Shown: positions 1 through 64,000 of the stretch, one piece after another
Numbering within the stretch: position 1 is the first letter of the stretch
Layout: every line of letters starts with the position of its first letter
NCBI RefSeq assembly: GCF_003319125.1
Contig: NZ_QOHG01000015.1
Location: forward strand, 1 to 64,000
DNA: 64,000 nt
Source of the DNA: Blastococcus sp. TF02A-26
Lineage (GTDB): Bacteria > Actinomycetota > Actinomycetes > Mycobacteriales > Geodermatophilaceae
Reading direction: 5' to 3'
Program-made: the position numbers and the translations under genes
The notes under the pieces: model-generated
Database searches by the model: none
Seen by the model: the letters and a program-made list of their open reading frames with translations, nothing else
Told to the model about the DNA's origin: nothing

Positions 1-1
1 G

Positions 2-109
2 CCCACCGGAGACACCACCGGCAGCCCCGAGGAAGCCCTCGACTGCGCCTGCGGCCTCTACCTCAGCGACCCCACCATCTGGCGGCAGCCGCATACACCG
101 CCGAACTAA
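2..109 (+). CDS. C-terminal fragment of an unidentified protein
   Basis: The frame beginning at base 2 stays open from the window edge to a TAA at 107-109 and gives a 35-residue tail. It contains a Cys-Ala-Cys-Gly-Leu-Tyr stretch and ends in a Pro-rich segment. The start lies outside the window. I do not recognise the family, and the fragment is too short to assign. An alternative frame is also open here, so coding status is only probable. Confidence 0.35.
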   Translation, partial: PTGDTTGSPEEALDCACGLYLSDPTIWRQPHTPPN

Positions 110-142
110 CAGGCAGGACCACTAGCCGGTCGCCGCGGGCGG

Positions 143-550
143 TCAGCCCAGCGCGGCCAGCAGGTCGCGGCAGGCCTGCTCGCACCGGCGGCAGGCCTCG
201 GCGCAGACGCGGCAGTGCTCGTGCATCTCCGCGTGCTGCGCGCACTCGTCACCGCACGAGCGGCAGGCGGTGGCGCAGGCCTCGAGGACGGCGCGGGCCA
301 CGGTGGAGTCGTGGCCCGCCCGGCGGGTGAGCACCCGGGCGGTGGCCGCGCAGACGTCGGAGCAGTCCAGATCGGTGCGTATGCAGTGCCGCAGGTCGGC
401 CACCATCTCCTCGGCCAGGCAGGCGTCGGCGCACGCGGTGCACGCCTCGGCGCACTGGAGGCAGGCGTCGATGCAGGCGGCGAGCAGATCGGCGTCGGGG
501 CCGCTCTGGGCGTGCGGGTGGGTGGCGAGCATCTGCGCGGTGACGGTCAT
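143..550 (-). CDS. Csp3-like cysteine-rich four-helix copper-storage protein
   Basis: The 135-residue product has 18 cysteines, mostly in CxxxC and CxxC spacing (26, 30, 33, 37, 40, 44, 56, 63, 67, 92, 96, 99, 103, 113, 116, 120, 123, 127). This is the DUF326/Csp pattern, in which four helices form a tube lined with thiolates that bind many Cu(I) ions. There is no Tat or Sec signal, so the cytosolic Csp3 type fits better than the exported Csp1 type. The ATG is at 548-550. It is followed at close spacing, on the same strand but upstream, by the UBP zinc-finger gene, so the two may be co-transcribed. The family call is strong. Copper as the physiological ligand is inferred from characterised Csp proteins. 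Confidence 0.85.
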   Translation of the reverse strand: MTVTAQMLATHPHAQSGPDADLLAACIDACLQCAEACTACADACLAEEMVADLRHCIRTDLDCSDVCAATARVLTRRAGHDSTVARAVLEACATACRSCGDECAQHAEMHEHCRVCAEACRRCEQACRDLLAALG

Positions 551-578
551 GGGCGGTGCGTACCCGCCGGGCGGCCGT

Positions 579-923
579 TCAGTGCAGGTGGCGCTGCCAG
601 TCGGCGGGCACCCGCCCGCGCGGGCCGGGCGCGGGCTGGTCGAGCGGGTGGTGCTGGGGTCCGGCGAGCTCGGCGCCGCGCACGGGGCGGTCGGCCGGGA
701 AGTCCCAGAACCAGTCCTCGCCGGGCTCGAAGCTGCGGATGACCGGGTGCCCGGTCTCCGCGGCGTGCCCGCGGGCGTGCTGGGACGGCGAGGAGTCGCA
801 GCAGCCGACGTGCCCGCACTGCGCGCACCGGCGCAGGTGGAACCACCACCCGCCGGAGGCCTCGCACTCCACGCAGCCGGAGCCGCTGGGCGGGACGGAC
901 GGGTCGATGCCTGGCGTGCTCAC
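579..923 (-). CDS. UBP-type zinc-finger protein
   Basis: This 114-residue protein begins at a GTG (921-923). Cysteines near residues 17, 20, 33, 36, 41 and 42, plus histidines in the QHARGH and ETGHPV segments, match the zinc-binding pattern of the ubiquitin-hydrolase (UBP/ZnF-UBP) finger. The Trp-Phe-Trp-Asp segment afterwards is also typical. In eukaryotes this fold binds the C-terminus of free ubiquitin. The bacterial partner is unknown, and small stand-alone copies occur in actinobacteria. Here it is divergent from the REC-flavoprotein/histidine-kinase operon at 1050, which suggests a shared role. A longer reading with an upstream extension is possible, but the conserved part starts close to this GTG. 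Confidence 0.8.
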   Translation of the reverse strand: MSTPGIDPSVPPSGSGCVECEASGGWWFHLRRCAQCGHVGCCDSSPSQHARGHAAETGHPVIRSFEPGEDWFWDFPADRPVRGAELAGPQHHPLDQPAPGPRGRVPADWQRHLH

Positions 924-1049
924 GGGGCCACCGTAGGCACGGCGGCGACCCGGCGACAGGGTGTCCTCCGAGGTGGGCGGGGAGCTAGCGTGGGCCGCCC
1001 GCCGACGTCGCCGGGCGCCTTCGCACCTGCACCTCGGAGGAGGCCGCCC

Positions 1050-2708
1050 ATGAGCCGCCCGGTCCTGCTCACCGTCGACGACGACCCCCAGGTCTCCCGC
1101 GCCGTCGCCCGCGACCTGCGCCGCCGCTTCGGCGAGGACTGCCGGATCGTGCGGGCCTCCTCCGGCGCCGAGGCGCTCGAGGCGCTGCGCGAGCTCAAGC
1201 TCCGCGGCGAGCCGGTCGCCGTCCTGCTCGCCGACTACCGCATGCCGCAGATGGACGGCATCGAGTTCCTCGAGCAGGCGATGGACCTGTTCCCGCGGGC
1301 GCGGCGGGCGCTGCTCACCGCCTACGCCGACACCGACGCCGCCATCGCGGCCATCAACCTGGTCGACGTCGACGCCTACCTGCTCAAGCCGTGGGACCCG
1401 CCGGAGGAGAAGCTCTACCCCGTCGTCGACACGATGCTCGACGCGTGGAGGGCCAGCCCCGCGGCGGCGGTCGAGGACGTGAAGCTGGTCGGCCACCGGT
1501 GGTCCCCGGCGTCGTTCCGCGCCCGCGACCTGCTGGCCCGCAACGCCGTCCCCTACCGCTGGTACAGCGTCGAGGAACCCGAGGGCCAGCGGCTGCTGGA
1601 GGCGGCGGGGGCCACCGCGGACGACGTCCCGGTCGTGGTCACCCCGGACGGGCAGGTGATGCGGTCGCCGGCCGACGCCGAGCTCGCCGCCGTCGTCGGG
1701 CTCACCGTGGACGCCCGCGAGGAGTTCTACGACCTCGTGGTCGTCGGCGGCGGCCCGGCCGGGCTGGGCGCCGCGGTCTACGGGGCGTCGGAGGGCCTGC
1801 GCACGGTGCTGGTCGAGCGGGAGGCGACCGGCGGGCAGGCCGGTCAGAGCAGCCGGATCGAGAACTACCTCGGCTTCCCGGACGGCGTCTCCGGCGGCCA
1901 GCTCGCCGACCGGGCACGCCGCCAGGCCGGCAAGTTCGGCGCGGAGCTGCTGCTCACCCGCGACGTCGTGGCCCTGGAGGCACACGGGCCCAAGCGGGTG
2001 GTGCGCTTCGCCGACGGCGGTGCCATCGCCGCGCACGCCGTCGTCCTGGCGACCGGCGTCTCCTACCGCAGCCTCGGGGTGGACGGCGCCGACGACCTGA
2101 CCGGCCGCGGGGTGTTCTACGGCTCGGCGCTGACCGAGGCGGCCGCGTGCAAGGGGCGCGACGTCTACGTCGTCGGCGGAGCCAACTCCGCCGGGCAGGC
2201 CGCGATGTTCTTTGCCCGGCACGCGCGGTCGGTGACGATGCTGGTGCGCGGCCCGTCGCTGGAGGCGTCGATGTCGCACTACCTGATCGCGCAGATCGCG
2301 GACACCCCCGAGATCTCCGTGCGCACCTGCACGACCGTCGTCGCGACCCACGGCTCGGACCACCTCGAGTCGCTCACCCTCCAGGACGTGCAGACCGGCG
2401 AGCGGGAGACCGTCCCGGCCAGCCACCTGTTCGTCTTCATCGGCGGTGCCCCGCGCACGGCCTGGCTGGACGGCGTGGTGGCCCGCGACGAGCGCGGGTT
2501 CATCCCGACCGGCCCCGAGCTGCTCGCCGAGGGTGCTCGGCCGCGGGGATGGGCGCTGGACCGCGATCCCTGGCTGCTGGAGTCCAGCGTGCCCGGCGTC
2601 TTCGTGGCCGGCGACGTGCGGGCCGACTCGGTGAAGCGGGTCGCCTCCGCCGTCGGCGAGGGCGCGCTGGCCGTGACGCTGGTGCACCGGTACCTGGGGG
2701 AGCGGTGA
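1050..2708 (+). CDS. Response-regulator receiver fused to thioredoxin-reductase-like FAD oxidoreductase
   Basis: The 552-residue fusion starts at an ATG behind a GGAGGAGG ribosome site (1035-1042). Residues 4-120 are a REC domain with acidic residues 10-12, phospho-acceptor Asp62 (in ADYRMP), Thr90 and Lys113 (LLKPWD). Residues about 143-218 resemble a glutaredoxin fold, but the CPYC position reads Ser152-Pro-Ala-Ser155. Residues 227-552 are a thioredoxin-reductase-like flavoprotein with the FAD motif GGGPAGLG at 233-240 and a second nucleotide motif (VVGGANSAG). The usual TrxR CxxC is absent, with one Cys in the ALTEAAACKG segment instead. It is probably an NAD(P)H-linked FAD enzyme whose redox output is controlled by phosphorylation; its electron acceptor is unknown. 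The last base pairs overlap the GTG of the kinase gene. Confidence 0.85.
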   Translation: MSRPVLLTVDDDPQVSRAVARDLRRRFGEDCRIVRASSGAEALEALRELKLRGEPVAVLLADYRMPQMDGIEFLEQAMDLFPRARRALLTAYADTDAAIAAINLVDVDAYLLKPWDPPEEKLYPVVDTMLDAWRASPAAAVEDVKLVGHRWSPASFRARDLLARNAVPYRWYSVEEPEGQRLLEAAGATADDVPVVVTPDGQVMRSPADAELAAVVGLTVDAREEFYDLVVVGGGPAGLGAAVYGASEGLRTVLVEREATGGQAGQSSRIENYLGFPDGVSGGQLADRARRQAGKFGAELLLTRDVVALEAHGPKRVVRFADGGAIAAHAVVLATGVSYRSLGVDGADDLTGRGVFYGSALTEAAACKGRDVYVVGGANSAGQAAMFFARHARSVTMLVRGPSLEASMSHYLIAQIADTPEISVRTCTTVVATHGSDHLESLTLQDVQTGERETVPASHLFVFIGGAPRTAWLDGVVARDERGFIPTGPELLAEGARPRGWALDRDPWLLESSVPGVFVAGDVRADSVKRVASAVGEGALAVTLVHRYLGER

Positions 2709-4135
2709 GCACGCCGACCCGGCTGGGTCCGGACGTGCTGCGCGAGCTGTTCCTGTTCGAGGACCTCGACGCCGACCAGCTGGCCTGGGTGTCGGCCAAC
2801 GGCGACGTCGTCGACTGCGCCGCCGGCACCGAGGTGTCGGTCGAGGGGCAGCCCGCGGAGTGCTTCTTCGTGCTGCTCGAGGGCACCATGACGATGTCCC
2901 GGCGGGTCGGCGGGAGCGACGTCGAGACCGTGCGGACCGACTCCCGCGGCGTCTACTCCGGCGCGGTGCAGTTCTACATGCAGGACCGGATCAGGCAGGT
3001 GTACCCGGCGACGGTCCGCGCGGTGACCGACTGCCGGTTCCTCGCGCTGCCGGCCGGGCCGTTCGCCGAGGTCTTCCAGCGGTGGTACCCGATGGCGGTG
3101 CACCTGCTGGAGGGGTTGTTCGTCGGCACCAAGAACACGAACGAGGTCCTCGGCCAGCGGGAGCGGCTGCTGGCCCTGGGCAAGCTGACCGCCGGGCTGA
3201 CCCACGAGCTGAACAACCCCGCGGCCGCGGCCGCCCGGGCCACGGCGGCGCTGCGGGAGCGGATCGCGGGCATGCGCACCAAGCTCGCGAAGCTGTCGGA
3301 CGGGCACGTCCCCGCGGGGATGCTCACCGCGCTGACCGCACTGCAGGAGGACTTCGTCGCCCGGATCGGGCCGGCTCCCGAGCTCGGCGCGCTGGAGCGC
3401 GCCGACCGCGAGGACGAGCTGGGCGAGTGGCTGGAGGACCACGACGTCGATCGCGCGTGGGACCTCGCGGGGGTGTTCGTCGCCGCCGGGCTGGGCCCCG
3501 ACGACCTCGAGCGGGTCGCCGCGGCCGTGACGCCGTCCTCCCTGCCGGCGGCGCTGCAGTGGCTCTCCTACACCGTCGAGACCGAGACGCTGGTGGCCGA
3601 GATCGGCGAGAGCACCGCGCGGATCTCGGCGCTGGTCGACGCGGCGAAGCAGTACTCGCAGATAGACCGCACGCCGCACCAGGCCGCCGAGCTGCACGTG
3701 GGACTCGACGCCACGCTGACCATGATGAGCGGCAAGATCGGCCCGGGCGTCACCGTGGTCAAGGAGTACGACCGGTCGCTGCCGGCGGTGCCGGCCTACG
3801 CCGGCGAGCTCAACCAGGTGTGGCCCAACCTCATCCACAACGCGCTCGACGCGATGGGCGGCACGGGGACGCTCACCCTGCGGACGGCGCTGGACGGCGA
3901 TCGTGCGCTCGTGGAGATCGGGGACACCGGGCCCGGGATCCCCGAGGAGCTGCGCCGGCGCGTGTTCGAGCCGTTCTTCACCACCAAGCCGGTCGGGCAG
4001 GGCACCGGGCTGGGGCTGGACGTCTCGTGGCGGATCGTCGTCACCCGGCACGGCGGGGACCTGCGGGTGCAGTCGCGGCCCGGCGACACCCGGTTCCAGG
4101 TGCGGCTCCCGCTGGAGGAGCCGGCCGCCCGGTGA
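2705..4135 (+). CDS. Cyclic-nucleotide-binding-domain sensor histidine kinase
   Basis: The 476-residue protein starts at a GTG that overlaps the previous stop (GTGA at 2705-2708). Residues 10-130 resemble a CRP/cNMP-binding jelly roll. A dimerisation helix follows with phospho-acceptor His167 in THELNNP. The C-terminal HATPase domain shows the N box (NLIHNALDAMGG), G1 box (GDTGPGIP), F box (FEPFFTTKP) and G2 box (GQGTGLGLDV). There is no membrane segment, so it senses a cytosolic signal. The obvious partner is the receiver domain encoded immediately upstream, giving a two-component pair whose output is a flavoenzyme rather than a DNA-binding protein. The nature of the ligand, cyclic nucleotide or otherwise, cannot be read from the sequence. 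Confidence 0.88.
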   Translation: MSTPTRLGPDVLRELFLFEDLDADQLAWVSANGDVVDCAAGTEVSVEGQPAECFFVLLEGTMTMSRRVGGSDVETVRTDSRGVYSGAVQFYMQDRIRQVYPATVRAVTDCRFLALPAGPFAEVFQRWYPMAVHLLEGLFVGTKNTNEVLGQRERLLALGKLTAGLTHELNNPAAAAARATAALRERIAGMRTKLAKLSDGHVPAGMLTALTALQEDFVARIGPAPELGALERADREDELGEWLEDHDVDRAWDLAGVFVAAGLGPDDLERVAAAVTPSSLPAALQWLSYTVETETLVAEIGESTARISALVDAAKQYSQIDRTPHQAAELHVGLDATLTMMSGKIGPGVTVVKEYDRSLPAVPAYAGELNQVWPNLIHNALDAMGGTGTLTLRTALDGDRALVEIGDTGPGIPEELRRRVFEPFFTTKPVGQGTGLGLDVSWRIVVTRHGGDLRVQSRPGDTRFQVRLPLEEPAAR

Positions 4136-4581
4136 ACCTGGCCCCGCTGGACGTCGCGGGGGACGCCGCCCTCGCTGCCGCCCTGCTGCGGCTCCAGCAC
4201 GAGGCGTACGCGGTCGAGGCCGCGCTGATCGGCGACGACCGGATCCCGCCGCTGCACGAGACCCTGTCCGACCTGCGGGCCGCGCCGCTGTCGTGGACCG
4301 GGGCCTTCACCGGCGACCGGCTGGTGGGGGCGGTGGCGTGGAGCTCCGAGGACGGCGGCGTCGACGTCCACCGGCTGGTGGTGGCGCCGTCCGCGGCTCG
4401 GCAGGGGACCGGGACGGCGCTGGTGCGGTCGGTGCTGGCCGCCGGCCGGCCCACCGTGGTCTCGACGGGGCGGGACAACATCCCGGCCACGGCCCTCTAC
4501 CTGCGGCTGGGCTTCGTGCCGACCGGCGACCGCGAGGTGCTGCCCGGCCTCTGGGTGAGCGGGTTCCGGTTCGACCCCTGA
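4132..4581 (+). CDS. GNAT-family N-acetyltransferase
   Basis: This 149-residue product starts at a GTG overlapping the kinase stop (GTGA, 4132-4135), so it is the third gene of the operon. Acetyl-CoA-binding motif A is visible as HRLVVAPSAARQGTGTALV, and the late ALYLRLGFVPTGDRE segment is typical of motif B. Substrate cannot be deduced. Its translational coupling to the sensor kinase suggests acetylation of a partner protein or small molecule in the same response, but this is inference. Confidence 0.85.
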   Translation: MNLAPLDVAGDAALAAALLRLQHEAYAVEAALIGDDRIPPLHETLSDLRAAPLSWTGAFTGDRLVGAVAWSSEDGGVDVHRLVVAPSAARQGTGTALVRSVLAAGRPTVVSTGRDNIPATALYLRLGFVPTGDREVLPGLWVSGFRFDP

Positions 4582-4596
4582 GGGGGAGGTGGCTGG

Positions 4597-5244
4597 GTGC
4601 CCGGGTCCGGTTGTGCTGGACTGGACGGCGTGACCAGTGCCGACCCGGCTCGGGGGATCGACTCCGACGTCCGGGACGAGACGCGGGACCGCATCCTGCA
4701 GGCGGGCATGCGCTGCACGGCCCAGTTCGGCCGGGCCAAGACGACGATGCAGGACGTCGCCCTCGCCGCCGGGGTCTCCCGGGCGACGCTCTACCGCTAC
4801 TTCGCCGACCGCGGGGCGCTGTTCTCCGGCATCCGCGAGTACGAGCACGAGCGGGACCTCGCCGAGTTCGAGCAGCGGGCGGCGGGGGCGCGGACACTGG
4901 CCGATGCCGTCGCGGCGCTCGGCGAGGTGCTGGCCGCCACCTCGGCCCGGTACCGCGTGGGCGCCCACGTGGCCGCCGGTGACGAGAGCCTGGCGAGCTA
5001 CATGGCGCTGCGCTCGGGCAGGGAGCGGGAACGGGCCGCGGCGCTGATCCGCCCCCACGTTGCCCGCGCCGCGGAGTCCGGCGAGCTGCGCCACGGCGTC
5101 TCGGCCGGGGAGGCAGAGGAGTGGATCGCCCTCGCCGTCGTCCAGGCGACGTCGCTGGCACCGCTGCAGTCGGTCGACTCCGAGGACCCGGCGGCCGTCG
5201 GCCGGTGGCTGGCGCGGATGACCTGCGCGGGGATCTGCGCCTGA
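4597..5244 (+). CDS. TetR-family transcriptional regulator
   Basis: This 215-residue protein has an N-terminal TetR helix-turn-helix (TMQDVALAAGVSRATLYRYF, about residues 49-68) and an all-helical ligand domain. The GTG at 4597 is chosen because a strong AGGGGGAGG ribosome site (4581-4589) lies eight bases before it. A GTG at 4630 is an alternative that would drop an unconserved 11-residue tail. It lies 15 bases after the acetyltransferase gene and may belong to the same transcript. The ligand and targets are unknown. Confidence 0.88.
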   Translation: MPGSGCAGLDGVTSADPARGIDSDVRDETRDRILQAGMRCTAQFGRAKTTMQDVALAAGVSRATLYRYFADRGALFSGIREYEHERDLAEFEQRAAGARTLADAVAALGEVLAATSARYRVGAHVAAGDESLASYMALRSGRERERAAALIRPHVARAAESGELRHGVSAGEAEEWIALAVVQATSLAPLQSVDSEDPAAVGRWLARMTCAGICA

Positions 5245-5283
5245 CCTCTCGCTCGCCGTCGTCCCCCGCGCCACGATGGGCCG

Positions 5284-5637
5284 ATGCGCAGCATCCGGAT
5301 CACGCCGAACCTGCAGGTGGCCGACGTCGCGGCGGCCAAGGCCTTCTACACCGGCTTCCTCGGGCTGAGCACGGAGGAGTTCGACCTGGGGTGGGTGGCG
5401 CGGTGCACGTCACCGGACACCGGAGCGCACGTGCAGCTGGTGTCGGCGGACGCGACCGCGCCGGTCGTGCCGGTCGTGTCGGTGCACGCCGAGGACGTCG
5501 ACGCCGCCTACGCCGAGGCGCAGCAGCTCGGCTACGAGATCGTCCACCCGCTCACCACGGAGGAGTGGGGCGTGCGCCGTTTCCTCGTCCGGGCGCCGGA
5601 CGGGAACGTGCTGAACATCGTCGCCCACCGGGCGTGA
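5284..5637 (+). CDS. VOC-family (glyoxalase/bleomycin-resistance fold) protein
   Basis: The 117-residue product has the single beta-alpha-beta-beta-beta repeat pair of the vicinal-oxygen-chelate fold, from ITPNLQVADVAAAKAFYTGFLG to the closing RAPDGNVLNIVAHR. Most stand-alone proteins of this kind work as dimers in dioxygenation, isomerisation or antibiotic binding. No substrate can be assigned. The last 33 coding bases recur exactly 140 bases downstream in a decayed second copy. Confidence 0.85.
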   Translation: MRSIRITPNLQVADVAAAKAFYTGFLGLSTEEFDLGWVARCTSPDTGAHVQLVSADATAPVVPVVSVHAEDVDAAYAEAQQLGYEIVHPLTTEEWGVRRFLVRAPDGNVLNIVAHRA

Positions 5638-5640
5638 TAC

Positions 5641-5777
5641 CTCGGCCGTCGGGCGGCCGTACCGGTGGCGTCGGTGAAGGCAGGGGACGTCGACCCCGCC
5701 TCCGCCGAGCACAGCAGACTCGGACAGGTCGGTCGCCCGACGGGAACGTGCTGAACATCGTCGCCCACCGGTCCTGA
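5641..5777 (+). pseudogene. Decayed tandem copy of the VOC gene 3' end
   Basis: Bases 5739-5771 repeat 5599-5631 of the VOC gene without mismatch. The stretch around 5666-5709 also aligns with VOC 5478-5517 (the SVxAxDVDxAxAE coding part). The two blocks are 52 bases closer together than in the intact gene, so the copy has an internal deletion. It also lacks the 5' half and changes frame. It ends with its own TGA at 5775-5777. This is the remnant of a tandem duplication. Confidence 0.75.
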
Positions 5778-5782
5778 CGTGC

Positions 5783-5816
5783 TGGAACTGTCAGACCCCG
5801 AACGTATGTTCGGGTC
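5783..5816 (+). promoter_or_regulatory. LexA (SOS) box overlapping a probable leaderless promoter
   Basis: Bases 5799-5812 read CGAACGTATGTTCG, a full match to the Gram-positive/mycobacterial SOS box CGAACRNRYGTTCG. Inside it, TATGTT (5805-5810) fits the actinobacterial -10 element TANNNT. A weak -35 (TGGAAC, 5783-5788) lies 16 bases upstream. The -10 ends six bases before the ATG at 5817, so transcription should begin at or next to the start codon. LexA bound here would cover the core promoter. The match is seen directly; repression by LexA is inferred. Confidence 0.78.
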
Positions 5817-7385
5817 ATGGCGCAGGTGGTGGACCGGGAGTCGGCCGTGGAGGCCGCGCTGGTCCGTGCGCTGATCGGCTGCCGGGAGGAGGTCCCGCGG
5901 GTGGCGCCGGGGCTGCTGTCCCGGTCGGAAAAGGCGGTGGCGCTGGAGGCCGTCGTGGCCGAACGCGCCCGGCTGGCCGCCTACGAGGCGGAGCTGGTAC
6001 TGGCGATGGCCGACGAGTCGCCCGATGCCGATGACCCGCCCGCAGGCACCCGGGGTTCGCGGGGTTCGTGGGGTGCGCAGTCGCGGCCGGTGGGGGTGTC
6101 GGAGTTCTTCCCCGCGGAGCTGGCGGTGGTGCTGAACTGCGGGCGGGGGACGGCGTCGAACCTGACCGGGCGGGCGTTCGTCTGGCGGGCGAAGTTGCCG
6201 GGCACCTTCGCGTTGCTGGGGTCGGGGGCGTTGGACGAGCCGCGGGCGAAGGTGCTGGCCGAGGTGGTCGAGCACGCCGACCCGCAGGTGGCGCGGCGGG
6301 TGGAGGCGCAGCTGCTGGACCAGGCGACCGAGCTCTCGGTCGGGAAGCTGCGCACGCGAGCGCAGGCGCTGCTGGTCGCGGTCGATCCGGGCGGGGTGGA
6401 CGAGCGCCGGGCGCAGGCGCAGAAGACCGCGGATGTACGGATCTACCCCTCGACGAGGGAGGGGATGGCCACCGTGACGGTGGACCTGCCCGCCGACGAG
6501 GCCGCGGCGGTGCACGACGCGCTGACCCGGTACGCGGGGATGGTGAAGGCCGGTGGCGACCAGCGGCCGGTCGGGCAGTTGCGGACGCGGATGTTCGCCG
6601 ACCTGGTGCTGCGCCCGTGGGACACGACGCGTCCTGCGGTGACCGCGCACCTGCAGGTGTCCGCGTCCCTGGGCTCGCTGGCCGGGACGTCGGCCGAGGC
6701 AGGTGAGGTGAGCGGGCTGGCGGTCACCGCGGCGCACGTGCGGGAGCTGGTGCGCCGGTTGGACGGCTGCGGTGTGCGGGCGCCGCAGGGCGGGTCGGTG
6801 ACCGTCGCGGTCACCGATGACGACGGTGTCCTGCTGGGCACCGCCACCCCCGCTCAGCTGGAGGCGCTCGCCCGCCGCGGGTGCCCGGACCACACGGACT
6901 CCGACTGCGGGTGTGCGGTGCTGGGGCGGCCGGCGGCGGTGGACCGGTATCGGCCGTCGGCGGCGCAGCAGCGGTTTGTGCACACCCCCGACCGCACCTG
7001 CCGCTTTCCGAATTGCGGCCAGCGGGTCGGGTGGGCCGACGCCGACCACGTGATCCCGCACGCCTGCGGCGGGGACACCGACTGCGGCAACCTGTGCTGC
7101 CTGTGTCGCAGCCACCACCGGCTCAAGACCTTCGCTCCCGGCTGGCGGTTCGTCATGGATGCCGCCGGGGTGCTCACCGTGACCACCCCCTCCGGCGTCA
7201 CCCGCACCACCCGACCACCCGGCGTCCGGCCACCACCCGAGCCGCCGCCGGAACTGCCGGACGCCGAAGGCCAAACCCGCTCACCAGCACGGTCATCGGG
7301 GATCCGTGGCCTCATCCGGAGATCACGCGTCGGCCGCGACAGGCCCCCGCTCCCGGAACCGGAGGGCGAGCCGTGGCCCTTCTGA
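5817..7385 (+). CDS. DUF222 / HNH endonuclease-domain protein (13E12-like)
   Basis: This 522-residue protein has an N-terminal DUF222 region (roughly residues 30-330) and a C-terminal HNH domain. That domain contains a zinc-cluster cysteine pattern (CRFPNC) and the ADHVIPH, NLCCLC and SHHRLKT elements. A Pro-rich tail follows. The ATG at 5817 starts right after a consensus LexA box with an embedded -10, so the mRNA is probably leaderless. In Mycobacterium tuberculosis several 13E12-repeat (DUF222/HNH) genes belong to the LexA regulon, which supports DNA-damage induction. The natural DNA substrate of these proteins is unknown. A second paralogue lies at 62029-63516. Confidence 0.9.
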   Translation: MAQVVDRESAVEAALVRALIGCREEVPRVAPGLLSRSEKAVALEAVVAERARLAAYEAELVLAMADESPDADDPPAGTRGSRGSWGAQSRPVGVSEFFPAELAVVLNCGRGTASNLTGRAFVWRAKLPGTFALLGSGALDEPRAKVLAEVVEHADPQVARRVEAQLLDQATELSVGKLRTRAQALLVAVDPGGVDERRAQAQKTADVRIYPSTREGMATVTVDLPADEAAAVHDALTRYAGMVKAGGDQRPVGQLRTRMFADLVLRPWDTTRPAVTAHLQVSASLGSLAGTSAEAGEVSGLAVTAAHVRELVRRLDGCGVRAPQGGSVTVAVTDDDGVLLGTATPAQLEALARRGCPDHTDSDCGCAVLGRPAAVDRYRPSAAQQRFVHTPDRTCRFPNCGQRVGWADADHVIPHACGGDTDCGNLCCLCRSHHRLKTFAPGWRFVMDAAGVLTVTTPSGVTRTTRPPGVRPPPEPPPELPDAEGQTRSPARSSGIRGLIRRSRVGRDRPPLPEPEGEPWPF

Positions 7386-7410
7386 CGCTCGAACCGATGA
7401 GCAGACAGGC

Positions 7411-7444
7411 CGACATGGGGACGAAGCGACACGTCCCCATGTCG
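7411..7444. terminator. Perfect 13-bp hairpin between convergent genes
   Basis: Bases 7411-7423 (CGACATGGGGACG) are exactly complementary to 7432-7444, with an 8-base loop. It lies between the stop of the DUF222/HNH gene and the stop of the convergent glycosyltransferase gene. It probably terminates both transcripts. There is no U-tract, as is common in high-GC actinobacteria. Confidence 0.7.
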
Positions 7445-7468
7445 ACGTGTCGCCGCGGATCGGACCCC

Positions 7469-9328
7469 TCAGTGAGCGAGGGAGCGGAACAGGTCCACGA
7501 GGCGGTCGGCGTGGGCGTCGAAGGTGTGCCGCTCCCGGGCGGCCATCGCGGCGGCGGCCCCGGTCCGGGTGCGCACCTCCTCGGCGAGCAGGTCCGCGAC
7601 GTCGTCCGCCGAGCGGTAGAGGAGGCCGGTGCCCTCCGCGCGCAGCACCCGCTCCACCGAGACCAGCGACCCCGGGTTGGCCTGCTGCAGCAGGGGCAGG
7701 CCGGCCGCGAGGCAGACGGGGAGCCGGGCCGGGGAGTTGAGGTCGTCCCAGGTGGCCAGGCGCAGGTCGCCGCCGTTCGCGCTGGAGAAGCGGTGCAGCC
7801 AGCCGGCGTCGTACCGGGACAGCTCCGGCACCCACGCGTCGGGACCGATCGGGGGGTGCAGGTGCACGTACCCCGGCGCCCGGGCCAGCGCCTCGTCCAG
7901 CCATGACTGCCACGAGCCCGTCGTGCCGGGCGCCCGCTGCTGGCCGTAGAGGTGGGTGTGCACGCCCCGGCCGGCGAGCTCCATCACCCAGTCCAGGTCC
8001 AGCCCCGACGGCCGCCCGACGACGACCGCGTGCGGCTCCCCGTCGGCGTCCGACAGCTTCGGCGTCAGCGGCGCGTCCAGCCACTCGCCCAGCGGCAGGT
8101 CGCCGTCGAGGACCCCCAGACGCGACGGGTCCACCCGGCCGGCGAGCGCGAGGGCGAACCAGTCCCGCTCCTCCGCCGAGCAGAACAGGCACGCGTCAGC
8201 CCCGGTCACCAGGTCGGCCAGCACCGGCCACTCCCCGCGGACGACGCTGCGCTGCGGCGCCTCCTTGAAGGTGAACACGAACGGGATGTCGGGGAAGGCG
8301 GTGCGGACGGCGTGCGCCAGCGGTACCGCCCGCCAGTTGAGCTGCGCCCACACCACGTCCGGCGCCAGCTCCCGCACCGCCCGCCGCCACGCCGCGCCCG
8401 GGTCGGCGAGCGCCGCGGGGTCCACGACGCCGAGATCGTCCACGTCCCCGAACGGCAGCGGCCCGACGGTGGAGTCGCCCAGCCCGGTCGCCGTCCAGAG
8501 CCCGGCGAGGGAGTGACCTCGCGCGGCCAGCGCCAGGACCCGCTCGGGGTTGAAGGCCAGCTCGCCGACGACCAGCACCGTCAGGCCGTCGGCCGCCGGC
8601 TCGTACCTCCGGGACCGGAACCGCGCGTAGCGGCCCACCTCGTCGACGTCCGCCCCGTCGGTGGAGGAGAACCGCAGCGGCCGGTCCACGCCGTAGCGGG
8701 CGCGGAAGACGTTGAGCCCGCCGTCGAAGGCGCTGCGGATCGCCCGCGAGCGCTGGCCGGGGTGCACGGTCCACGAGCACGTGACCGCCCCGGTCTCGGC
8801 GACCGCGCCGCCGGCATCGACCCGCTGCCACATCAGCCGGTCGAGGTCGTCGGTCTCCAGTTCCTCGCGCTCGGTCCACCGGTCGCCGGTCCGCCGGTGC
8901 GCCACCTGCACGAGCTGGTCGTACGCGGTGCCCGGCGGCTCGGTGAGGCCCGACCGCACCCGGACGACGGCGGGGTCGGCGAGGCAGCCCAGCAGCGCCG
9001 ACAGGTGGTCCGGCGTCCACACGTCATCGGCGGGCAGGTAGGCGACGACCGGGGCGGTCGTGGCGTCCAGGCCGGCGTTGAGGGCCGCGCCCAGGCCGCG
9101 GTTGCGCTCGAGCCGGACCAGCCGGATCCGCGGATCACCCGCCGCCGCCACCGCGGCGGCGACGGGACCGGGGTCCGGTGAGCCGTCGTCCAGCACCACG
9201 GCCTCCCACCCGCCGGCGGTCTGCGCCCGCAGTGACTCCAGCGCCCGGGGCAGGAAGGCGGCTCCCGGGGACAGCGGCGAGTCGTGCACGGGGACCAGGA
9301 CGGCGACGGCCACCCCACCACCCTTCAC
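7469..9328 (-). CDS. Two-domain glycosyltransferase (GT2 plus GT-B-like domain)
   Basis: The 619-residue protein joins two transferase folds. Residues 6-210 are a GT-A/family 2 domain (VLVPVHDSPLS, VVLDDGSPD, and the metal-binding YLPADDVWTPDHL). From about residue 285 there is a GT-B-like part (LTVLVVGELAFNPERVLALAARG, then VWAQLNWRAVPLAHA, and a C-terminal nucleotide-sugar-binding half). It could add two sugars in succession or elongate a chain. The GTG at 9328 overlaps the upstream gene's stop (GTGA), and a GGAGA precedes it; GTG 9313 behind GGGTGGTGGG is the alternative. Acceptor and donor are unknown. Confidence 0.75.
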   Translation of the reverse strand: MKGGGVAVAVLVPVHDSPLSPGAAFLPRALESLRAQTAGGWEAVVLDDGSPDPGPVAAAVAAAGDPRIRLVRLERNRGLGAALNAGLDATTAPVVAYLPADDVWTPDHLSALLGCLADPAVVRVRSGLTEPPGTAYDQLVQVAHRRTGDRWTEREELETDDLDRLMWQRVDAGGAVAETGAVTCSWTVHPGQRSRAIRSAFDGGLNVFRARYGVDRPLRFSSTDGADVDEVGRYARFRSRRYEPAADGLTVLVVGELAFNPERVLALAARGHSLAGLWTATGLGDSTVGPLPFGDVDDLGVVDPAALADPGAAWRRAVRELAPDVVWAQLNWRAVPLAHAVRTAFPDIPFVFTFKEAPQRSVVRGEWPVLADLVTGADACLFCSAEERDWFALALAGRVDPSRLGVLDGDLPLGEWLDAPLTPKLSDADGEPHAVVVGRPSGLDLDWVMELAGRGVHTHLYGQQRAPGTTGSWQSWLDEALARAPGYVHLHPPIGPDAWVPELSRYDAGWLHRFSSANGGDLRLATWDDLNSPARLPVCLAAGLPLLQQANPGSLVSVERVLRAEGTGLLYRSADDVADLLAEEVRTRTGAAAAMAARERHTFDAHADRLVDLFRSLAH

Positions 9329-10596
9329 GCCGGGACGGTCTCCCGCACCCGGCCACGGACCCGCGCTCGCACCCGCGCCCCGACCTGCGCACGGACCCCG
9401 GCGTAGACCGTCGCCACGCGCCCGGCCAGCCGCGGCCACCCGTAGTCGCCGGCGCGCTCCCGGGCCCCGGCGGCCAGCCGCGTCCGCAGGTCGGCGTCAC
9501 CGACCACGCGGTCCAGGGCGGCGGCCAGCGCCGGGGGGTCCAGCGGCGGCACCAGCAGGCCGGTCACCCCGTCGTCCACCACCGTCGGGATCCCGCCGAC
9601 GTCGCTGGCCACCACCGGCAGCCCCGCCGCCATCGCCTCGGTGAGCACCGAGCCCATCTCCTCGTACGCCGAGGGCAGCACCAGCACGTCGAGCGACGCC
9701 AGCACACCGGGCACCGCGTCGTGCGCGACGAACCCGCGCAGGGTGATCCGCTCGCGCGCCGGGCTCTCCGCGGCCGCGCGCTCCACCAGCTCCCGGTCCG
9801 GCCCGTCGCCGACCACGACCAGCTCCGACCGCTCCTGCATCAGCCCGAACGCCTGGACGAGCACGTCGGGGCGCTTCTGCGGGGCCAGCCGGCCGACGTA
9901 GCCGATCCGCGGCCGCCCCGTCCCGGCGAGCACGTCGCCGTCGGTCCCCGCGAACAGCGCGGGGTCGAAGCCGGACGGGATGGTGTGCACCCGCTCGGCG
10001 GGGACGCCGTCGGCCCGCACGGCCGCGGCCGTCCGCTCGGTGAGGACGACGACCGCGTCGGCGCGCCGCAGCGTCCGGCGCTCGACCCAGCCACCGACCG
10101 CCCGCAGCAGACGGGCCCGGGGCGAGCCGCCGGTCAGGGTGTGCCCCACGCTGCAGTGCAGCGTGACCACCAGCGGGGCGCGGTGCCGCCGCGCGGCGAG
10201 CCGGGCCAGGGGGAGCACCGCCAGGTCCTCGCCCTGGTGGGCGTGGACGACGTCGACCGGGCGCTCGGACCGCCGCAGCACCACGGGCAGCGCCGCGAGC
10301 GCCCACAGCTGGCGCAGCCGCGCGATCGGGACCCCGGTCCGGTACACCACCGCCGCCGTCCCGATCCGGGTGCTGCCGGCCGGGGCAGCCAGCCGCGAGG
10401 TGACCACCGTCTGCCGGTGGCCCTGCGCGTCGAGGCAGCGGGTCAGCGTCGCGGTGTGGTTCTGCATGCCCCCGATGGGGTCGAAGCGGGCTGCCCGGCC
10501 GTCCAGCTCGGGCCCGGTCCGGCCGGCGGGATCGGGCTCGAAGACGCTGCACAGGCGCAGGACGTGGGGCGCGTCGGCGACGACGGGCTGGGGCAC
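9325..10596 (-). CDS. Family 4 glycosyltransferase
   Basis: This 423-residue GT-B enzyme has an N-terminal acceptor domain and a C-terminal donor domain. The latter shows RIGYVGRLAPQKRPDVLV and the EX7E element in [19 protein letters not shown]. The start at GTG 10594-10596 is set by a GGAGG ribosome site five bases upstream. It is the first gene of a minus-strand pair and is translationally coupled to the two-domain glycosyltransferase. Its divergent neighbours are two more glycosyltransferases, so a cell-surface glycan or glycolipid is the likely product. Confidence 0.85.
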   Translation of the reverse strand: MPQPVVADAPHVLRLCSVFEPDPAGRTGPELDGRAARFDPIGGMQNHTATLTRCLDAQGHRQTVVTSRLAAPAGSTRIGTAAVVYRTGVPIARLRQLWALAALPVVLRRSERPVDVVHAHQGEDLAVLPLARLAARRHRAPLVVTLHCSVGHTLTGGSPRARLLRAVGGWVERRTLRRADAVVVLTERTAAAVRADGVPAERVHTIPSGFDPALFAGTDGDVLAGTGRPRIGYVGRLAPQKRPDVLVQAFGLMQERSELVVVGDGPDRELVERAAAESPARERITLRGFVAHDAVPGVLASLDVLVLPSAYEEMGSVLTEAMAAGLPVVASDVGGIPTVVDDGVTGLLVPPLDPPALAAALDRVVGDADLRTRLAAGARERAGDYGWPRLAGRVATVYAGVRAQVGARVRARVRGRVRETVPA

Positions 10597-10624
10597 TCGG
10601 ACCTCCGATCGGGGCGGATCCGTA

Positions 10625-10645
10625 GTGCACCACGAGATCGTGCAC
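10625..10645. promoter_or_regulatory. Possible operator between divergent glycosyltransferase genes
   Basis: GTGCAC occurs at 10625-10630 and again at 10640-10645, each being its own palindrome. Together they form a 21-base dyad in the 92-base gap that must hold the promoters of both divergent pairs. A shared regulator site is possible. No regulator gene is adjacent, so this is weak. Confidence 0.3.
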
Positions 10646-10688
10646 CCTGCCGGGGTTGGGTCGCCCGGAGCCGGGGGAGGAGGGGACC

Positions 10689-11765
10689 GTGCTGCCACCG
10701 CTCGCCGACCCCGCCGTCCGCCGGGTGCTGCTCGTCCGGATGCGCGTGGGCCTGGGGGACCTGCTCTGCTCCCTCCCGTCGCTGCGCCGGCTGCGCGCCG
10801 CCCGGCCCGACCTGCACGTCGCCCTGACCACGTGGCCGCGCATGGCGCCGGTGGTGGAGCGGCTCGGCTCGCTGGACGGCCGGCCCCTGGTCGACGAGCT
10901 GCTGCCGTTCCCCGGGGCCGAGGGCATCCCCGACGGCCCGGTCGACCCGGACGGCTGGGCGGCGTTCACCGCCGCCGGGCGCACCTTCGACCTCGCGCTG
11001 CAGGACTACGGCGACCGGCCGGCCGCCAACGCGGTCACCGCGGCCCTCGGCGCCCGGCTGACCGGCGGCTTCGCGCCGACCGGCTGGACCGTGCCGCCGG
11101 CGTCGGAGGCGCTGCACCTGCGCTACCCGCTGGACCTGCACGAGGCGCAGCGGCACGTCCGGCTGTTCGAGCACCTCGGTCTGCCGCCCGGCGGGCCGGT
11201 CGACATGGGCTTCGACCTGCGGCCGGCCGACCTCGACGAGCACGCCGCCACGATGGCGGCACACGGGCTGACCCCCCGTGGCTACGCGGTGCTGCACCCC
11301 GGCGCCTCGGCCGCCACCCGCCAGTGGCCCGTCGCCCGGTATGCGGAGGTGGGCGACGCCCTGGCGCGGGACGGGCTGACCGTGGTGGTCACCGGCGTCC
11401 CCGACGAGAAGGAGATCGCCGCGCGCGTCGTCGCCGCCATGCGCGCGCCGGCGGTGGACCTGACCGGGGCGACGACGCTCGGCGGGCTGGCCGCCCTGCT
11501 GCGCGACGCGGCCGTCCTCGTGGGCAACGACACCGGATCGGCGCACCTGGCCGCCGCGGTGGGCGGCCGCAGCGTCACGGTGTTCCTCCCCGGCGACCCG
11601 GTGCGCTGGGCCCACGCCGGTCCGCGGCACCGGGCGGTGGTCGCCGACGTCCCCTGCGCGCCGTGCCCGCACCTGGTCTGCCCGATCGACTTCCGCTGCG
11701 CGGCGTCGGTCCGCCCCGAGGCCGTGCTCGCCGCCGCCCGCGAGCTGGCCGGGCAGGCCGCGTGA
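10689..11765 (+). CDS. Family 9 (heptosyltransferase-like) glycosyltransferase
   Basis: The 358-residue protein has the ADP-heptose-transferase-like fold. Its N-terminal [20 protein letters not shown] is typical. The donor-site elements are [21 protein letters not shown] and [17 protein letters not shown] Cys-rich end ([15 protein letters not shown]) is often seen in this family. The GTG at 10689 is preceded by a strong GGGGGAGGAGGGG site; an upstream TTG at 10656 lacks one. Actinobacteria lack LPS, so the acceptor is more likely another surface glycan. It is coupled to the next GT4 gene through GTGA. Confidence 0.85.
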
Positions 11766-12820
11766 GCCCCCGGATCACCCTGGTCAGCGACACCGAGACC
11801 TGGGGCGGCGCGGACGTCCACCTCACCGCGCTGCTGCGCCGGCTGCCGGCGCTGGGCTGGTCGGTGCGGCTGGTCTGCGCCGAGCCGCTGGCCGCGGAGC
11901 ACGCCGCGCACGACCCGCTCGTGGTCCCGCTCGCCCGGCACACCGCCGAGGCGCCCGCGATGCGCGCGGCGATCGGGGCGACCGCGCCGGACGTCGTTCT
12001 GGTCAACCTGGTCGACCCCGGGTCCAACGCCGCCGCCGTCACCGCCGCGCAGTCCGTCGCGCCGACGGTCGGCGTGCTGCACCTGGTCGGGGACACCGGC
12101 ACCGGGCCGCGCCGGGAGGAGCTGGTCGCCCTCTACGCCGGGTTCGCGCTGCTGCTCACCCCGGCCACCGAGATCCGCGACCAGATCGTCACCGACCTCC
12201 GGGTGCCGGCCGACCGGGTGCACGTCGTCCCCAACGGCGTCGACGTCCCGGCCGTCGCCGCCGGCCCGGCCGGCAACCCGGTGCCCCGGGTCGGGACCTT
12301 CGGCCGGCTGACTCCGCAGAAGGGCTTCGACCTGCTGCTGACCGCCATCCGGGAGCTGGTCGACGAGGGCGTCGAGCTGGACGTGGTGATCGGGGGAGCC
12401 GGCCGCGAGGAGGCGTCGCTGCGCGCGGCCGCCGCGGGCCTGCCGGTCACCTTCCCGGGCTTCGTCGACGACGCCTACGCGTTCCTGCGGCAGCTCGACG
12501 TCTTCTGCCTGTCGTCACGGCGCGAGGCGCTGCCGCTGGTGCTGCTCGAGGCGATGGCGGCCGGTCTGCCCTGCGTCAGCACCGCCGTCGGCGATGTGCG
12601 GACGGCGGTGGGGGACGACGCCGTCGTCGTCCCCGTCGAGGACCCCGAGGCGCTGGCCACGGCGCTCCGCGACCTGCTGGCCGACCCCGGCCGGCGGGCG
12701 GCCCTCGGGCAGCGCGCCCGGGAGCGCGCCGTCCGCGAGTTCGACGCCGACCTGATGGCCCGCCGCTTCTCCGCCGTCCTGACCACGGCCGCCGCGGCGG
12801 CGGGGGGACTCGCCGGCTAG
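11762..12820 (+). CDS. Family 4 glycosyltransferase
   Basis: This 352-residue GT-B protein opens with [17 protein letters not shown]. Its donor domain contains [18 protein letters not shown] and the EX7E region [20 protein letters not shown]. The GTG overlaps the stop of the GT9 gene (11762-11765). Its TAG shares a CTAG with the TAG of the convergent heme-degrading-like gene. With the three neighbouring transferases it probably builds one glycan. Donor and acceptor are not identifiable. Confidence 0.86.
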
Positions 12821-13287
12821 CGGCCGAGGTGGGCCCGGATCGCCGTCACGACCATCCGGTGGTCCTCGACCTGGGGCAGGCCGGAGACCACGACGACGCC
12901 CACGGGGCCGACGGCGCGCACGAGGACGGGGAAGCCGCCGCCGTGGGCGGCATACAGCTGCGGATCGAGGCCGGCGCCCTCCTCGAACGTGGTGCCGCGC
13001 TCGCGGAACTGCTGGCCGACGAAGAGGCTGCTGTGCCCGAACCGCTCGACGACCCGGACCTTGCGCTCGATCCAGTGCGCGTTGTCCGGTGTCGCGCCGG
13101 TCAGCGCGGCGGAGAACAGCCGCGAGCCGTTGCGGCGGATCTCCACGGCGATCGGGGCGGCGGCCCGGCGGCCGGTGGCCACCAGCGCCGCGCCGAGCTC
13201 CCAGGCGTCGTCGTTGGTGAACGAGCCGAACTGCAGCTCCGCCTCCTCGGCGGCGAGGTCGGCGAGCGGGGGGAAGGCGTCGGTCAT
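12817..13287 (-). CDS. Heme-degrading-domain (HbpS/UPF0303-like) protein
   Basis: The 156-residue product matches the GlcG/HbpS-like fold. It has the [18 protein letters not shown]-terminal helix and the closing [20 protein letters not shown] strand pair followed by [10 protein letters not shown]. Relatives are annotated as heme-degrading or heme-binding, with HbpS of Streptomyces as the characterised case. The stop shares the palindromic CTAG at 12817-12820 with the convergent glycosyltransferase. No sensor kinase of the HbpS type is next to it. Confidence 0.75.
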
Positions 13288-13341
13288 GGGGCCAGCCTGC
13301 CCGGGGGTTCGGACGGCGGCCGGTTCGGGCAGGGTGTGCGC

Positions 13342-14997
13342 ATGGACGCTGCGCCCCTCACCACGGCCATCGACATCACCGCGACGCCGGAGTGGCAGGC
13401 GCTGACCGACCACCACGCCCGGCTGCGCGACCGCACGCTCCGCGAGCTGTTCGCCGAGGACCCCGACCGCGCCCGGCGGATGACCCGCCGGGTCGCCGAC
13501 CTGGTGGTCGACCACTCCAAGCACCGCGTCACCGACGAGACGCTCGAGCTCCTGCTCGCCCTCGCCGAGCGCGCCGGGCTCCCCGGTCACGTCCAGGCGA
13601 TGTTCCGCGGCGAGCACGTCAACGTCACCGAGGACCGCGCCGTCCTGCACGTCGCCCTGCGCGCCCCGGCGTCCACCGGGCTCGTCGTCGACGGGCAGGA
13701 CGTCCCCGCCGACGTGCACGAGGTGCTCGACCGGATGGCCGCCTTCGCCGACCGCGTCCGCTCGGGGGAGTGGCGCGGGCACACCGGCAGGCCGATCCGC
13801 GCGGTGGTCAACATCGGCATCGGCGGCTCCGACCTCGGCCCGGCCATGGCCTACACCGCCCTGCGCGCCTTCTCCGACCGCGGCATCACGGCGCGCTTCG
13901 TCTCCAACATCGACCCCACCGACTTCGCCGAGGCCACCCGCGACCTCGACCCTGCCGAGACGCTGTTCGTCGTCTCCTCCAAGACCTTCACCACGCTGGA
14001 GACGCTCACCAACGCCTCGGTGGCCCGCGACTGGCTGCTCGCCGGCCTCGGGGGCGACCAGAGCGCCGTCGCCAAGCACTTCGTCGCCGTCTCCACGAAC
14101 ACCGACGCGGTCCGCGAGTTCGGCATCGACCCCGAGAACATGTTCGGCTTCTGGGACTGGGTCGGCGGCCGCTACTCCTTCATGTCGGCGATCGGCCTGT
14201 CGCTCATGGTCGCGATCGGGCCCGAGGCCTACCGCGAGATGCTGGCCGGGGCGCACGCCGTCGACGAGCACGTGCGCACCGCCCCGCTCGCGGAGAACCT
14301 GCCGGTCCTCCAGGGGCTGATCAACGTCTGGTACACGGACTTCTTCGGCGCCCAGACCCACGCCGTCCTGCCCTACAGCCAGTACCTCTCCCGGCTGCCG
14401 GCCTACCTGCAGCAGCTCACGATGGAGAGCAACGGCAAGTCGGTCCGGTGGGATGGCGCGGCCGTCACGACGGCGACCGGCGAGGTCTACTGGGGCGAGC
14501 CCGGCACCAACGGCCAGCACGCCTTCCACCAGCTGCTGCACCAGGGCACGTCGCTCGTGCCGGCCGACTTCATCGGCTTCGGCCGGCCCACCCACGACAT
14601 CGGCGAGATGCACGACCTCCTGATGGCCAACATGTTCGCCCAGTCCGCGGTGCTCGCCTTCGGGCGGACGGCCGAGGAGGTCGCCGCCGACGGGACGCCG
14701 GCCGAGCTGGTCCCGCACAAGGTCATGCCGGGCAACCGCCCCAGCACGACGATCCTGGCCCCGCAGCTGACGCCCTCGACGCTGGGCCAGCTCGTCGCCT
14801 TCTACGAGCACACCGTGCTGGTCGAGGGCGTCATCTGGCAGATCGACTCCTTCGACCAGTGGGGCGTCGAGCTCGGCAAGGTCATGGCCCGCCAGCTGGC
14901 GCCGGCGCTGACCGGCGAGGACGCGCCGGACCTCGACCAGGACGGCTCGACCGTCGAGCTGGTGCGCACCTACCGGCAGCTGCGCGGCCGCAGCTGA
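13342..14997 (+). CDS. pgi: Glucose-6-phosphate isomerase
   Basis: This 551-residue enzyme interconverts glucose 6-phosphate and fructose 6-phosphate. The family signatures are complete: [13 protein letters not shown], the [11 protein letters not shown] segment with the catalytic region [30 protein letters not shown] with the active-site His, and the closing [20 protein letters not shown]. Length is normal for the large bacterial type. The ATG at 13342 is used. It is followed by a strong hairpin and then pfkA, placing two successive glycolytic enzymes side by side. Confidence 0.97.
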
Positions 14998-14999
14998 GA

Positions 15000-15043
15000 G
15001 CCTCTCGCGCGCGAAAGCCCACGGCCTTTCGCGCGCGAGAGGC
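15000..15043 (+). terminator. Perfect 18-bp hairpin after pgi
   Basis: Bases 15000-15017 pair without mismatch with 15026-15043 around an 8-base loop. The stem begins three bases after the pgi stop and contains a run of alternating GC. It is a likely terminator that separates pgi from pfkA, which has its own promoter. No U-tract follows. Confidence 0.75.
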
Positions 15044-15079
15044 CCACTGGCGTCGGCATGTCGTCAAGACGTCATGACG

Positions 15080-15092
15080 TATGGTCGGGCAG
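15080..15092 (+). promoter_or_regulatory. Probable -10 element for leaderless pfkA
   Basis: TATGGT at 15080-15085 fits the TANNNT -10 consensus and ends seven bases before the GTG at 15093. The spacing would put the transcript start at the start codon. No ribosome site precedes that GTG, which agrees with a leaderless message. Confidence 0.45.
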
Positions 15093-16121
15093 GTGCGCAT
15101 CGGAGTCCTCACCGGCGGAGGTGACTGCCCGGGTCTGAACGCCGTGATCCGCTCGGTGGTCCGGACCGCGACCAGCCACTACGGCAGCCAGGTGATCGGG
15201 TTCCGCGACGGGTGGCGAGGCCTCCTGGAGGACCGCTCGACCCCACTCGACGTGGCCGCCGTCGACGGCCTGCTCACCCGCGGCGGGACCACGCTCGGCT
15301 CGGCCCGCGTCGCCCCGGAGAAGCTGCACGCCGGGATCGACGAGATGCGCGGCACGCTGGACCAGCACGGCATCGACGTCCTCATCCCGATCGGCGGGGA
15401 GGGCACGCTGACCGCGGCCCACCTGCTGTCGGAGGCCGGCGTGCCGGTGGTCGGCGTCCCGAAGACGATCGACAACGACATCGACGGCACCGACCTCACC
15501 TTCGGGTTCGACACCGCCGTCAGCATCGCCACCGAGCTCATCGACCGGCTGCACACCACCGCCGAGTCCCACCAGCGGGTGCTCCTGGTCGAGGTGATGG
15601 GCCGGCACGCCGGCTGGATCGCCCTGCACGCCGGCCTCGCGGCGGGCGCCCACCTGACGCTGGTGCCGGAGGAGCCCTTCGACGTCGACGACGTCGTCCG
15701 GCTGGTCTGCGAGCGGTTCGACCGCGGGGACTCCCACGTCATCGGCGTCGTCGCCGAGGGCGCCCATCCGCTGCCCGGCCAGATGGACTTCCGCATCGGC
15801 GGGGTCGACGAGTTCGGCCACCGCCGCTTCACCGGCGTCGCGCAGCAGCTCGGCGAGGAGCTCGAGCGGCGCACCGGCAAGGAGGTGCGGGCGACCGTGC
15901 TCGGCCACGTCCAGCGGGGCGGGACGCCGACCTCGTTCGACCGCGTCCTGGCCACCCGCTTCGGCCTCCACGCCGCGATCGCCGCCCACGAGGGCCACCA
16001 CGGCCAGATGGTCGCCCTCCGCGGCACCGACATCGAGCTGGTGCCGCTGGCCCGCGCCGTCGCCCGGCTCAAGACCGTCCCGCCCGCCCGGCTCGCCGAG
16101 ACGCGCGCGTTCACCGGCTGA
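15093..16121 (+). CDS. pfkA: 6-phosphofructokinase (PFK-A, group III)
   Basis: The 342-residue enzyme phosphorylates fructose 6-phosphate. The opening RIGVLTGGGDCPGLNAVIR and the catalytic PKTIDNDIDGTD are clear. In the phosphoryl-donor motif it reads GGEGT. The second Gly, where PPi-dependent enzymes have Asp, points to ATP as donor even though the Lys of PKTIDND is shared with PPi enzymes. The start at GTG 15093 gives the usual length and follows a -10-like TATGGT; an ATG at 15081 would add four residues. Lacking the allosteric-enzyme layout of E. coli PfkA, it belongs with Streptomyces-type PFKs. Confidence 0.95.
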   Translation: MRIGVLTGGGDCPGLNAVIRSVVRTATSHYGSQVIGFRDGWRGLLEDRSTPLDVAAVDGLLTRGGTTLGSARVAPEKLHAGIDEMRGTLDQHGIDVLIPIGGEGTLTAAHLLSEAGVPVVGVPKTIDNDIDGTDLTFGFDTAVSIATELIDRLHTTAESHQRVLLVEVMGRHAGWIALHAGLAAGAHLTLVPEEPFDVDDVVRLVCERFDRGDSHVIGVVAEGAHPLPGQMDFRIGGVDEFGHRRFTGVAQQLGEELERRTGKEVRATVLGHVQRGGTPTSFDRVLATRFGLHAAIAAHEGHHGQMVALRGTDIELVPLARAVARLKTVPPARLAETRAFTG

Positions 16122-16161
16122 GCTCTCGCCCTCCCGCCGCCCACGGCGCACACTCCCGCTC

Positions 16162-16530
16162 GTGGGCACCGTGACCCTGAGCCGGGCGGACTTCGCGGCC
16201 GCGGTGGCCGGGGAGGGCATCGTCCTGGTGGACTTCCGCGCCGCGTCCTCGGGCTCCAGCCGGGCCTTCGCGGCCGTCTTCGACACCGCCGGGACCCGCC
16301 ATCCCGACCTGCTCTTCGCCGCGGTCGACACCGAGGCCGAGGAGGAGCTGGCCACCGAGGTCGGCGTCCGCACCGCGCCGACGCTGATGGTCTTCCGGGA
16401 CGGCGTCCTCGTGTTCGCCGAGCCCGGTTGGCTGCCCGGCGACTCGGTCGACCTGCTGATCGCCACGGTCCGCGAGCTGGACATGGCCGCCGTCCGCGCG
16501 ACGTTCCCCGACCCGCCGCCGTCCCGCTGA
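16162..16530 (+). CDS. Thioredoxin-like protein lacking both redox cysteines
   Basis: This 122-residue protein has a full thioredoxin fold. It includes VLVDFRAAS after the second strand, the DTEAEEELATEVGVRTAPTLMVF region with the conserved cis-Pro, and the final helix. At the position of WCGPC it reads Ser29-Ser30-Gly-Ser-Ser33. Both cysteines are serine and the Trp is lost, so it cannot be a disulfide oxidoreductase. It may act as a binding or chaperone domain. Start is GTG 16162; GTG 16171 is possible. It lies between pfkA and an exporter gene without overlap. Confidence 0.82.
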   Translation: MGTVTLSRADFAAAVAGEGIVLVDFRAASSGSSRAFAAVFDTAGTRHPDLLFAAVDTEAEEELATEVGVRTAPTLMVFRDGVLVFAEPGWLPGDSVDLLIATVRELDMAAVRATFPDPPPSR

Positions 16531-16574
16531 CCCCGGGCGGCGCGGGCGCCGGATCAGGCGGAGGATCGGACGTC

Positions 16575-18101
16575 GTGACCCGCTCCGCCCCCGACGCCCG
16601 CACCGCCGCAGCCGACGGGGGGTACGAGCCGGACCCCCGCCGCTGGCAGGCGCTGTCGGTCACGCTGGTCGCCGGCTTCATGAGCCTGCTCGACGTCAGC
16701 ATCGTGTCGGTGGCGCTGCCCTCGATGACCGAGGGGCTCTCGGCGACGCCGGCCACCATCCAGTGGGTCGTCTCCGGGTACGCGCTCACCTTCGGCCTGA
16801 TGCTGGTCCCGGCCGGCCGGCTGGGCGACGCCTACGGCCGCCGACGGCTGTTCCTGATCGGGCTGGCCGGGTTCGTCCTCGCCAGCGCCGCCGCCGGAGC
16901 CGCCCCCACGGTCGAGCTGCTCGTCGCCGCCCGGCTGGTGCAGGGCCTGGCGGCCGGTTGCCTGGCGCCGCAGAACTCGGCGCTGATCCAGCAGCTGTTC
17001 CGCGGCGCGGAGCGCGGTCGGGCCTTCGGCCTGTTCGGCGCCACCATCGGCGTCTCGACGGCGGCCGGGCCGGTCGTCGGCGGCCTCATCCTGGCGCTGG
17101 CCGGGGACGCCGACGGGTGGCGGTGGGTCTTCTACGTCAACGTGCCGATCGGTGCGCTGGCGTTCGTGCTGGCCCTCCGGTTGCTGCCCCGCGGCGGCAG
17201 CGGCGACCGCGGGCACATCGACGTCGTCGGCGTCGCGCTGCTGGCCGGCGGCGCGCTCGCCCTCCTCTTCCCGCTGGTGGAGGCCGAGTCCGGCGGGCTG
17301 TCCCGGCTGTGGTGGCTGTTCCCCGTCGGCCTGGTCCTGCTCGCGACCTTCGCGTGGTGGGAGCAGCGGGTCGTGCACCGCGGCGGCCAGCCGGTCCTGG
17401 ACCCGCGCCTGGTCACCCGGACCCGCGGCTACGCCTCCGGCGCCGGGCTGGGCACCGTCTACTTCCTCGGCTTCAGCGGCATCTGGCTGGTGCTCGCGCT
17501 GTTCTTCCAGACCGGGCTGGACTACACGCCGCTGCAGTCCGGCCTCGCGGTCACGCCGTTCGCGCTCGGCTCCGCCTGCACCGCCGTCCTCGCCGGCCGG
17601 CTGGTCGAGCGGTACGGCCGCACGCTCACGGTGCTCGGCCTCGCCGGCGTGGCCACCGGCCTGGCCGCCGCGGCGCTGGTCCTGCTGCTGGTGCCCACGC
17701 ACGCCCTCGGCTGGGCGCTCCCGCTCGCGCTGCTCCTCGGCGGCCTGGGCGGCGGGTTCGTCATCTCGCCCAACATCACGATGACCCTGCGCAACGTGCC
17801 GGTGGAGATGGCCGGCGCCGCCGGCGGCGCGCTGCAGACCGCCCAGCGCTTCGGCGCCGCCATCGGCACCGCCGCGCTGCCCGGCCTGTTCTACGTCGTG
17901 CTCTCCTCGGCCGGCGGGGACTACGCCGTCGCGGCCGCCGCCGGGCTGGCGGTCGCGCTGCTCACCACGCTCGCCGCCCTGGCGCTGGCCGTCGTCGACC
18001 GGCGGCGGGACCGGCGCGACGACGCCGCGGCCGACCGGCCACGCACCCCGGGCGCGGGCGCCGAGCGGGAGTTCCACGGCGCCACCGCCTGGCACGGCTG
18101 A
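16575..18101 (+). CDS. EmrB/QacA-type (DHA2) MFS drug exporter
   Basis: The 508-residue integral membrane protein has about 14 predicted transmembrane segments. Motif A is AGRLGDAYGRRRLFLIG in the loop after segment 2. Segment 1 carries LLDVSIVSVALPSM, the D1-type motif of proton-coupled drug exporters. The GTG at 16575 lies ten bases after a GGAGG. It probably exports a toxic compound in exchange for protons. No adjacent regulator suggests a substrate. Confidence 0.88.
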   Translation: MTRSAPDARTAAADGGYEPDPRRWQALSVTLVAGFMSLLDVSIVSVALPSMTEGLSATPATIQWVVSGYALTFGLMLVPAGRLGDAYGRRRLFLIGLAGFVLASAAAGAAPTVELLVAARLVQGLAAGCLAPQNSALIQQLFRGAERGRAFGLFGATIGVSTAAGPVVGGLILALAGDADGWRWVFYVNVPIGALAFVLALRLLPRGGSGDRGHIDVVGVALLAGGALALLFPLVEAESGGLSRLWWLFPVGLVLLATFAWWEQRVVHRGGQPVLDPRLVTRTRGYASGAGLGTVYFLGFSGIWLVLALFFQTGLDYTPLQSGLAVTPFALGSACTAVLAGRLVERYGRTLTVLGLAGVATGLAAAALVLLLVPTHALGWALPLALLLGGLGGGFVISPNITMTLRNVPVEMAGAAGGALQTAQRFGAAIGTAALPGLFYVVLSSAGGDYAVAAAAGLAVALLTTLAALALAVVDRRRDRRDDAAADRPRTPGAGAEREFHGATAWHG

Positions 18102-18145
18102 CCCGCTCCCGTCCCGCGGGGCGGTCGTACGGTAGGGATGTCGGT

Positions 18146-18664
18146 ATGCCGCTGTACGCATTCGAGGGCCGATCCCCGCAGGTCCACCCCGACGCCTTCG
18201 TGGCGCCCACCGCGACCCTGGTCGGCGACGTCGTCGTCGAGGCCGGGGCGTCGATCTGGTACGGGGCGGTGCTCCGCGCCGACTTCGGCCGGATCATCGT
18301 GCGCGAGGGCGCGAACGTGCAGGACGGCTCGGTGCTGCACGGCGGCGAGCCCACGATCATCGGGCCGGGCGCCAGCGTCGCCCACGGCTGCGTGGTGCAC
18401 GGCGCGCAGATCGGCGAGGGCTCGCTCGTCGGCAACAACTCGACGGTCCAGGACGGCGCCCGGATCGGGCACCACACGCTGATCGGCGCCGGCAGCCTGG
18501 TGGCGCCCGGGGCCGAGATCCCCGACGAGGTCGTCGCGATCGGCTCGCCGGCCAAGGTCCGCGGCCCGCTCACCGAGGGCACCCGCCACTGGGTCACCGA
18601 CAACGGCCGGCACTACCAGGAGCTGGCCCGCCGGCACGCCGCGGGCATCGAGCCCGTCGGCTGA
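18146..18664 (+). CDS. Gamma-carbonic-anhydrase-like hexapeptide-repeat protein
   Basis: This 172-residue left-handed beta-helix protein has hexapeptide repeats from residue 15 to 140. The zinc-ligand histidines appear in the SVLHGG, AHGCVVHGAQIG and GNNSTV region. The WYGAVLRADFG segment is typical of the YrdA/PaaY/gamma-CA group. It assembles as a trimer with zinc at subunit interfaces. Carbonic-anhydrase activity is known for some members and absent in others, so the reaction is uncertain. Confidence 0.88.
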   Translation: MPLYAFEGRSPQVHPDAFVAPTATLVGDVVVEAGASIWYGAVLRADFGRIIVREGANVQDGSVLHGGEPTIIGPGASVAHGCVVHGAQIGEGSLVGNNSTVQDGARIGHHTLIGAGSLVAPGAEIPDEVVAIGSPAKVRGPLTEGTRHWVTDNGRHYQELARRHAAGIEPVG

Positions 18665-18700
18665 CCGGACCGGTCGGACCCTCCCTGGATACTGCAGCCC

Positions 18701-21022
18701 GTGGCTGAGCGGGCAGCGGGGTCGTTCTGGCCCTCCGGGAGGGTCCGCCGCCCCGCCGACGTCGGCCGGCTCTGCTGGTACGCCGGTGGCCTGCTCGTCC
18801 TGGTGCTGCTGTCGGTGGTCGTGCCCGGCGCCACCGACGCCGTCGTCCCACCCGGCCTGCGCGGCCTGCCCCGCGGCGTCGTCGGGGTCGTCAACGCCGT
18901 CGCGTCGCTGAGCGCGCTGGCCGCCCTCCTCGGCCTGGCGGTGGACGCGCTGCGCTCCCGCCGGTTCGCGCTCAGCTCGGCGGGCCTGGCCGGCCTGCTC
19001 GGCGCCGCGCTGGCCGTCGCCGCGCAGCGCGCCGGGGAGGCGGGGTGGATCGCCGCCCTCGGCCCGGCGGGCGAGCCGGCGGTCATCCCGGTGGCGACCG
19101 GGCTGGCGGTGGTGGTCGGCACGGACCGGTCGCGCAGCGTCCGCCTGACGCTGCTGGCCTTCTCGGCGCTGGCGACGATGACGGTCTGCGCGCTCGCGCT
19201 CGGCAGCCTGACCGTGGCCGGGGCGGTCGCCGCGGTCCTCATCGGTGCCGGGGCCGGCTTCGGCGTCCGCGTGGCCGCGGGGGTGGTGCCCGCCCGGCCG
19301 GCCGAGGAGGAGGTCCTCGCCGTCCTCGCGCGGGCCGGTGTCGCCGTCGACGCGATCCGGACGCTGCAGGTCGCCGCCGGCCGCGCCCGGTACGCCGCGC
19401 GCGACACCGCCGGCGACGTGCTGGTCACCGTGGTGGACCCCGACCGGCGCGGCGTCACGGTCGCCCGCCGCCTGTGGCGGGTGCTCCGCTTCCGCACGCC
19501 GGCGGTCGGCCGGCCCGCGCTCAGCCTGCGCGGCGTCCTCGAACGGCAGGCCCTCGTCAGCAGCCTCGCCGGGACGGCCGGCGTGGCCGTGCCCCGCGTC
19601 CAGGCGCTGCTGGCGGCCGGACCCGCGCTGGTGCTCGTGGAGCGGCCGCTGGGCGGGACGCCGCTGCTGTCGGCGACGGACGCGCCGGACTCCTCGCTCG
19701 AGGGGGCGTTCGCCGCGCTGCGCCGGCTGCACGACGCCGGCATCGCGCACGGCGCCCTCACCGAGCGCGCCGTCGTCCTGCTGCCCGACGGCGGGGTCGG
19801 CCTGGGGGAGCTGCAGTACGCCCAGCCGGCCGCCGGCGAGCTGCAGCGCGACCTCGACGTCGTCGCCCTCGTGGTCACGGTGGCGGCGCGGATGGGGGTG
19901 CCGCGGGCGGTCGCGGCCCTCCGCGCCGGTTACACCCCGCGGCCGGTGGACGAGCACCGCCTCGTCGGCCTGCTGCAGCCACTGGCGCTCGTCCGGCCGG
20001 TCCGGCGGACGGTGGCGGGCACGGCCGTCCTGGAGGACCTGCGCGCGGCCGTGACCGCGCCCGACCGCGGCCGGGCCGCGCCGGTCCAGCGGCTGGAGCG
20101 GGTGCGGCTGCGGACCCTCGTGAGCGTCGCCGGCGGCACGGTCGCGGCGATCGTGCTCGCCTCCCAGCTCTCCGAGGTCCCGCTCGGGGACGCGCTGCGG
20201 CAGGCGCGGCCCGGGTGGCTGGCCGTGGCGCTGCTGGGCTCGGCGCTCACCTACGTCGGCGCGGGGCTGGCGCTGGCCGCCTTCGTCCCGGCGCGGCTGC
20301 CGCTCGTGCGGACGTGCCTGGTGCAGCTGGCCTCGTCCTTCGTGACCCTGGTGACCCCGCCGACGGTCGGCCACGTCGGGCTGAACATCCGCTACCTGCA
20401 GCGCGCGGGGATCCCGACCGCGTCCGCCGCGGCGACCGTCGGGGTCGGCCAGGTGGTCACCGTCGGCGGCACCCTGCTCCTGCTGGTGGTGGCCGGCTGG
20501 CTCAGCGGTGTGTCGCCGTCGCAGCCCTCGCTGCTGCCCAGCGGGAACGTCCTCGCCGTGCTGCTGGTGGCGGCGGGCATCCTCGCCGTCGCCCTCGCCG
20601 TGCCGGGCACCCGCCGGGCGCTGCGCGCGCGGGTCGAGCCGCTGCTGCGCCGCACGATCCCGCAGCTGCTCGCCGCCCTGACCGATCCGCGCCGCCTGGG
20701 CACGGCGCTGTTCGGCGTCGTCCTGCAGAACGCGGGCTACGTGCTCGCGCTCGACGCGTCGCTGCGCGCCTTCGGGACGTCGCTGGACCTGCCCGCGCTC
20801 GTGGTCGTCTACCTGGTCGCCTCCACCGTCGGCTCGGCGGCGCCCACCCCGGGCGGCCTGGGCGCCGTCGAGGCGGCGCTGGTCGGCGGACTCACCGCCA
20901 CCGGCGTGCCGCTGGCCGCGGCGCTCACCGCGGTGCTCGCCTTCCGCGCCGCGACCTTCTGGCTACCGGCGCCCCTGGGGTGGGTGGCGTTCACGGTGCT
21001 GCAGCGCCGCGACCGCATCTAG
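18701..21022 (+). CDS. LPG-synthase-like membrane protein with embedded degenerate kinase domain
   Basis: This 773-residue protein begins at GTG 18701. Residues 20-210 carry several hydrophobic segments. Residues 215-450 resemble a protein/aminoglycoside kinase fold, but the catalytic loop reads HGALTERAVVL instead of an Asp-containing HxD motif and the DFG site reads GLGELQ. It is therefore likely a pseudokinase. Residues 465-773 are the lysylphosphatidylglycerol-synthase transmembrane region (UPF0104 type: ASSFVTLVTPPTVGHVGLNIRYL and STVGSAAPTPGGLGAVEAAL). No aminoacyl-transferase domain is present. A flippase or lipid-related role is plausible for the C-terminal part. Confidence 0.78.
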   Translation: MAERAAGSFWPSGRVRRPADVGRLCWYAGGLLVLVLLSVVVPGATDAVVPPGLRGLPRGVVGVVNAVASLSALAALLGLAVDALRSRRFALSSAGLAGLLGAALAVAAQRAGEAGWIAALGPAGEPAVIPVATGLAVVVGTDRSRSVRLTLLAFSALATMTVCALALGSLTVAGAVAAVLIGAGAGFGVRVAAGVVPARPAEEEVLAVLARAGVAVDAIRTLQVAAGRARYAARDTAGDVLVTVVDPDRRGVTVARRLWRVLRFRTPAVGRPALSLRGVLERQALVSSLAGTAGVAVPRVQALLAAGPALVLVERPLGGTPLLSATDAPDSSLEGAFAALRRLHDAGIAHGALTERAVVLLPDGGVGLGELQYAQPAAGELQRDLDVVALVVTVAARMGVPRAVAALRAGYTPRPVDEHRLVGLLQPLALVRPVRRTVAGTAVLEDLRAAVTAPDRGRAAPVQRLERVRLRTLVSVAGGTVAAIVLASQLSEVPLGDALRQARPGWLAVALLGSALTYVGAGLALAAFVPARLPLVRTCLVQLASSFVTLVTPPTVGHVGLNIRYLQRAGIPTASAAATVGVGQVVTVGGTLLLLVVAGWLSGVSPSQPSLLPSGNVLAVLLVAAGILAVALAVPGTRRALRARVEPLLRRTIPQLLAALTDPRRLGTALFGVVLQNAGYVLALDASLRAFGTSLDLPALVVVYLVASTVGSAAPTPGGLGAVEAALVGGLTATGVPLAAALTAVLAFRAATFWLPAPLGWVAFTVLQRRDRI

Positions 21023-21049
21023 CGGCCGTGGGGGGAGTGTGGGGCCGCT
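21021..21049 (+). terminator. Weak hairpin after the LPG-synthase-like gene
   Basis: AGCGGCC (21021-21027) pairs with GGCCGCT (21043-21049) around a 15-base G-rich loop, overlapping the stop codon. It could end the transcript before the hemerythrin gene. The stem is short, so support is modest. Confidence 0.35.
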
Positions 21050-21089
21050 GTGGGTGGGGTGTGCCGGCGCCCGCCGACAGGCTCGTCCC

Positions 21090-21749
21090 ATGACGCAGAC
21101 GACCTCTCCCAGCCTCATCGACGTCCACGACATGGTCGTGGTGCACCGCGCCTTCCGCCGCGAGTTCCGGCTCCTGCCCGGCCTGGTGCGCGCCGTGCCC
21201 GCCGGCGACACCGCCCGCGCCGCCGTCCTCACCGCCCACCTGCGGCTGTGCCTCGACGGGCTGCACCTCCACCACACCGGCGAGGACGCGATGCTGTGGC
21301 CGCCGCTGCTGGAGCGGGCCACGCCCTCGGCCGAGGTCGTCCACCGGATGGAGGCCGACCACGAGCGGGTGCACGAGCGCCTCGAGGTCCTCCGCGCGGC
21401 GCTCGGCCGCTGGGAGGCCGAGGCCCGGCCGGCCGTCACCGAGGAGGTCGCCGCCGGGGTCGAGGCCCTGGCCGCGGCGGTCCTGCCGCACCTGGACGAC
21501 GAGGAGCGCGAGATCCTCCCGCTGGCCGCCCGGCACCTGTCCGAGGCCGAGTGGGAGGCCGTCGGGCAGCACGGCATGGCGCACATGCAGCGCTCGCAGC
21601 TGCCGATCATGTTCGGGATGGTGCTGGAGGAGTGCGACGCCGAGGAGCGCGCCCGGATGCTGGGTGTCCTGCCGCCGCCGATCCGCCTCCTCGCCCGGAC
21701 GCTGTTCGCCTGGCAGTACCGGCGCTACGTCCGGCGGGTCCGCGGCTGA
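21090..21749 (+). CDS. Hemerythrin HHE-domain protein
   Basis: The 219-residue four-helix protein has the di-iron ligand pattern of hemerythrins. Key sites are His13 and His19 region (VHDMVVVHRAF), HLHHTGEDAMLWP, EADHERVHERL and a late HLDDEEREILP. Such proteins bind O2, NO or iron and serve in sensing or detoxification. The ATG at 21090 is used. Its last 25 bases overlap the end of the convergent STAND-regulator gene. Confidence 0.88.
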   Translation: MTQTTSPSLIDVHDMVVVHRAFRREFRLLPGLVRAVPAGDTARAAVLTAHLRLCLDGLHLHHTGEDAMLWPPLLERATPSAEVVHRMEADHERVHERLEVLRAALGRWEAEARPAVTEEVAAGVEALAAAVLPHLDDEEREILPLAARHLSEAEWEAVGQHGMAHMQRSQLPIMFGMVLEECDAEERARMLGVLPPPIRLLARTLFAWQYRRYVRRVRG

Positions 21750-24031
21750 GCCGGCCGGTCGATCCGCGCCGCCAGCGCCGGGACGTCGGCCGGCCGCAGC
21801 GTCCGCCCCCGGCGCCAGGCGGCGTCGAAGGCCTCCTCGCCCAGCGCCTCCCGGACGACGGGCAGCCAGCCCCGCGCCGCCTCCAGGTCCGGCGGGAACG
21901 ACACCGCCACCGACGCCGCCTCGGCGGTGGCCGAGCCGGCCGCGAACAGCTCGGCGGCCAGCTCGTGCCGACCGCCCTGGGCGGCGCAGACCGCGAGCGA
22001 GGGCAGCGTGTAGGCCAGCGTCCACGTCGTCTCGACCGCGGCCGCCAGGTCGGCGGCCTCGGCCAGCGGGTCGAGCGCGCCGGCCGGGTCCCCGGCGGCC
22101 AGCGCGAGGCTCGCCTGCATGTTGAGGACGACGGCGAGGGTGAACGGGGCGCCCAGCGAGCGGGCGTCCCGTTCCGCCGCGTCCAGCACCGCCCCGCTCG
22201 CGGCGAGGTCCCCGGCGCGGAACAGCAGCTGTGCCCGCGCGATGCCGCTGTGCGCCCGGGCCCACTCGTGGCCGATCGCCGCGGCGAGCGCCTCGCTCTC
22301 GTCGAGCCGGGCCGCGGCCCGGTCCAGGTCCCCGACGAAGACCTCCGCCATCGGCGCCAGCAGCAGCGCCTGGACCCGGCGGTCGTCGCACCCGGCGGCC
22401 CGGCCGGCCTCGGCGGCCACCTCGGCGTCCCGCGCCGTCCCCAGCACGTCGCCGGTCGCGTAGCGCAGCCCGGCCAGGGCGAGGTGCAGCGCCGACCGGG
22501 CCCTGTCGTCGAGCCGGTCGCCTCCCGCGGCGGCGACCCGCTCCAGCCAGCCGAGGCCCTCGACGGCGTTGCCGCGCAGCGCCCAGTACAGCCAGGTGTC
22601 GGCGCCGAGCTCGGCGGCCGCGGCGAGCCTTCCGGTGGCGATCAGCCGGGCGAAGGCGCCGGCGAGGTTGCCGTGCTCGCGCTCGAGGACGTCGAGCCAC
22701 TCGGCCTGGTCGGCGCCCAGCAGGGCGGTGCGGACCCGCTCGCCGAGCCGCAGGCAGAGGTCGGCGGCGCGGTCGGCCACCTCGTCGTCCTCTCCGGCCG
22801 CGCTCAGCCGGGCGGCGGCGTACTGCCGCACCGGCTCGAGCAGCCGGTAGCGGGCGCCGGCGTCCGGGACGGGCACCACTAGCGACTGCTCGACGAGCGC
22901 GGATAGGACGGGCAGCACGTCGCCGTCACCGGCCACCTCCTGCGCCGCGTCGAGGGAGAAGCTGCCGGCGAAGACCGACAGCCGGCGCAGCAGCCGCTGC
23001 TCGGCGTCGGTGAGCAGGTCGTGGCTCCAGTCCAGCGTGGCCCGCACCGTGCGCTGCCGTTCCGGGAGGTCACGGGAGCCCGGTGTGCCGAGGGCGGTGT
23101 CGAGGCGGGCCAGCAGCGCGTCGGGCGGGAGGAAGCGGGCGTGCGCGGCGGCCAGCTCCAGGGCCAGCGGCAGCCCGTCGAGGCGGCGGCAGATCGCGGC
23201 GACGTCGGCCGCGGTCCGCTCGGTCAACGGCACCGGGCGACCGGCGGCCTGCGCCCGGTCGAGGAAGACCCGCGCGGCGGGCGAGGCGGCGACCGCGGCG
23301 ACCGCCGGTCCGGTGGGGAGGGGCAGCGGTTCCAGCGGCCGCTCGACCTCCGCACGTACCCGCAGCGCGGCCCGGCTGGTGGCCAGCACCACCAGCCCGG
23401 GGCAGCGGGCGAGCAGCTCGGCGACGTCGGCCGCGGCGGCCAGCACGTGCTCGAGGTTGTCGAGGACCAGGAGCAGCCGGCGGCCGCCGAGCACGGTGGC
23501 CAGCGCGTCGAGCGCGGGACCGGTGGGCTGCTGGCCGCCGACGGCCCGGGCGATGGTCGGCAGCACCAGCCCCGCCTCGCGCACCGGTGCGAGCTCCACG
23601 AGGACGACGCCGTCGGGGAGGTCGGGGGCCAGCGTGTGCGCGACGTCGAGGGCGAGGCTCGTCTTGCCGACGCCGCCGGGCCCGGTGAGCGTCAGCAGCC
23701 GGGTGCCGCCGTCGCGGAGCAGGTCGACGACCTCGGCGCGTTCGGTCTCGCGGCCGACCAGGGCGACCGGGGGGCGGGGGAGAGGCGCCGCGGGCGCGTC
23801 CTCCACCGGCCGGACGGCCCCGCTCAGAGCCGCCCGCGCCGCCTCGTCGAGGGCCAGCGCGTCGGCCAGCGCCCGGACGGTGTGCGGGTAGGGCCGCCGG
23901 CGCTCGCCCCGCTCCAGCGCGCCGATCGCCTTGGCGGTGAGCCCGGCGCGGTCGGCGAGCTCCTCCTGGGTGAGCGCCGCGGCCTCGCGCAGCCGGCGCA
24001 GCCGCTCGGCGAAGGGGCCCGGTCCGCTCAC
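21725..24031 (-). CDS. XRE-HTH / NB-ARC (STAND) ATPase regulator with TPR-like C-terminus
   Basis: This 768-residue protein has an N-terminal XRE helix-turn-helix (LTQEELADRAGLTAKAIGALERG, about 18-42). A STAND ATPase follows with Walker A LTGPGGVGKTSLAL near residue 115 and Walker B LLLVLDNLEHVL. The remainder is helical TPR-like repeats. Such proteins couple ligand sensing to DNA binding through ATP-dependent oligomerisation. Its GTG overlaps the lutC stop (GTGA at 24028-24031), so it is translated with the lactate operon and may regulate it. The usual GntR-type LutR is absent nearby. Confidence 0.85.
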   Translation of the reverse strand: MSGPGPFAERLRRLREAAALTQEELADRAGLTAKAIGALERGERRRPYPHTVRALADALALDEAARAALSGAVRPVEDAPAAPLPRPPVALVGRETERAEVVDLLRDGGTRLLTLTGPGGVGKTSLALDVAHTLAPDLPDGVVLVELAPVREAGLVLPTIARAVGGQQPTGPALDALATVLGGRRLLLVLDNLEHVLAAAADVAELLARCPGLVVLATSRAALRVRAEVERPLEPLPLPTGPAVAAVAASPAARVFLDRAQAAGRPVPLTERTAADVAAICRRLDGLPLALELAAAHARFLPPDALLARLDTALGTPGSRDLPERQRTVRATLDWSHDLLTDAEQRLLRRLSVFAGSFSLDAAQEVAGDGDVLPVLSALVEQSLVVPVPDAGARYRLLEPVRQYAAARLSAAGEDDEVADRAADLCLRLGERVRTALLGADQAEWLDVLEREHGNLAGAFARLIATGRLAAAAELGADTWLYWALRGNAVEGLGWLERVAAAGGDRLDDRARSALHLALAGLRYATGDVLGTARDAEVAAEAGRAAGCDDRRVQALLLAPMAEVFVGDLDRAAARLDESEALAAAIGHEWARAHSGIARAQLLFRAGDLAASGAVLDAAERDARSLGAPFTLAVVLNMQASLALAAGDPAGALDPLAEAADLAAAVETTWTLAYTLPSLAVCAAQGGRHELAAELFAAGSATAEAASVAVSFPPDLEAARGWLPVVREALGEEAFDAAWRRGRTLRPADVPALAARIDRPAQPRTRRT

Positions 24032-24651
24032 GGCGGCTCCAGCTGGTCGCTCGCGAGCACCACGAGGAGGGTCCGCGGCCCGTGCACGCCCTCGACGCGC
24101 TGCAGCTCGATGTCGCTGGTCGCCGACGGGCCGCTGATCATCGTGAGCGGGCGCAGCGGGTCGAGCCGGGCCAGGGCCTCGGGGACCCCGCCGACGACCT
24201 GGTCGGCGGTCACCACGCAGACCAGGACGTCGGGCAGCAGCGACAGCGCCCGTCGTCCGCACACCGGGGAGGCGTCCAGCACCAGCGTGCCGGTCTCGGC
24301 GATGGCGGCGGTGACGCCGGTGAGCGTGGCGGCGAAGGCCGTGAGCCCGACGGCGGGGCGGCCGTCGTCCTCGACCGCGCCCGCCGGCCGCCACGCCTGG
24401 GGGACCCCGGGGGCGACGACGACGTCGCCGGAGACGTCGGCCAGGGCCGCCGCGACGGTCTCGCCGATCGCGTCCGGCGTGCAGCGCAGCACGGTGGCGC
24501 GGTAGTCCTCGATGCGGTCGGTGAGGACGTCGAGCAGCTCGGGCAGCGGCCGGTCGTCGGTGGTGCGGTAGCCGCGGGTCACCTCGGGGAGGGGGCCCCG
24601 GTCGCCGAGGGCGGTGCGGATCCGGCCGAGGACCTCGTCCCGGGCGCTCAT
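24028..24651 (-). CDS. lutC: Lactate utilization protein C (LUD domain)
   Basis: The 207-residue LUD-domain protein is the third subunit of the LutABC L-lactate oxidation system. The core is visible as AAIAETGTLVLDASPVCGRRALSLLPDVLVCVV and the end as GVHGPRTLLVVLASD. It overlaps lutB upstream and the STAND regulator downstream. The family has no cofactor motif of its own. Its role in the complex is inferred from Bacillus work. Confidence 0.93.
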   Translation of the reverse strand: MSARDEVLGRIRTALGDRGPLPEVTRGYRTTDDRPLPELLDVLTDRIEDYRATVLRCTPDAIGETVAAALADVSGDVVVAPGVPQAWRPAGAVEDDGRPAVGLTAFAATLTGVTAAIAETGTLVLDASPVCGRRALSLLPDVLVCVVTADQVVGGVPEALARLDPLRPLTMISGPSATSDIELQRVEGVHGPRTLLVVLASDQLEPP

Positions 24652-26108
24652 CGGCCGTGCTCCCGGGCCCAGGCCTGGGTGAAGGTCTCCCGCGGCGGCG
24701 TGGGGAGGTCACGGGTCCGCGTCCAGGCGCTCGCCGGCGGGGGCAGGGTGGCGGGCAGGGTCGGCCGGCCGCGGGCGAGGAACCGGCCGAGGCCGGCGGC
24801 CCGCTGGGCGAGGCGCCACAGCCGCGGGTGCGCCATGACCCGCGCCAACCCGCGGAACGCGAGCGCCTCGGCGGTGGGCCGCTCCTGCGCCTCGACGTGC
24901 TCGGCGCGCAGGTGCACGAGGATCGAGGGGATGTCGATCGCCACCGGGCAGACGTCGTAGCAGGCGCCGCACAGCGACGACGCGTACGGGAGCGAGGCGT
25001 TGTCCTCCACCCCGGTGAGCTGGGGGCTCAGCACCGCGCCGATGGGGCCGGGGTACACCGACCCGTACGCGTGGCCGCCGGTGCGCTCGTAGACCGGGCA
25101 GACGTTGAGGCAGGCCGAGCAGCGGATGCAGTGCAGCGCCTCGCGGCCGTCCTCGTCGGCCAGCACCGCCGTCCGCCCGTTGTCCAGCAGCACCAGGTGG
25201 AACTCCTGCGGCCCGTCGCCGGGGGTCACGCCGGCCCACAGCGAGGTGTAGGGGTTCATCCGCTCGCCGGTCGAGCTGCGGGGGAGCAGCTGGAGGAAGA
25301 CCTCGAGGTCGCGCCAGGTCGGCACCAGCTTCTCGATGCCCATGACGGTGATCAGCGTCTGCGGCAGGGTCAGGCACATCCGGCCGTTGCCCTCGCTCTC
25401 CACCACCGCGAGGGTGCCGGTCTCGGCGACGGCGAAGTTGGCCCCGCTGATCGCGACGCGGGCGCGGAGGAACCGCTGGCGCAGGTGCTCCCGGGCGGCC
25501 ATGGCGAGCCGGCGCGGCTCGTCGGTGAGGTCTGGGTCGACGCCGGGAATGGCGCGGGCGAAGATCTCGCGGATCTCGGCCCGGTTCTTGTGGATCGCCG
25601 GCACGAGGATGTGGCTGGGCTTGTCCTCGCCCAGCTGCACGATGAGCTCGGCCAGGTCGGTCTCCAGCGCCTCGATGCCGGCGGCCTCCAGCGCCTCGTT
25701 GAGGCCGATCTCCTGGGTGGCCATCGACTTGACCTTGACCACCTCGTCGGCGCCGGTCGCCCGGACCAGCCGCGTCACGATCTCGTTGGCCTCGGTGGCG
25801 TCGCGCGCCCAGTGCACCGTGCCGCCGCGGGCGGTGACCTGGCGCTCGAGCTCCTCGAGGTGGTCGTCGAGGCGGGCCATGGTCGCGGCCTTGATCGCCC
25901 GGCCGGCCTCCCGCAGCTCCGCCCAGTCGGGCACCTCGGCGACGACGCCGGCGCGCTTGCCGCGGATCGTCGTCGTCGCGTGGCCCAGGTTGGCGCGCAG
26001 CTGCCCGTCGCGCAGCGCGTCGCGGGCGGCGTCGGGGAAGGAACGGTCGCCGCGCAGGTTGCCGACGCCGGGGGGAGCCGTGGGGATGCCGAGGAAGACG
26101 GCGGTCAT
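24648..26108 (-). CDS. lutB: Lactate utilization iron-sulfur protein B
   Basis: This 486-residue protein combines an N-terminal LUD domain (AISGANFAVAETGTLAVVESEGNGR) with two [4Fe-4S] clusters. Cluster motifs are CIRCSACLNVCPVY and CGACYDVCP. It passes electrons from lactate oxidation with LutA and LutC. The ATG overlaps the lutA stop (ATGA at 26105-26108), and its own stop overlaps lutC. Length matches the family. Confidence 0.95.
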   Translation of the reverse strand: MTAVFLGIPTAPPGVGNLRGDRSFPDAARDALRDGQLRANLGHATTTIRGKRAGVVAEVPDWAELREAGRAIKAATMARLDDHLEELERQVTARGGTVHWARDATEANEIVTRLVRATGADEVVKVKSMATQEIGLNEALEAAGIEALETDLAELIVQLGEDKPSHILVPAIHKNRAEIREIFARAIPGVDPDLTDEPRRLAMAAREHLRQRFLRARVAISGANFAVAETGTLAVVESEGNGRMCLTLPQTLITVMGIEKLVPTWRDLEVFLQLLPRSSTGERMNPYTSLWAGVTPGDGPQEFHLVLLDNGRTAVLADEDGREALHCIRCSACLNVCPVYERTGGHAYGSVYPGPIGAVLSPQLTGVEDNASLPYASSLCGACYDVCPVAIDIPSILVHLRAEHVEAQERPTAEALAFRGLARVMAHPRLWRLAQRAAGLGRFLARGRPTLPATLPPPASAWTRTRDLPTPPRETFTQAWAREHGR

Positions 26109-26875
26109 GCGGCCTCCGTCGGGGTGGTGGGGCGGGTGGACTGCTCCGTCGAGGCCAGGATCTCGGCGAGGTGCACGGTGCGGGTGCCCGACCGCAGCCG
26201 GGAGAGACCGCCGCCGATGTGCATCAGGCAGGAGCTGTCGCCGGCGGAGCACACCTCGGCGTCGGTGCTCAGCACGTTCGCCAGCTTGTCCGTCAGCATC
26301 GCCGTCGAGGTGTCGGCGTTCTTGACCGCGAAGGTTCCGCCGAAGCCGCAGCAGGACTCCGCGCCCGGCAGCTCCACCAGCTCCAGGCCGCGGACCGCCC
26401 GCAGCAGTCGCAGCGGCCGGTCGCCGACCCGCAGAAGGCGCAGCGAGTGGCAGGTCGGGTGGTAGGTGACGCGGTGCGGGTAGTAGGCGCCGACGTCGGT
26501 CACGCCGAGGACGTCGACGAGGAACTGCGACAGCTCGTACGTGCGCCCGGCCAGCGCCTCGGCGTCGTCGGCGAGACCGTCCTCCCCGGCCCGGCGGGCG
26601 ACCATCGCCTGCTGGTGGTGGATCGAGGCGACGCACGATCCGGACGGCGCCACGACCGCGTCGATGCCGCCGCCGGAGAACGCCCGCACGTGGTTGGCGA
26701 CGATGGGCACCGCCTCGCGCCGGTAGCCGGTGTTGACGTGCATCTGCCCGCAGCAGGACTGCCCCGACGGGACGACGACCTCGTGGCCGAGCCGCTGCAG
26801 CAGCGTCGCCGTCGCGGTCGCCACCTGCGGGACCAGGGTGTCCACCAGGCAGGTCGCGAACAGGGCCACCCTCAT
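26105..26875 (-). CDS. lutA: Lactate utilization protein A (CCG-domain Fe-S protein)
   Basis: The 256-residue protein has two CCG domains. The motifs are PSGQSCCGQMHVNTG and PGAESCCGFGGTFAVK, with companion cysteines in ATCLVD and HPTCHS. Such domains bind a [4Fe-4S] cluster, as in heterodisulfide reductase. It is the first lut gene and is 35 bases downstream of the YczE-like gene on the same strand, so that gene may be co-transcribed. The system oxidises L-lactate to pyruvate. Confidence 0.94.
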   Translation of the reverse strand: MRVALFATCLVDTLVPQVATATATLLQRLGHEVVVPSGQSCCGQMHVNTGYRREAVPIVANHVRAFSGGGIDAVVAPSGSCVASIHHQQAMVARRAGEDGLADDAEALAGRTYELSQFLVDVLGVTDVGAYYPHRVTYHPTCHSLRLLRVGDRPLRLLRAVRGLELVELPGAESCCGFGGTFAVKNADTSTAMLTDKLANVLSTDAEVCSAGDSSCLMHIGGGLSRLRSGTRTVHLAEILASTEQSTRPTTPTEAA

Positions 26876-26910
26876 GGGGACACCTCCCGCTCAGTCGGTC
26901 GGTCAGCGCA

Positions 26911-27540
26911 TCATGCCGCCGGCGCGGCGACCTCCGCAGGGTCCCGCACGGTGAGGCGCGGCAGTAGCGGGTGGACCAGCGGGCCGACCAGCAGCGCGTA
27001 GGCGACGGTCGCCGGCCCCAGGGTGCCGCCCAGGGCCCAGCCGGTGAGCACGACGCCGACCTCGATGGAGGTCCGCACCCAGCGGACCGGCCATCCGGTG
27101 CGCGCGCAGATTCCGGTCATCAACCCGTCGCGTGGACCGGGGCCCAGACGCGCGCCGATGTACAGCGCGGTGCCCACCGCGTTGAGCCCGATGCCGGCGG
27201 CCGCGAAGGCGATCCGCCACGCCATGGCCGAGGGCTCGGGCAGGACGGCGAGGCCGGCGTCGACGACCACCCCGATGACGACGACGTTGCTCACCGTGCC
27301 GAGCCCGGGCCGCTGGCGCAGCGGCACCCAGGCCAGCAGCACCAGGACGCCGACGACGACGGTGACGGTGCCCAGCGACAGCGGCACCCGCTCCGCGAGG
27401 CCCTGGTGCAGGACGTCCCACGGCATGTTGCCCAGCGACGAGCGGATCAGCAGGGCCATCGAGACGCCGTAGGTGATCAGGCCGAGGTACAGGTTCGCCA
27501 GCCGGCGGGGGAGCCTGGCGGGGAGGGGGCGGAGCGGCAC
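26911..27540 (-). CDS. YczE/YitT-like integral membrane protein
   Basis: This 209-residue protein has about five hydrophobic segments, starting with [33 protein letters not shown]. That opening and the later [16 protein letters not shown] are typical of the YczE family. The GTG at 27540 is preferred because AGGGTGG precedes it; an ATG at 27600 is also open. Its function is unknown in the family. Proximity to lutA raises the possibility of a transport role, without proof. Confidence 0.78.
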
Positions 27541-27625
27541 CCGTCCACCCTGCGGTATCCACGGCGCGCCCCGGCCAGGCCACCGGGGCGGAAGTGGCAT
27601 CGACCGGTGTCACGCGAGGGGCCGG

Positions 27626-28828
27626 TCAGTCCAGCCAGCGGACCGGGTCGGCGAGCACGTCGGCGAGGGCGCGCAGGGCGGCGCCGGTGGCCGCGGGTGC
27701 CGCGTCGGGCGCGGCGGCCTCGAGCCGCGGCCTGCGCCACCGTGCCGACAGCACCCGCGCGGCCAGCCCGTCCTCCAGCCCCGGCCCCAGTTCGGCGGCG
27801 AGCCCGCCCAGGTGCCCGCCGAGGACGACGGTCGGGATGTCCAGCACGTTGAGGACACCGGCCAGCGCGATCGCCAGCGCCCGTCGTGCCCCGTCGAGCG
27901 CGGCCCGGGCGGACGGGTCCCCGGTGGCGGCGTTGTCGAGCAACTGGCCCGGCGAGGCGTCGCGCGGGAGGCCCGCGGCGGCCAGGAGGGCGTGCCGGCC
28001 GGCGTACTGCTCCAGGCACCCGGTGGACCCGCACCGGCAGGGCGGCCCGTCGGGGTCGACGCACACGTGCCCGACCTCGCCGGCCCATCCGGCGCTGCCG
28101 CGCATCACCCGCCCGTCGAGGACGACCGCCCCGCCGACGCCGATCTGCCCGGAGACGTAGAGGAAGTCGGGATGGGGCCCGGGGCGGCCGGGAGCGGTCT
28201 CGGCGACGGTGCGCGCGGCGAGGTCGGCCTCGTTCCCGAGCACCGGGTCGAGACCGTCGGGCAGGTGCGGCGCGAGGACGTCGGCCGGGCGCAGGTCGTG
28301 CCAGCCCAGGTTCGGCGCGCGGAGCAGCACCCCGCGGTCGGCGTCGACGATCCCGGGCAGCGCCAGGCCCGCGCCGGCCAGGCGCACCCGGCCCGCGAGG
28401 TCGCGCAGCACATCGGCGGCCAGCCGGCCCAGGCGCTCCAGCGTCGGCCCCGGGTCGCTGCCCACCCAGTCGCCGTCCACCAGCCGCTCGGCGACCACCC
28501 GGCCCCGGAGGTCCAGCACGCGGGCGGCGAGCAGGCCGGCGTCGACCTGCAGCCCGAGCGCGGCCACCCGCCCGCCCGGCAGCAGCGGGGTGCCCGGCCG
28601 CCCCCGGCGCGGGAGCGGGTCCCGCTCGCCCTCGACGAGGAGACCACCGGCGACGAGCCCGTCGACCAGCCGGGCGGCGGTCGCGCGGGTCATGCCGGTG
28701 CGGGCGGCCACGTCGGCGCGCGACGGCGGCGCGTCGGCCGCGCAGACGGTCCGGAGGACGAGGCCGAGGTTGCTGGCGCGCAGCGTCGACTGGCGCGCGC
28801 CGAGCTGCACCGCCTCGCCGTCCGCCAT
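27626..28828 (-). CDS. xylR: ROK-family repressor (XylR type)
   Basis: The 400-residue protein has a winged-helix DNA-binding domain ([25 protein letters not shown], about 36-60) followed by a ROK sugar-binding domain. The zinc motif is [14 protein letters not shown]. The ATP loop of ROK kinases (DIGGT) is replaced by VDAGLL, which fits a repressor rather than a kinase. It is divergent from xylA, and a perfect inverted repeat lies between them. The effector is expected to be xylose. Confidence 0.9.
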
Positions 28829-28850
28829 GCCGCCAGGCTAGTGGGCCCAT

Positions 28851-28879
28851 CGGTTTTGTTCTATGGTGCGACAAAACCG
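28851..28879. promoter_or_regulatory. Xyl operator between xylR and xylA
   Basis: CGGTTTTGT at 28851-28859 is the exact inverse complement of ACAAAACCG at 28871-28879, with an 11-base spacer. It is AT-rich in a GC-rich region. TATGGT (28862-28867) inside the spacer fits a -10 element for xylA, so repressor binding would block it. It also lies within 25 bases of the xylR start, permitting autoregulation. Confidence 0.82.
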
Positions 28880-28900
28880 CATCACCCGAGGGGACCACCG

Positions 28901-30091
28901 ATGAGCGCGACGCAGCCCACCCGCGAGGACAAGTTCACGTTCGGCCTCTGGACCGTGGGCTGGCAGGCCCGCGACCCGTTCGGCGACGCCACGCGGGAGG
29001 CGGTCGACCCGGTCGAGTCGGTGCACCGGCTGGCGGAGATGGGCGCGTACGGCGTGACGTTCCACGACGACGACCTGATCCCGTTCGGCAGCGACGACGC
29101 CGGCCGCGAGCAGCACGTCAAGCGGTTCCGGGCGGCGCTGGAGGAGACCGGCCTGGTCGTGCCGATGGTGACCACCAACCTGTTCACCCACCCGGTGTTC
29201 AAGGAGGGCGCGCTCACCGCCAACGACCGCGACGTCCGCCGGTACGCGCTGCGCAAGGTCATGCGGAACATGGACCTGGCCGCGGAGCTCGGCGCGCAGA
29301 CGTACGTGCTGTGGGGCGGCCGCGAGGGCACCGAGGTCGACGTCGCCAAGGACCTGGGCGCGGCGCTGGACCGCTACCGCGAGGGCATCGACACCCTCGC
29401 CCAGTACTCGATCGACCGCGGCTACGGTCTGCGCTTCGCCCTCGAGCCCAAGCCCAACGAGCCGCGCGGCGACATCTTCCTGCCCACCATCGGGCACGCG
29501 CTGGGCTTCATCTCCACCTTGCAGCACGCCGACCTGGTGGGGCTCAACCCCGAGGTCGGGCACGAGCAGATGGCCAACCTCAACTACACGCACGGCATCG
29601 CGCAGGCGCTGTGGCAGGGCAAGCTCTTCCACCTCGACCTCAACGGCCAGCACGGGCCGAAGTTCGACCAGGACCTCGTGTTCGGCCACGGCGACCTGCT
29701 GAGCGCGTTCGCCACCGTCGACCTGCTCGAGAACGGCTTCCCCTCCGGCGGCCCGCGCTACGAGGGCCCGCGGCACTTCGACTACAAGCCGCTGCGCACC
29801 GAGGACATGGACGGCGTCTGGCGCTCGGCCGCGGCCAACATGCGCACCTACCTGCTGCTCAAGGAGCGCGCGCTCGCCTTCCGCGCGGACCCGGAGGTGC
29901 AGGAGGCGCTGGCCGCCGCCCGCGTGCCCGAGCTCGCGCGGCCGACCCTCGGCGAGGGCGAGACGTACGAGCAGCTGCTGGCCGACCGGTCGGCGTTCGA
30001 GGAGTTCGACGTCGAGGCCGCCGCGGCGCGCGGTGCCGGCGCGGTCCGGCTCTCGCAGCTCGCGGTCGAGCACGCCCTCGGCGCCCGCTGA
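28901..30091 (+). CDS. xylA: Xylose isomerase
   Basis: This 396-residue enzyme converts D-xylose to D-xylulose and needs divalent metal. It is the short class I type of actinobacteria. Metal and substrate sites are visible in VLWGGREG, the catalytic-Lys region [31 protein letters not shown] and [18 protein letters not shown]. The ATG at 28901 follows a GAGGGGA site. The gene is divergent from the ROK repressor and followed by xylB after four bases. Confidence 0.97.
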
Positions 30092-30095
30092 CCCG

Positions 30096-31505
30096 GTGGC
30101 GCTCGTCGCGGGGGTCGACACGTCGACCCAGGCCTGCAAGGTCGTGGTCCGGGACGCCGGCACGGGCCGCCTGGTCCGCGAGGGCCGCGCCCCGCACCCC
30201 GACGGCACCGAGGTCGACCCCGCGGCCTGGGCGGCGGCGCTGGACGTCGCCGTCGCCCGGGCCGGCGGGCTGGACGACGTCGCCGCGGTCGCCGTGGGCG
30301 GCCAGCAGCACGGCATGGTCTGCCTGGACGCCGACGGCGCGGTGGTGCGCCCGGCGCTGCTGTGGAACGACACCCGCTCCGCGGGTGCGGCCACCGACCT
30401 GATCGAGGAGCTCGGCGGGGGCGAGGCGGGCCGGCGGGCGTGGGCCGAGGCCGTCGGGCTGGTGCCGGTCGCGTCGTTCACCGTCACCAAGCTGCGCTGG
30501 CTGGCCGAGCACGAGCCGGCGAACGCCGAACGGACCGCCGCCGTCTGCCTGCCGCACGACTGGCTGTCGTGGGTGCTCGCCGGGGAGCCGGGTCTCGGGG
30601 CGCTGGTGACCGACCGCGGCGACGCCAGCGGCACCGGGTACTGGTCGGCGGCGACGGGGGAGTACCGGCCCGACCTGCTGCAGCGCGCTCTCGGCAGCAC
30701 ACCCGTCGTCCCGCGGGTCCTGGGCCCGGCCGAGGCCGCCGGGTCCACACCCTCCGGCGCGGTCCTCGGTCCCGGCACCGGGGACAACGCGGCCGCAGCC
30801 CTGGGCCTGGCCGCGGAGCCGGGTGACGTCGTCGTCTCGATCGGGACGTCGGGCGTGGTCTCCATGGTGTCCTCGACGCCGGTCGCCGACCCCTCGGGCA
30901 CGGTGGCCGGGTTCGCCGACGCTACGGGCCACTTCCTGCCGCTGATCGCCACGCTCAACGCCGCCCGGGTGCTGGACGCGACCGCCCGGCTGGTCGGCGT
31001 CGACCACGACGAGCTGTCCCGGTTGGCGCTGTCGGCGCCGGCCGGCGCGGGCGGGCTGGTGCTGGTGCCGTACCTGGAGGGCGAGCGCACGCCGGACCGG
31101 CCGGCGTCGACCGGTGCGCTGCACGGGCTCACCCTCGGCACCGCGGAGCCGGCGCACCTGGCGCGGGCCGCGGTCGAGGGCCTGCTGTGCGGGCTGGCCG
31201 ACGGCCTGGACGCCGTGGCCGCGGGCGGGACACCGGTCCGCCGGGTCCTGCTGGTCGGCGGCGGGGCCCGGTCGGCCGCGGTGCGGGCCCTCGCGCCGGC
31301 GGTTCTCGGGGTACCGGTGCTGGTGCCGCCGCCGGGGGAGTACGTCGCCGACGGCGCCGCGCGGCAGGCTGCGTGGGTGCTCGCCGGTGGGGACACCCCG
31401 CCCGAGTGGCCGCTGCCCGGCACGGAGGTGCACGAGGCCGATCCGCAGCCCGGCGTCCGCGCCCGCTACGCCGAGGCCCGCGACCTGACGCTCAGCAGAG
31501 TCTGA
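30096..31505 (+). CDS. xylB: Xylulokinase
   Basis: The 469-residue FGGY-family kinase phosphorylates D-xylulose, feeding the pentose phosphate pathway. It opens with [14 protein letters not shown] (phosphate-binding loop). [15 protein letters not shown] and the catalytic [14 protein letters not shown] follow, and the adenosine-binding LLVGGGARS is near the end. The GTG at 30096 is four bases after the xylA stop with no clear ribosome site, so coupling is likely. Confidence 0.94.
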
Positions 31506-31507
31506 AA

Positions 31508-31548
31508 CGGAGTCGCTCGAGAGCGGTTTCCGCACTCGAGCGACTCCG
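31508..31548. terminator. Bidirectional hairpin between xylB and aldose epimerase
   Basis: CGGAGTCGCTCGAG at 31508-31521 pairs exactly with 31535-31548. The loop can add a further GCGG/CCGC inner stem. It sits between the convergent xylB and aldose-epimerase stops and probably terminates both. Confidence 0.72.
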
Positions 31549-31549
31549 C

Positions 31550-32467
31550 TCAGCCGATCGGGAACAGCCCCCAGCTCCCGCTGACGGACTCGCCGGGGGC
31601 CAGCCGCAGCACGGCCTCGCCGGTGACGAAGGCGTTCGGCGGGCAGGTCATCGGCTCGACCGCCACGCCGCGGCGGCGTCCGTCCCCGGGGATCGTGTCG
31701 CCGGTGAACAGCTGCAGGTAGCCGTAGGTGCCGTCCATCCAGACGCCGGCGCCGGTGCCGTCGGGTCGGGTCAGCCGCACGACCGCCCGTCCGTCGGCGC
31801 CGCGCTCCAGGTCGGTGAAGCAGTCGTCCAGCCGCAGGTCGCCCAGCCGCCGCCCGCGCCGCAGGTCGGCGGGGGTGCCGGCCACCGGCTCCCGGCCGGT
31901 CGGGATCAGCCGCTCGTCGGTCGTCAGCCGGGTGGCGGCGGGGCTGACGAGCGTGCAGTCGTCGACGTGCAGGTCGGCCCCGGCGGCGAGGTAGGGGTGG
32001 TGACCCTCGCCGTAGGGCAGCGGGACGTCGCCCTCGTTCGTCGCCGTCGGCGTGATCCGCAGGCCCTCGCCCGTCAGCTCGTAGGCGATCCGCAGGCGCA
32101 GCGCGAACGGGTAGCCCGGTTGGGGGTGCAGCAGGTACCCGAGCTCCAGGCGGTCGGGACCGCGGTCGAGGACCGTCCAGGGCACGTGGTTCACCAGCCC
32201 GTGGATGGCGGTGGCCCGGTCGGGCTCGGTGAGGGCCAGCTGGTGCTCGACGCCGTCCCACGACCAGCGGCCGTCGGCGATGCGGTTCGGCCACGGGGCG
32301 AGCACCTCCCCGCGGCTGTAGCGGGGGATCTCGGTCTCGGCGTAGCCGTCGAGCAGCTCCCGGCCCGCGTGCCGGTAGGACCGCAGCCCCGCACCCACCT
32401 CGACCACCGTCACCTCGGCGGGGCCGGAGGTCAGGACGAACTGCTCACCGGTCGGGCGGACGGGCAC
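31550..32467 (-). CDS. Aldose 1-epimerase
   Basis: This 305-residue galactose-mutarotase-like protein interconverts anomers of aldoses. The fold landmarks are APWPNRIADGRW, IHGLVNHVPW with the catalytic His, EGHHPYL with the second His, and a late VAVEPMTCPPNAFVTGEA. The GTG at 32467 is behind GAGGAG. Its convergent position next to the xylose genes suggests that it supplies the proper xylose anomer, but glucose or galactose are equally possible. Confidence 0.9.
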   Translation of the reverse strand: MPVRPTGEQFVLTSGPAEVTVVEVGAGLRSYRHAGRELLDGYAETEIPRYSRGEVLAPWPNRIADGRWSWDGVEHQLALTEPDRATAIHGLVNHVPWTVLDRGPDRLELGYLLHPQPGYPFALRLRIAYELTGEGLRITPTATNEGDVPLPYGEGHHPYLAAGADLHVDDCTLVSPAATRLTTDERLIPTGREPVAGTPADLRRGRRLGDLRLDDCFTDLERGADGRAVVRLTRPDGTGAGVWMDGTYGYLQLFTGDTIPGDGRRRGVAVEPMTCPPNAFVTGEAVLRLAPGESVSGSWGLFPIG

Positions 32468-32511
32468 ACGGGCTCCTCGGGGGACGGCGCGGGGGACCCG
32501 GGGATCCTCCC

Positions 32512-32967
32512 TCAGCGGCCCTGGCGGGACCGGTAGCGCTCCGCCCGCCTGGCCGCGGCCTCCCGCCGGCGCTGCGAGGCGACCACCTCACGCTCGGCGG
32601 ACAACCGGTCGCGGCCGGCCTGCGCGCTGCCGATCGGGTAGCCGGCCTTGCGGACCCGGTTCTCCACCGTCTCGGTCATGTACGCCAGCGAGAACGCCAT
32701 CCCGAGGATGACGCCGATCAGCGACATGCCCAGCCGCAGCCCGAGCGGACCGGGGACGAAGACCACGATCAGCAGGACCGGCACCGCCAGCTGCACCAGC
32801 GTCCGGGCGGCGTGCCGCAGCACCCACGTGCCCGTGGTGACGTCGAACAGGACCCAGCTGCTGTGCCGCGCGGGGAGGCCGGTGCCGAGGGCGTAGCCCA
32901 GCCAGCGCAGCGGGTTCGGCCGCACGACCGGCTCGGCGGGCACCGGCGCCTCGGCGGGCCGGGTCAC
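32512..32967 (-). CDS. DUF5313-like membrane protein
   Basis: The 151-residue protein resembles the actinobacterial DUF5313 family. It has the opening RPNPLRWLGYALGTGLPARHSSWVL-like region, VTTGTWVLRHAARTL, two hydrophobic segments (VQLAVPVLLIVVFVPGPL and SLIGVILGMAFSLAYM), and the AGYPIGS motif. A charged, Arg-rich tail follows. Its function is unknown. The GTG overlaps the stop of the upstream MarR/OhrR-like gene (GTGA), so the two are co-translated. Confidence 0.8.
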   Translation of the reverse strand: MTRPAEAPVPAEPVVRPNPLRWLGYALGTGLPARHSSWVLFDVTTGTWVLRHAARTLVQLAVPVLLIVVFVPGPLGLRLGMSLIGVILGMAFSLAYMTETVENRVRKAGYPIGSAQAGRDRLSAEREVVASQRRREAAARRAERYRSRQGR

Positions 32968-33452
32968 GAGGCCACCTCGGGCAGCGGGCGGGCGAGGGCG
33001 TCCACGGCGGCGGCGTTGACGCGGGTCAGCGCCCGCTGCAGCGCGAGCAGGTCCTCGACCGGCAGCCCCAGGGAGGCGACGATCCCGGCCGGGATCCGCT
33101 CGGCCCGCTCGCGCAGCGCCCGTCCGGTGTCGGTGAGGGCGATGGCCAGGTTCCGCTCGTCGCGGGGGTCCCGGTCCCGGCGCACGTAGCCGGCCGCCTC
33201 CAGCCGCTTGACCAGCGGGGAGAGCGTCCCGGGGTCCAGCTGCAGCAGCCGGCTCAGGTCCTTGAGCGCCAGGGGCCCGTGCTGCCACAGCGCCAGCATC
33301 ACGAGGTACTGCGGGTGGGTGAGGCCCATCGGCTCGAGCCACGGGCGGTAGACCGAGACCACGGTCCGCGCCGCGACCGAGAGCGCGAAGCACACCTGCC
33401 GCTCCAGGGCCAGGGGGTCGTCGGCGGGCCCGGGACCCGGTGTCGACGTCAT
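32964..33452 (-). CDS. OhrR-like MarR-family regulator
   Basis: This 162-residue winged-helix protein contains the OhrR-type sensing cysteine (ERQVCFALSVAART, Cys21). HPQYLVMLALWQHGPLALKDLSRLLQLDPGTLSPLVKRLEAAGYVRR and RDPRDERNL complete the fold. In OhrR, oxidation of this Cys by organic peroxides releases DNA. No ohr peroxidase gene is adjacent. The divergent LLM oxidoreductase is the nearest candidate target, and palindromic DNA lies between them. Confidence 0.84.
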   Translation of the reverse strand: MTSTPGPGPADDPLALERQVCFALSVAARTVVSVYRPWLEPMGLTHPQYLVMLALWQHGPLALKDLSRLLQLDPGTLSPLVKRLEAAGYVRRDRDPRDERNLAIALTDTGRALRERAERIPAGIVASLGLPVEDLLALQRALTRVNAAAVDALARPLPEVAS

Positions 33453-33471
33453 GCCACCGACGGTACGCCCT

Positions 33472-33499
33472 CCGTTGGTGCCCCAACCGTTGGTGCCCC
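33472..33499. promoter_or_regulatory. Probable operator for the OhrR-like regulator
   Basis: CCGTTGGTGCCCC occurs twice, at 33472-33484 and 33487-33499. The second copy lies in a perfect 11-base palindrome CCAACCGTTGG (33483-33493). The array begins 20 bases upstream of the regulator start, in the gap to the divergent LLM gene. It is placed to control both, and autoregulation is normal in this family. Confidence 0.6.
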
Positions 33500-33540
33500 T
33501 GTGATCCCGGTCCCGACAGGGCCGGTCCGATACTGACGCG

Positions 33541-34422
33541 GTGACCCCCCAGCTCTCCGCCGTCGTCCTGCCCGACCGGCACCCGGTGTCCACCTTCCTG
33601 GACGACGTCCGTGCCGCCGAGGCCGCCGGCGTCCGCACCGTGTGGACCTACGACCACCTCTCCTGGCCCCTGCTGCGGCAGAACCCCTGGTACGGCGCGG
33701 TGCCGCTGCTGGCCGCGGCGGCCGCCACCACGGAGCGGGTGCGGCTGGGCACGCTGGTCGCCTCGCCGAACTTCCGCCACCCGGTACCGTTCGCCAAGGA
33801 GCTGATGACGCTCGACCAGCTCTCCGGCGGCCGGCTCGAGCTGGGTGTCGGCGTCGGCACCGAGGGCCCGGACGCCCGGGTGCTCGGCGAGCCACCGCGC
33901 AGCCGCGCGGAGCGGACGGCCCGGTTCGCCGACTGGCTCGACCTGCTGGACCGGCTGCTGCGCGAACCGGTGACGACCGCTGCGGCGGGGGAGTACGCCG
34001 CCGTCGACGCCCACCAGATCCCCGGCTGCGTGCAGTCGCCGCGGGTGCCGTTCACGGTCGCGGCGACCGGCCCGCGGGCGCTGCGGCTGGCCGCGCGGTA
34101 CGGCTCCGGCTGGGTCACCTACGGCCCCTTCGGGCCCGACGTCCCCGCGGAGGAGTGGCTGGCCGCGGTCGCCGCGCAGAGCCGGCGGCTGACCGCGACG
34201 CTCGCCGAGGAGGGGCGCACGGCGTCGGCGCTGCGACGCGTCGTCCTCGTCGGGGTCGAGGTGACCTGGCCGTTCGAGAGCGCCGAGCGCTACCGGGACA
34301 CGGTGGGCCGGCTGGCCGAGGCCGGCATCGACGAGGTCGCCGTGCACTGGCCGCGCCCGGACGACGGCCGCGGCGTGCCCGCCGACCGCCTCGCGACGGT
34401 GGTGGAGACCCACACCCCGTGA
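33541..34422 (+). CDS. LLM-class (luciferase-like, probably F420-dependent) oxidoreductase
   Basis: The 293-residue TIM-barrel protein shows VWTYDHLSW, ATTERVRLGTLVASPNFRHPVPFAKELMTLDQLSGGRLELGVGVG, and the later FTVAATGPRALRLAARYGSGWVTYG. These are typical of the LLM class that uses F420 or FMN; F420 is usual in actinobacteria. GATACT at 33529-33534 is a -10-like element six bases before the GTG. The stop overlaps the next gene (GTGA). Confidence 0.87.
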   Translation: MTPQLSAVVLPDRHPVSTFLDDVRAAEAAGVRTVWTYDHLSWPLLRQNPWYGAVPLLAAAAATTERVRLGTLVASPNFRHPVPFAKELMTLDQLSGGRLELGVGVGTEGPDARVLGEPPRSRAERTARFADWLDLLDRLLREPVTTAAAGEYAAVDAHQIPGCVQSPRVPFTVAATGPRALRLAARYGSGWVTYGPFGPDVPAEEWLAAVAAQSRRLTATLAEEGRTASALRRVVLVGVEVTWPFESAERYRDTVGRLAEAGIDEVAVHWPRPDDGRGVPADRLATVVETHTP

Positions 34423-35123
34423 CCGGCCGCTTCCCCCGCTCGGTCTCCGGAGTGGGCGCCGAGCCCGACCCGCGTGCCAGTCTGGCGAACGAGCGCACCT
34501 TCCTCGCCTGGATCCGCACCGCCCTGGCGCTGGCGGCCGGCGGCGTGGCGCTCGAGGCCCTGGACCTCCCGGTCGCCGGGGGGCTCCGGCTGTCCGCCGC
34601 GGTGCTCCTCACCACCCTGGGCGCGGGGACGCCGGTGCTCGCCTGGTTCCGCTGGGCGGCGGTCGAGCGGGCGCTGCGGCTGCGGCAGCCGTTGCCGGCG
34701 TCCCTGCTGGGCCCGGTGGTGGCGGTCGGCGTCTCCGTCTCCGGGCTCCCTGGTGCTGATCGGCCTGGCGACGGCGTGACGGCGCCGGGCCGCCCGGTGC
34801 CCGCGCTGGAGGCGGCGGCGCAGGCGGAGCGCACCGCGCTGGCCTGGCAGCGGACGGCGCTGGGCGCAGCCGCCGGCGCGGTGGTCGCCGCCCGGCTCGC
34901 GGCGCCGTCGGGCGGGCCGGTCGCCGCCGTGCTCCTGGCCGCCGGCGGAGCGGTCGGCGCGCTGCTCTGGCGGGTCGCCCGGCGGCGCTACCGCGACGCG
35001 ACCGGTGCGCTGGCCGCGGCCGACGGGGGCGGGGTCCCCGGGCCGGGACTCCCGGCGGCGCTGCTCGCCGGGTTCGTGGCGCTCGTCGGCCTGGCCGGGT
35101 TGCTGTACGTCGCTCTCGGTTGA
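34419..35123 (+). pseudogene. Two DUF202 (YidH-like) membrane genes joined by a one-base frameshift
   Basis: As written, one 234-residue frame runs from GTG 34419 to 35123. It holds two DUF202 modules (ASLANERTFLAWIRTALAL and ERTALAWQRTALGAAAGAVV). Removing one C from the CCC at 34748-34750 restores the third membrane segment of module 1 (ending SGLLVLIGLATA) and a TGA at 34777-34779. That stop overlaps a GTG at 34776 that starts module 2 (34776-35123, 115 residues). Two coupled genes are therefore the likely ancestral state. The insertion may be real or a sequencing error. Confidence 0.75.
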
Positions 35124-35183
35124 CGACCGGCCGACTCCGGAACACGACCGCCCCGAACCCTCCCGGAAGGGGCCGCGCGCGCG

Positions 35184-35196
35184 TAGCGTCGGCCGG
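35184..35196 (+). promoter_or_regulatory. Probable -10 for the MEDS/STAS operon
   Basis: TAGCGT at 35184-35189 fits TANNNT and ends seven bases before the GTG at 35197. No ribosome site is present. A leaderless transcript is likely. Confidence 0.4.
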
Positions 35197-36024
35197 GTGA
35201 GCGCGCCCCGGCACCTCGGCTCCCCGACCGGCCTGCGGCCGGGGGACCACGCCTGCTGGACGTACGCCGACCCCGCCGAGCTCGCGGCCGCGGTGCTGCC
35301 CTACCTCGACGAGGGACGACGTCGCGGCGAGCAGCTGCTGCTGGTCGGGGAGTCCCGGGCGGTGCTGGTCGAGGCGCTCGCCGGGCTGCCCGACCGGGAC
35401 CGGCTGCTGGAGAGCGGCCAGCTCGAGGTGCGGACGACGGCGGAGGGCTACGCCACCGACACCGCGTTCTCGCCGGCCGAGCAGGTGGAGCACTACCGCG
35501 AGCTCACCCGGGCGGCCGTGGACCGCGGGCGCACCGGTCTGCGGGTCGCCGCGGACGTGAGCCCGCTGGCGCGCCAGGACCTGCACCACCTGTACGCCTA
35601 CGAGCAGGCGGCCGACGTCCTCATGGGCGAGGTGCCCATGACGGCGCTGTGCCTGTACGACGCCTCGCTCGGCGTCGACGTCCTCGGTCCGGTCGTCGTC
35701 CTGCACCCGGACCAGCACCACGGGAGGCGTCCGCCGCTCGCCCACCTCTCCGGCCGCGGTCGCTCACTGGCCCTCCGGGGCGAGGTGGACCTCACCGAGG
35801 CCGCGCACGTGGCCCGGGCGCTGCTCGACGTGGCCGGTTCCCGTCCGGGCGTCCTGGACCTCGACCTGACCGACCTGACCTTCCTCGACGTCGCCGGTGC
35901 CCGGGCCCTGGCCCGCACGGTGGCGGAGCTGGCCGGGCGCGGGGTGGTCGTGCGGCTGGTCGGGGCGCAGCGGTCGCCGGCCCGGTGCCTGGCCCTGTTC
36001 GGACTGAACGCCGAGCCGGCGTGA
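35197..36024 (+). CDS. MEDS-domain STAS (anti-anti-sigma-like) protein
   Basis: The 275-residue protein has an N-terminal MEDS domain, the sensory fold first described in DcmR (GLRPGDHACWTYADPAELAAAVLPYLDEG, and the later DVSPLARQDLHHLYAYEQAADVLM). A STAS domain follows (SLALRGEVDLTEAAHVARALLDV, then DLTDLTFLDVAGARALARTV) with Ser/Thr positions next to the LDVAGA loop. It resembles an anti-anti-sigma factor with a built-in sensor. The next gene carries a MEDS domain with an anti-sigma-type kinase, so they form a probable switching pair. Confidence 0.86.
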   Translation: MSAPRHLGSPTGLRPGDHACWTYADPAELAAAVLPYLDEGRRRGEQLLLVGESRAVLVEALAGLPDRDRLLESGQLEVRTTAEGYATDTAFSPAEQVEHYRELTRAAVDRGRTGLRVAADVSPLARQDLHHLYAYEQAADVLMGEVPMTALCLYDASLGVDVLGPVVVLHPDQHHGRRPPLAHLSGRGRSLALRGEVDLTEAAHVARALLDVAGSRPGVLDLDLTDLTFLDVAGARALARTVAELAGRGVVVRLVGAQRSPARCLALFGLNAEPA

Positions 36025-36956
36025 GCAGGGTCCGGCCGACCGGCGCCTGGGACGGCACCCGGCTCGCGCACGAGGGCTTCGTGTTCGGCACCGACCACGA
36101 GCTGGTCCACCGGGTCGTCCCCTTCGTCCTGGAGGGGTTCTCCCGCGGTGAGCCGGTGCTGGTCGTGGCCGGTGAGCGGGTGCGCAGCCTGCTGGCCGCC
36201 CACCTGGGCGCCGACCTCGGCCGGCTCGACGTCTTCGCCGCCGCGGAGACCTGGTGGCGGGGCGGGCACGGCACGCTGGAGGCCTACGACACCGACCTCC
36301 GGGCGCTGCGCGCGTCGGCGGCGAGCTGGCGGCTGGCGGCCGAGCCGGTGTGGCTCGCCGAGGACCAGGGTCGGGAGTGGAGCCGCTTCGAGGCGGTGGC
36401 CAACCGCTGCTACGACGACATGCCGTACTACAGCCTCTGCCTGCACGACCGGCGCCGGCTCCCGGAGCCGGTCCTGGACGCCGTGGCCCGGACCCACCCG
36501 CTGACCTGGGGGGCCGGGGCCCCGGTCGAGCAGGCCGGCTACGAGGACCCGGTGGCCTTCCTCCGGTCGGCCCAGCCGGCGTGGGGGCCCCGCCCGGCGG
36601 ACGCCGCGGTGCACCTGGTGACCAGCCCGTGGGAGGCCCGCCGCACCATCTGCGCGGCGGTGCCCGACGACCGGCGGGCACGGGTCGGCGACGTCGTCCT
36701 CGCCGGTCACGAGGTCGTGCAGAACGCGCTCGCGGTGGCCGCGTTCGCCGAGCTGGCGACCTGGACCGACGGCGACACCTTCGTCGTGGAGGTGGCCGAC
36801 TCCGGCCCCGGCCTCGCCGACGAGACGCTCGGCTACGTCCCGCCCGGCCCGGGCGACGGGCCGCACGGGATGTGGCTGGCCTGGAGGCTGGCCGACGACG
36901 CCGCCCTCGTCACCGGCCCGTCGGGCACGACGGTCCGGCTGTTCTTCGGCCCCTGA
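36021..36956 (+). CDS. MEDS-domain anti-sigma-type ATPase (RsbW-like)
   Basis: This 311-residue protein starts at a GTG overlapping the previous stop. Residues 10-185 are a MEDS domain (HEGFVFGTDHELVHRVVPFVLEGFSRGEPVLVVAG-like). Residues 200-311 are a GHKL ATPase: VVLAGHEVVQNALAVA (N box), EVADSGPGL (G1) and GPHGMWLAWRLAD (G2). This is the RsbW-type kinase domain that phosphorylates STAS partners or holds sigma factors. No sigma gene is adjacent. Kinase activity is inferred. Confidence 0.86.
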   Translation: MSRVRPTGAWDGTRLAHEGFVFGTDHELVHRVVPFVLEGFSRGEPVLVVAGERVRSLLAAHLGADLGRLDVFAAAETWWRGGHGTLEAYDTDLRALRASAASWRLAAEPVWLAEDQGREWSRFEAVANRCYDDMPYYSLCLHDRRRLPEPVLDAVARTHPLTWGAGAPVEQAGYEDPVAFLRSAQPAWGPRPADAAVHLVTSPWEARRTICAAVPDDRRARVGDVVLAGHEVVQNALAVAAFAELATWTDGDTFVVEVADSGPGLADETLGYVPPGPGDGPHGMWLAWRLADDAALVTGPSGTTVRLFFGP

Positions 36957-37042
36957 GCCCGCGTGCTGTCGGGACTGCCGGCATGGGGTAGGCAGGACAC
37001 GGCAGCAGCGTGCCCCGCTCGGGGCCGGACAGGAGGTGGCCG

Positions 37043-38050
37043 GTGGACCGGGAGCAGTGGAGCCGTGTGGTGGAGGCCGCGACGCGCGCGCCGTCGATCC
37101 ACAACACGCAGCCGTGGTCGTTCACCGTGGCCGGGGACCGCCTCGACGTCCGCACCGACCCCTCGCGGGCGCTGCACGCCCTCGACCGCAGCGGTCGCCA
37201 GCGGGTGATCAGCTGCGGCGTCGCGGTGGAGTTCGCGCTCGTCGCGCTGCGCGCCGCCGGCGCCGAGGTGGCGGTCGAGCTGCTGCCCGACCCGGCCGAC
37301 GGCGACCTCCTGGCCACGATGACCGTCACCGGGTCCGCCGACCCCACCGACGAGGACCGGGCCCTGGGCGCGGCGATCGCCAGCCGGCACACCGAGCGGG
37401 CGCCGTTCCGGCCGGAGGCGGTGCCGGCCGAGGTGCTCGACGACCTGCAGCGTGCGGCGGCCACCTTCTCCGTGTGGCTGAAGCCGGTCAGCGGGACCGA
37501 CGAGGAGGTCGCGACCGCCTTCCTCGTCTCCCGGGCCGAGGAGATGGAGCAGGGCGAGCCGGACTACGTGGCCGAGCTCCAGCAGTGGCTGCGCACCGAC
37601 CCGGCCGCGGTCGACGGGATCCCGGTGGCCGCCGTCCCCGAGGACGACCCGGCGGCCCGTCCCTCGAACTGGCTGGTCCGCGACTTCGTCGTCGGCTCCC
37701 GGCCGGCCGGCCGGTCCCCGTTCCACAACCCGGCCGACCCCGACGCGCCGCCGCCGGAGGTCGAGCGGCCGGCCGTCGTGCTGATGGGCACCGACAACGA
37801 CGACACCATGGCCTGGCTCACCGCCGGGCGGGCGCTGGGCCAGGTGCTGCTGCGGGCCACCGTCGCGGGGCTCGCCGCCTCGCCGCTCACCCAGGCGCTG
37901 GACTGGCCGGCCACCCGCGCGCAGCTGCGCGGCCGGCTGTCCCTGATCGGGCACCCGCAGATGCTGCTGCGGCTGGGCTACCCGAGCAGCGACCGCACGC
38001 CGTCGACCAACCGCCGTCCCGTCGCCGAGGTGCTCACCTTCAGCGGATGA
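37043..38050 (+). CDS. Acg-family nitroreductase-like protein
   Basis: The 335-residue product resembles Mycobacterium Acg/Rv2032-type proteins: two pseudo-repeated nitroreductase halves. Features include ATRAPSIHNTQPWSF near the N-terminus and the SRHTERAPF motif. Acg binds FMN but lacks normal nitroreductase activity, so a reaction should not be assumed. The GTG at 37043 follows AGGAGG by seven bases; GTG 37010 is an alternative. The last 11 bases overlap the convergent CrtA-like gene. Confidence 0.82.
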   Translation: MDREQWSRVVEAATRAPSIHNTQPWSFTVAGDRLDVRTDPSRALHALDRSGRQRVISCGVAVEFALVALRAAGAEVAVELLPDPADGDLLATMTVTGSADPTDEDRALGAAIASRHTERAPFRPEAVPAEVLDDLQRAAATFSVWLKPVSGTDEEVATAFLVSRAEEMEQGEPDYVAELQQWLRTDPAAVDGIPVAAVPEDDPAARPSNWLVRDFVVGSRPAGRSPFHNPADPDAPPPEVERPAVVLMGTDNDDTMAWLTAGRALGQVLLRATVAGLAASPLTQALDWPATRAQLRGRLSLIGHPQMLLRLGYPSSDRTPSTNRRPVAEVLTFSG

Positions 38051-38740
38051 GGGGGTCGACGCCGTCGACCGTGCCGGCGGTGGAGAGGACTGCGAGGCGG
38101 GCGAACAGCTCCTCGGCGTACCAGCCCTCCGTCGCGGTCCGGGTGACGACGGCGGCGTGCGGCGCCCGGTCGTAGGCGAAGGCGTTGAGCGCCGCGCCGG
38201 ACTCCCAGACGCTGAAGGTCCCCTGGAGCCCGAGCGGGGCCTCGCCGATGCCCAGCGCCATCCGAAGACCGGGGGAGCGGTGCAGGTCGGCCGAGACCGG
38301 GGGCACCGCGGACCAGAAGCGCACCGCCTTGCGGGTCACCAGCCGGGCCCGGGTGACCGCGGCGACGGGCCCGTCCCACCGGGTGGGCGTCGGCCGGCCG
38401 AACGGCTCGCGGCGGGACCACAGACCGCGGGCGGTGAGCGGCCGCAGCCGGGCCGACCACTCCTCGTCGGCGAACCGCCGCCAGCCGTCGACCACGGGGA
38501 CGGAGGCCGCCGCCGCCTCGTCGTCCCACACCGCGAGCAGGCCCCAGCGCCGCGGGTCGGCGTCGCGCACCGTGAAGCTGCGCCCGCTGCCGGTACCCAG
38601 GAGCTTGGCGAACCGCAGGCCGGGGGCGCGGCGGATCCGCGGCCGGTCGGCGGCCATGTGCGCCAGCGCCCGGGGGACGCCCGCGCCGGAGACGCCCCAC
38701 AGGTGCAGGGTGACGAGGAGCCCGCCGGGCGCTGACGTGC

Positions 38741-38744
<4 letters not shown>
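38040..38744 (-). CDS. CrtA-like (spheroidene-monooxygenase-like) protein, start unresolved
   Basis: The 234-residue frame aligns with CrtA over its length (RRAPGLRFAKLLGTGSGRSF and, late, RFWSAVPPVSA, ALGIGEAPLGLQGTFSVW and EGWYAEELFARL). CrtA adds oxygen to carotenoids in Rhodobacter. Around the conserved start VTLHLWGV no ATG, GTG or TTG is in frame. A CTG at 38744 overlaps the P450 stop (CTGA). The first in-frame ATG (38657) would remove 29 conserved residues. A CTG start or a small indel are both possible. Carotenoid substrate is inference. Confidence 0.72.
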
Positions 38745-39928
<1,184 letters not shown>

Positions 39929-39935
39929 CGCGGGC

Positions 39936-41048
39936 TCAGAGCGGGTCGACCGAGTCGGCCTGCATCCCCCGCTGGCCGCGACTGGCCTCGAACTCGACGC
40001 GCTGGCCCTCCTGCAGCTCGCGGTAGCCGCCGCGGTCGGGGATCGCGGAGAAGTGCACGAACACGTCGTCGCCGCCGTCGTCGGGGGTGATGAACCCGAA
40101 GCCCTTCTCGGCGTTGAACCAGTTCACCGTGCCCTGGCCGCGGTTGCCGCCCCCGCCGCCGCTGCGCCGCGCGGGCCGCTCGTCGCGACCGCCGCGTGCG
40201 GGGCCGCCCCGCTCGGGACGCCCGCCCCGGCCGCCGCCCCCGCCGCCGACCACCTGGACGGCGTCGGCCTGCATGCCTCGCTGGCCGCGGACCGGCTCGT
40301 ACTCGACCCGCTGGCCCTCCTCGAGGGAGCGGAAGCCGCCGGAGTCGATGGCGGAGAAGTGCACGAAGACGTCGTCGCCGCCGTCGTCGGGGGCGATGAA
40401 GCCGAAGCCCTTGTCGGCGTCGAAGCGCGCCACGGTGCCCTGCACCCGGCCGCCCCCGCCGTAGCCGCCGCGGCCGCCGCCCTGCTGGCCGCCCCGCTCG
40501 GGGCGTCCGCCGCGGGACCCGCCACCTCCGCCGCCGACGACGCGCACGCCCTCGGCCTGCATGCCGCGCTGGCCCCGGACGGCGTCGAACTCGACGCGCT
40601 GGCCCTCCTGCAGCTCGCGGTAGCCGGCCTCGTCGATCGCCGAGTAGTGCACGAAGACGTCGTCGCCGCCGTCGTCGGGCTCGATGAACCCGAAGCCCTT
40701 CTCGGCGTTGAACCGGGCCACGGTGCCCTGCGACCGGCCGCCGGCGCTCCGGCCGGGACCACGCTCGTCGCGCCCGCCGCGGTCGTTGCGGTCACGGCGC
40801 TCGCCGCCGCGCTCCTGGCGGCCGCCGCCACCGCCCCCGCCGCCGAGCGAGCGGACCCGGTCGGCCTGCGGGCCGCGCTGGCCCTGGCTGGCCTCGTACT
40901 CCACCCGCTCGCCCTCGTCGAGGCTGCGGAAGCCGCCCGACGCCTCGATGGCCGAGAAGTGGACGAACACGTCGTCCCCACCGTCCTCGGGCGCGATGAA
41001 CCCGAAGCCCTTCTCGGCGTTGAACCACGTGACCGTGCCCTGCGGCAT
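39936..41048 (-). CDS. Protein with four cold-shock domains and Gly/Arg-rich linkers
   Basis: The 370-residue protein is built of four cold-shock domains at residues 1-68, 107-171, 203-267 and 305-370, each starting QGTV. All four keep RNP1 (KGFGFI) and RNP2 (VFVHFS or VFVHYS). The linkers (69-106, 172-202, 268-304) are almost entirely Gly, Arg, Glu, Asp and Gln and contain RGG and GGRGG motifs. Normal bacterial Csp proteins are single domains of about 67 residues. Binding of longer single-stranded RNA or DNA, perhaps with condensate formation, is expected. The ATG at 41048 lies behind an AGGAGCGCAGGG site. A hairpin lies in the leader. Confidence 0.92.
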
Positions 41049-41090
41049 CCCTGCGCTCCTGCTCTCCGACTGACCTCACGGGTGTCCTAC

Positions 41091-41107
41091 CCCGGCCCGC
41101 GGCCGGG
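41091..41107 (-). other. Leader hairpin upstream of the four-CSD gene
   Basis: CCCGGCC (41091-41097) and GGCCGGG (41101-41107) form a perfect 7-bp stem with a 3-base loop, 43 bases before the start codon. It lies between the maoC-like stop and the CSD gene on the same strand. It could end the maoC transcript or be a structured leader of the kind known in cspA mRNA. Confidence 0.4.
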
Positions 41108-41164
41108 TGCACCCGGGAACGACGGTGCCAGGTCGGTGCAACCCCGTCGACGGCGGGCCCGTCC

Positions 41165-41617
41165 TCAGCCGGTCGGGCGGGTCCGGACGAGGTTCATCGC
41201 GACCATGGACAGCACCACCGTCCCGGCGCCGTCGACCAGCTGGATGCGGGTGCGCAGCAGCCCCCGGTTGGGCTTGCTGCGGGAGACACGGGCCTCGGTG
41301 ACGGTGGTGCGCAGCGTCAGCTCGTCGCCGGGGCGCACCGGCGCCAGCCAGCGCAGCTCGTCCACCCCGGGCGAGCCCAGGCTGGAGACCGGCGACAGGT
41401 ACTCGGTGGCGAGCAGGCGCATCATCAGCGCGCAGGTGTGCCAGCCGCTGGCGATCAGGCCGCCGAACGGGCTCGCCGCCGCGGCCTCGGCGTCGACGTG
41501 GAAGGGCTGCGGGTCGAACCGTCGACCGAAGTCGACGACGTCGTCCTCGGCGACCGTGAGAGGGCCGTACTCGCCCGTCGTCCCGACCGGGTAGTCCTCG
41601 AACCAGCGCTCGCTCAC
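41165..41617 (-). CDS. MaoC-like hot-dog dehydratase
   Basis: This 150-residue protein has the single hot-dog fold of MaoC-type hydratases. The active-site segment DPQPFHVDAEAAAASPFGGLIASGWHTCALMMRL holds the Asp/His catalytic pair. It would hydrate an enoyl-CoA or a related thioester. The GTG at 41617 is used. It is divergent from mug and ends before the four-CSD gene. The substrate is unknown. Confidence 0.88.
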   Translation of the reverse strand: MSERWFEDYPVGTTGEYGPLTVAEDDVVDFGRRFDPQPFHVDAEAAAASPFGGLIASGWHTCALMMRLLATEYLSPVSSLGSPGVDELRWLAPVRPGDELTLRTTVTEARVSRSKPNRGLLRTRIQLVDGAGTVVLSMVAMNLVRTRPTG

Positions 41618-41652
41618 CCGGCCGACGCTAGCCCGCCGGGCAGACTCGGGCC

Positions 41653-42156
41653 GTGCCGCACCACAAGCCGCTGCCCGACGTGGTGGCACCGGGCCTCGAC
41701 GTGCTGTTCTGCGGGATCAACCCGTCGCTGCGCTCGGCCGAGGTGGGTCACCACTTCGCCCGGCCCGGGAACCGGTTCTGGCCGGCGATCCACCTCGCGG
41801 GGCTGACCCCGCGCCGGCTCAGCCCGGACGAGGACGGCGAGCTGCTCCGCTACGGGCTGGGGTCGACCAACATCGTGGACCGCCCGACTCGCACCGCGGC
41901 CGAGCTGTCGACCGAGGAGCTGCGGGCGGGGCTGGGTGCGCTCGCCGACCTGGTGGGCGAGTACCGGCCGCGGGTCCTCGCCGTCCTCGGTGTCACCGCC
42001 TGGCGGCTGGCGACCGGCCGCCCGAGGGCGTCGCTCGGCCGCCAGCCCCAGCCGCTCGGCGGGGCCGACACCTGGGTGGTGCCGAACCCGAGCGGGCTCA
42101 ACGCCCACCACCAGCTGCCCGACCTCGCCCGCTGGTACGCGGCTCTGCGGGGCTAG
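41653..42156 (+). CDS. mug: G/U mismatch-specific DNA glycosylase
   Basis: The 167-residue protein belongs to the uracil-DNA-glycosylase superfamily, Mug/TDG group. Motif 1 is VLFCGINPSLRSAEVGHHFARPGNRFW (GINP with the catalytic Asn). Motif 2 is VVPNPSGLNAHHQL. It removes uracil or thymine-like bases opposite G. The GTG at 41653 is chosen. The TAG is shared as CTAG with the convergent aminotransferase. Confidence 0.92.
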   Translation: MPHHKPLPDVVAPGLDVLFCGINPSLRSAEVGHHFARPGNRFWPAIHLAGLTPRRLSPDEDGELLRYGLGSTNIVDRPTRTAAELSTEELRAGLGALADLVGEYRPRVLAVLGVTAWRLATGRPRASLGRQPQPLGGADTWVVPNPSGLNAHHQLPDLARWYAALRG

Positions 42157-43307
42157 CCCCTCGCGGCGGCGATCGCCTCGGCGAGCCGGCGCACGCCCTC
42201 GTCGACCACGTCGGCGGTCACGCCCGAGTAGGCGAGCCGGAAGGCGTTCTCGCCGCCCTCGAGGAGGAAGTCCGTGCCCGGCACGATCGTCACCCCGCGG
42301 GCCGTGGCCTCGCGCACGATCGCCGCGACGTCGTGGCCCTCGTCCTCCGGCAGGCTGACCCACAGGAAGTAGCCGCCCTCGGGACGGCGGAACGTCGCCT
42401 GCGGCAGGTGCCGGCGCAGCGCCTCGTCGAGGACGCCGACCCGCTCGGCCAGCGCCGTCTTCACGCGCTCCAGCGCCGCGGGGAACCGGTCGCCGGTCAC
42501 GTACTGGTAGACGGTGCCCTGGGCGACCATGTTCGGCGCGATGTAGGTGTTGGTCGCCCGCACGCGGATGCGGTCGATGACCTCGGGCGGGCCGACCAGG
42601 TACCCGACGCGGATGCCCGGGCAGACGGTCTTGGAGAACGAGCAGGCGTAGACGACCCGCCGGCTGTCGGCGCCGCCGTCGAGCTCGAGCATCCGCGGCA
42701 GCGGCTCGCCGGTGAAGCGGACGTCGACGTACGGGTCGTCCTCGAACAGCAGGAAGTCGTACTCGTGGGCCAGGGCCAGCAGCCGCTCCCGCTTGGCCAG
42801 CGACAGCGTGTACCCGGCCGGGTTCTGGAAGTTCGGGATGACGTGCGCGAGCGCCGGGCGCAGGCCGCCGGCCAGGAGGGCCTCGACCTCGTCGACGTCG
42901 ATGCCGTCCTCCTGCAGCGTCACCAGGTGCACCTCGCCGCCCCGCTGGCGCAGGCCGAGCAGGGTGCGGTCGTAGGTGGGCCGCTCGGTGATCACGGCGG
43001 TGCCCGGCTTCACGTACTCGTCGAAGAGGAACGCATCGGCCTGCATCGAGCCGTTGGTGACCAGCACGTGGTCCTCGGGCACCTGGTGCTTCTGGGCGAT
43101 CCAGCGGCGCAGCGGCACGTAGCCGATCGCCGTGCCGTAGCCGGTGACGCCCGCGGGGTCGTTGTCGAAGGCGGCGACGGCGGCCTGCTTGAGGCCCTCG
43201 ACGTCCACGATGTCGGTGGAGGGGGCGCCCCGCGCGAAGGAGATCGCCGCGGGCGGCGTCGGGCGCTGCGTCTGGCCGGTGTCGGAGTCGGTCGGCGAGT
43301 GCGTCAC
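42153..43307 (-). CDS. PLP-dependent aminotransferase (class I/II, MocR C-domain type)
   Basis: This 384-residue protein keeps the fold-type I signatures. These are VTNGSMQADAFL, PNFQNPAGYTLS, DDPYVDVRF and the PLP-Lys motif ACSFSKTVCPGIRVGYL. It is like 2-aminoadipate aminotransferases (LysN type) and lacks the GntR domain of MocR regulators. The GTG overlaps the EamA-gene stop (GTGA at 43304-43307). The coupling with a small-molecule exporter suggests a role in amino-acid turnover or export. The amino-acid substrate is unknown. Confidence 0.9.
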   Translation of the reverse strand: MTHSPTDSDTGQTQRPTPPAAISFARGAPSTDIVDVEGLKQAAVAAFDNDPAGVTGYGTAIGYVPLRRWIAQKHQVPEDHVLVTNGSMQADAFLFDEYVKPGTAVITERPTYDRTLLGLRQRGGEVHLVTLQEDGIDVDEVEALLAGGLRPALAHVIPNFQNPAGYTLSLAKRERLLALAHEYDFLLFEDDPYVDVRFTGEPLPRMLELDGGADSRRVVYACSFSKTVCPGIRVGYLVGPPEVIDRIRVRATNTYIAPNMVAQGTVYQYVTGDRFPAALERVKTALAERVGVLDEALRRHLPQATFRRPEGGYFLWVSLPEDEGHDVAAIVREATARGVTIVPGTDFLLEGGENAFRLAYSGVTADVVDEGVRRLAEAIAAARG

Positions 43308-44245
43308 ACCGGTGATCCTGCCGTGCGCGCGGCGGGCGCGTCCTCCGGGTTCCGGGGAGGCGGGGCGGCGGGCCTCGGGGGCTGCGAGCCGACCAGCACC
43401 CCGGCGACGACGAGCACGCCGCAGGCCAGCTCGATCGGCGGGGTCGCCTCGCCGAACAGCAGCCACGCCGAGCTCGTCCCGACCACCGGCACCAGCATCG
43501 AGAAGGGCGCGACCACGCCCGAGGGGTGCCGGCTCATCAGCGCCGTCCAGATGCCGGAGCCGCCGATGGTGGCGACGACGACGGTGAACGCCAGGCCGGC
43601 GAGGGCGAGCAGGCCCTCGCGGGAACCCAGCCCGGTCAGCGAGTCCCCGACACGGCCCGGACCCTCGACGAGCAGCGCGACCGCGAGCATCGGCAGCGGC
43701 GGGACGGTCGTCATCCAGAGCATCAGCCGGAACGGCCGGGCCGGGCGGGCCTGCCGGTTGCACAGGTTGCCCAGCGCCCAGCCGAGGCCGCCGCAGAGCG
43801 TGAGGAGGACCGGCAGCAGCGTCGCCCCGCCGTCCAGCCCTGCGCGGTGGACGGCGATGCCGCCCAGGCCGGCCACCGCGACGGCGATGCCGGCGAGCCG
43901 GCGGGCGCTCAGCCGCTCGTGCAGCAGGAGCCCGGCGAGGACGACGGTGAACGGCGCCGAGGACTGCAGCACGAGCGAGGCGAGGCCGGTCGGCATGCCG
44001 ACGTCCATGGCGGCGTAGAGGAAGACGAACTGCAGCACGCCGAAGCCGACGCCGTAGCCGATCAGCCAGCGCAGCGGCACCTCGGGACGGGGCACGAGCA
44101 GCACGGTCGGGACGGCGATGACGGCGAACCGTAGGGCGACGAGGAAGAAGGGCGGGAAGTGCTCCAGCGACAGGTGGATCGCCGGGAAGTTCAGCCCCCA
44201 GACGACGGCCACGAGCAGCGCGAGGAGACGGTCGCGGATCGGCAC
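43304..44245 (-). CDS. EamA-family metabolite transporter
   Basis: The 313-residue protein has ten predicted membrane segments arranged as two EamA repeats (LLALLVAVVWGLNFPAIHLSL and the later LGWALGNLCNRQA). Such DMT proteins export amino acids or other metabolites. The GTG at 44245 is used. It is the first gene before the aminotransferase and is divergent from a LysR gene, which is the likely regulator. Confidence 0.88.
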   Translation of the reverse strand: MPIRDRLLALLVAVVWGLNFPAIHLSLEHFPPFFLVALRFAVIAVPTVLLVPRPEVPLRWLIGYGVGFGVLQFVFLYAAMDVGMPTGLASLVLQSSAPFTVVLAGLLLHERLSARRLAGIAVAVAGLGGIAVHRAGLDGGATLLPVLLTLCGGLGWALGNLCNRQARPARPFRLMLWMTTVPPLPMLAVALLVEGPGRVGDSLTGLGSREGLLALAGLAFTVVVATIGGSGIWTALMSRHPSGVVAPFSMLVPVVGTSSAWLLFGEATPPIELACGVLVVAGVLVGSQPPRPAAPPPRNPEDAPAARTAGSPV

Positions 44246-44304
44246 GGGTCGAGCGTGCGAGCCCTGTCCGTGCAGCACCAGCGAATTGAGGTGACATGTC
44301 GTTG

Positions 44305-44316
44305 TAGCGTCGCTTC
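44305..44316 (+). promoter_or_regulatory. Probable -10 of the lysR-type gene
   Basis: TAGCGT at 44305-44310 lies six bases before the ATG at 44317. With no ribosome site before the ATG, a leaderless transcript is likely. The GACATGTC palindrome at 44293-44300 is a possible LysR-type binding element. Confidence 0.4.
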
Positions 44317-45228
44317 ATGGATCTCCGGGCGCTCGAGACGCTGCGTGCGGTGCGCACCCAGGGCGGGGTCAGCGCCGCGGCGACCGTGCTGCACCTGACG
44401 CCCTCGGCGGTGTCGCAGCAGCTGGCCGCGCTGAGCCGCGACGCCGGGGTGCCGCTCACCGAGCGGATCGGCCGCGGGCTGCGGCTGACCGCCGCGGGGG
44501 AGGCGCTGGCCGATGCGGCGGTCGACGTCGCGGTGGCGGTGGAGCGGGCGCGGGCGGCGTGCGCGGTGTTCCTCGACCGGCCGGAGGGCACCGTGTCGGT
44601 GTCTGCGTTCCAGAGCGGCGCGCAGCTGCTGCTCCCGGGCCTGCTCACGCGGGTCGCCGCGCTCGGCGGCATCACCCTGGAGTGCTCGGACGAGGACGTC
44701 GCCCAGTCCGAGTTCGCCGGGCTGACCGACCGGGTGGACGTGGTCGTCGCCCACCGGCCCGACGGCGGCGCGGGGTGGCCGGGGGAGGGATCACGGCTGC
44801 GCGTCGTCCCGCTGCTGCGCGAGCCGCTGGACCTCGCGGTCGCCGCCGACCACCAGCTGGCCGACCGGGACGCCGTCCGGCCGGAGGACCTGGTCGGCGA
44901 GGAGTGGATCGCCGTCCGCCAGGGGTTCCCGGTCGCCGCGGTGCTGGACGCCGTCGCCGCGGCCTCGGGGTCCCCGCCGCGGATCACCCAGCGGATCAAC
45001 GACTTCTCCGTGGTGGAGGCACTGGTCGCGGCCGGCCACGGCGTCTCGCTGCTGCCCCGCCACACCGGCGGCACGCATCCCGGGGTGCGACTGCTCCCGG
45101 TGCGGGGAGTGCGGGCCGGCCGGCGGGTGGAGGCGCTGCTGCGGGCCGACGTCGCCGAGCGCGTGGTGGTGCGGCGGGTGCTCGACGAGCTCGTCGCCGA
45201 GGCCGGCCGGTTCGGGTCGCCGGCCTAG
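44317..45228 (+). CDS. LysR-family regulator
   Basis: This 303-residue protein has an N-terminal helix-turn-helix (GGVSAAATVLHLTPSAVSQQLAALSRDAG, about 16-44) and an effector domain with two alpha/beta lobes. The gene is divergent from the EamA/aminotransferase pair, so it probably controls that pair. The TAG is shared as CTAG at 45225-45228 with the convergent sigma-factor gene. Confidence 0.9.
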   Translation: MDLRALETLRAVRTQGGVSAAATVLHLTPSAVSQQLAALSRDAGVPLTERIGRGLRLTAAGEALADAAVDVAVAVERARAACAVFLDRPEGTVSVSAFQSGAQLLLPGLLTRVAALGGITLECSDEDVAQSEFAGLTDRVDVVVAHRPDGGAGWPGEGSRLRVVPLLREPLDLAVAADHQLADRDAVRPEDLVGEEWIAVRQGFPVAAVLDAVAAASGSPPRITQRINDFSVVEALVAAGHGVSLLPRHTGGTHPGVRLLPVRGVRAGRRVEALLRADVAERVVVRRVLDELVAEAGRFGSPA

Positions 45229-46115
45229 GGCGCCAGCTTCTCCGGGTCGACCTGCAGGTAGAGCCGCGTCACCAGCCCGTCCCGGACGGCGAGGTCGATC
45301 GTGCTCAGCACCGTGTCGCCGAGGCGGATGACGATGCCGCTGCGCCCGTTCACCGGCTCGACGGTGGCCTCCGGGTCGACGCCGAGGAGCCGGCGCTGGG
45401 TGGTCATGACGCCGAGCAGGTAGCGGGCCACGGTCGCGGCACCGACCACCGGCCGGCGGGCGACCCGCACGTGCACGCCGCCGTCGGCGACGGAGGTGAC
45501 GTCCGGGTCGAGCAGACCCACCAGGCGGTCGAGGTCGCCGCCGCGGCAGGCGTCGAGGAAGGCGCGGACCACCCGGTCCCGCTCGGCGTCCGCCACGTCG
45601 TAGCGCCGCTCCTCCCGCACGTGCCGCCGGGCCGACGTCGCCAGCTGGCGGCAGGCCGCCGGCGTCCGGCCGACGACCTCGGCGATCTCGGCGAAGGACA
45701 CGCCGAAGACGTCGTGCAGCAGGAAGCTGACCCGCTCCGCCGGGGACAGCCGCTCCAGCGCGACGAGGAAGGCGAAGCTGACCGTGTCGTCGAGGGTGAC
45801 GACGTCGGCCGGGTCGGGCGGGCCGGCGGGTGCCAGGGGATCGGACAGCCGGGGCTCGGGCAGCCAGACACCGGCGGTCTGCTCCCGGCGGGCCCGGGCC
45901 GAGCGCAACTGGTCCAGGCAGAGCCGGCTGACCACCGTCGTCAGCCAGGCGAGGGGCTCGCGGACCGCCGCGCGCTCGGCCTCCGGGAGCCGGTGCCAGC
46001 GCAGCACGGCCTCGGCGACGACGTCCTCCGCGTCGTGCGTGGAGCCGAGCATCCGGTAGGCGATGCCCCGGAGCCGGTCCTGGTCGGCGGCGGTGACCTC
46101 CGGCGCGGCGGTCAC
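45225..46115 (-). CDS. ECF41-type (SigJ-like) RNA polymerase sigma factor
   Basis: The 296-residue sigma factor has region 2 (AYRMLGSTHDAEDVVAEAVLRW) and region 4 (LSPAERVSFLLHDVFGVSFAEIAEVVGRTPAACRQLATSARR). A C-terminal SnoaL-like domain (VTSVADGGVHVRVARRPVVGAATVARYL) replaces an anti-sigma partner and controls activity in this group. ECF41 genes are usually linked to carboxymuconolactone decarboxylase, oxidoreductase or epimerase genes. Here the coupled gene (GTGA at 46112-46115) is an NDH-2-like flavoprotein, consistent with that rule. The signal is unknown. Confidence 0.92.
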   Translation of the reverse strand: MTAAPEVTAADQDRLRGIAYRMLGSTHDAEDVVAEAVLRWHRLPEAERAAVREPLAWLTTVVSRLCLDQLRSARARREQTAGVWLPEPRLSDPLAPAGPPDPADVVTLDDTVSFAFLVALERLSPAERVSFLLHDVFGVSFAEIAEVVGRTPAACRQLATSARRHVREERRYDVADAERDRVVRAFLDACRGGDLDRLVGLLDPDVTSVADGGVHVRVARRPVVGAATVARYLLGVMTTQRRLLGVDPEATVEPVNGRSGIVIRLGDTVLSTIDLAVRDGLVTRLYLQVDPEKLAP

Positions 46116-47314
46116 GCCGCCGTCCCGGTGCGCGGTCCGCGCGGCCACCGGTAGGCGCCGGGTCGCGTCCGCTCGGCCGCGGGCCCGCTGACCACCAGCC
46201 GGAGGATCTGCTCCTTGACGAGGGCGGCGGGGCGGCCCCCGAGGTGCAGCCGCCGCGGGCGGTCGTCGGCCCGCACGACCTGCAGGTAGGCCCGGCGGCG
46301 GCCGAGGCTCAGGCACTGCGCGGCGAAGCCGATCGACACCGGCGCCGCGGCCCGGCCGCGCAGCCGGGCGAGCACCGTGGCGGCGGCGGTCGCACCGAGC
46401 GGCAGCGCGGCCGCGCAGCTCATCCGCAGGTGCGCCCCGGCGGGGTCGTCCACCACGACGGCGTCCCCGGCGCCGATCACGCGGAGGTCGCCGGTGCAGG
46501 TGAGGGACGCGTCGACGCGCAGCCGGCCGGCCTCGTCGACGGGCAGCCCGCTGTCGCGCGCCAGCGGGGGGACGGCGAACGAGGTGGCCAGCAGGCAGAC
46601 GTCGAAGGCCTCGACCGAGCCGTCGGCGAGCACCGCCTTGCCCTCCTCCAGCGCCGCGACCGGGGTCTGCTCGCGGACGTCGACGCGCAGGCGGCGCAGC
46701 GAGCGGAGCAGCGACCGGCGGGCCGCGGGCCGCAAGGCCGGGACGAGCGGCCCGGCGCAGAGCAGGGTCACCCGCGCGTCGGGGTGCTGCTCGGCGACCT
46801 CGGCGGCGGCCTCGACGCCGGTGAACCCGCCGCCGACGACGGTCACCCGGACGCCATCGCCGGTCGCGGCGATCGCCTCGGCGGCGGCGCGGGCGCCCTC
46901 CAGGTCGGCCAGGGCGAACCCGTGCTCGCGCGCGCCGGGGAACGGGATCGCGGCGGTGCTGCCGACCGCGTACACGACGGTGTCGGCCGCCAGTTCGCGG
47001 ACGCCGGCGGCCGTGGCGACGCGCACGATGCCGGCGGCGGGATCGATGCGCTCGGCGCTGCCGACCACCAGGACGGCGTCGGGGTGCAGCAGCTCGGCCA
47101 GGGGGCGCGTGACGCTCGCGCGCGAGCCGGCCGCCAGCTGGTGCAGCCGCACCCGCTCGACGAGGTCGGGCCGGGCGTTCACCACGGTGACGGAGACGCG
47201 CGGGCGCTCGTCGGCCGTGAGCGAGCCGAGCAGGCGGTTGGTGGCGATCAGGCCGGCGTAGCCGGCGCCGACGACGACGACGCGGTGGACGTCGGGGGCG
47301 TGCGGTGCGGTCAT
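46112..47314 (-). CDS. NDH-2-like FAD-dependent NAD(P)H oxidoreductase
   Basis: This 400-residue flavoprotein has the FAD motif VVVVGAGYAGLIA near residue 12 and a second nucleotide motif VTVVGGGFTGVEAA. The later GDLRVIGAGDAV completes the FAD site. It resembles type II NADH dehydrogenases, but has no membrane anchor helix at the C-terminus. A strong GAGGAGGAGG precedes the ATG. The sigma-factor gene follows with overlapping codons; the enzyme is probably part of the sigma factor's own regulon. Confidence 0.88.
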   Translation of the reverse strand: MTAPHAPDVHRVVVVGAGYAGLIATNRLLGSLTADERPRVSVTVVNARPDLVERVRLHQLAAGSRASVTRPLAELLHPDAVLVVGSAERIDPAAGIVRVATAAGVRELAADTVVYAVGSTAAIPFPGAREHGFALADLEGARAAAEAIAATGDGVRVTVVGGGFTGVEAAAEVAEQHPDARVTLLCAGPLVPALRPAARRSLLRSLRRLRVDVREQTPVAALEEGKAVLADGSVEAFDVCLLATSFAVPPLARDSGLPVDEAGRLRVDASLTCTGDLRVIGAGDAVVVDDPAGAHLRMSCAAALPLGATAAATVLARLRGRAAAPVSIGFAAQCLSLGRRRAYLQVVRADDRPRRLHLGGRPAALVKEQILRLVVSGPAAERTRPGAYRWPRGPRTGTAA

Positions 47315-47386
47315 GGGGTTCCTCCTCCTCAGGGCCTCTCGTCTCCCTGACGGAGCAGGCGGGCGATGTGTGAGGAGGATGGTCGC

Positions 47387-47827
47387 GTGCCGCGCCTCCT
47401 CGTCGTCCACCACACCCCGTCACCGGCGCTCCAGGCCGTGCTGGAGGCGGTCCGGGAGGGCGTCGCGATGGTGGAGGAGGTCGAGCCGACCGTGCGCCCG
47501 GCGCTGTCCGCCGGCGCGGCCGACCTGCTCGCGGCGGACGGCGTCCTGCTCGGGACGCCGGCCAACATCGGCTACATGTCGGGAGCGCTCAAGCACTTCT
47601 TCGACACCGTCTACTACCCGTGCCTCGACGCGACCGTGGGCCTGCCGTTCGGCGTGTACGTGCACGGCAACGACGACACCGCCGGTGCGCTGAAGAGCAT
47701 CGCCACGGTGACCGGGGCCCTGCGCTGGAAACAGGTCGCCGCTCCGCTGAGCCTGACCGGGGCTCCCGGACCGGCCGACCTCGAGGCGGTCCGGGAGCTC
47801 GCGGCGACGGTCGCGGTCAGCCTCTGA
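47387..47827 (+). CDS. Flavodoxin-like NAD(P)H oxidoreductase
   Basis: The 146-residue protein has a flavodoxin-like fold. Features are RLLVVHHTPSPALQAVLEAV, GVLLGTPANIGYMSGALKHFFDTVYY and VYVHGNDDTAGALKSI. The FMN phosphate loop near the start (HHTPSPA) is recognisable. The start at GTG 47387 follows GAGGAGG by eight bases; an ATG at 47366 adds seven residues. It may reduce quinones or act as an electron carrier. Confidence 0.85.
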   Translation: MPRLLVVHHTPSPALQAVLEAVREGVAMVEEVEPTVRPALSAGAADLLAADGVLLGTPANIGYMSGALKHFFDTVYYPCLDATVGLPFGVYVHGNDDTAGALKSIATVTGALRWKQVAAPLSLTGAPGPADLEAVRELAATVAVSL

Positions 47828-47844
47828 CCGTGGCTCCCCGGCCG

Positions 47845-47880
47845 CTCGGGCTCTGCCCACCATCGTGGGCAGAGCCCGAG
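47845..47880 (+). terminator. Perfect 16-bp hairpin after the flavodoxin-like gene
   Basis: CTCGGGCTCTGCCCAC at 47845-47860 is exactly complementary to 47865-47880, with loop CATC. It lies 18 bases after the stop and ahead of the convergent SRPBCC gene. It is a clear intrinsic terminator without a U-tract. Confidence 0.75.
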
Positions 47881-47977
47881 GGTCCTCGCCGACCCCCCGC
47901 CTGGAGGCCCTGCCGGTGGTGCCGGGCGACTCCCCGAAGTCCGACGCCGACCCGGTCACCCGATCCGCCCGCGCGCA

Positions 47978-48430
47978 TCAGCCCCTGACCGGCTCGCGCT
48001 CGGAGACCTGCCGCAGGCGATCCGCGTCGGCGGCGAGGCCGCGGCGCAGCATGCGCGTGAGCAGTGGCCGGAGCAGTCGCTGGGCGCCCGTGGGGGACAC
48101 CCGCAACCGGAGCTCGAGCCGGCTCCGTCCGCCGCTCAGCGGGACGACGTCGCGGCTGCCGGAGGCCTCCACCCCGCTCGTCGTCCGCCAGGAGAACCGG
48201 CGGCCGGGCTCCACCGAGGTGACGACCCCGGTGTTTCGCCACGTCCGGCCCGCCATGTGCAGCTCCTCGGCGGTGGTGGTGCCCTCGACGACCGGCCCCG
48301 CGGTGCTGGGCGCCATGGTCACGACGCCGGTCCGCCACTCGGGGTCGCGGGCGTAGTCGGCGACGAGCCGCCACACCTCGTCGGCGGGCCGGTCGACCTC
48401 CACGGCCGCGGTCAGCTCGATCGCGCTCAC
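47978..48430 (-). CDS. SRPBCC-family (START-like) protein
   Basis: The 150-residue protein has the helix-grip fold of polyketide-cyclase/START-like proteins (AAVEVDRPADEVWRLVADYARDPEWRTGV and the later SGGRSRLELRLRVSPTG). These bind hydrophobic ligands. The GTG overlaps the SnoaL-like gene's stop (GTGA at 48427-48430). The ligand is unknown. Confidence 0.87.
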   Translation of the reverse strand: MSAIELTAAVEVDRPADEVWRLVADYARDPEWRTGVVTMAPSTAGPVVEGTTTAEELHMAGRTWRNTGVVTSVEPGRRFSWRTTSGVEASGSRDVVPLSGGRSRLELRLRVSPTGAQRLLRPLLTRMLRRGLAADADRLRQVSEREPVRG

Positions 48431-48843
48431 CGTGCCACCCCGGCCGGCGCCGCCAGGGCCGTCAGCAGCGCGGCCGTGTCCAGATAGGCCTCGAACCGGG
48501 TGACCCGGCCGTCGGCGAGCGTGAAGACGTGCACCTCGGGGAGGTCGAACGGTGCTCCGGTCGCGCGCACCACGCCGCGGGTGCGGCCGACCTGGACCAC
48601 GTGGCCGGCGGCGTCGGCGAACAGCCGCTCGGTCACCGGGTGCGAGTCCAGGTGGCTGGTCAGCGTGCCGAGGAAGGTGCCCAACCCCTCGTGGCCCGTG
48701 TGGATGCCGCCCCACGGCAGCACCGGGGACTGGACGACCGTCCCGGTCGCGTCGAACAGCGCCATGATCCGGGGCACGTCGGCGCGCGCGAACGCGTCGT
48801 ACACCTCCCGCACCACCGCCAGGTCCTGCTGCGCCTGCTCCAT
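48427..48843 (-). CDS. SnoaL-like (NTF2-fold) protein
   Basis: This 138-residue protein has the cone-shaped NTF2 fold (VREVYDAFARADVPRIMALFDATG, then DLPEVHVFTLADGRVTRFEAYLDT). Members are isomerases, cyclases or binding proteins. It is coupled to the SRPBCC gene. The AraC gene 96 bases upstream points in the same direction and may control both. The reaction is unknown. Confidence 0.87.
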   Translation of the reverse strand: MEQAQQDLAVVREVYDAFARADVPRIMALFDATGTVVQSPVLPWGGIHTGHEGLGTFLGTLTSHLDSHPVTERLFADAAGHVVQVGRTRGVVRATGAPFDLPEVHVFTLADGRVTRFEAYLDTAALLTALAAPAGVAR

Positions 48844-48939
48844 CGCTGCTCCTCCTCGTCGGATCGGGGAGACCAGGCTCGCGCGGGCGGCGGTGCGCCC
48901 GCGTGGACGTTCCTGCGGTCGGGGAGGACGTCCCTGCGG

Positions 48940-49761
48940 TCAGCGTCCGCGGAGGGCGGCGGGGGTCGCGCCGAGCGCACGGCGGACGTGGCGGGTCAGG
49001 TGGCTGGCGTCGGCGAAGCCGCAGCGGGCGGCGACCGCCGACACCGGCAGGTCGGTCCCGGTCAACAGCTCACGGGCGCGGGCCACCCGGCGGCCGAGCA
49101 CGTACTGGTGCGGGCTGGCGCCGGTGGCCGCGCGGAACAGGCGGCTGAAGTGGAACTCGCTCACGTGCGCCAGCGCGGCGAGCTCGGCCACGGTCATCGG
49201 GAGGTCGAGGTGGTCCTCGACGTGTCGGGTGACGCGGGCCAGCTGACCGCGGGACAGAGCGGCCGGCGGCCGGATGGTGGGCGACGCGGAGGTGTGGTCC
49301 CGCGCCAGCGCCGAGACCAGGGCGGTCGCCAGTGCCTCGAGCGCGAGCCGGCCCAGGTCGCTGCGGTCGGCGAGGCCGGCGTGCAGCAGTCCGCCGAGCG
49401 GGGAGACCGTGGGGGAGCGGGCGCCGACGGCCGGCAGCAGCTCGATGCGCCGGCCGGCGGTGACCTCCTCCACCAGGTCCGGGGCGACGGCGACCACCAG
49501 CGAGGACACCGGCTGCAGGCCGCCGTCGCGGCTGCGGACGGCGAACGGCATGCCGGCGGGGACGACGGCGACGTCCCCGGGGAGACCGGGCGTGTGGTGC
49601 TCGGCGTCGCCGAGGGTCTCGACCAGCCGGTAGGGCCGGCCGACGTTGACGTAGACGCGGTGCTCGGCGTCGGGTGGGACGACGCTTTCCGCCATCGGCC
49701 CGGCCACGGAGCGGACCGCGAGACCCGGGCGGAGGACGAGTGCCTCCGGTGGTGCCGTCAT
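48940..49761 (-). CDS. AraC-family regulator
   Basis: The 273-residue protein has a cupin-like N-terminal domain and two C-terminal helix-turn-helix motifs. The first is MTVAELAALAHVSEFHFSRLFRAATG; the second is LPVSAVAARCGFADASHLTRHVRRALG. The ATG at 49761 lies behind GGGAGG. The two small genes downstream on the same strand are the likely targets. The inducer is unknown. Confidence 0.9.
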   Translation of the reverse strand: MTAPPEALVLRPGLAVRSVAGPMAESVVPPDAEHRVYVNVGRPYRLVETLGDAEHHTPGLPGDVAVVPAGMPFAVRSRDGGLQPVSSLVVAVAPDLVEEVTAGRRIELLPAVGARSPTVSPLGGLLHAGLADRSDLGRLALEALATALVSALARDHTSASPTIRPPAALSRGQLARVTRHVEDHLDLPMTVAELAALAHVSEFHFSRLFRAATGASPHQYVLGRRVARARELLTGTDLPVSAVAARCGFADASHLTRHVRRALGATPAALRGR

Positions 49762-49804
49762 CGTCGTCCTCCCGTCGCGTCGGGGGGCATGATCCGCCGT
49801 CCGG

Positions 49805-50359
49805 GTGACCGCGTCGACGGAGATCCGCGCGGTGCTCAGCCGGATCGGGCACTCTGCCCGGGTGGCCACCTTCGCGGAGCGCATGCGGGAGGCGCCGCCA
49901 CGTGTCCAGGAGCTGCTCGGCCGCGCGCTCGTCGTGGTCGTCGTCTTCTCCCTCACCACGCCCGCCGAGTGGCTCGTCCCGGTCGCTCGCACGGCGCTGG
50001 GTCGGCGCGGGGTCTCCGTGGGGCCGCCCGTCACGGCGTTGCTCGCCGTCGCCGCAGCGCTGGAGATGGCGAACCGACCCGACCGCGACCCGGACCCCGG
50101 TCCGGTGCGGCGCGAGCCACGGAGCCGGTCCCGCTGGACGCGGTTGCGCGTGGACGCCGAGACCTACGTCGTCGCCGCGGTGCCGGCCGCCACGGCCCTG
50201 GTGCCCGGTCTCGTCCTGCTGCCGCGCCGGTCGCCCCTGTGGGGCTGGGCCGTGTCCGCGGCCGGCCGGCTGGCGGTCGGCCTGGTGCTCGGGCTGGACA
50301 ACGAGCGGCGGAAGCGGCGCGAGCGAGCTCGGACCGCCGGGGACCGGCGCACGTCGTAG
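49805..50359 (+). CDS. Small hypothetical membrane protein
   Basis: This 184-residue frame has hydrophobic segments at about 42-60 (LVVVVVFSLTTPAEWLV), 72-88 and 121-138, and an Arg-rich tail. The GTG at 49805 is used; GTG 49862 is possible. It is divergent from the AraC gene. I do not recognise the family, and there is no domain motif. Coding is likely from hydrophobicity and length, but not certain. Confidence 0.5.
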   Translation: MTASTEIRAVLSRIGHSARVATFAERMREAPPRVQELLGRALVVVVVFSLTTPAEWLVPVARTALGRRGVSVGPPVTALLAVAAALEMANRPDRDPDPGPVRREPRSRSRWTRLRVDAETYVVAAVPAATALVPGLVLLPRRSPLWGWAVSAAGRLAVGLVLGLDNERRKRRERARTAGDRRTS

Positions 50360-50540
50360 GGGTCCCACCCAGCGCAGGTCGTCCGACCGCACGGTGATGG
50401 TCAGCTCGAGGCGCGCCTCCTCGCGGTCCTGGCCCGGCTCGGGGGACGCCTCGCCGGCGACGTGGTCGAGGTGGTGGACGTACCGCTGCAGCCGCGTCGG
50501 CCCGGTCCGCTGCCCGATCGGGTGACGCCCGGCCCGCGGG
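50360..50540. other. Intergenic stretch with a possible gene remnant
   Basis: No complete gene is seen in these 181 bases. On the plus strand the frame at 50402-50480 encodes DGQLEARLLAVLARLGG and RLAGDVVEVVDV. This looks like the start of a small helical protein, distantly similar to MafI-type immunity proteins, and is then lost without a start codon. It may be a decayed fragment. Confidence 0.25.
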
Positions 50541-51569
50541 TCAGGCGGCCGGGTGCCAGCCGAGCGCGGGACCGAGCCGCTGCGCGATGTCGGTGAGGAT
50601 CTGCACGTAGTCGGCGTCGGCGAAGCTGAACGGCAGCGCGAACACCACCTCGTCCACCTCGCGGAAGCCGGCGTGGGCGTAGAGCTGCTCGGCGACCGAC
50701 TCCGCCGGCCCGATGAGGTCGCGGGCGAACAGCATCCGGCCCGGGCCCTGCGGGGCGGTCGTCCGGGGCGTGCGGGCCTCGACGTAGGCCTCGTAGCGCG
50801 CCCGCTGCTCCGCCGTCGCGCTGTCGGTCGGGATCACGACGAGGCCCTGCGAGGCCCGCCCCGCCGGGTGCGCGGCGCGGAAGGCCCGGAGGTGCGCCGC
50901 CTGGAGGCCCGCGAAGTCGGCGGGGTCGACGCCCTCGACGTCCTCCGACCGCACCACGCTGCTGGTCAGCAGGTTCATCCCGTTCTCGCCCGCCCAGACC
51001 GCCGAGCGCAGCCCCGCGCCGCCGTACCACATGCGGGCCCGCAGCCCGGGCGAGTGCGGCTGCACCCGGTCGGAGAACTCCTCGACCACACCCTCCTTGC
51101 CGGAGAAGCTGCTGGCCGGCTCCCCGGCGACGAACCGCAGCAGTCGGAGCACCCGCTCGTAGGAGAGGTCCTCGACGTCGGCGGTGTCCGGGTAGAGCGC
51201 GGCCTTGACGTCGTCCCAGTGCATGGGCGGGCCGACGCTCACGCCGGGGTTGAGCCGCCCGCCGGAGAGGACGTCGACCGTCGCCCAGTCCTCGGCCAGG
51301 CGCAGCGGGTTCTCCCAGCCCAGCGGCGTCACCGCGGTGCCCAGCTCGATCCGGCGGGTCCGCTGGGTGGCCGCCGCCATGACCGCGACCGGTGAGGAGA
51401 TGCCGTACTGCAGGTGGCGGTGCCGGAACCAGGCGCTGTCGAGGCCCAGCTGCTCGCCGAGCTCGACCACGCGCAGCGTCGTCTCGTGCCCGGCGGCGGG
51501 GTCGGCGGGGTCGAACGACCCGATGGTCAGGAAGCCCAGCTTCCGCAGCGGCGTGCCCGGCGACGGCAT
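50541..51569 (-). CDS. LLM-class flavin-dependent oxidoreductase
   Basis: This 342-residue luciferase-like TIM barrel has GHETTLRVVELGEQLGLDSAWFRHRHL, ATQRTRRIELGTAVTPLGWENPLRLAEDWATVDVLSGGRLNPGVSVG and late LIGPAESVAEQLYAHAGFREVDEVVF. FMN or F420 use is not resolved. The second ATG (51567-51569) is taken as start because GAGGAG ends right before the first ATG and is six bases from the second. The substrate is unknown. Confidence 0.88.
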   Translation of the reverse strand: MPSPGTPLRKLGFLTIGSFDPADPAAGHETTLRVVELGEQLGLDSAWFRHRHLQYGISSPVAVMAAATQRTRRIELGTAVTPLGWENPLRLAEDWATVDVLSGGRLNPGVSVGPPMHWDDVKAALYPDTADVEDLSYERVLRLLRFVAGEPASSFSGKEGVVEEFSDRVQPHSPGLRARMWYGGAGLRSAVWAGENGMNLLTSSVVRSEDVEGVDPADFAGLQAAHLRAFRAAHPAGRASQGLVVIPTDSATAEQRARYEAYVEARTPRTTAPQGPGRMLFARDLIGPAESVAEQLYAHAGFREVDEVVFALPFSFADADYVQILTDIAQRLGPALGWHPAA

Positions 51570-51643
51570 CGGCATCTCCTCGATCGGGTAGGTGAGGATT
51601 CAACCGGACCGGCATGCTGGAGACGACAGCGAGGGGGTGCCGC

Positions 51644-52072
51644 GTGGCCGAGGTCGTCGTCTTCCACTCCGTGCACGGCCGCACGCCCGGCCTGCTCGGG
51701 TTCGCCGAGACCGTCCGGGGCGCAGGCCACAGCGTGCACACGCCGGACCTGTTCGCGGGCCGGCAGTTCGCCGACCTGGCGGCCGGCGCCGCGCACGCCG
51801 CGGAGATCGGGTTCGACACGCTCGTCGAGCGGGGGCGGCGAGCGGTCGAGGAGCTCCCGACGGCCTGCGTCCACGCCGGCTTCTCGCTCGGCGTGCTGCC
51901 GGCCCAGGCGCTGGCGGCCGCCCGGCCCGGCGCCCGGGGCGCGCTGCGGTACTCCGGCTGCGTGCCCCCGGACGCGTTCGGGGACGGCGACCTCGACGCC
52001 GCCCGGGCGCTGGTCGCCGCCGCCGACGACGCCGAGCTGTTCCTCTACCCCGGGTCGGCTAGTAGTGGATGA
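51644..52072 (+). pseudogene. Damaged dienelactone-hydrolase-family gene
   Basis: The 142-residue frame starts at GTG 51644 after GAGGGGG. It aligns with dienelactone-hydrolase-like proteins: VVFHSVHGRTPGLLGFAETVRGAGHSVHTPD, the nucleophile region HAGFSLGVLPAQ and PGARGALRYSG. Compared with the family, about 25 residues are missing after VPPDAFG. The end is cut off right after AELFLYPGSA, where the catalytic His segment should follow. The stop falls inside the convergent SDR gene. It is probably non-functional. Confidence 0.72.
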
Positions 52073-52856
52073 CGCCGCGGCTGCCGCCGCCGACGGCGAT
52101 GGACTCGCCGGTGATGCCGGCGCTGCGCGGTGAGGCGAGGAAGGCCACGACGTCGGCCACCTCGGTGGCGGTGACCAGCCGGCCGATGCTGGTGCCGGCG
52201 GCCATCCGCCGGGCGGCCTCCGCCTCGTCGACGCCCTCGCGTGCCGCCCGGTCCGCGACGACCGAGGCGGTGCGCTCGGTGACCGTCGTCCCCGGGTGCA
52301 CGCAGGTGACGGTGATCCCGGCCGGGCCGAGCTCGTCGGCGAGGTTCGCCGTCATCGCGGCCACGGCCACGTTGCGGACCGAGCCGACCAGCGAGCCGGT
52401 GCGCCGCGCGTTGAGGCCGCTGACGTTCACGATCCGGCCCCACCCGGCCGCGGTCATGTGCGGCACCACCGCCCGCGCGCAGCGCAGGTAGCCGAGCACC
52501 TTGGTCTCCAGCTCGACGCGGACGGCGTCGTCGGTCAGCTCCGCCAGCGGCGCGGTCGGCCTCGCGGAGGCGGGCCGGGCCGCGCAGTTGACGAGGACGT
52601 CGACCCCGCCCCACTCGGTGACCACGCGGTCGACCATCGCCCGGACGGCGTCGTCGTCGGTGGTGTCGGCCGACAGCGGCAGTACCGGGCCCCCGTGGAC
52701 GGCGACCCGGTCGGCGGCCGCCGCCAGGCCCGCCGCCTCGCGCGCCACCAGGGCGACCGACGCGCCCTCCGCGGCCAGCGCCTCGGCCACCGCCAGCCCG
52801 ATGCCGCGGCTCGCTCCGGTCACGATCGCCCGCCGTCCGCGCAGTCCCAGGTCCAC
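52059..52856 (-). CDS. SDR-family oxidoreductase with altered active site
   Basis: The 265-residue Rossmann protein has the cofactor loop TGASRGIG (about 14-21), the VNCAARP segment and the VNVSG serine strand. Where classical SDRs carry YxxxK, it reads GSLVGSVRNVAVAAMTANLA with neither Tyr nor Lys. It therefore belongs to an atypical subgroup that may use other residues or bind without catalysis. The GTG at 52856 is used. Confidence 0.85.
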   Translation of the reverse strand: MDLGLRGRRAIVTGASRGIGLAVAEALAAEGASVALVAREAAGLAAAADRVAVHGGPVLPLSADTTDDDAVRAMVDRVVTEWGGVDVLVNCAARPASARPTAPLAELTDDAVRVELETKVLGYLRCARAVVPHMTAAGWGRIVNVSGLNARRTGSLVGSVRNVAVAAMTANLADELGPAGITVTCVHPGTTVTERTASVVADRAAREGVDEAEAARRMAAGTSIGRLVTATEVADVVAFLASPRSAGITGESIAVGGGSRGVIHY

Positions 52857-52897
52857 GCGGTCATCCTGCCCGTCGGGCGGCAGGGCAGGCTGTGGGC

Positions 52898-54025
52898 ATG
52901 TCGCTGCCGCGGGTGGTCGTCGCGCCGGACTCGTTCAAGGGATCGCTCGGCTCGGCCGCGGCCGCGGCGGCGCTCGCCCGGGGGCTGCGCCGCGGCGCGC
53001 CGGGCGCCGAGGTCGTCGAGCACGCGATCGCCGACGGCGGCGAGGGCACCGTGGACCTGGTCCTGCGGCACGGCTTCGCGCCGGTCGACGCCCGGGTGGC
53101 CGGACCGCTGGGGACGACGGTCGAGGCGCGGTTCGCCCTCCGCGGGGACACCGCGGTCGTGGAGATGGCGACGGCCGCGGGGCTCGGCCTGCTCCCCGGC
53201 CCCCCGGACGACGGCACCGCCCGCGCCGCCTCGACGGCCGGCGTCGGGGCGCTGCTGGCCACCGCGCTCGACGCCGGTGCGCGCCGGATCGTGCTCGGCG
53301 TCGGCGGCAGCGCGACGACCGACGGCGGCGCGGGCGCAGTGGCGGCGCTGGGGGCCCGGCTGCTGGACGCCGGCGGAGCGGCGGTCGCCCCTGGCGGCGC
53401 GGCGCTGCTGGACCTCGACCGGCTCGACCTCGGGGGCCTCGACCCGAGGCTGCACGACACCGAGCTGCTCGTGGCCTGCGACGTGGACAACCCGCTCACC
53501 GGACCGGCCGGGGCCGCCGCGGTCTACGGGCCGCAGAAGGGCGCGGGCCCGGAGACCGTGGCGCTCCTCGACCGTGCCCTGACCCGGTGGGCCGACGCCG
53601 TCGCGGCGGCCACGGGGCGCGACCTGCGGGACGTGCCCGGCGCCGGCGCGGCGGGCGGCCTCGGGTTCGCCGCCGCGGCGCTGCTGGACGCGCGGATCGT
53701 GCAGGGCATCGGGTACCTGCTGGAGATGACCGGCTTCGCGGACGCGGTCCGGGGCGCCGACCTGGTGGTGGTCGGGGAGGGCCGGCTCGACGCGCAGAGC
53801 CTGCGCGGCAAGGGCCCGATCGGGGTCGCCGCGGACGCCCGTGCCGCGGGCGCCGAGGTGGTCGCGGTCGCCGGCCGCTCGGACCTCGCCGACCCCGCAG
53901 CGGCCGGGCTGGCCGCGGTGTACGAGCTGCGCGACCTCGAGCCGGACCCGGTGGCGAGCATGCGGCGCGCGGCGGACCTGCTGGAGGTCGTCGGCGAGCG
54001 GATCGCAGCCGACCGCCTCAGCTGA
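52898..54025 (+). CDS. Glycerate kinase
   Basis: This 375-residue type 2-like (GlxK/GarK) glycerate kinase opens with VVVAPDSFKGSLGS. It has IADGGEGTVDLVL, GVGGSATTDGGAGAVAALGARL and the late TGFADAVRGADLVVVGEGRLDAQSLRGKGPIGVA. It phosphorylates glycerate to 2- or 3-phosphoglycerate. The ATG at 52898 is used; GTG 52892 is possible. The 3' end overlaps the convergent CoA-transferase gene by eight bases. Confidence 0.93.
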   Translation: MSLPRVVVAPDSFKGSLGSAAAAAALARGLRRGAPGAEVVEHAIADGGEGTVDLVLRHGFAPVDARVAGPLGTTVEARFALRGDTAVVEMATAAGLGLLPGPPDDGTARAASTAGVGALLATALDAGARRIVLGVGGSATTDGGAGAVAALGARLLDAGGAAVAPGGAALLDLDRLDLGGLDPRLHDTELLVACDVDNPLTGPAGAAAVYGPQKGAGPETVALLDRALTRWADAVAAATGRDLRDVPGAGAAGGLGFAAAALLDARIVQGIGYLLEMTGFADAVRGADLVVVGEGRLDAQSLRGKGPIGVAADARAAGAEVVAVAGRSDLADPAAAGLAAVYELRDLEPDPVASMRRAADLLEVVGERIAADRLS

Positions 54026-55298
54026 GCCAGGCCGGCTCGGACCCCACGGCGCCGTGCCGCCACGGCGGGCAGCCGGGCGGTCCGACGACCGTGAGCGGGC
54101 CGCCGTCCGCGGGCAGCTCGACCAGGTACGGCGCCGGATCGGGCTCGTCACCGCCGCGCCCGGGACACCGGCCGGCCGCCAGCAACCAGGACGCCGTCCG
54201 CGCCAGGGCCAGCTCGGCGTGCCACACGCCGCCCATGTCGCGGCGACGGGCCAGCGCCCGCAGCGCGGCGGCGGCCGCGAGGTGCCCGGTGGCGTGGTCG
54301 AGGACCTGCGCCGGGAGGACCCCCGGGGCGTCGGGGGAGCCGCACGCCGCCGCGATGCCGGTGGCCGCCTGCACGAGCGAGTCGAAGCCGCGCCGCCGTC
54401 CCCACGGCCCGCCGGTGCCCCAGGCCGACAGCCGCACCACCACCAGGTGCGGATACCCCCGCGCCAGCTCGGCCGGGTCCAGCCCGAGGGCCTCCAGGGC
54501 GCCGGGCCGGTACCCGAGGAGGACGACGTCCGCTCCGGCCAGCAGCTCCTCGGCGGTCGCCCGGCCGTGCCGGGCGGCGAGGTCGACCACGGCCGTCCGC
54601 TGGCCGGAGCCGGTGTCGGCGAGCGTGCCGGGGTCCTCGGGCAGCCGGGGGCTCTCGAGCCGGAGGACGTCGGCGCCGTGCGCAGCCAGGGTGCGGGCCG
54701 CCACGGGCCCCGCGATCACCCGGGTCAGCGCCAGCACCCGCGGCCGCCGGACGTCGCGAGCGGGTGCCTCGCCGACCCGGGCCAGGGAGAGCAGCGGGCG
54801 CCCGGCCAGCGCCCGGCCCGGCGGCGACGCCGTCCACTCGGCCTCGGTACGGACGGCGGCCGCGGCACCGCCGGCGGCGACCACCGCCTCCTCCAGCTCG
54901 ACGGCGGCCATGCCGGCGGCGACGGCGTCCGGGTCCCGCTCGCCGAGCACGGCGAGGACGGCGGCCCGGTGGTGCGGGTAGTTGGCGTGCAGCCGCACCC
55001 AGCCGTCGGCGGTGCGCCAGAACCGGGACATCGGCGCGAACCCCGGCCCGACCGGCCGGTCGCCGCGGCGCACGAAGCGCTCGCTGCGCACGGCCAGCCC
55101 CACGTGCCGGGCGTCGAGCTCGACCGGGCCGGGGACCCCGGCCAGCTCGCGGGCGGCGATCAGCTGCGCGGCCACCGCCGCCAGCGCCGCCTCCTCCGCC
55201 GCCAGGGGCCCGGCCAGACCGGTGCTGCCCCGGACCGTCACCGCGGGCACCGGCCCGCCGCCGAGCGCCGTCCAGGCCGCGGCGAGGAGGTCCCTCAT
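54018..55298 (-). CDS. CaiB/BaiF (class III) CoA-transferase family, apparently permuted
   Basis: This 426-residue protein contains the elements of class III CoA transferases in a different order. FWRTADGWVRLHANYPHHRAAVL (about 93-115), normally in the middle or late part, comes first. The Rossmann start LALTRVIAGPVAARTLAAHGADVLRLE (189-215) and the catalytic-Asp segment GPWGRRRGFDSL (Asp306) come second. It transfers CoA between carboxylic acids in the family. The ATG overlaps the AraC gene's stop (ATGA). The substrate is unknown. Confidence 0.82.
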   Translation of the reverse strand: MRDLLAAAWTALGGGPVPAVTVRGSTGLAGPLAAEEAALAAVAAQLIAARELAGVPGPVELDARHVGLAVRSERFVRRGDRPVGPGFAPMSRFWRTADGWVRLHANYPHHRAAVLAVLGERDPDAVAAGMAAVELEEAVVAAGGAAAAVRTEAEWTASPPGRALAGRPLLSLARVGEAPARDVRRPRVLALTRVIAGPVAARTLAAHGADVLRLESPRLPEDPGTLADTGSGQRTAVVDLAARHGRATAEELLAGADVVLLGYRPGALEALGLDPAELARGYPHLVVVRLSAWGTGGPWGRRRGFDSLVQAATGIAAACGSPDAPGVLPAQVLDHATGHLAAAAALRALARRRDMGGVWHAELALARTASWLLAAGRCPGRGGDEPDPAPYLVELPADGGPLTVVGPPGCPPWRHGAVGSEPAWLS

Positions 55299-56272
55299 GC
55301 CGACTCCCGCACCGGCGGCCCGGCGAAGGTGCGGCGGTAGGCCAGCGGGGTCGTCCCGAGCTTGCCGAAGTGGTGCCGCAGCACGGCCGCGGTGCCCCAG
55401 CCGACCTCGGCCGCGATCGCGTCGACCGACATGCTCGTGGTCTCCAGCAGCTCCTGGGCGCGCTGGAGCCGCATCCGGGCCACCCACGCGCCGGGGGTCG
55501 CGCCGCAGGACTCGGTGAAGCGCCGGGCCAGGGTGCGCGGCGAGACCAGCGCGCGGCGGGCCAGCCGCTCGACCGAGAGTTCCTCGTCGAGGTGGGCCAG
55601 TGCCCACTCCTGCAGGGCCGCGATGCCGTCGTCCGCGGCGCGCGGGAGCGGGGTGGCGACGTACTGGGCCTGCCCGCCGTCGCGGTGCGGCGGCACGACC
55701 ATCCGCCGCGCGATCCGCGCCGCCACGGCGGCCCCGTGCGCCGAGCGGACCAGGTGCAGGCAGGCGTCGATGCCGGCGGCGGTGCCCGCGCTGGTCACCA
55801 CGGCGCCGTCGTCGACGTAGAGGACGTCGGGATCGACCCGGGCCCGCGGGTAGCGCGCGGCCAGCTCGGCGGCGTACATCCAGTGCGTCGTGCAGGGACG
55901 GCCGTCGAGCAGGCCCGCCTCGCCGAGCACGAAGGCGGCGGTGCAGATCGACAGGACGCGGGCGCCGCGCTCGACGGTCTCCCGCAGCAGGCGCAGCACC
56001 GCCTCGGGCGTGGGCTGGTCCACCGGCCGGGCCCCGACGGCGACGACGTCGGCCTCCGCGGCCCGGTCCAGGCCGTGCGGGACGTCGACGGCGAGCCCCG
56101 TCTTCATCGGCACCCGGCCGGGGCGCTCGCCGACGACGGCGAAGTCGTAGCCGGGCAGGCCGTCACCCGTGCGGTCGATGCCGAAGACCTCGCAGAGCAC
56201 GGCCAGCTCGAACGGCGACACCCCGGGCAGCGCGACGACGGCCACCGAGCGCAGCGGGTACGCCGTCCTCAC
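55295..56272 (-). CDS. GlxA-type AraC regulator (DJ-1/PfpI domain)
   Basis: The 325-residue protein has an N-terminal DJ-1/PfpI-like domain with the nucleophile-elbow Cys in LSICTAAFVLGEAGLLDGRPCTTHW. A C-terminal AraC pair of helix-turn-helix motifs follows (LSVERLARRALVSPRTLARRFTESCG and MSVDAIAAEVGWGTAAVLRHHF). GlxA regulators respond to small metabolites. It overlaps both neighbours and probably controls the three-gene operon. Confidence 0.9.
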   Translation of the reverse strand: MRTAYPLRSVAVVALPGVSPFELAVLCEVFGIDRTGDGLPGYDFAVVGERPGRVPMKTGLAVDVPHGLDRAAEADVVAVGARPVDQPTPEAVLRLLRETVERGARVLSICTAAFVLGEAGLLDGRPCTTHWMYAAELAARYPRARVDPDVLYVDDGAVVTSAGTAAGIDACLHLVRSAHGAAVAARIARRMVVPPHRDGGQAQYVATPLPRAADDGIAALQEWALAHLDEELSVERLARRALVSPRTLARRFTESCGATPGAWVARMRLQRAQELLETTSMSVDAIAAEVGWGTAAVLRHHFGKLGTTPLAYRRTFAGPPVRESA

Positions 56273-56955
56273 GGGACCACCGGCTCGGCCAGCAGGGCCG
56301 CCGCGGCGGCACGGTCGCCGGTCACCGCGAGGCGCTCGTCGTCCAGGGGCATCCGGCGCCACAGCAGCAGCGCGAGGTCGACCTCCGCGCCGGCGACCTC
56401 GGCGACCGGGGCGGGCCCCAGCGACCAGCTGCCCGACGGGGCGGTGAGCCGCAGGCCGCCGGTCGGCGGCGCCATCCGGCCGAGCCGGACCTGGCGGGGC
56501 TGCATCGTGTCGACCACCTCGGCGACGCAGTCGGCGGCCACCGCCGGGTCGACGGGTGCCGGCACCCCGAGCGCCGCGGTGAGGTCGAGCCGGTGGACGA
56601 GCGTCTCGTGCACCTGCCGCCGCGCCCACCAGGCCGCGGTGCCGGGGCCGTCGAGGGTGACGCAGGGCCGGGCCGGATCGGCGAGGGCCGTGCGGAGCTC
56701 GCCGGCGGCGGTGCCGTAGTCCGCGGCCGTGGTGGCCCGCCACGGCGGGCGCATGTCGGGGAGGTCGGCGTCGGCGTCGGTCCGGATGGCCAGCGCCGCC
56801 CACCGGTGGACCGCGGCCAGGTGGCGGACCAGCACCTCCGCCGTCCAGCTGCCGCAGGCCGGCACGGGCAGGTCCGCGGGGGCGTCGGCGGCGAGCGCGG
56901 CGAAGGCGTCCTGCTCGGCGGCCAGGGCGCTGCGGTGGTCCAGGACTGTCTGCAC
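56269..56955 (-). CDS. Maleylpyruvate-isomerase-family (DinB-like, TIGR03083 type) protein
   Basis: This 228-residue protein has an N-terminal DinB-like four-helix bundle. The metal-site histidines are in VRHLAAVHRWAALA and RRQVHETLVHRLDLT. A C-terminal SCP2-like part follows. Members are mycothiol-dependent isomerases or transferases, fitting an actinobacterial host. It is the first gene of the overlapping operon (GTGA with the GlxA-type gene). The reaction is unknown. Confidence 0.87.
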   Translation of the reverse strand: MQTVLDHRSALAAEQDAFAALAADAPADLPVPACGSWTAEVLVRHLAAVHRWAALAIRTDADADLPDMRPPWRATTAADYGTAAGELRTALADPARPCVTLDGPGTAAWWARRQVHETLVHRLDLTAALGVPAPVDPAVAADCVAEVVDTMQPRQVRLGRMAPPTGGLRLTAPSGSWSLGPAPVAEVAGAEVDLALLLWRRMPLDDERLAVTGDRAAAAALLAEPVVP

Positions 56956-57031
56956 GCAGGCAGCATGCCGAGCCGCACGGGTGCCGCCCAGTGGCTGGTC
57001 TGCCGGGATGCGTCGAATTCCTGCCAGCGGC

Positions 57032-57823
57032 TCAGGCGGCCCGCGCGGTGACGACGTGGGCGGTGAGCTCCCCGCGGACGGCGCCCTCGCCCAGCTCGGC
57101 GGTCATCCGCCCGGCGACGGCTCGCACCATGTCGGGCAGCTCCCCGTGGCGGCCGAGCGCCGCGCGCAGCGGCGTGCCGCGGACGAAGCCCTCCGCGAGC
57201 GCCGCGACCGAGGGCGTCTCGCCCGCGAGCCGGACGGTCTCCAGCCGGGCGTCGAGACCGCCGGCGGCGAGGTCGCCGGCGATCCGCTCGGGATCGGCGT
57301 AGCCGTGCGGCACCCGCGCGACGAAGTCCGGCGGGTCGTCGGGCACGACGGCGGCCACGGCCCGGTGCAGGGCCGCCGGGAGCGTGGACCGGTCGACGAC
57401 GTCCCAGATCGTGAACAGCGCCGTGCCGCCGGGTGCCAGCACGCGCCCGGTCTCGGCGAAGGCCGCCGGCCGGTCGGGGAAGAACATCGCGCCGAACGAG
57501 CAGACGACCAGGTCAGCGCGCCCGTCGGCGACCGGCAGCGCGAGGGCGTCGGCGACGGCCCAGCGCGCCTCCGGGACCCCGGCGGCCCCCCGGGCGGCCA
57601 TGGCCGGGTTGAGGTCGGTGGCCAGCAGCCGCGCCTCCGGGAGGGCGGTGCAGAGGGCGCGGGTGACGATCCCGGTGCCGGCCGCGACCTCCAGGACCCG
57701 GGCCGGCCGGAGCGCGACGGCTCGGTCGGCGAGCTCACGGCCGAACGGGGCGAAGAGCGCGGGGCCGAGCAGCCGGTCGTAGCTGGCCGGCATGTCCTCG
57801 ACCCAGACTGCGTCGGTGTCCAT
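57032..57823 (-). CDS. SAM-dependent methyltransferase
   Basis: The 263-residue class I methyltransferase has motif I VLEVAAGTGIVTRAL (about 43-57), the acidic post-I residue in LLATDLNP, the VADALALPVADGRADLVVCSFGAMFF region and VLAPGGTALFTIWD. The ATG at 57823 is used. The acceptor is unknown. It is divergent from the DUF6394-like/K+ channel gene pair. Confidence 0.88.
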   Translation of the reverse strand: MDTDAVWVEDMPASYDRLLGPALFAPFGRELADRAVALRPARVLEVAAGTGIVTRALCTALPEARLLATDLNPAMAARGAAGVPEARWAVADALALPVADGRADLVVCSFGAMFFPDRPAAFAETGRVLAPGGTALFTIWDVVDRSTLPAALHRAVAAVVPDDPPDFVARVPHGYADPERIAGDLAAGGLDARLETVRLAGETPSVAALAEGFVRGTPLRAALGRHGELPDMVRAVAGRMTAELGEGAVRGELTAHVVTARAA

Positions 57824-57936
57824 GCCCCGACAGCGTGGCCTGGCGCGTGCCCGGGCGGAAGGGACGTCCGACCGGCGGCGTCGGCGCGGTGGCGTTACGG
57901 TCGCCGCGGTCCGGGTCAGGAGGGAGGCGCGAGCGG

Positions 57937-58323
57937 ATGAACCTCGAGAAGGTCGTCTTCGGCTTCTTCGTGCTGCTCGCCGCCACGCTGAACTTCGGCT
58001 TCTTCATCGGCGACATCGACGACCCGGCCGTCCACAACCCGTGGGAGCTGTACGCCGCGGTGGTCGTCAACCTCATCGCCACGGTGCTCAAGTTCGGCGA
58101 CCGCACGCAGATCGGTGCCGTGCACCTGGCGACGAGCCTGGTCGCCGACCTGCAGCTGATCGCGGCGACGGTCGTCTACGTGTACGCCGAGCACGTCAGC
58201 AGCGCGGGCCTCGACGCGGAGGCGACCTCCAGCGTGGTGTCCCTCTCCGGCGGCGCCCTGCTGGCCAACGTCGTGTCCCTGGTGCTCCTGGTCGTGGAGA
58301 CCGTGTCCTTCCAGAGACGCTGA
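57937..58323 (+). CDS. DUF6394-like membrane protein
   Basis: This 128-residue protein has about four hydrophobic segments. KVVFGFFVLLAATLNFGFFIGDI and the LIATVLKFGDRTQIGAVHLATSLVADLQLIAA region are distinctive for DUF6394. The ATG at 57937 follows AGGAGGGAGG. It lies 11 bases before the K+ channel gene and is probably a partner subunit, which is inference. Confidence 0.82.
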   Translation: MNLEKVVFGFFVLLAATLNFGFFIGDIDDPAVHNPWELYAAVVVNLIATVLKFGDRTQIGAVHLATSLVADLQLIAATVVYVYAEHVSSAGLDAEATSSVVSLSGGALLANVVSLVLLVVETVSFQRR

Positions 58324-58334
58324 CGGCGGCCGGC

Positions 58335-60140
58335 GTGGGCGGGGTGCTCCGGGCCTTCTGGCGGCAGTTCGCCGGCTCGAGGACGCCGCCCCCGCGGCGG
58401 ATGCGGGGCCGCCAGCGGGTGGTGCCGCGGGCGGCGGAGTCGGGGGCGGTGTTCGTCGTCCTGCGGCGGCTGCGGGCGCCGCTGATCACGCTGATCCTGG
58501 TCTTCGCGATCAGCGTGCTCGGGCTGAGCCTGGTCCCCGGGCAGGACGCCGAGGGGAACCCGGCGCGGATGAGCGTCTTCGACGCCTTCTACTTCATGAG
58601 CTACACCGCCACCACGATCGGTTTCGGCGAGCTGCCGAACGCGTTCACCTACGCGCAGCGGATGTGGGTCACCGGCGCGATCTACCTGACCGTGGTCGGG
58701 TGGGCCTACGCCATCGGTGCCGTGCTGACCCTGCTGCAGGACCGGGCGTTCCGGCGGGCGCTGACCCGCGGGCACGTCACCCGCAAGGTCGCCCGGCTGC
58801 GCGAGCCCTTCCTGCTGATGGCCGGCTACGGGCAGACCGGGGAGATGCTCGGCGAGGCGTTCGACGCGCTGGGCCGCCGGTTCACCGTGATCGACCTGGA
58901 CGAGTCACGCATCGACGTCCTGGAGCTGAACACCTCGCACGCCGACGTCCCGGGGCTGGTCGGTGACGCCCGCGACCTGCACGCCCTGGTCATCGCGGGC
59001 CTGGACCACCCGTGGTGCGAGGGGGTCGTCGCGCTGACCAACGACGACCAGGCCAACCTCGCGGTCGCGATGAGCGCGGCGCTGCTGCGGCCCGAGCTGC
59101 CCGTGGTGGCGCGGACGACGTCGGCGGTGGTGGCCGAGCGGATGTCCGCGTTCGGGTCGCCCACGGTGATCAACCCGTTCGACCGGTTCGGCGACCGGCT
59201 GCGGCTGGCCCTGCGCGCCCCGTCGTCCTACCAGCTGACGACCTGGCTGGAGAGCGGGCCGGGAGCGGCGCTGCCCGAACGGCGCGAGGCGCCGGCGCCC
59301 GGACGCTGGGTGGTCGCCGGGTACGGCGCTTTCGGCCGGCACTTCAGCGGGGACCTGCGCGCCGAGGGCCTGGAGGTGGCGACGATCGACCCGGAGCCCC
59401 TCGACGGCGAGGAGTCGCCGACGGTCACGGGCGACGCCTCCGACCCCGACGTCCTCGTGGCCGCGGGGCTGGTCGGCGCGGTCGGGTTCGTGGCCGGGAC
59501 CGACGACGACATCACCAACATGTCGCTGGTCGCCGAGGCCCGGCGGGTGGCGCCCGGGGTGTTCGTGGCGGCCCGGCAGAACAGCCCGGCCAGCGACCCG
59601 CTGTTCGCCGCGATGGACGTCGACGCCCTCCTGGTGCCCACCGCGGTCGTCGCGCACGAGGCCTACGCCCAGCTGTCGACGCCGCTGCTCTGGCGGTTCC
59701 TGCGCGGGCTGCTCGAGCGGGACGACGCGTGGGCCGCGGAGGTCACCGCCCGGCTCGTGGAGCAGTGCGGCCACCACCTCGACCCGCTGTGGAAGGTGCG
59801 CCTGGACGAGACCGAGGCGCCGTCCCTGGGCGGGTGGCTGAGCAGTGGCCGGTTGCGCCTGGGCGACCTCCTGCGCAGCCCGGTGGACCGCGAGCGACGG
59901 CTGGCGGTCGTCCCGCTGGTGCTCAAGCAGGGGGAGGAGCACCTGCTCGCCCCGGCGGACGACGTCGTGCTGGGGCCAGGGGACGAGTTGCTGCTCGCGG
60001 GCCGGCCGGCGGAGCGGCGGGCGCTGGAGGCGACGCTGATGGACGACGCGGTCCCGGAGTACCTGGTCAGCGGCCAGCGGGTCGCCTCCGGGTGGCTCTG
60101 GCGCAAGCTCAGCGGCCGGGTGCCGACGACCTCCGGCTGA
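58335..60140 (+). CDS. Two-TM potassium channel with tandem RCK (TrkA-N) domains
   Basis: The 601-residue channel has two membrane helices. The first is LITLILVFAISVLGLSLVP; the second is MWVTGAIYLTVVGWAYAIGAVLTLL. Between them is a pore loop with the filter TATTIGFGEL. Two Rossmann RCK domains follow, starting FLLMAGYGQTGEMLGEAF and RWVVAGYGAFGRHFSGDL. An RCK-C-like end has HLLAPADDVVLGPGDELLLAG. The filter GFG is typical of K+ channels of the KtrB/GYGD-divergent kind. The GTG at 58335 is used; 58344 is possible. Confidence 0.9.
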   Translation: MGGVLRAFWRQFAGSRTPPPRRMRGRQRVVPRAAESGAVFVVLRRLRAPLITLILVFAISVLGLSLVPGQDAEGNPARMSVFDAFYFMSYTATTIGFGELPNAFTYAQRMWVTGAIYLTVVGWAYAIGAVLTLLQDRAFRRALTRGHVTRKVARLREPFLLMAGYGQTGEMLGEAFDALGRRFTVIDLDESRIDVLELNTSHADVPGLVGDARDLHALVIAGLDHPWCEGVVALTNDDQANLAVAMSAALLRPELPVVARTTSAVVAERMSAFGSPTVINPFDRFGDRLRLALRAPSSYQLTTWLESGPGAALPERREAPAPGRWVVAGYGAFGRHFSGDLRAEGLEVATIDPEPLDGEESPTVTGDASDPDVLVAAGLVGAVGFVAGTDDDITNMSLVAEARRVAPGVFVAARQNSPASDPLFAAMDVDALLVPTAVVAHEAYAQLSTPLLWRFLRGLLERDDAWAAEVTARLVEQCGHHLDPLWKVRLDETEAPSLGGWLSSGRLRLGDLLRSPVDRERRLAVVPLVLKQGEEHLLAPADDVVLGPGDELLLAGRPAERRALEATLMDDAVPEYLVSGQRVASGWLWRKLSGRVPTTSG

Positions 60141-60205
60141 CCCCGGGCTCGGAGCGGTCCTCGGATCCGGGTGTGAGGGTCACCCGTTCGGGGGACTCCA
60201 GAGAG

Positions 60206-61840
60206 GTGAGCGTCGAGGGGGAACGGCGGCTCCTGGGGGGCCGGTACGAGCTGCTGGAACGCATCGCCACCGGGGGCATGGGCGAGGTGTGGCGCGGTCG
60301 GGACGTCGTCCTGAAGCGGACCGTCGCCGTGAAGGTGCTGCGCAGCGAGTACGCCGACGATCCGACCTTCGTGGCGCGCTTCCGCGGCGAGGCGCGGCAC
60401 GCCGCGGCGCTGAGCCACCCGAACATCGCGGCGGTGCTGGACTACGGCGAGGCGTCGCAGGACGAGGCCGGGGAGCACCTGGCCTACCTGGTCATGGAGC
60501 TGGTGGAGGGCGCGCCGCTGTCGACCCGGCTCGCGGTGGACGGCCCGATGGAGCCGGGGGACGCGCTGAGCGTGCTGCAGCAGACCGCCGCCGGTCTGGC
60601 GGAGGCGCACCGCCGGGGGCTCGTGCACCGGGACGTGAAGCCGGCGAACATCCTGGTCCGCCCCGACGGCGCGGTGAAGCTCACCGACTTCGGGATCGCG
60701 CGGTCGGCCGACAGCGTGCCGCTGACCGGCACCGGCCAGGTCGTGGGCACCGCGCAGTACATGTCGCCGGAGCAGGCCAAGGGCGAGCCGGCGACCCCGG
60801 CCAGCGACGTGTACGCGCTCGGCCTGGTGGGCTACGAGTCCCTGACCGGTCACGCGGCGTTCGAGGGGACGAACCCCGTCACGGTGGCGCTGAAGCACGT
60901 CGTGGAGGACCCGCAGCCGCTGCCGGCCGACCTGCCCGGCGAGGTGCGGGAGCTGATCGACTCGGCGCTGGCCAAGGACCCGGGGGAGCGGATCCCCGAC
61001 GGTGCCGCGTTCCTCTCCGCCGTCGAGGAGACGATGGCGCCGACGCCGGGCGGGCCGCGCATCTCCGACACCCGGCCGGTCGGCGTCCGGAGGCCGTCCG
61101 GCGCCGTCCGGGCGCCCGTGGCCGCGCCTCCGGCCCGGCGGCGGCCGATGGCGGTGCTGCTCCCGCTCGTCGTGCTGTTCGTGGCGATCGGCGCGTTCGC
61201 GGTGCTCGCCGTCAGCTACGGCGGGGCGGACGGCGCGGACCCGGGCCCGAGCGCCGCGGCGGACACCGCCATCGTGCTGGCCGCCGACGACCACGTGGGC
61301 CGGCCCTTCGACGTGGTGTCGGCCGACCTGACCGAACTGGGCCTCGAGGTGCTGCGCGTCGACCAGGTGAGCGATCGAGCCCCGGACACGGTGCTGGCCG
61401 TGAGCCCGGCGGGTACCCGGCTGGAGGAGGGCGACGAGGTCCGGGTGACCGTGGCCGTCCCGCCCGTCGAGACCCCCGCTCCGGAGACGGCCGAGGAGCT
61501 CCCGCCGGTCGCCGTCGAGGAGGAGCCGGCTCCTCCGGTCGTCGAGGAGCAGCCGACCGCGGCGGTGACCGACGACGTCCCGGCGCCATCGGACAGCGCT
61601 CCTCCGGTGGAGACCTCCCTGCCGCCGACGTCGACGGAGCCCGTCCCCTCGGACCCGGGGACCACCGCCCCGACCGAGCCGACCACGCCCACGGAGCCGA
61701 CCACGCCGACGGAGCCCACCACCCCGGCCGAGCCGAGCACCCCGGTTCCCGGGACGCCGAGCGAGCCGGCTCCGGTCGACCCCGGCCCGACGACGAGCGC
61801 GACGACCACGGATCCGGCGCCCGCTTCGGCGGCGGTGTGA
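60206..61840 (+). CDS. PASTA-domain Ser/Thr protein kinase (PknB-like)
   Basis: This 544-residue kinase has Gly-loop ATGGMGEVW, Lys43, HRDVKPANIL (Asp143), DFG (161-163) and YMSPEQ. One membrane segment at 316-338 separates it from an outside part with a single PASTA domain (354-417) and a Pro/Thr/Glu-rich tail with four near-identical TTPTEP units. Other PknB proteins have three to four PASTA domains. Cell-wall sensing is the known role. The GTG at 60206 follows AGAGAG. Confidence 0.92.
   Translation: MSVEGERRLLGGRYELLERIATGGMGEVWRGRDVVLKRTVAVKVLRSEYADDPTFVARFRGEARHAAALSHPNIAAVLDYGEASQDEAGEHLAYLVMELVEGAPLSTRLAVDGPMEPGDALSVLQQTAAGLAEAHRRGLVHRDVKPANILVRPDGAVKLTDFGIARSADSVPLTGTGQVVGTAQYMSPEQAKGEPATPASDVYALGLVGYESLTGHAAFEGTNPVTVALKHVVEDPQPLPADLPGEVRELIDSALAKDPGERIPDGAAFLSAVEETMAPTPGGPRISDTRPVGVRRPSGAVRAPVAAPPARRRPMAVLLPLVVLFVAIGAFAVLAVSYGGADGADPGPSAAADTAIVLAADDHVGRPFDVVSADLTELGLEVLRVDQVSDRAPDTVLAVSPAGTRLEEGDEVRVTVAVPPVETPAPETAEELPPVAVEEEPAPPVVEEQPTAAVTDDVPAPSDSAPPVETSLPPTSTEPVPSDPGTTAPTEPTTPTEPTTPTEPTTPAEPSTPVPGTPSEPAPVDPGPTTSATTTDPAPASAAV
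61674..61738 (+). repeat. Tandem 18-base coding repeat in the kinase tail
   Basis: Bases 61674-61738 encode repeated Thr-Glu-Pro-Thr-Thr-Pro units in the extracellular kinase tail, with units differing by only one or two bases. Such repeats may vary in copy number between strains. Confidence 0.65.
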
Positions 61841-61853
61841 CGAGGAGGAGCAG

Positions 61854-62015
61854 ATGAGCGGGAACGACCCCGGCCAGACGTCCGACGCGGAGGACGGCGG
61901 CTCCGCCCTCGACCTCCCCACCCGCGAGGGGGCGCACGGTCCCGGCGACGGCGGGACGGCGATCGCGACGACGTCGGTCGAGGAGGCACTGGCCGAGGGC
62001 GAGCACCTGCGCTGA
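61854..62015 (+). CDS. Small acidic protein of unknown function
   Basis: This 53-residue reading frame starts at an ATG behind a perfect GAGGAGGAG site (61841-61850 region), 13 bases after the kinase stop. It is rich in Asp, Glu, Gly and Thr, and contains TTSVEEALAEGEHLR at the end. It is probably co-transcribed with the kinase. No family is recognised. It could be a kinase substrate, since its Ser/Thr content is high. Confidence 0.7.
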   Translation: MSGNDPGQTSDAEDGGSALDLPTREGAHGPGDGGTAIATTSVEEALAEGEHLR

Positions 62016-62028
62016 CCGGCCCGCCCGC

Positions 62029-63516
62029 TCACTGCTGCTGGGGGTCGGGTGGGGCGGTCTCGTCGAGCCAGGGTGGGTCGGGTTCGGGGTCGTGCGCCCA
62101 GCCCGGCGGCCGGGTGGTGCGGGTGACCCCGGAGGGGGTGCGGACGACGAGTCGGCCGTCGGGCAGCAGGGTGAAGGCCCAGCCCCGGGCGAAGGTCTTG
62201 ATGCGGTGGTGACGCCGGCACAGGCAGCAGAGGTTGGTGCAGGTGGTGGGTCCGCCGTCGGCGTGTGCGGTGACGTGGTCGATGTCGCAGGAGCCGGTAC
62301 GCCGTCGGCAGCCGGGCATGCGGCAGGTCCGGTCCCGGGTGGTCACGAGGCGGCGCTGGGCGGCGGTGGGCCGGTAGGCCGTGGTGGGCGGTGGCGGGCG
62401 GAGCCCGGGCCCGTCGGTGAGGCCGCGATCGGCTCCGCGGCGGCGGACGCGGCGGCCGGTCCCGGCCGCGCGAGCCAGCTCGGCGCGGGTGGCCACGGCG
62501 ACCGTCCGGGCCGTGGCCGGGTCGTCCAGGGAGATCAGCACCGATCCGCCCGCCGGTGGGTCCGCCAGGTCGAGCAGGTCGAGCTCGGCGAGGACCTGAC
62601 GGCACTGGGCGGCCGTGATCACCTGCCCGTCCAGCTCCGCGGGCGGGGCGCCGGCGTCGCCGCGCAGGGTGCCGATGGCGGCGTGGATGACCAGCTGCGC
62701 GGTGACCGGCGGCCGGGAGGTGTCCCAGGGGCGCAGGATCAGGTCGAACGCCGTCGCCGACCGCAGCACACCGATCGGTCGCTCGTCGCCGTCGGCGCGC
62801 AGCCAGCGGGCGTGCTGGCCGAGTGCATCGCGGGCGGCGTGCACCAACGGCAGGGGGTCGTCGATGACCAGCCGGCCCAGCCCGTCGGCGGTCCGCTCGA
62901 CGTGGATGTCGGCCCTGCGTTCGGCTTCACGGCGGCGGCGGTCGCGCGCGGCGGCGTCGGCCCGGTACAGGTGGTAGCGGGCGCGGTCGGCCAGGCGGGA
63001 CGGGTCGCAGGTCTCGGCGGCGGGCAGCACGCGCTCCTGCACGTACGCCGCCACCGCGTCGGAGGCATCACCGAGCAGGTCGAGCAGGATCCGTGCCTTG
63101 CGGATGGTGATCCGCCCGGCCCACAGCTCCGACCAGGTCGCCGCCAGCTTCCCGGTCAGCAGCAGCGCCTCGGCCGCCAGCTTCGACGCCTCGCCGTCCG
63201 AGCAGCCGCGGATCACGGCCAGCTCGGTCACGAAGTCATCCGACACGTCGGCCAGGGCCACCGGCCGCACCGCCCGCGTGTCCGGTCCCGGCCCGCCGCC
63301 GGCACCAGGGTCCGCATCCCGCGACACCGCGCGGCGGCGGGCCAGCTCGGCGATCACCGCCGCCTGCATCGCGTGCTCCCGGGCCATGTGCGCGTCGGTC
63401 GACCAGATCTCGGCCGCCAGATCCAGGTCCGCCAACGCCGCCGACACGACCTCGCCCGGCAGCACCGGAACCGGCACACCGGACACCCGCGGCGGCGGCG
63501 CGGTCCCGATCTCCAT
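62029..63516 (-). CDS. DUF222 / HNH endonuclease-domain protein (second copy)
   Basis: The 495-residue protein has DUF222 (about 30-320) and a C-terminal HNH domain with CRMPGC, DIDHVTAH, NLCCLCRRHHRIKT. Unlike the paralogue at 5817-7385, no LexA box is seen upstream of the ATG at 63516. The two share the family layout but differ in sequence, so they are not recent duplicates. The substrate is unknown. Confidence 0.9.
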   Translation of the reverse strand: MEIGTAPPPRVSGVPVPVLPGEVVSAALADLDLAAEIWSTDAHMAREHAMQAAVIAELARRRAVSRDADPGAGGGPGPDTRAVRPVALADVSDDFVTELAVIRGCSDGEASKLAAEALLLTGKLAATWSELWAGRITIRKARILLDLLGDASDAVAAYVQERVLPAAETCDPSRLADRARYHLYRADAAARDRRRREAERRADIHVERTADGLGRLVIDDPLPLVHAARDALGQHARWLRADGDERPIGVLRSATAFDLILRPWDTSRPPVTAQLVIHAAIGTLRGDAGAPPAELDGQVITAAQCRQVLAELDLLDLADPPAGGSVLISLDDPATARTVAVATRAELARAAGTGRRVRRRGADRGLTDGPGLRPPPPTTAYRPTAAQRRLVTTRDRTCRMPGCRRRTGSCDIDHVTAHADGGPTTCTNLCCLCRRHHRIKTFARGWAFTLLPDGRLVVRTPSGVTRTTRPPGWAHDPEPDPPWLDETAPPDPQQQ

Positions 63517-63555
63517 GACCGCACGCTAGGCCCGGGGTACGACGATTCCTGCAGG

Positions 63556-64000
63556 TCAGCGACGAGGAAGCCGCAGAGCAGCGACCAGTCCGGCGGCGCC
63601 GATCGCGGTGGTGACGGCGAACGCCACCTGGTACGAGGCGACGTCGGTGAGCCAGCCGGCCACCAGCGGACCGGCCACCCCGCCGAGGTCGGCCGACATC
63701 TGGAACACCGCGACCACCCGCCCGCCCCGCGCGGGGCTGACGTCGCCGACCAGCGCGGCCGGCACGCTGGCCAGCAGCGAGGCGGCGAGGCCGTAGGCGG
63801 CCATCGACAGCAGGAAGATCCCGGTCGCCGGGGGCAGGACCAGCAGCCCCATCGCCACCGTGCCGATCGCCGACCCCAGCACCAGGGCGGGGCGCCGTCC
63901 CCACGTGTCGGCGAGCCGGCCCGACCGGAGCAGCCCGAGCGCCTGCGCGGCCGACCCGGCCAGCAGGCCGGCCCCGGCCCAGGCGACGCTGCGGCCGAGC
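63556..64000 (-). CDS. MFS transporter, C-terminal part (5' end outside window)
   Basis: The frame is open from the window edge to a TGA at 63556-63558 and gives 147 residues. It has about four hydrophobic segments (VLGSAIGTVAMGLLVLPP, LSMAAYGLAASLLASVPAALVGDVS and others) and the cytosolic loop RLADTWGRRPALVLGSA, an MFS motif A copy. ASYQVAFAVTTAIGAAGLVAALRL closes it. Substrate is unknown. Confidence 0.82.
   Translation of the reverse strand, partial: LGRSVAWAGAGLLAGSAAQALGLLRSGRLADTWGRRPALVLGSAIGTVAMGLLVLPPATGIFLLSMAAYGLAASLLASVPAALVGDVSPARGGRVVAVFQMSADLGGVAGPLVAGWLTDVASYQVAFAVTTAIGAAGLVAALRLPRR

Follow-up and report, generated by a model that had tools for sequence, protein, structure and literature searches.

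According to the accessible text of a review of the field (PMC7825780), bacterial cold-shock proteins (Csps) as a rule consist of a single cold-shock domain (CSD), as the sequence-only reading of the present locus had assumed, and CSDs bind single-stranded DNA (ssDNA) as well as single-stranded RNA (ssRNA). Chains with more than one CSD are also on record, among them Caulobacter CspD with two (PMC4830024), a dinoflagellate protein with three (PMC4863620) and UNR/CSDE1 with several and a proposed multivalent mode of nucleic acid binding (PMC7825780), in each case going by the accessible portions of these sources. No description of a bacterial protein with at least three CSDs was found in the open-licence literature, judged mainly by titles and abstracts; two papers on bacteria, going by their accessible portions, concern multiple Csp genes and not multiple CSDs in a single chain. 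The family described here, with three to five CSDs per chain, departs from the textbook picture of bacterial Csps as single domains, and a wider genome sample suggests a recurrent presence of multi-CSD proteins among bacteria, which the accessible part of the review omits (PMC7825780).

The window, a 64,000-nt stretch of the genome of Blastococcus sp. TF02A-26, carries on its reverse strand a gene with an ATG start (39936..41048) for a 370-amino-acid protein with four CSDs. The whole protein gives four matches to PF00313 totalling 360.7 bits (cut-off 27), and a chance match is excluded because each CSD alone scores 92.1–98.2 bits (E 8.4e-26 to 1.1e-27): CSD1 at 40851..41042 (98.2 bits), CSD2 at 40539..40730 (96.8 bits), CSD3 at 40251..40442 (92.1 bits) and CSD4 at 39945..40136 (97.7 bits), all on the reverse strand. 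RNP1 reads KGFGFI in all four domains and RNP2 reads VFVHF, except for VFVHY in CSD2, and the domains start 104, 96 and 102 residues apart, bearing out the earlier description of four complete CSDs with intact motifs. The window's genome contains nine CSDs in all, the five outside this gene lying elsewhere in open frames of 70–145 residues.

With the bacterial CspA family (CspA, CspB, CspE) the protein shares RNP1 and RNP2, PF00313 matches above the cut-off and a predicted five-stranded unit, and its best match among solved structures is a single-CSD cold-shock protein (chain 5o6f_A, 1.8e-24). Unlike those proteins, which have one CSD in ∼70 amino acids, it holds four in 370, making it a multi-CSD relative and not a standard Csp, and it has long, basic, disordered linkers. 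The likeness to UNR/CSDE1 raised by the sequence-only reading stands for the presence of several CSDs per chain but not for the domains themselves, which are of bacterial type (360.7 bits to PF00313 versus 39.2 bits to PF23456 for the whole protein, the latter above its cut-off of 27 with no single stretch passing alone). Membership of UNR/CSDE1 was rejected on these scores, and the resemblance to UNR lies in the plan. Caulobacter-type proteins likewise have more than one CSD per chain, as CspD illustrates in the accessible part of its report (PMC4830024), but two rather than four.

The three linkers lie on the reverse strand at 40731..40850 (linker 1, whose bounds are set by the ends of the Pfam matches), 40443..40538 (linker 2) and 40137..40250 (linker 3), and comprise 40, 33 and 39 residues. 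Of the 112 residues together, 53 are Gly and 24 Arg, and linker 1 also has Glu and Asp; the only aromatic residue of all three is a Tyr in linker 2. An AlphaFold2 model built on seven aligned sequences predicts four five-stranded units (block pLDDT ∼60–90) separated by linkers that are mostly at pLDDT ∼30, linker 1 included, in keeping with the disordered Gly/Arg linkers that had been proposed. Mean pLDDT is 68.2 and pTM 0.27, the latter indicating that the model leaves the mutual placement of the domains free.

An 18-nt region directly 5′ of the ATG (41049..41066, reverse strand) is a putative ribosome-binding region: alignment of three upstream regions found it conserved within the window's own genus, and the Shine-Dalgarno region is also kept within genus g6. 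Long open frames on the opposite strand across the gene are in our judgement shadows of its GC-rich sequence. The gene is kept in both searched congeners (L010, L011), each with four CSDs, and the four-CSD protein is real, conserved and under selection.

Distribution and CSD number

The Geodermatophilaceae are a family of dry, irradiated surfaces. Of its 112 genomes, 58, spread over 6 of 12 genera, had a match at E 1e-28 or better; because the other 54 gave no match at that limit, such a gene is not essential to the family. Genus g12 (Blastococcus, including B. xanthinilyticus) had no match in this search at E 1e-28. CSD number was counted in 48 of the 58 matching genomes, covering 35 proteins and then 13 further genomes (G091, G092, G094–G097, G099, G100, G104, G109–G111 and G123); the ten left uncounted include L017, whose fifth CSD lies in a different frame, and L026, at a contig end. 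The count is four in the window's own genus (3/3), in g6 (15/15) and in the single genome of g9, three in g4, probably Geodermatophilus (20/20), and in the single genome of g2, and five in seven of eight Klenkia genomes (g3), the eighth showing four and running off its contig.

Contig ends affect L026 and L054, and L027, from another family of the order, is a likely relative cut in this way. In the public record of Geodermatophilus ruber (L145, 1740–2424), 685 N stand between two partial CSDs of a multi-CSD gene, so that public CSD copy numbers may be undercounted; the outer distance around the gap fits three CSDs. The run of N may also represent withheld bases.

Searches beyond the family were samples at strict limits rather than a census. 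With the window protein as query, only the window's own genome matched among 396 genomes of the phylum at E 1e-27; five candidates were scored per genome listed under a strict limit, so that this result means merely that no close relative was present. A second search, started from the Cellulomonas sp. HZM four-CSD protein, matched ten of 296 genomes of the class at E 1e-28, including the window's, and of the nine others eight encode four-CSD proteins and one a three-CSD protein. Confinement of multi-CSD proteins to the Geodermatophilaceae was accordingly rejected. Sampled in this way, the taxonomic range of proteins with at least three CSDs takes in strong matches in 58/112 family genomes and 9/295 other genomes of the class. 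The view that the multi-CSD plan is known mainly from eukaryotes gives way to the two CSDs of CspD (PMC4830024, in its accessible part) and the three- to five-CSD proteins of many Actinomycetota, and the window's type is common in one bacterial family but, in the literature covered, is not a well-described actinobacterial one.

Five of these nine, together with L060 (Cellulomonas sp. HZM) and L025, form a second four-CSD family (L060, L025 and L189–L193). It shares with the window's type four CSDs per chain, and its first two linkers are short (12–18 residues, 24 in L025), with at most two RGG per protein. In a CSD tree with three members of the second family, their CSDs cluster according to position in the chain even between bacterial families, unlike those of the window's type, which are partly homogenised. 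In Cellulomonas sp. HZM the four-CSD gene occurs twice on one contig in opposite orientations and with equal scores (L140, G532:C4 ∼69152–70069, forward; L148, 113960–114877, reverse), as if by inverted duplication or misassembly.

Linkers, stacking residues and repeat evolution

The window's linkers contain eight RGG, up to three of them within 40 residues, a count that does not go beyond two in any of 324 genes called along 400 kb of its genome. Ala makes up 3 of the 112 linker residues against a background of 14%, and Arg is doubled. Across the family, 103 linkers with 3961 residues contain 875 Arg and no Lys, leaving Arg as the sole basic residue besides His; from the background ratio (Arg 9.7% and Lys 1.0% in the 324 roughly called genes) ∼90 Lys would be expected, a deficit that is suggestive but no formal test, since the proteins are related and the gene calls rough. 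RGG itself is not kept by orthologs: its density per 100 linker residues falls from 5.63 in the window's own genus through 3.52 in g4, 2.50 in g2, 2.35 in g6 and 0.84 in g9 to 0.18 in g3. The family-wide trait is therefore a Gly/Arg-rich, Lys-free and net basic linker of 15–63 residues, and the proposed likeness to an RGG box fits the window protein but does not extend to its relatives. Aromatic residues account for 0–2.2% of linker residues by genus, and the linkers of relatives have much Asp alongside Arg.

The CSDs differ in one base-stacking residue, a point that the sequence-only reading had overlooked. The Trp before RNP1, which we take to be W8 in the numbering of Bacillus subtilis CspB, is retained in CSD1 and CSD4, giving these the full set of aromatics seen in the CspA family, and is replaced by Arg in CSD2 and CSD3; the same substitution of both inner CSDs is found in all three species of the genus. 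In all 138 CSDs compared, which come from 35 proteins including that of the window, the positions that presumably correspond to the CspB binding residues F15, F17, F27 and H29 are invariant. W8 is present in all 35 first CSDs and in 22 of 35 last CSDs (Phe in the other 13), and among 68 inner CSDs it is present in 20, with Phe in 39 and Arg in nine. The outer CSDs would thus retain the full base-stacking surface, and inner CSDs with Arg for the first stacking Trp are probably weaker or backbone-directed binders.

Within the window's own genus dN/dS is 0.12–0.26, the linkers having 0.18–0.26. Over seven pairs of sequences it ranges from 0.10 to 0.45 for CSDs and from 0.15 to 0.64 for linkers, the linker value exceeding the CSD value in 7/7 pairs and linker gaps occurring in 5/7. 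The CSDs are under purifying selection, and the linkers less so.

For the pairs of equal length, which were those compared, DNA identity within the window's gene is 83% for CSD2 versus CSD3 and 79% for CSD1 versus CSD4. In congener L011, CSD2 and CSD3 are 97% identical versus 83% in the other two species of the genus. The nearest relative of a CSD lies within its own protein for 50 of 56 CSDs in g6; in the window's own genus this is so for 4 of 12, while seven have their nearest relative in another genus and one is a tie. In the CSD tree (66 columns, 63 rows), the g6 representative has its four CSDs in a single cluster, and CSD2 clusters with CSD3 in Klenkia and in the window's own genus; many forks are weakly supported, 29 of 60 being open, and no deep order is claimed. 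The within-protein likeness in g6, in L011 and in the tree points to recombination between repeats, which would be strong in certain lineages and weak elsewhere.

The lhr-linked subtype and gene neighborhoods

A sister subtype of the family has three CSDs with a low-scoring middle domain (71–75 bits), and its gene follows the helicase gene lhr, which encodes the large helicase-related protein Lhr, at a distance of 66–98 nt and in the same orientation at 11 of 11 loci (L152, L160, L162 and L217–L224; one from g2 and ten from g4). The middle CSD lacks a loop in the three loci that were read (L022–L024). Two of the lhr genes were compared with Pfam and NCBIfam and matched WH_Lhr, DEAD_assoc and NF007284 (1611 and 1615 bits), and the others are 94–96% identical to one of these two. 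The subtype shares with the window's type its family, several CSDs and Arg-rich linkers, and is set apart by its weak middle CSD and its position directly after lhr. None of 24 loci of the window's type has lhr within the 4.9–9 kb upstream, so that the lhr link may not bear on the window's protein, and lhr was not found upstream of five multi-CSD loci from other bacterial families. No genome with both subtypes occurs among the family matches listed at E 1e-28. In another bacterial family, genome G559 (L196 and L216) encodes a protein of three CSDs, the middle one divergent, and has no lhr within 6.4 kb upstream.

The window gene is preceded by a MaoC-like gene and followed by a cytochrome P450 gene (38741–39928, reverse strand) that begins 7 nt past its stop. 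A conserved operon with the P450 was rejected, both congeners having another gene at that place. Seven of 20 neighborhoods, from four genera, share a gene that has no Pfam match; it adjoins the CSD gene, facing it, at L153, L158, L164 and L167 (two genera), and lies elsewhere in the fetched stretch in the other two genera. Elsewhere in the window, adjacent MEDS-STAS and MEDS-HATPase genes (35140–36956, forward strand) are likely a stress-signaling pair.

A cspA-type RNA thermosensor finds no support, since a search for a 5′ thermoregulator gave no Rfam match at threshold and just two weak ones below it, both inside the coding region. Searches for sigma-70-like promoters and intrinsic terminators found none. 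In PHROGs the protein matched a cold-shock model and, weakly, one unknown family, and in PADLOC one CSD model; with no sign of either role, a phage or defense protein was rejected. A plasmid search gave 82 matching records, of which one covers at least 80% of the query at one place, in pieces.

A predicted multivalent chaperone and its rivals

We consider the protein to be, with a probability of about 0.7, a multivalent CspA-type chaperone that binds ssRNA or ssDNA and arose by tandem duplication with partial homogenization of the repeats. Nucleic acid binding is inferred from the four Csp-like OB-fold domains on flexible basic linkers, and one molecule could by avidity hold more than one site of an RNA, or more than one RNA, simultaneously, the linkers perhaps adding lysine-free arginine contacts. 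Its likely job would be general RNA chaperoning, antitermination or mRNA packaging, and the place of a sister subtype beside lhr points to strand remodeling. Duplication of a CspA-type gene and partial homogenization by recombination would also explain why genera differ in having 3, 4 or 5 copies. Weighing against this reading are the 24 loci of the window's type without lhr, the absence of a cspA-type thermoregulator at threshold, the 54 family genomes without a match, a homogenization that is strong in one genus only and the faster evolution of the linkers. At the level of design, the CSDs and disordered Gly/Arg linkers support the multivalent nucleic-acid-binding protein proposed by the sequence-only reading, and the chaperone part of that proposal is well founded.

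A single-CSD gene multiplied in error during assembly has a vanishingly small chance of explaining the repeat number. Repeats do trouble assemblies, as the 685 N in Geodermatophilus ruber and the loci running off contigs attest, but those in the window differ in DNA, the congeners agree, dN/dS within the genus is low (0.12–0.26) and relatives with single-contig genomes (G108, G125) uphold the copy number. The multiplied domains might instead be a dosage device that makes four Csps at once, the linkers being inert, GC-rich spacers that lengthened through slippage at repeated codons. The higher dN/dS and gaps of linkers, their variable length and the use of GGC for 74 of the 93 Gly codons of the gene are as this would have it. 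It sits poorly with the scarcity of Ala, doubled Arg and missing Lys, with linkers still constrained in the window's own genus and with inner CSDs that diverge at W8, needless for pure dosage, and we find it distinctly improbable. Mycobacterial Lhr is a DNA-damage-inducible helicase, and a role in DNA repair rather than with RNA, the CSDs coating ssDNA beside an Lhr-type partner, would fit the invariable position of lhr directly upstream of the sister subtype. Lhr may also act on RNA–DNA hybrids, which counts against this role, as does the lack of lhr near the 24 loci of the window's type. Even though CSDs bind ssDNA too, as the accessible part of the review states (PMC7825780), we hold a repair function to be highly doubtful.

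Phase separation, the other part of the sequence-only reading, is a hypothesis with evidence both ways. The CSDs and Arg-rich linkers would act as stickers in an RNA-dependent condensate scaffold forming a stress ribonucleoprotein body, and the combination of multivalence with RGG-rich disordered linkers in the window protein, together with Arg as the sole basic residue besides His in 103 linkers, makes condensation plausible. Against it stand the uneven occurrence of RGG across genera, the near absence of aromatic stickers and the abundance of Asp beside Arg in the linkers of relatives. Among the matches listed, judged mostly by titles and abstracts, there is no report of a condensing bacterial Csp; one paper, in its accessible part, covers Csps and the condensates of RNase E and RNA polymerase separately and describes no condensing Csp. 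As an account of the protein, a condensate scaffold seems to us unlikely. A broader version would see a clade-specific scaffold that condenses or compacts RNA, with a valence set genetically through repeat recombination, a division of labor between Trp-bearing outer and Trp-less inner CSDs, lysine-free arginine linkers and an Lhr-partnered sister form, convergent with eukaryotic multi-RBD/RGG proteins; this we regard as speculative and unlikely. The family offers a natural series in copy number and, between sister genera, in RGG content for testing how far RNA chaperoning and condensation in bacteria depend on valence and on arginine linkers, and the pairing of the sister subtype with lhr is a testable helicase–chaperone link.

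RGG-type linkers also occur outside the Actinomycetota. A search of the phylum to which a Rhodospirillaceae genome belongs matched 81 of 299 genomes at E 1e-27, many via single CSDs, and all 15 Pseudomonadota loci that were fetched encode two-CSD proteins; CspC is a further two-CSD protein of the Alphaproteobacteria. Judged by eye, the linker contains two or more RGG in three of the 15 (L204, L206 and L210), so that the CSD-RGG-CSD plan occurs in more than one phylum, and this apparently independent occurrence of RGG linkers speaks for the condensate scaffold. By their sequences these three would be better condensate candidates than the window protein. The linkers of L204 and L206 are rich in GGF or GGY, unlike those of the window.
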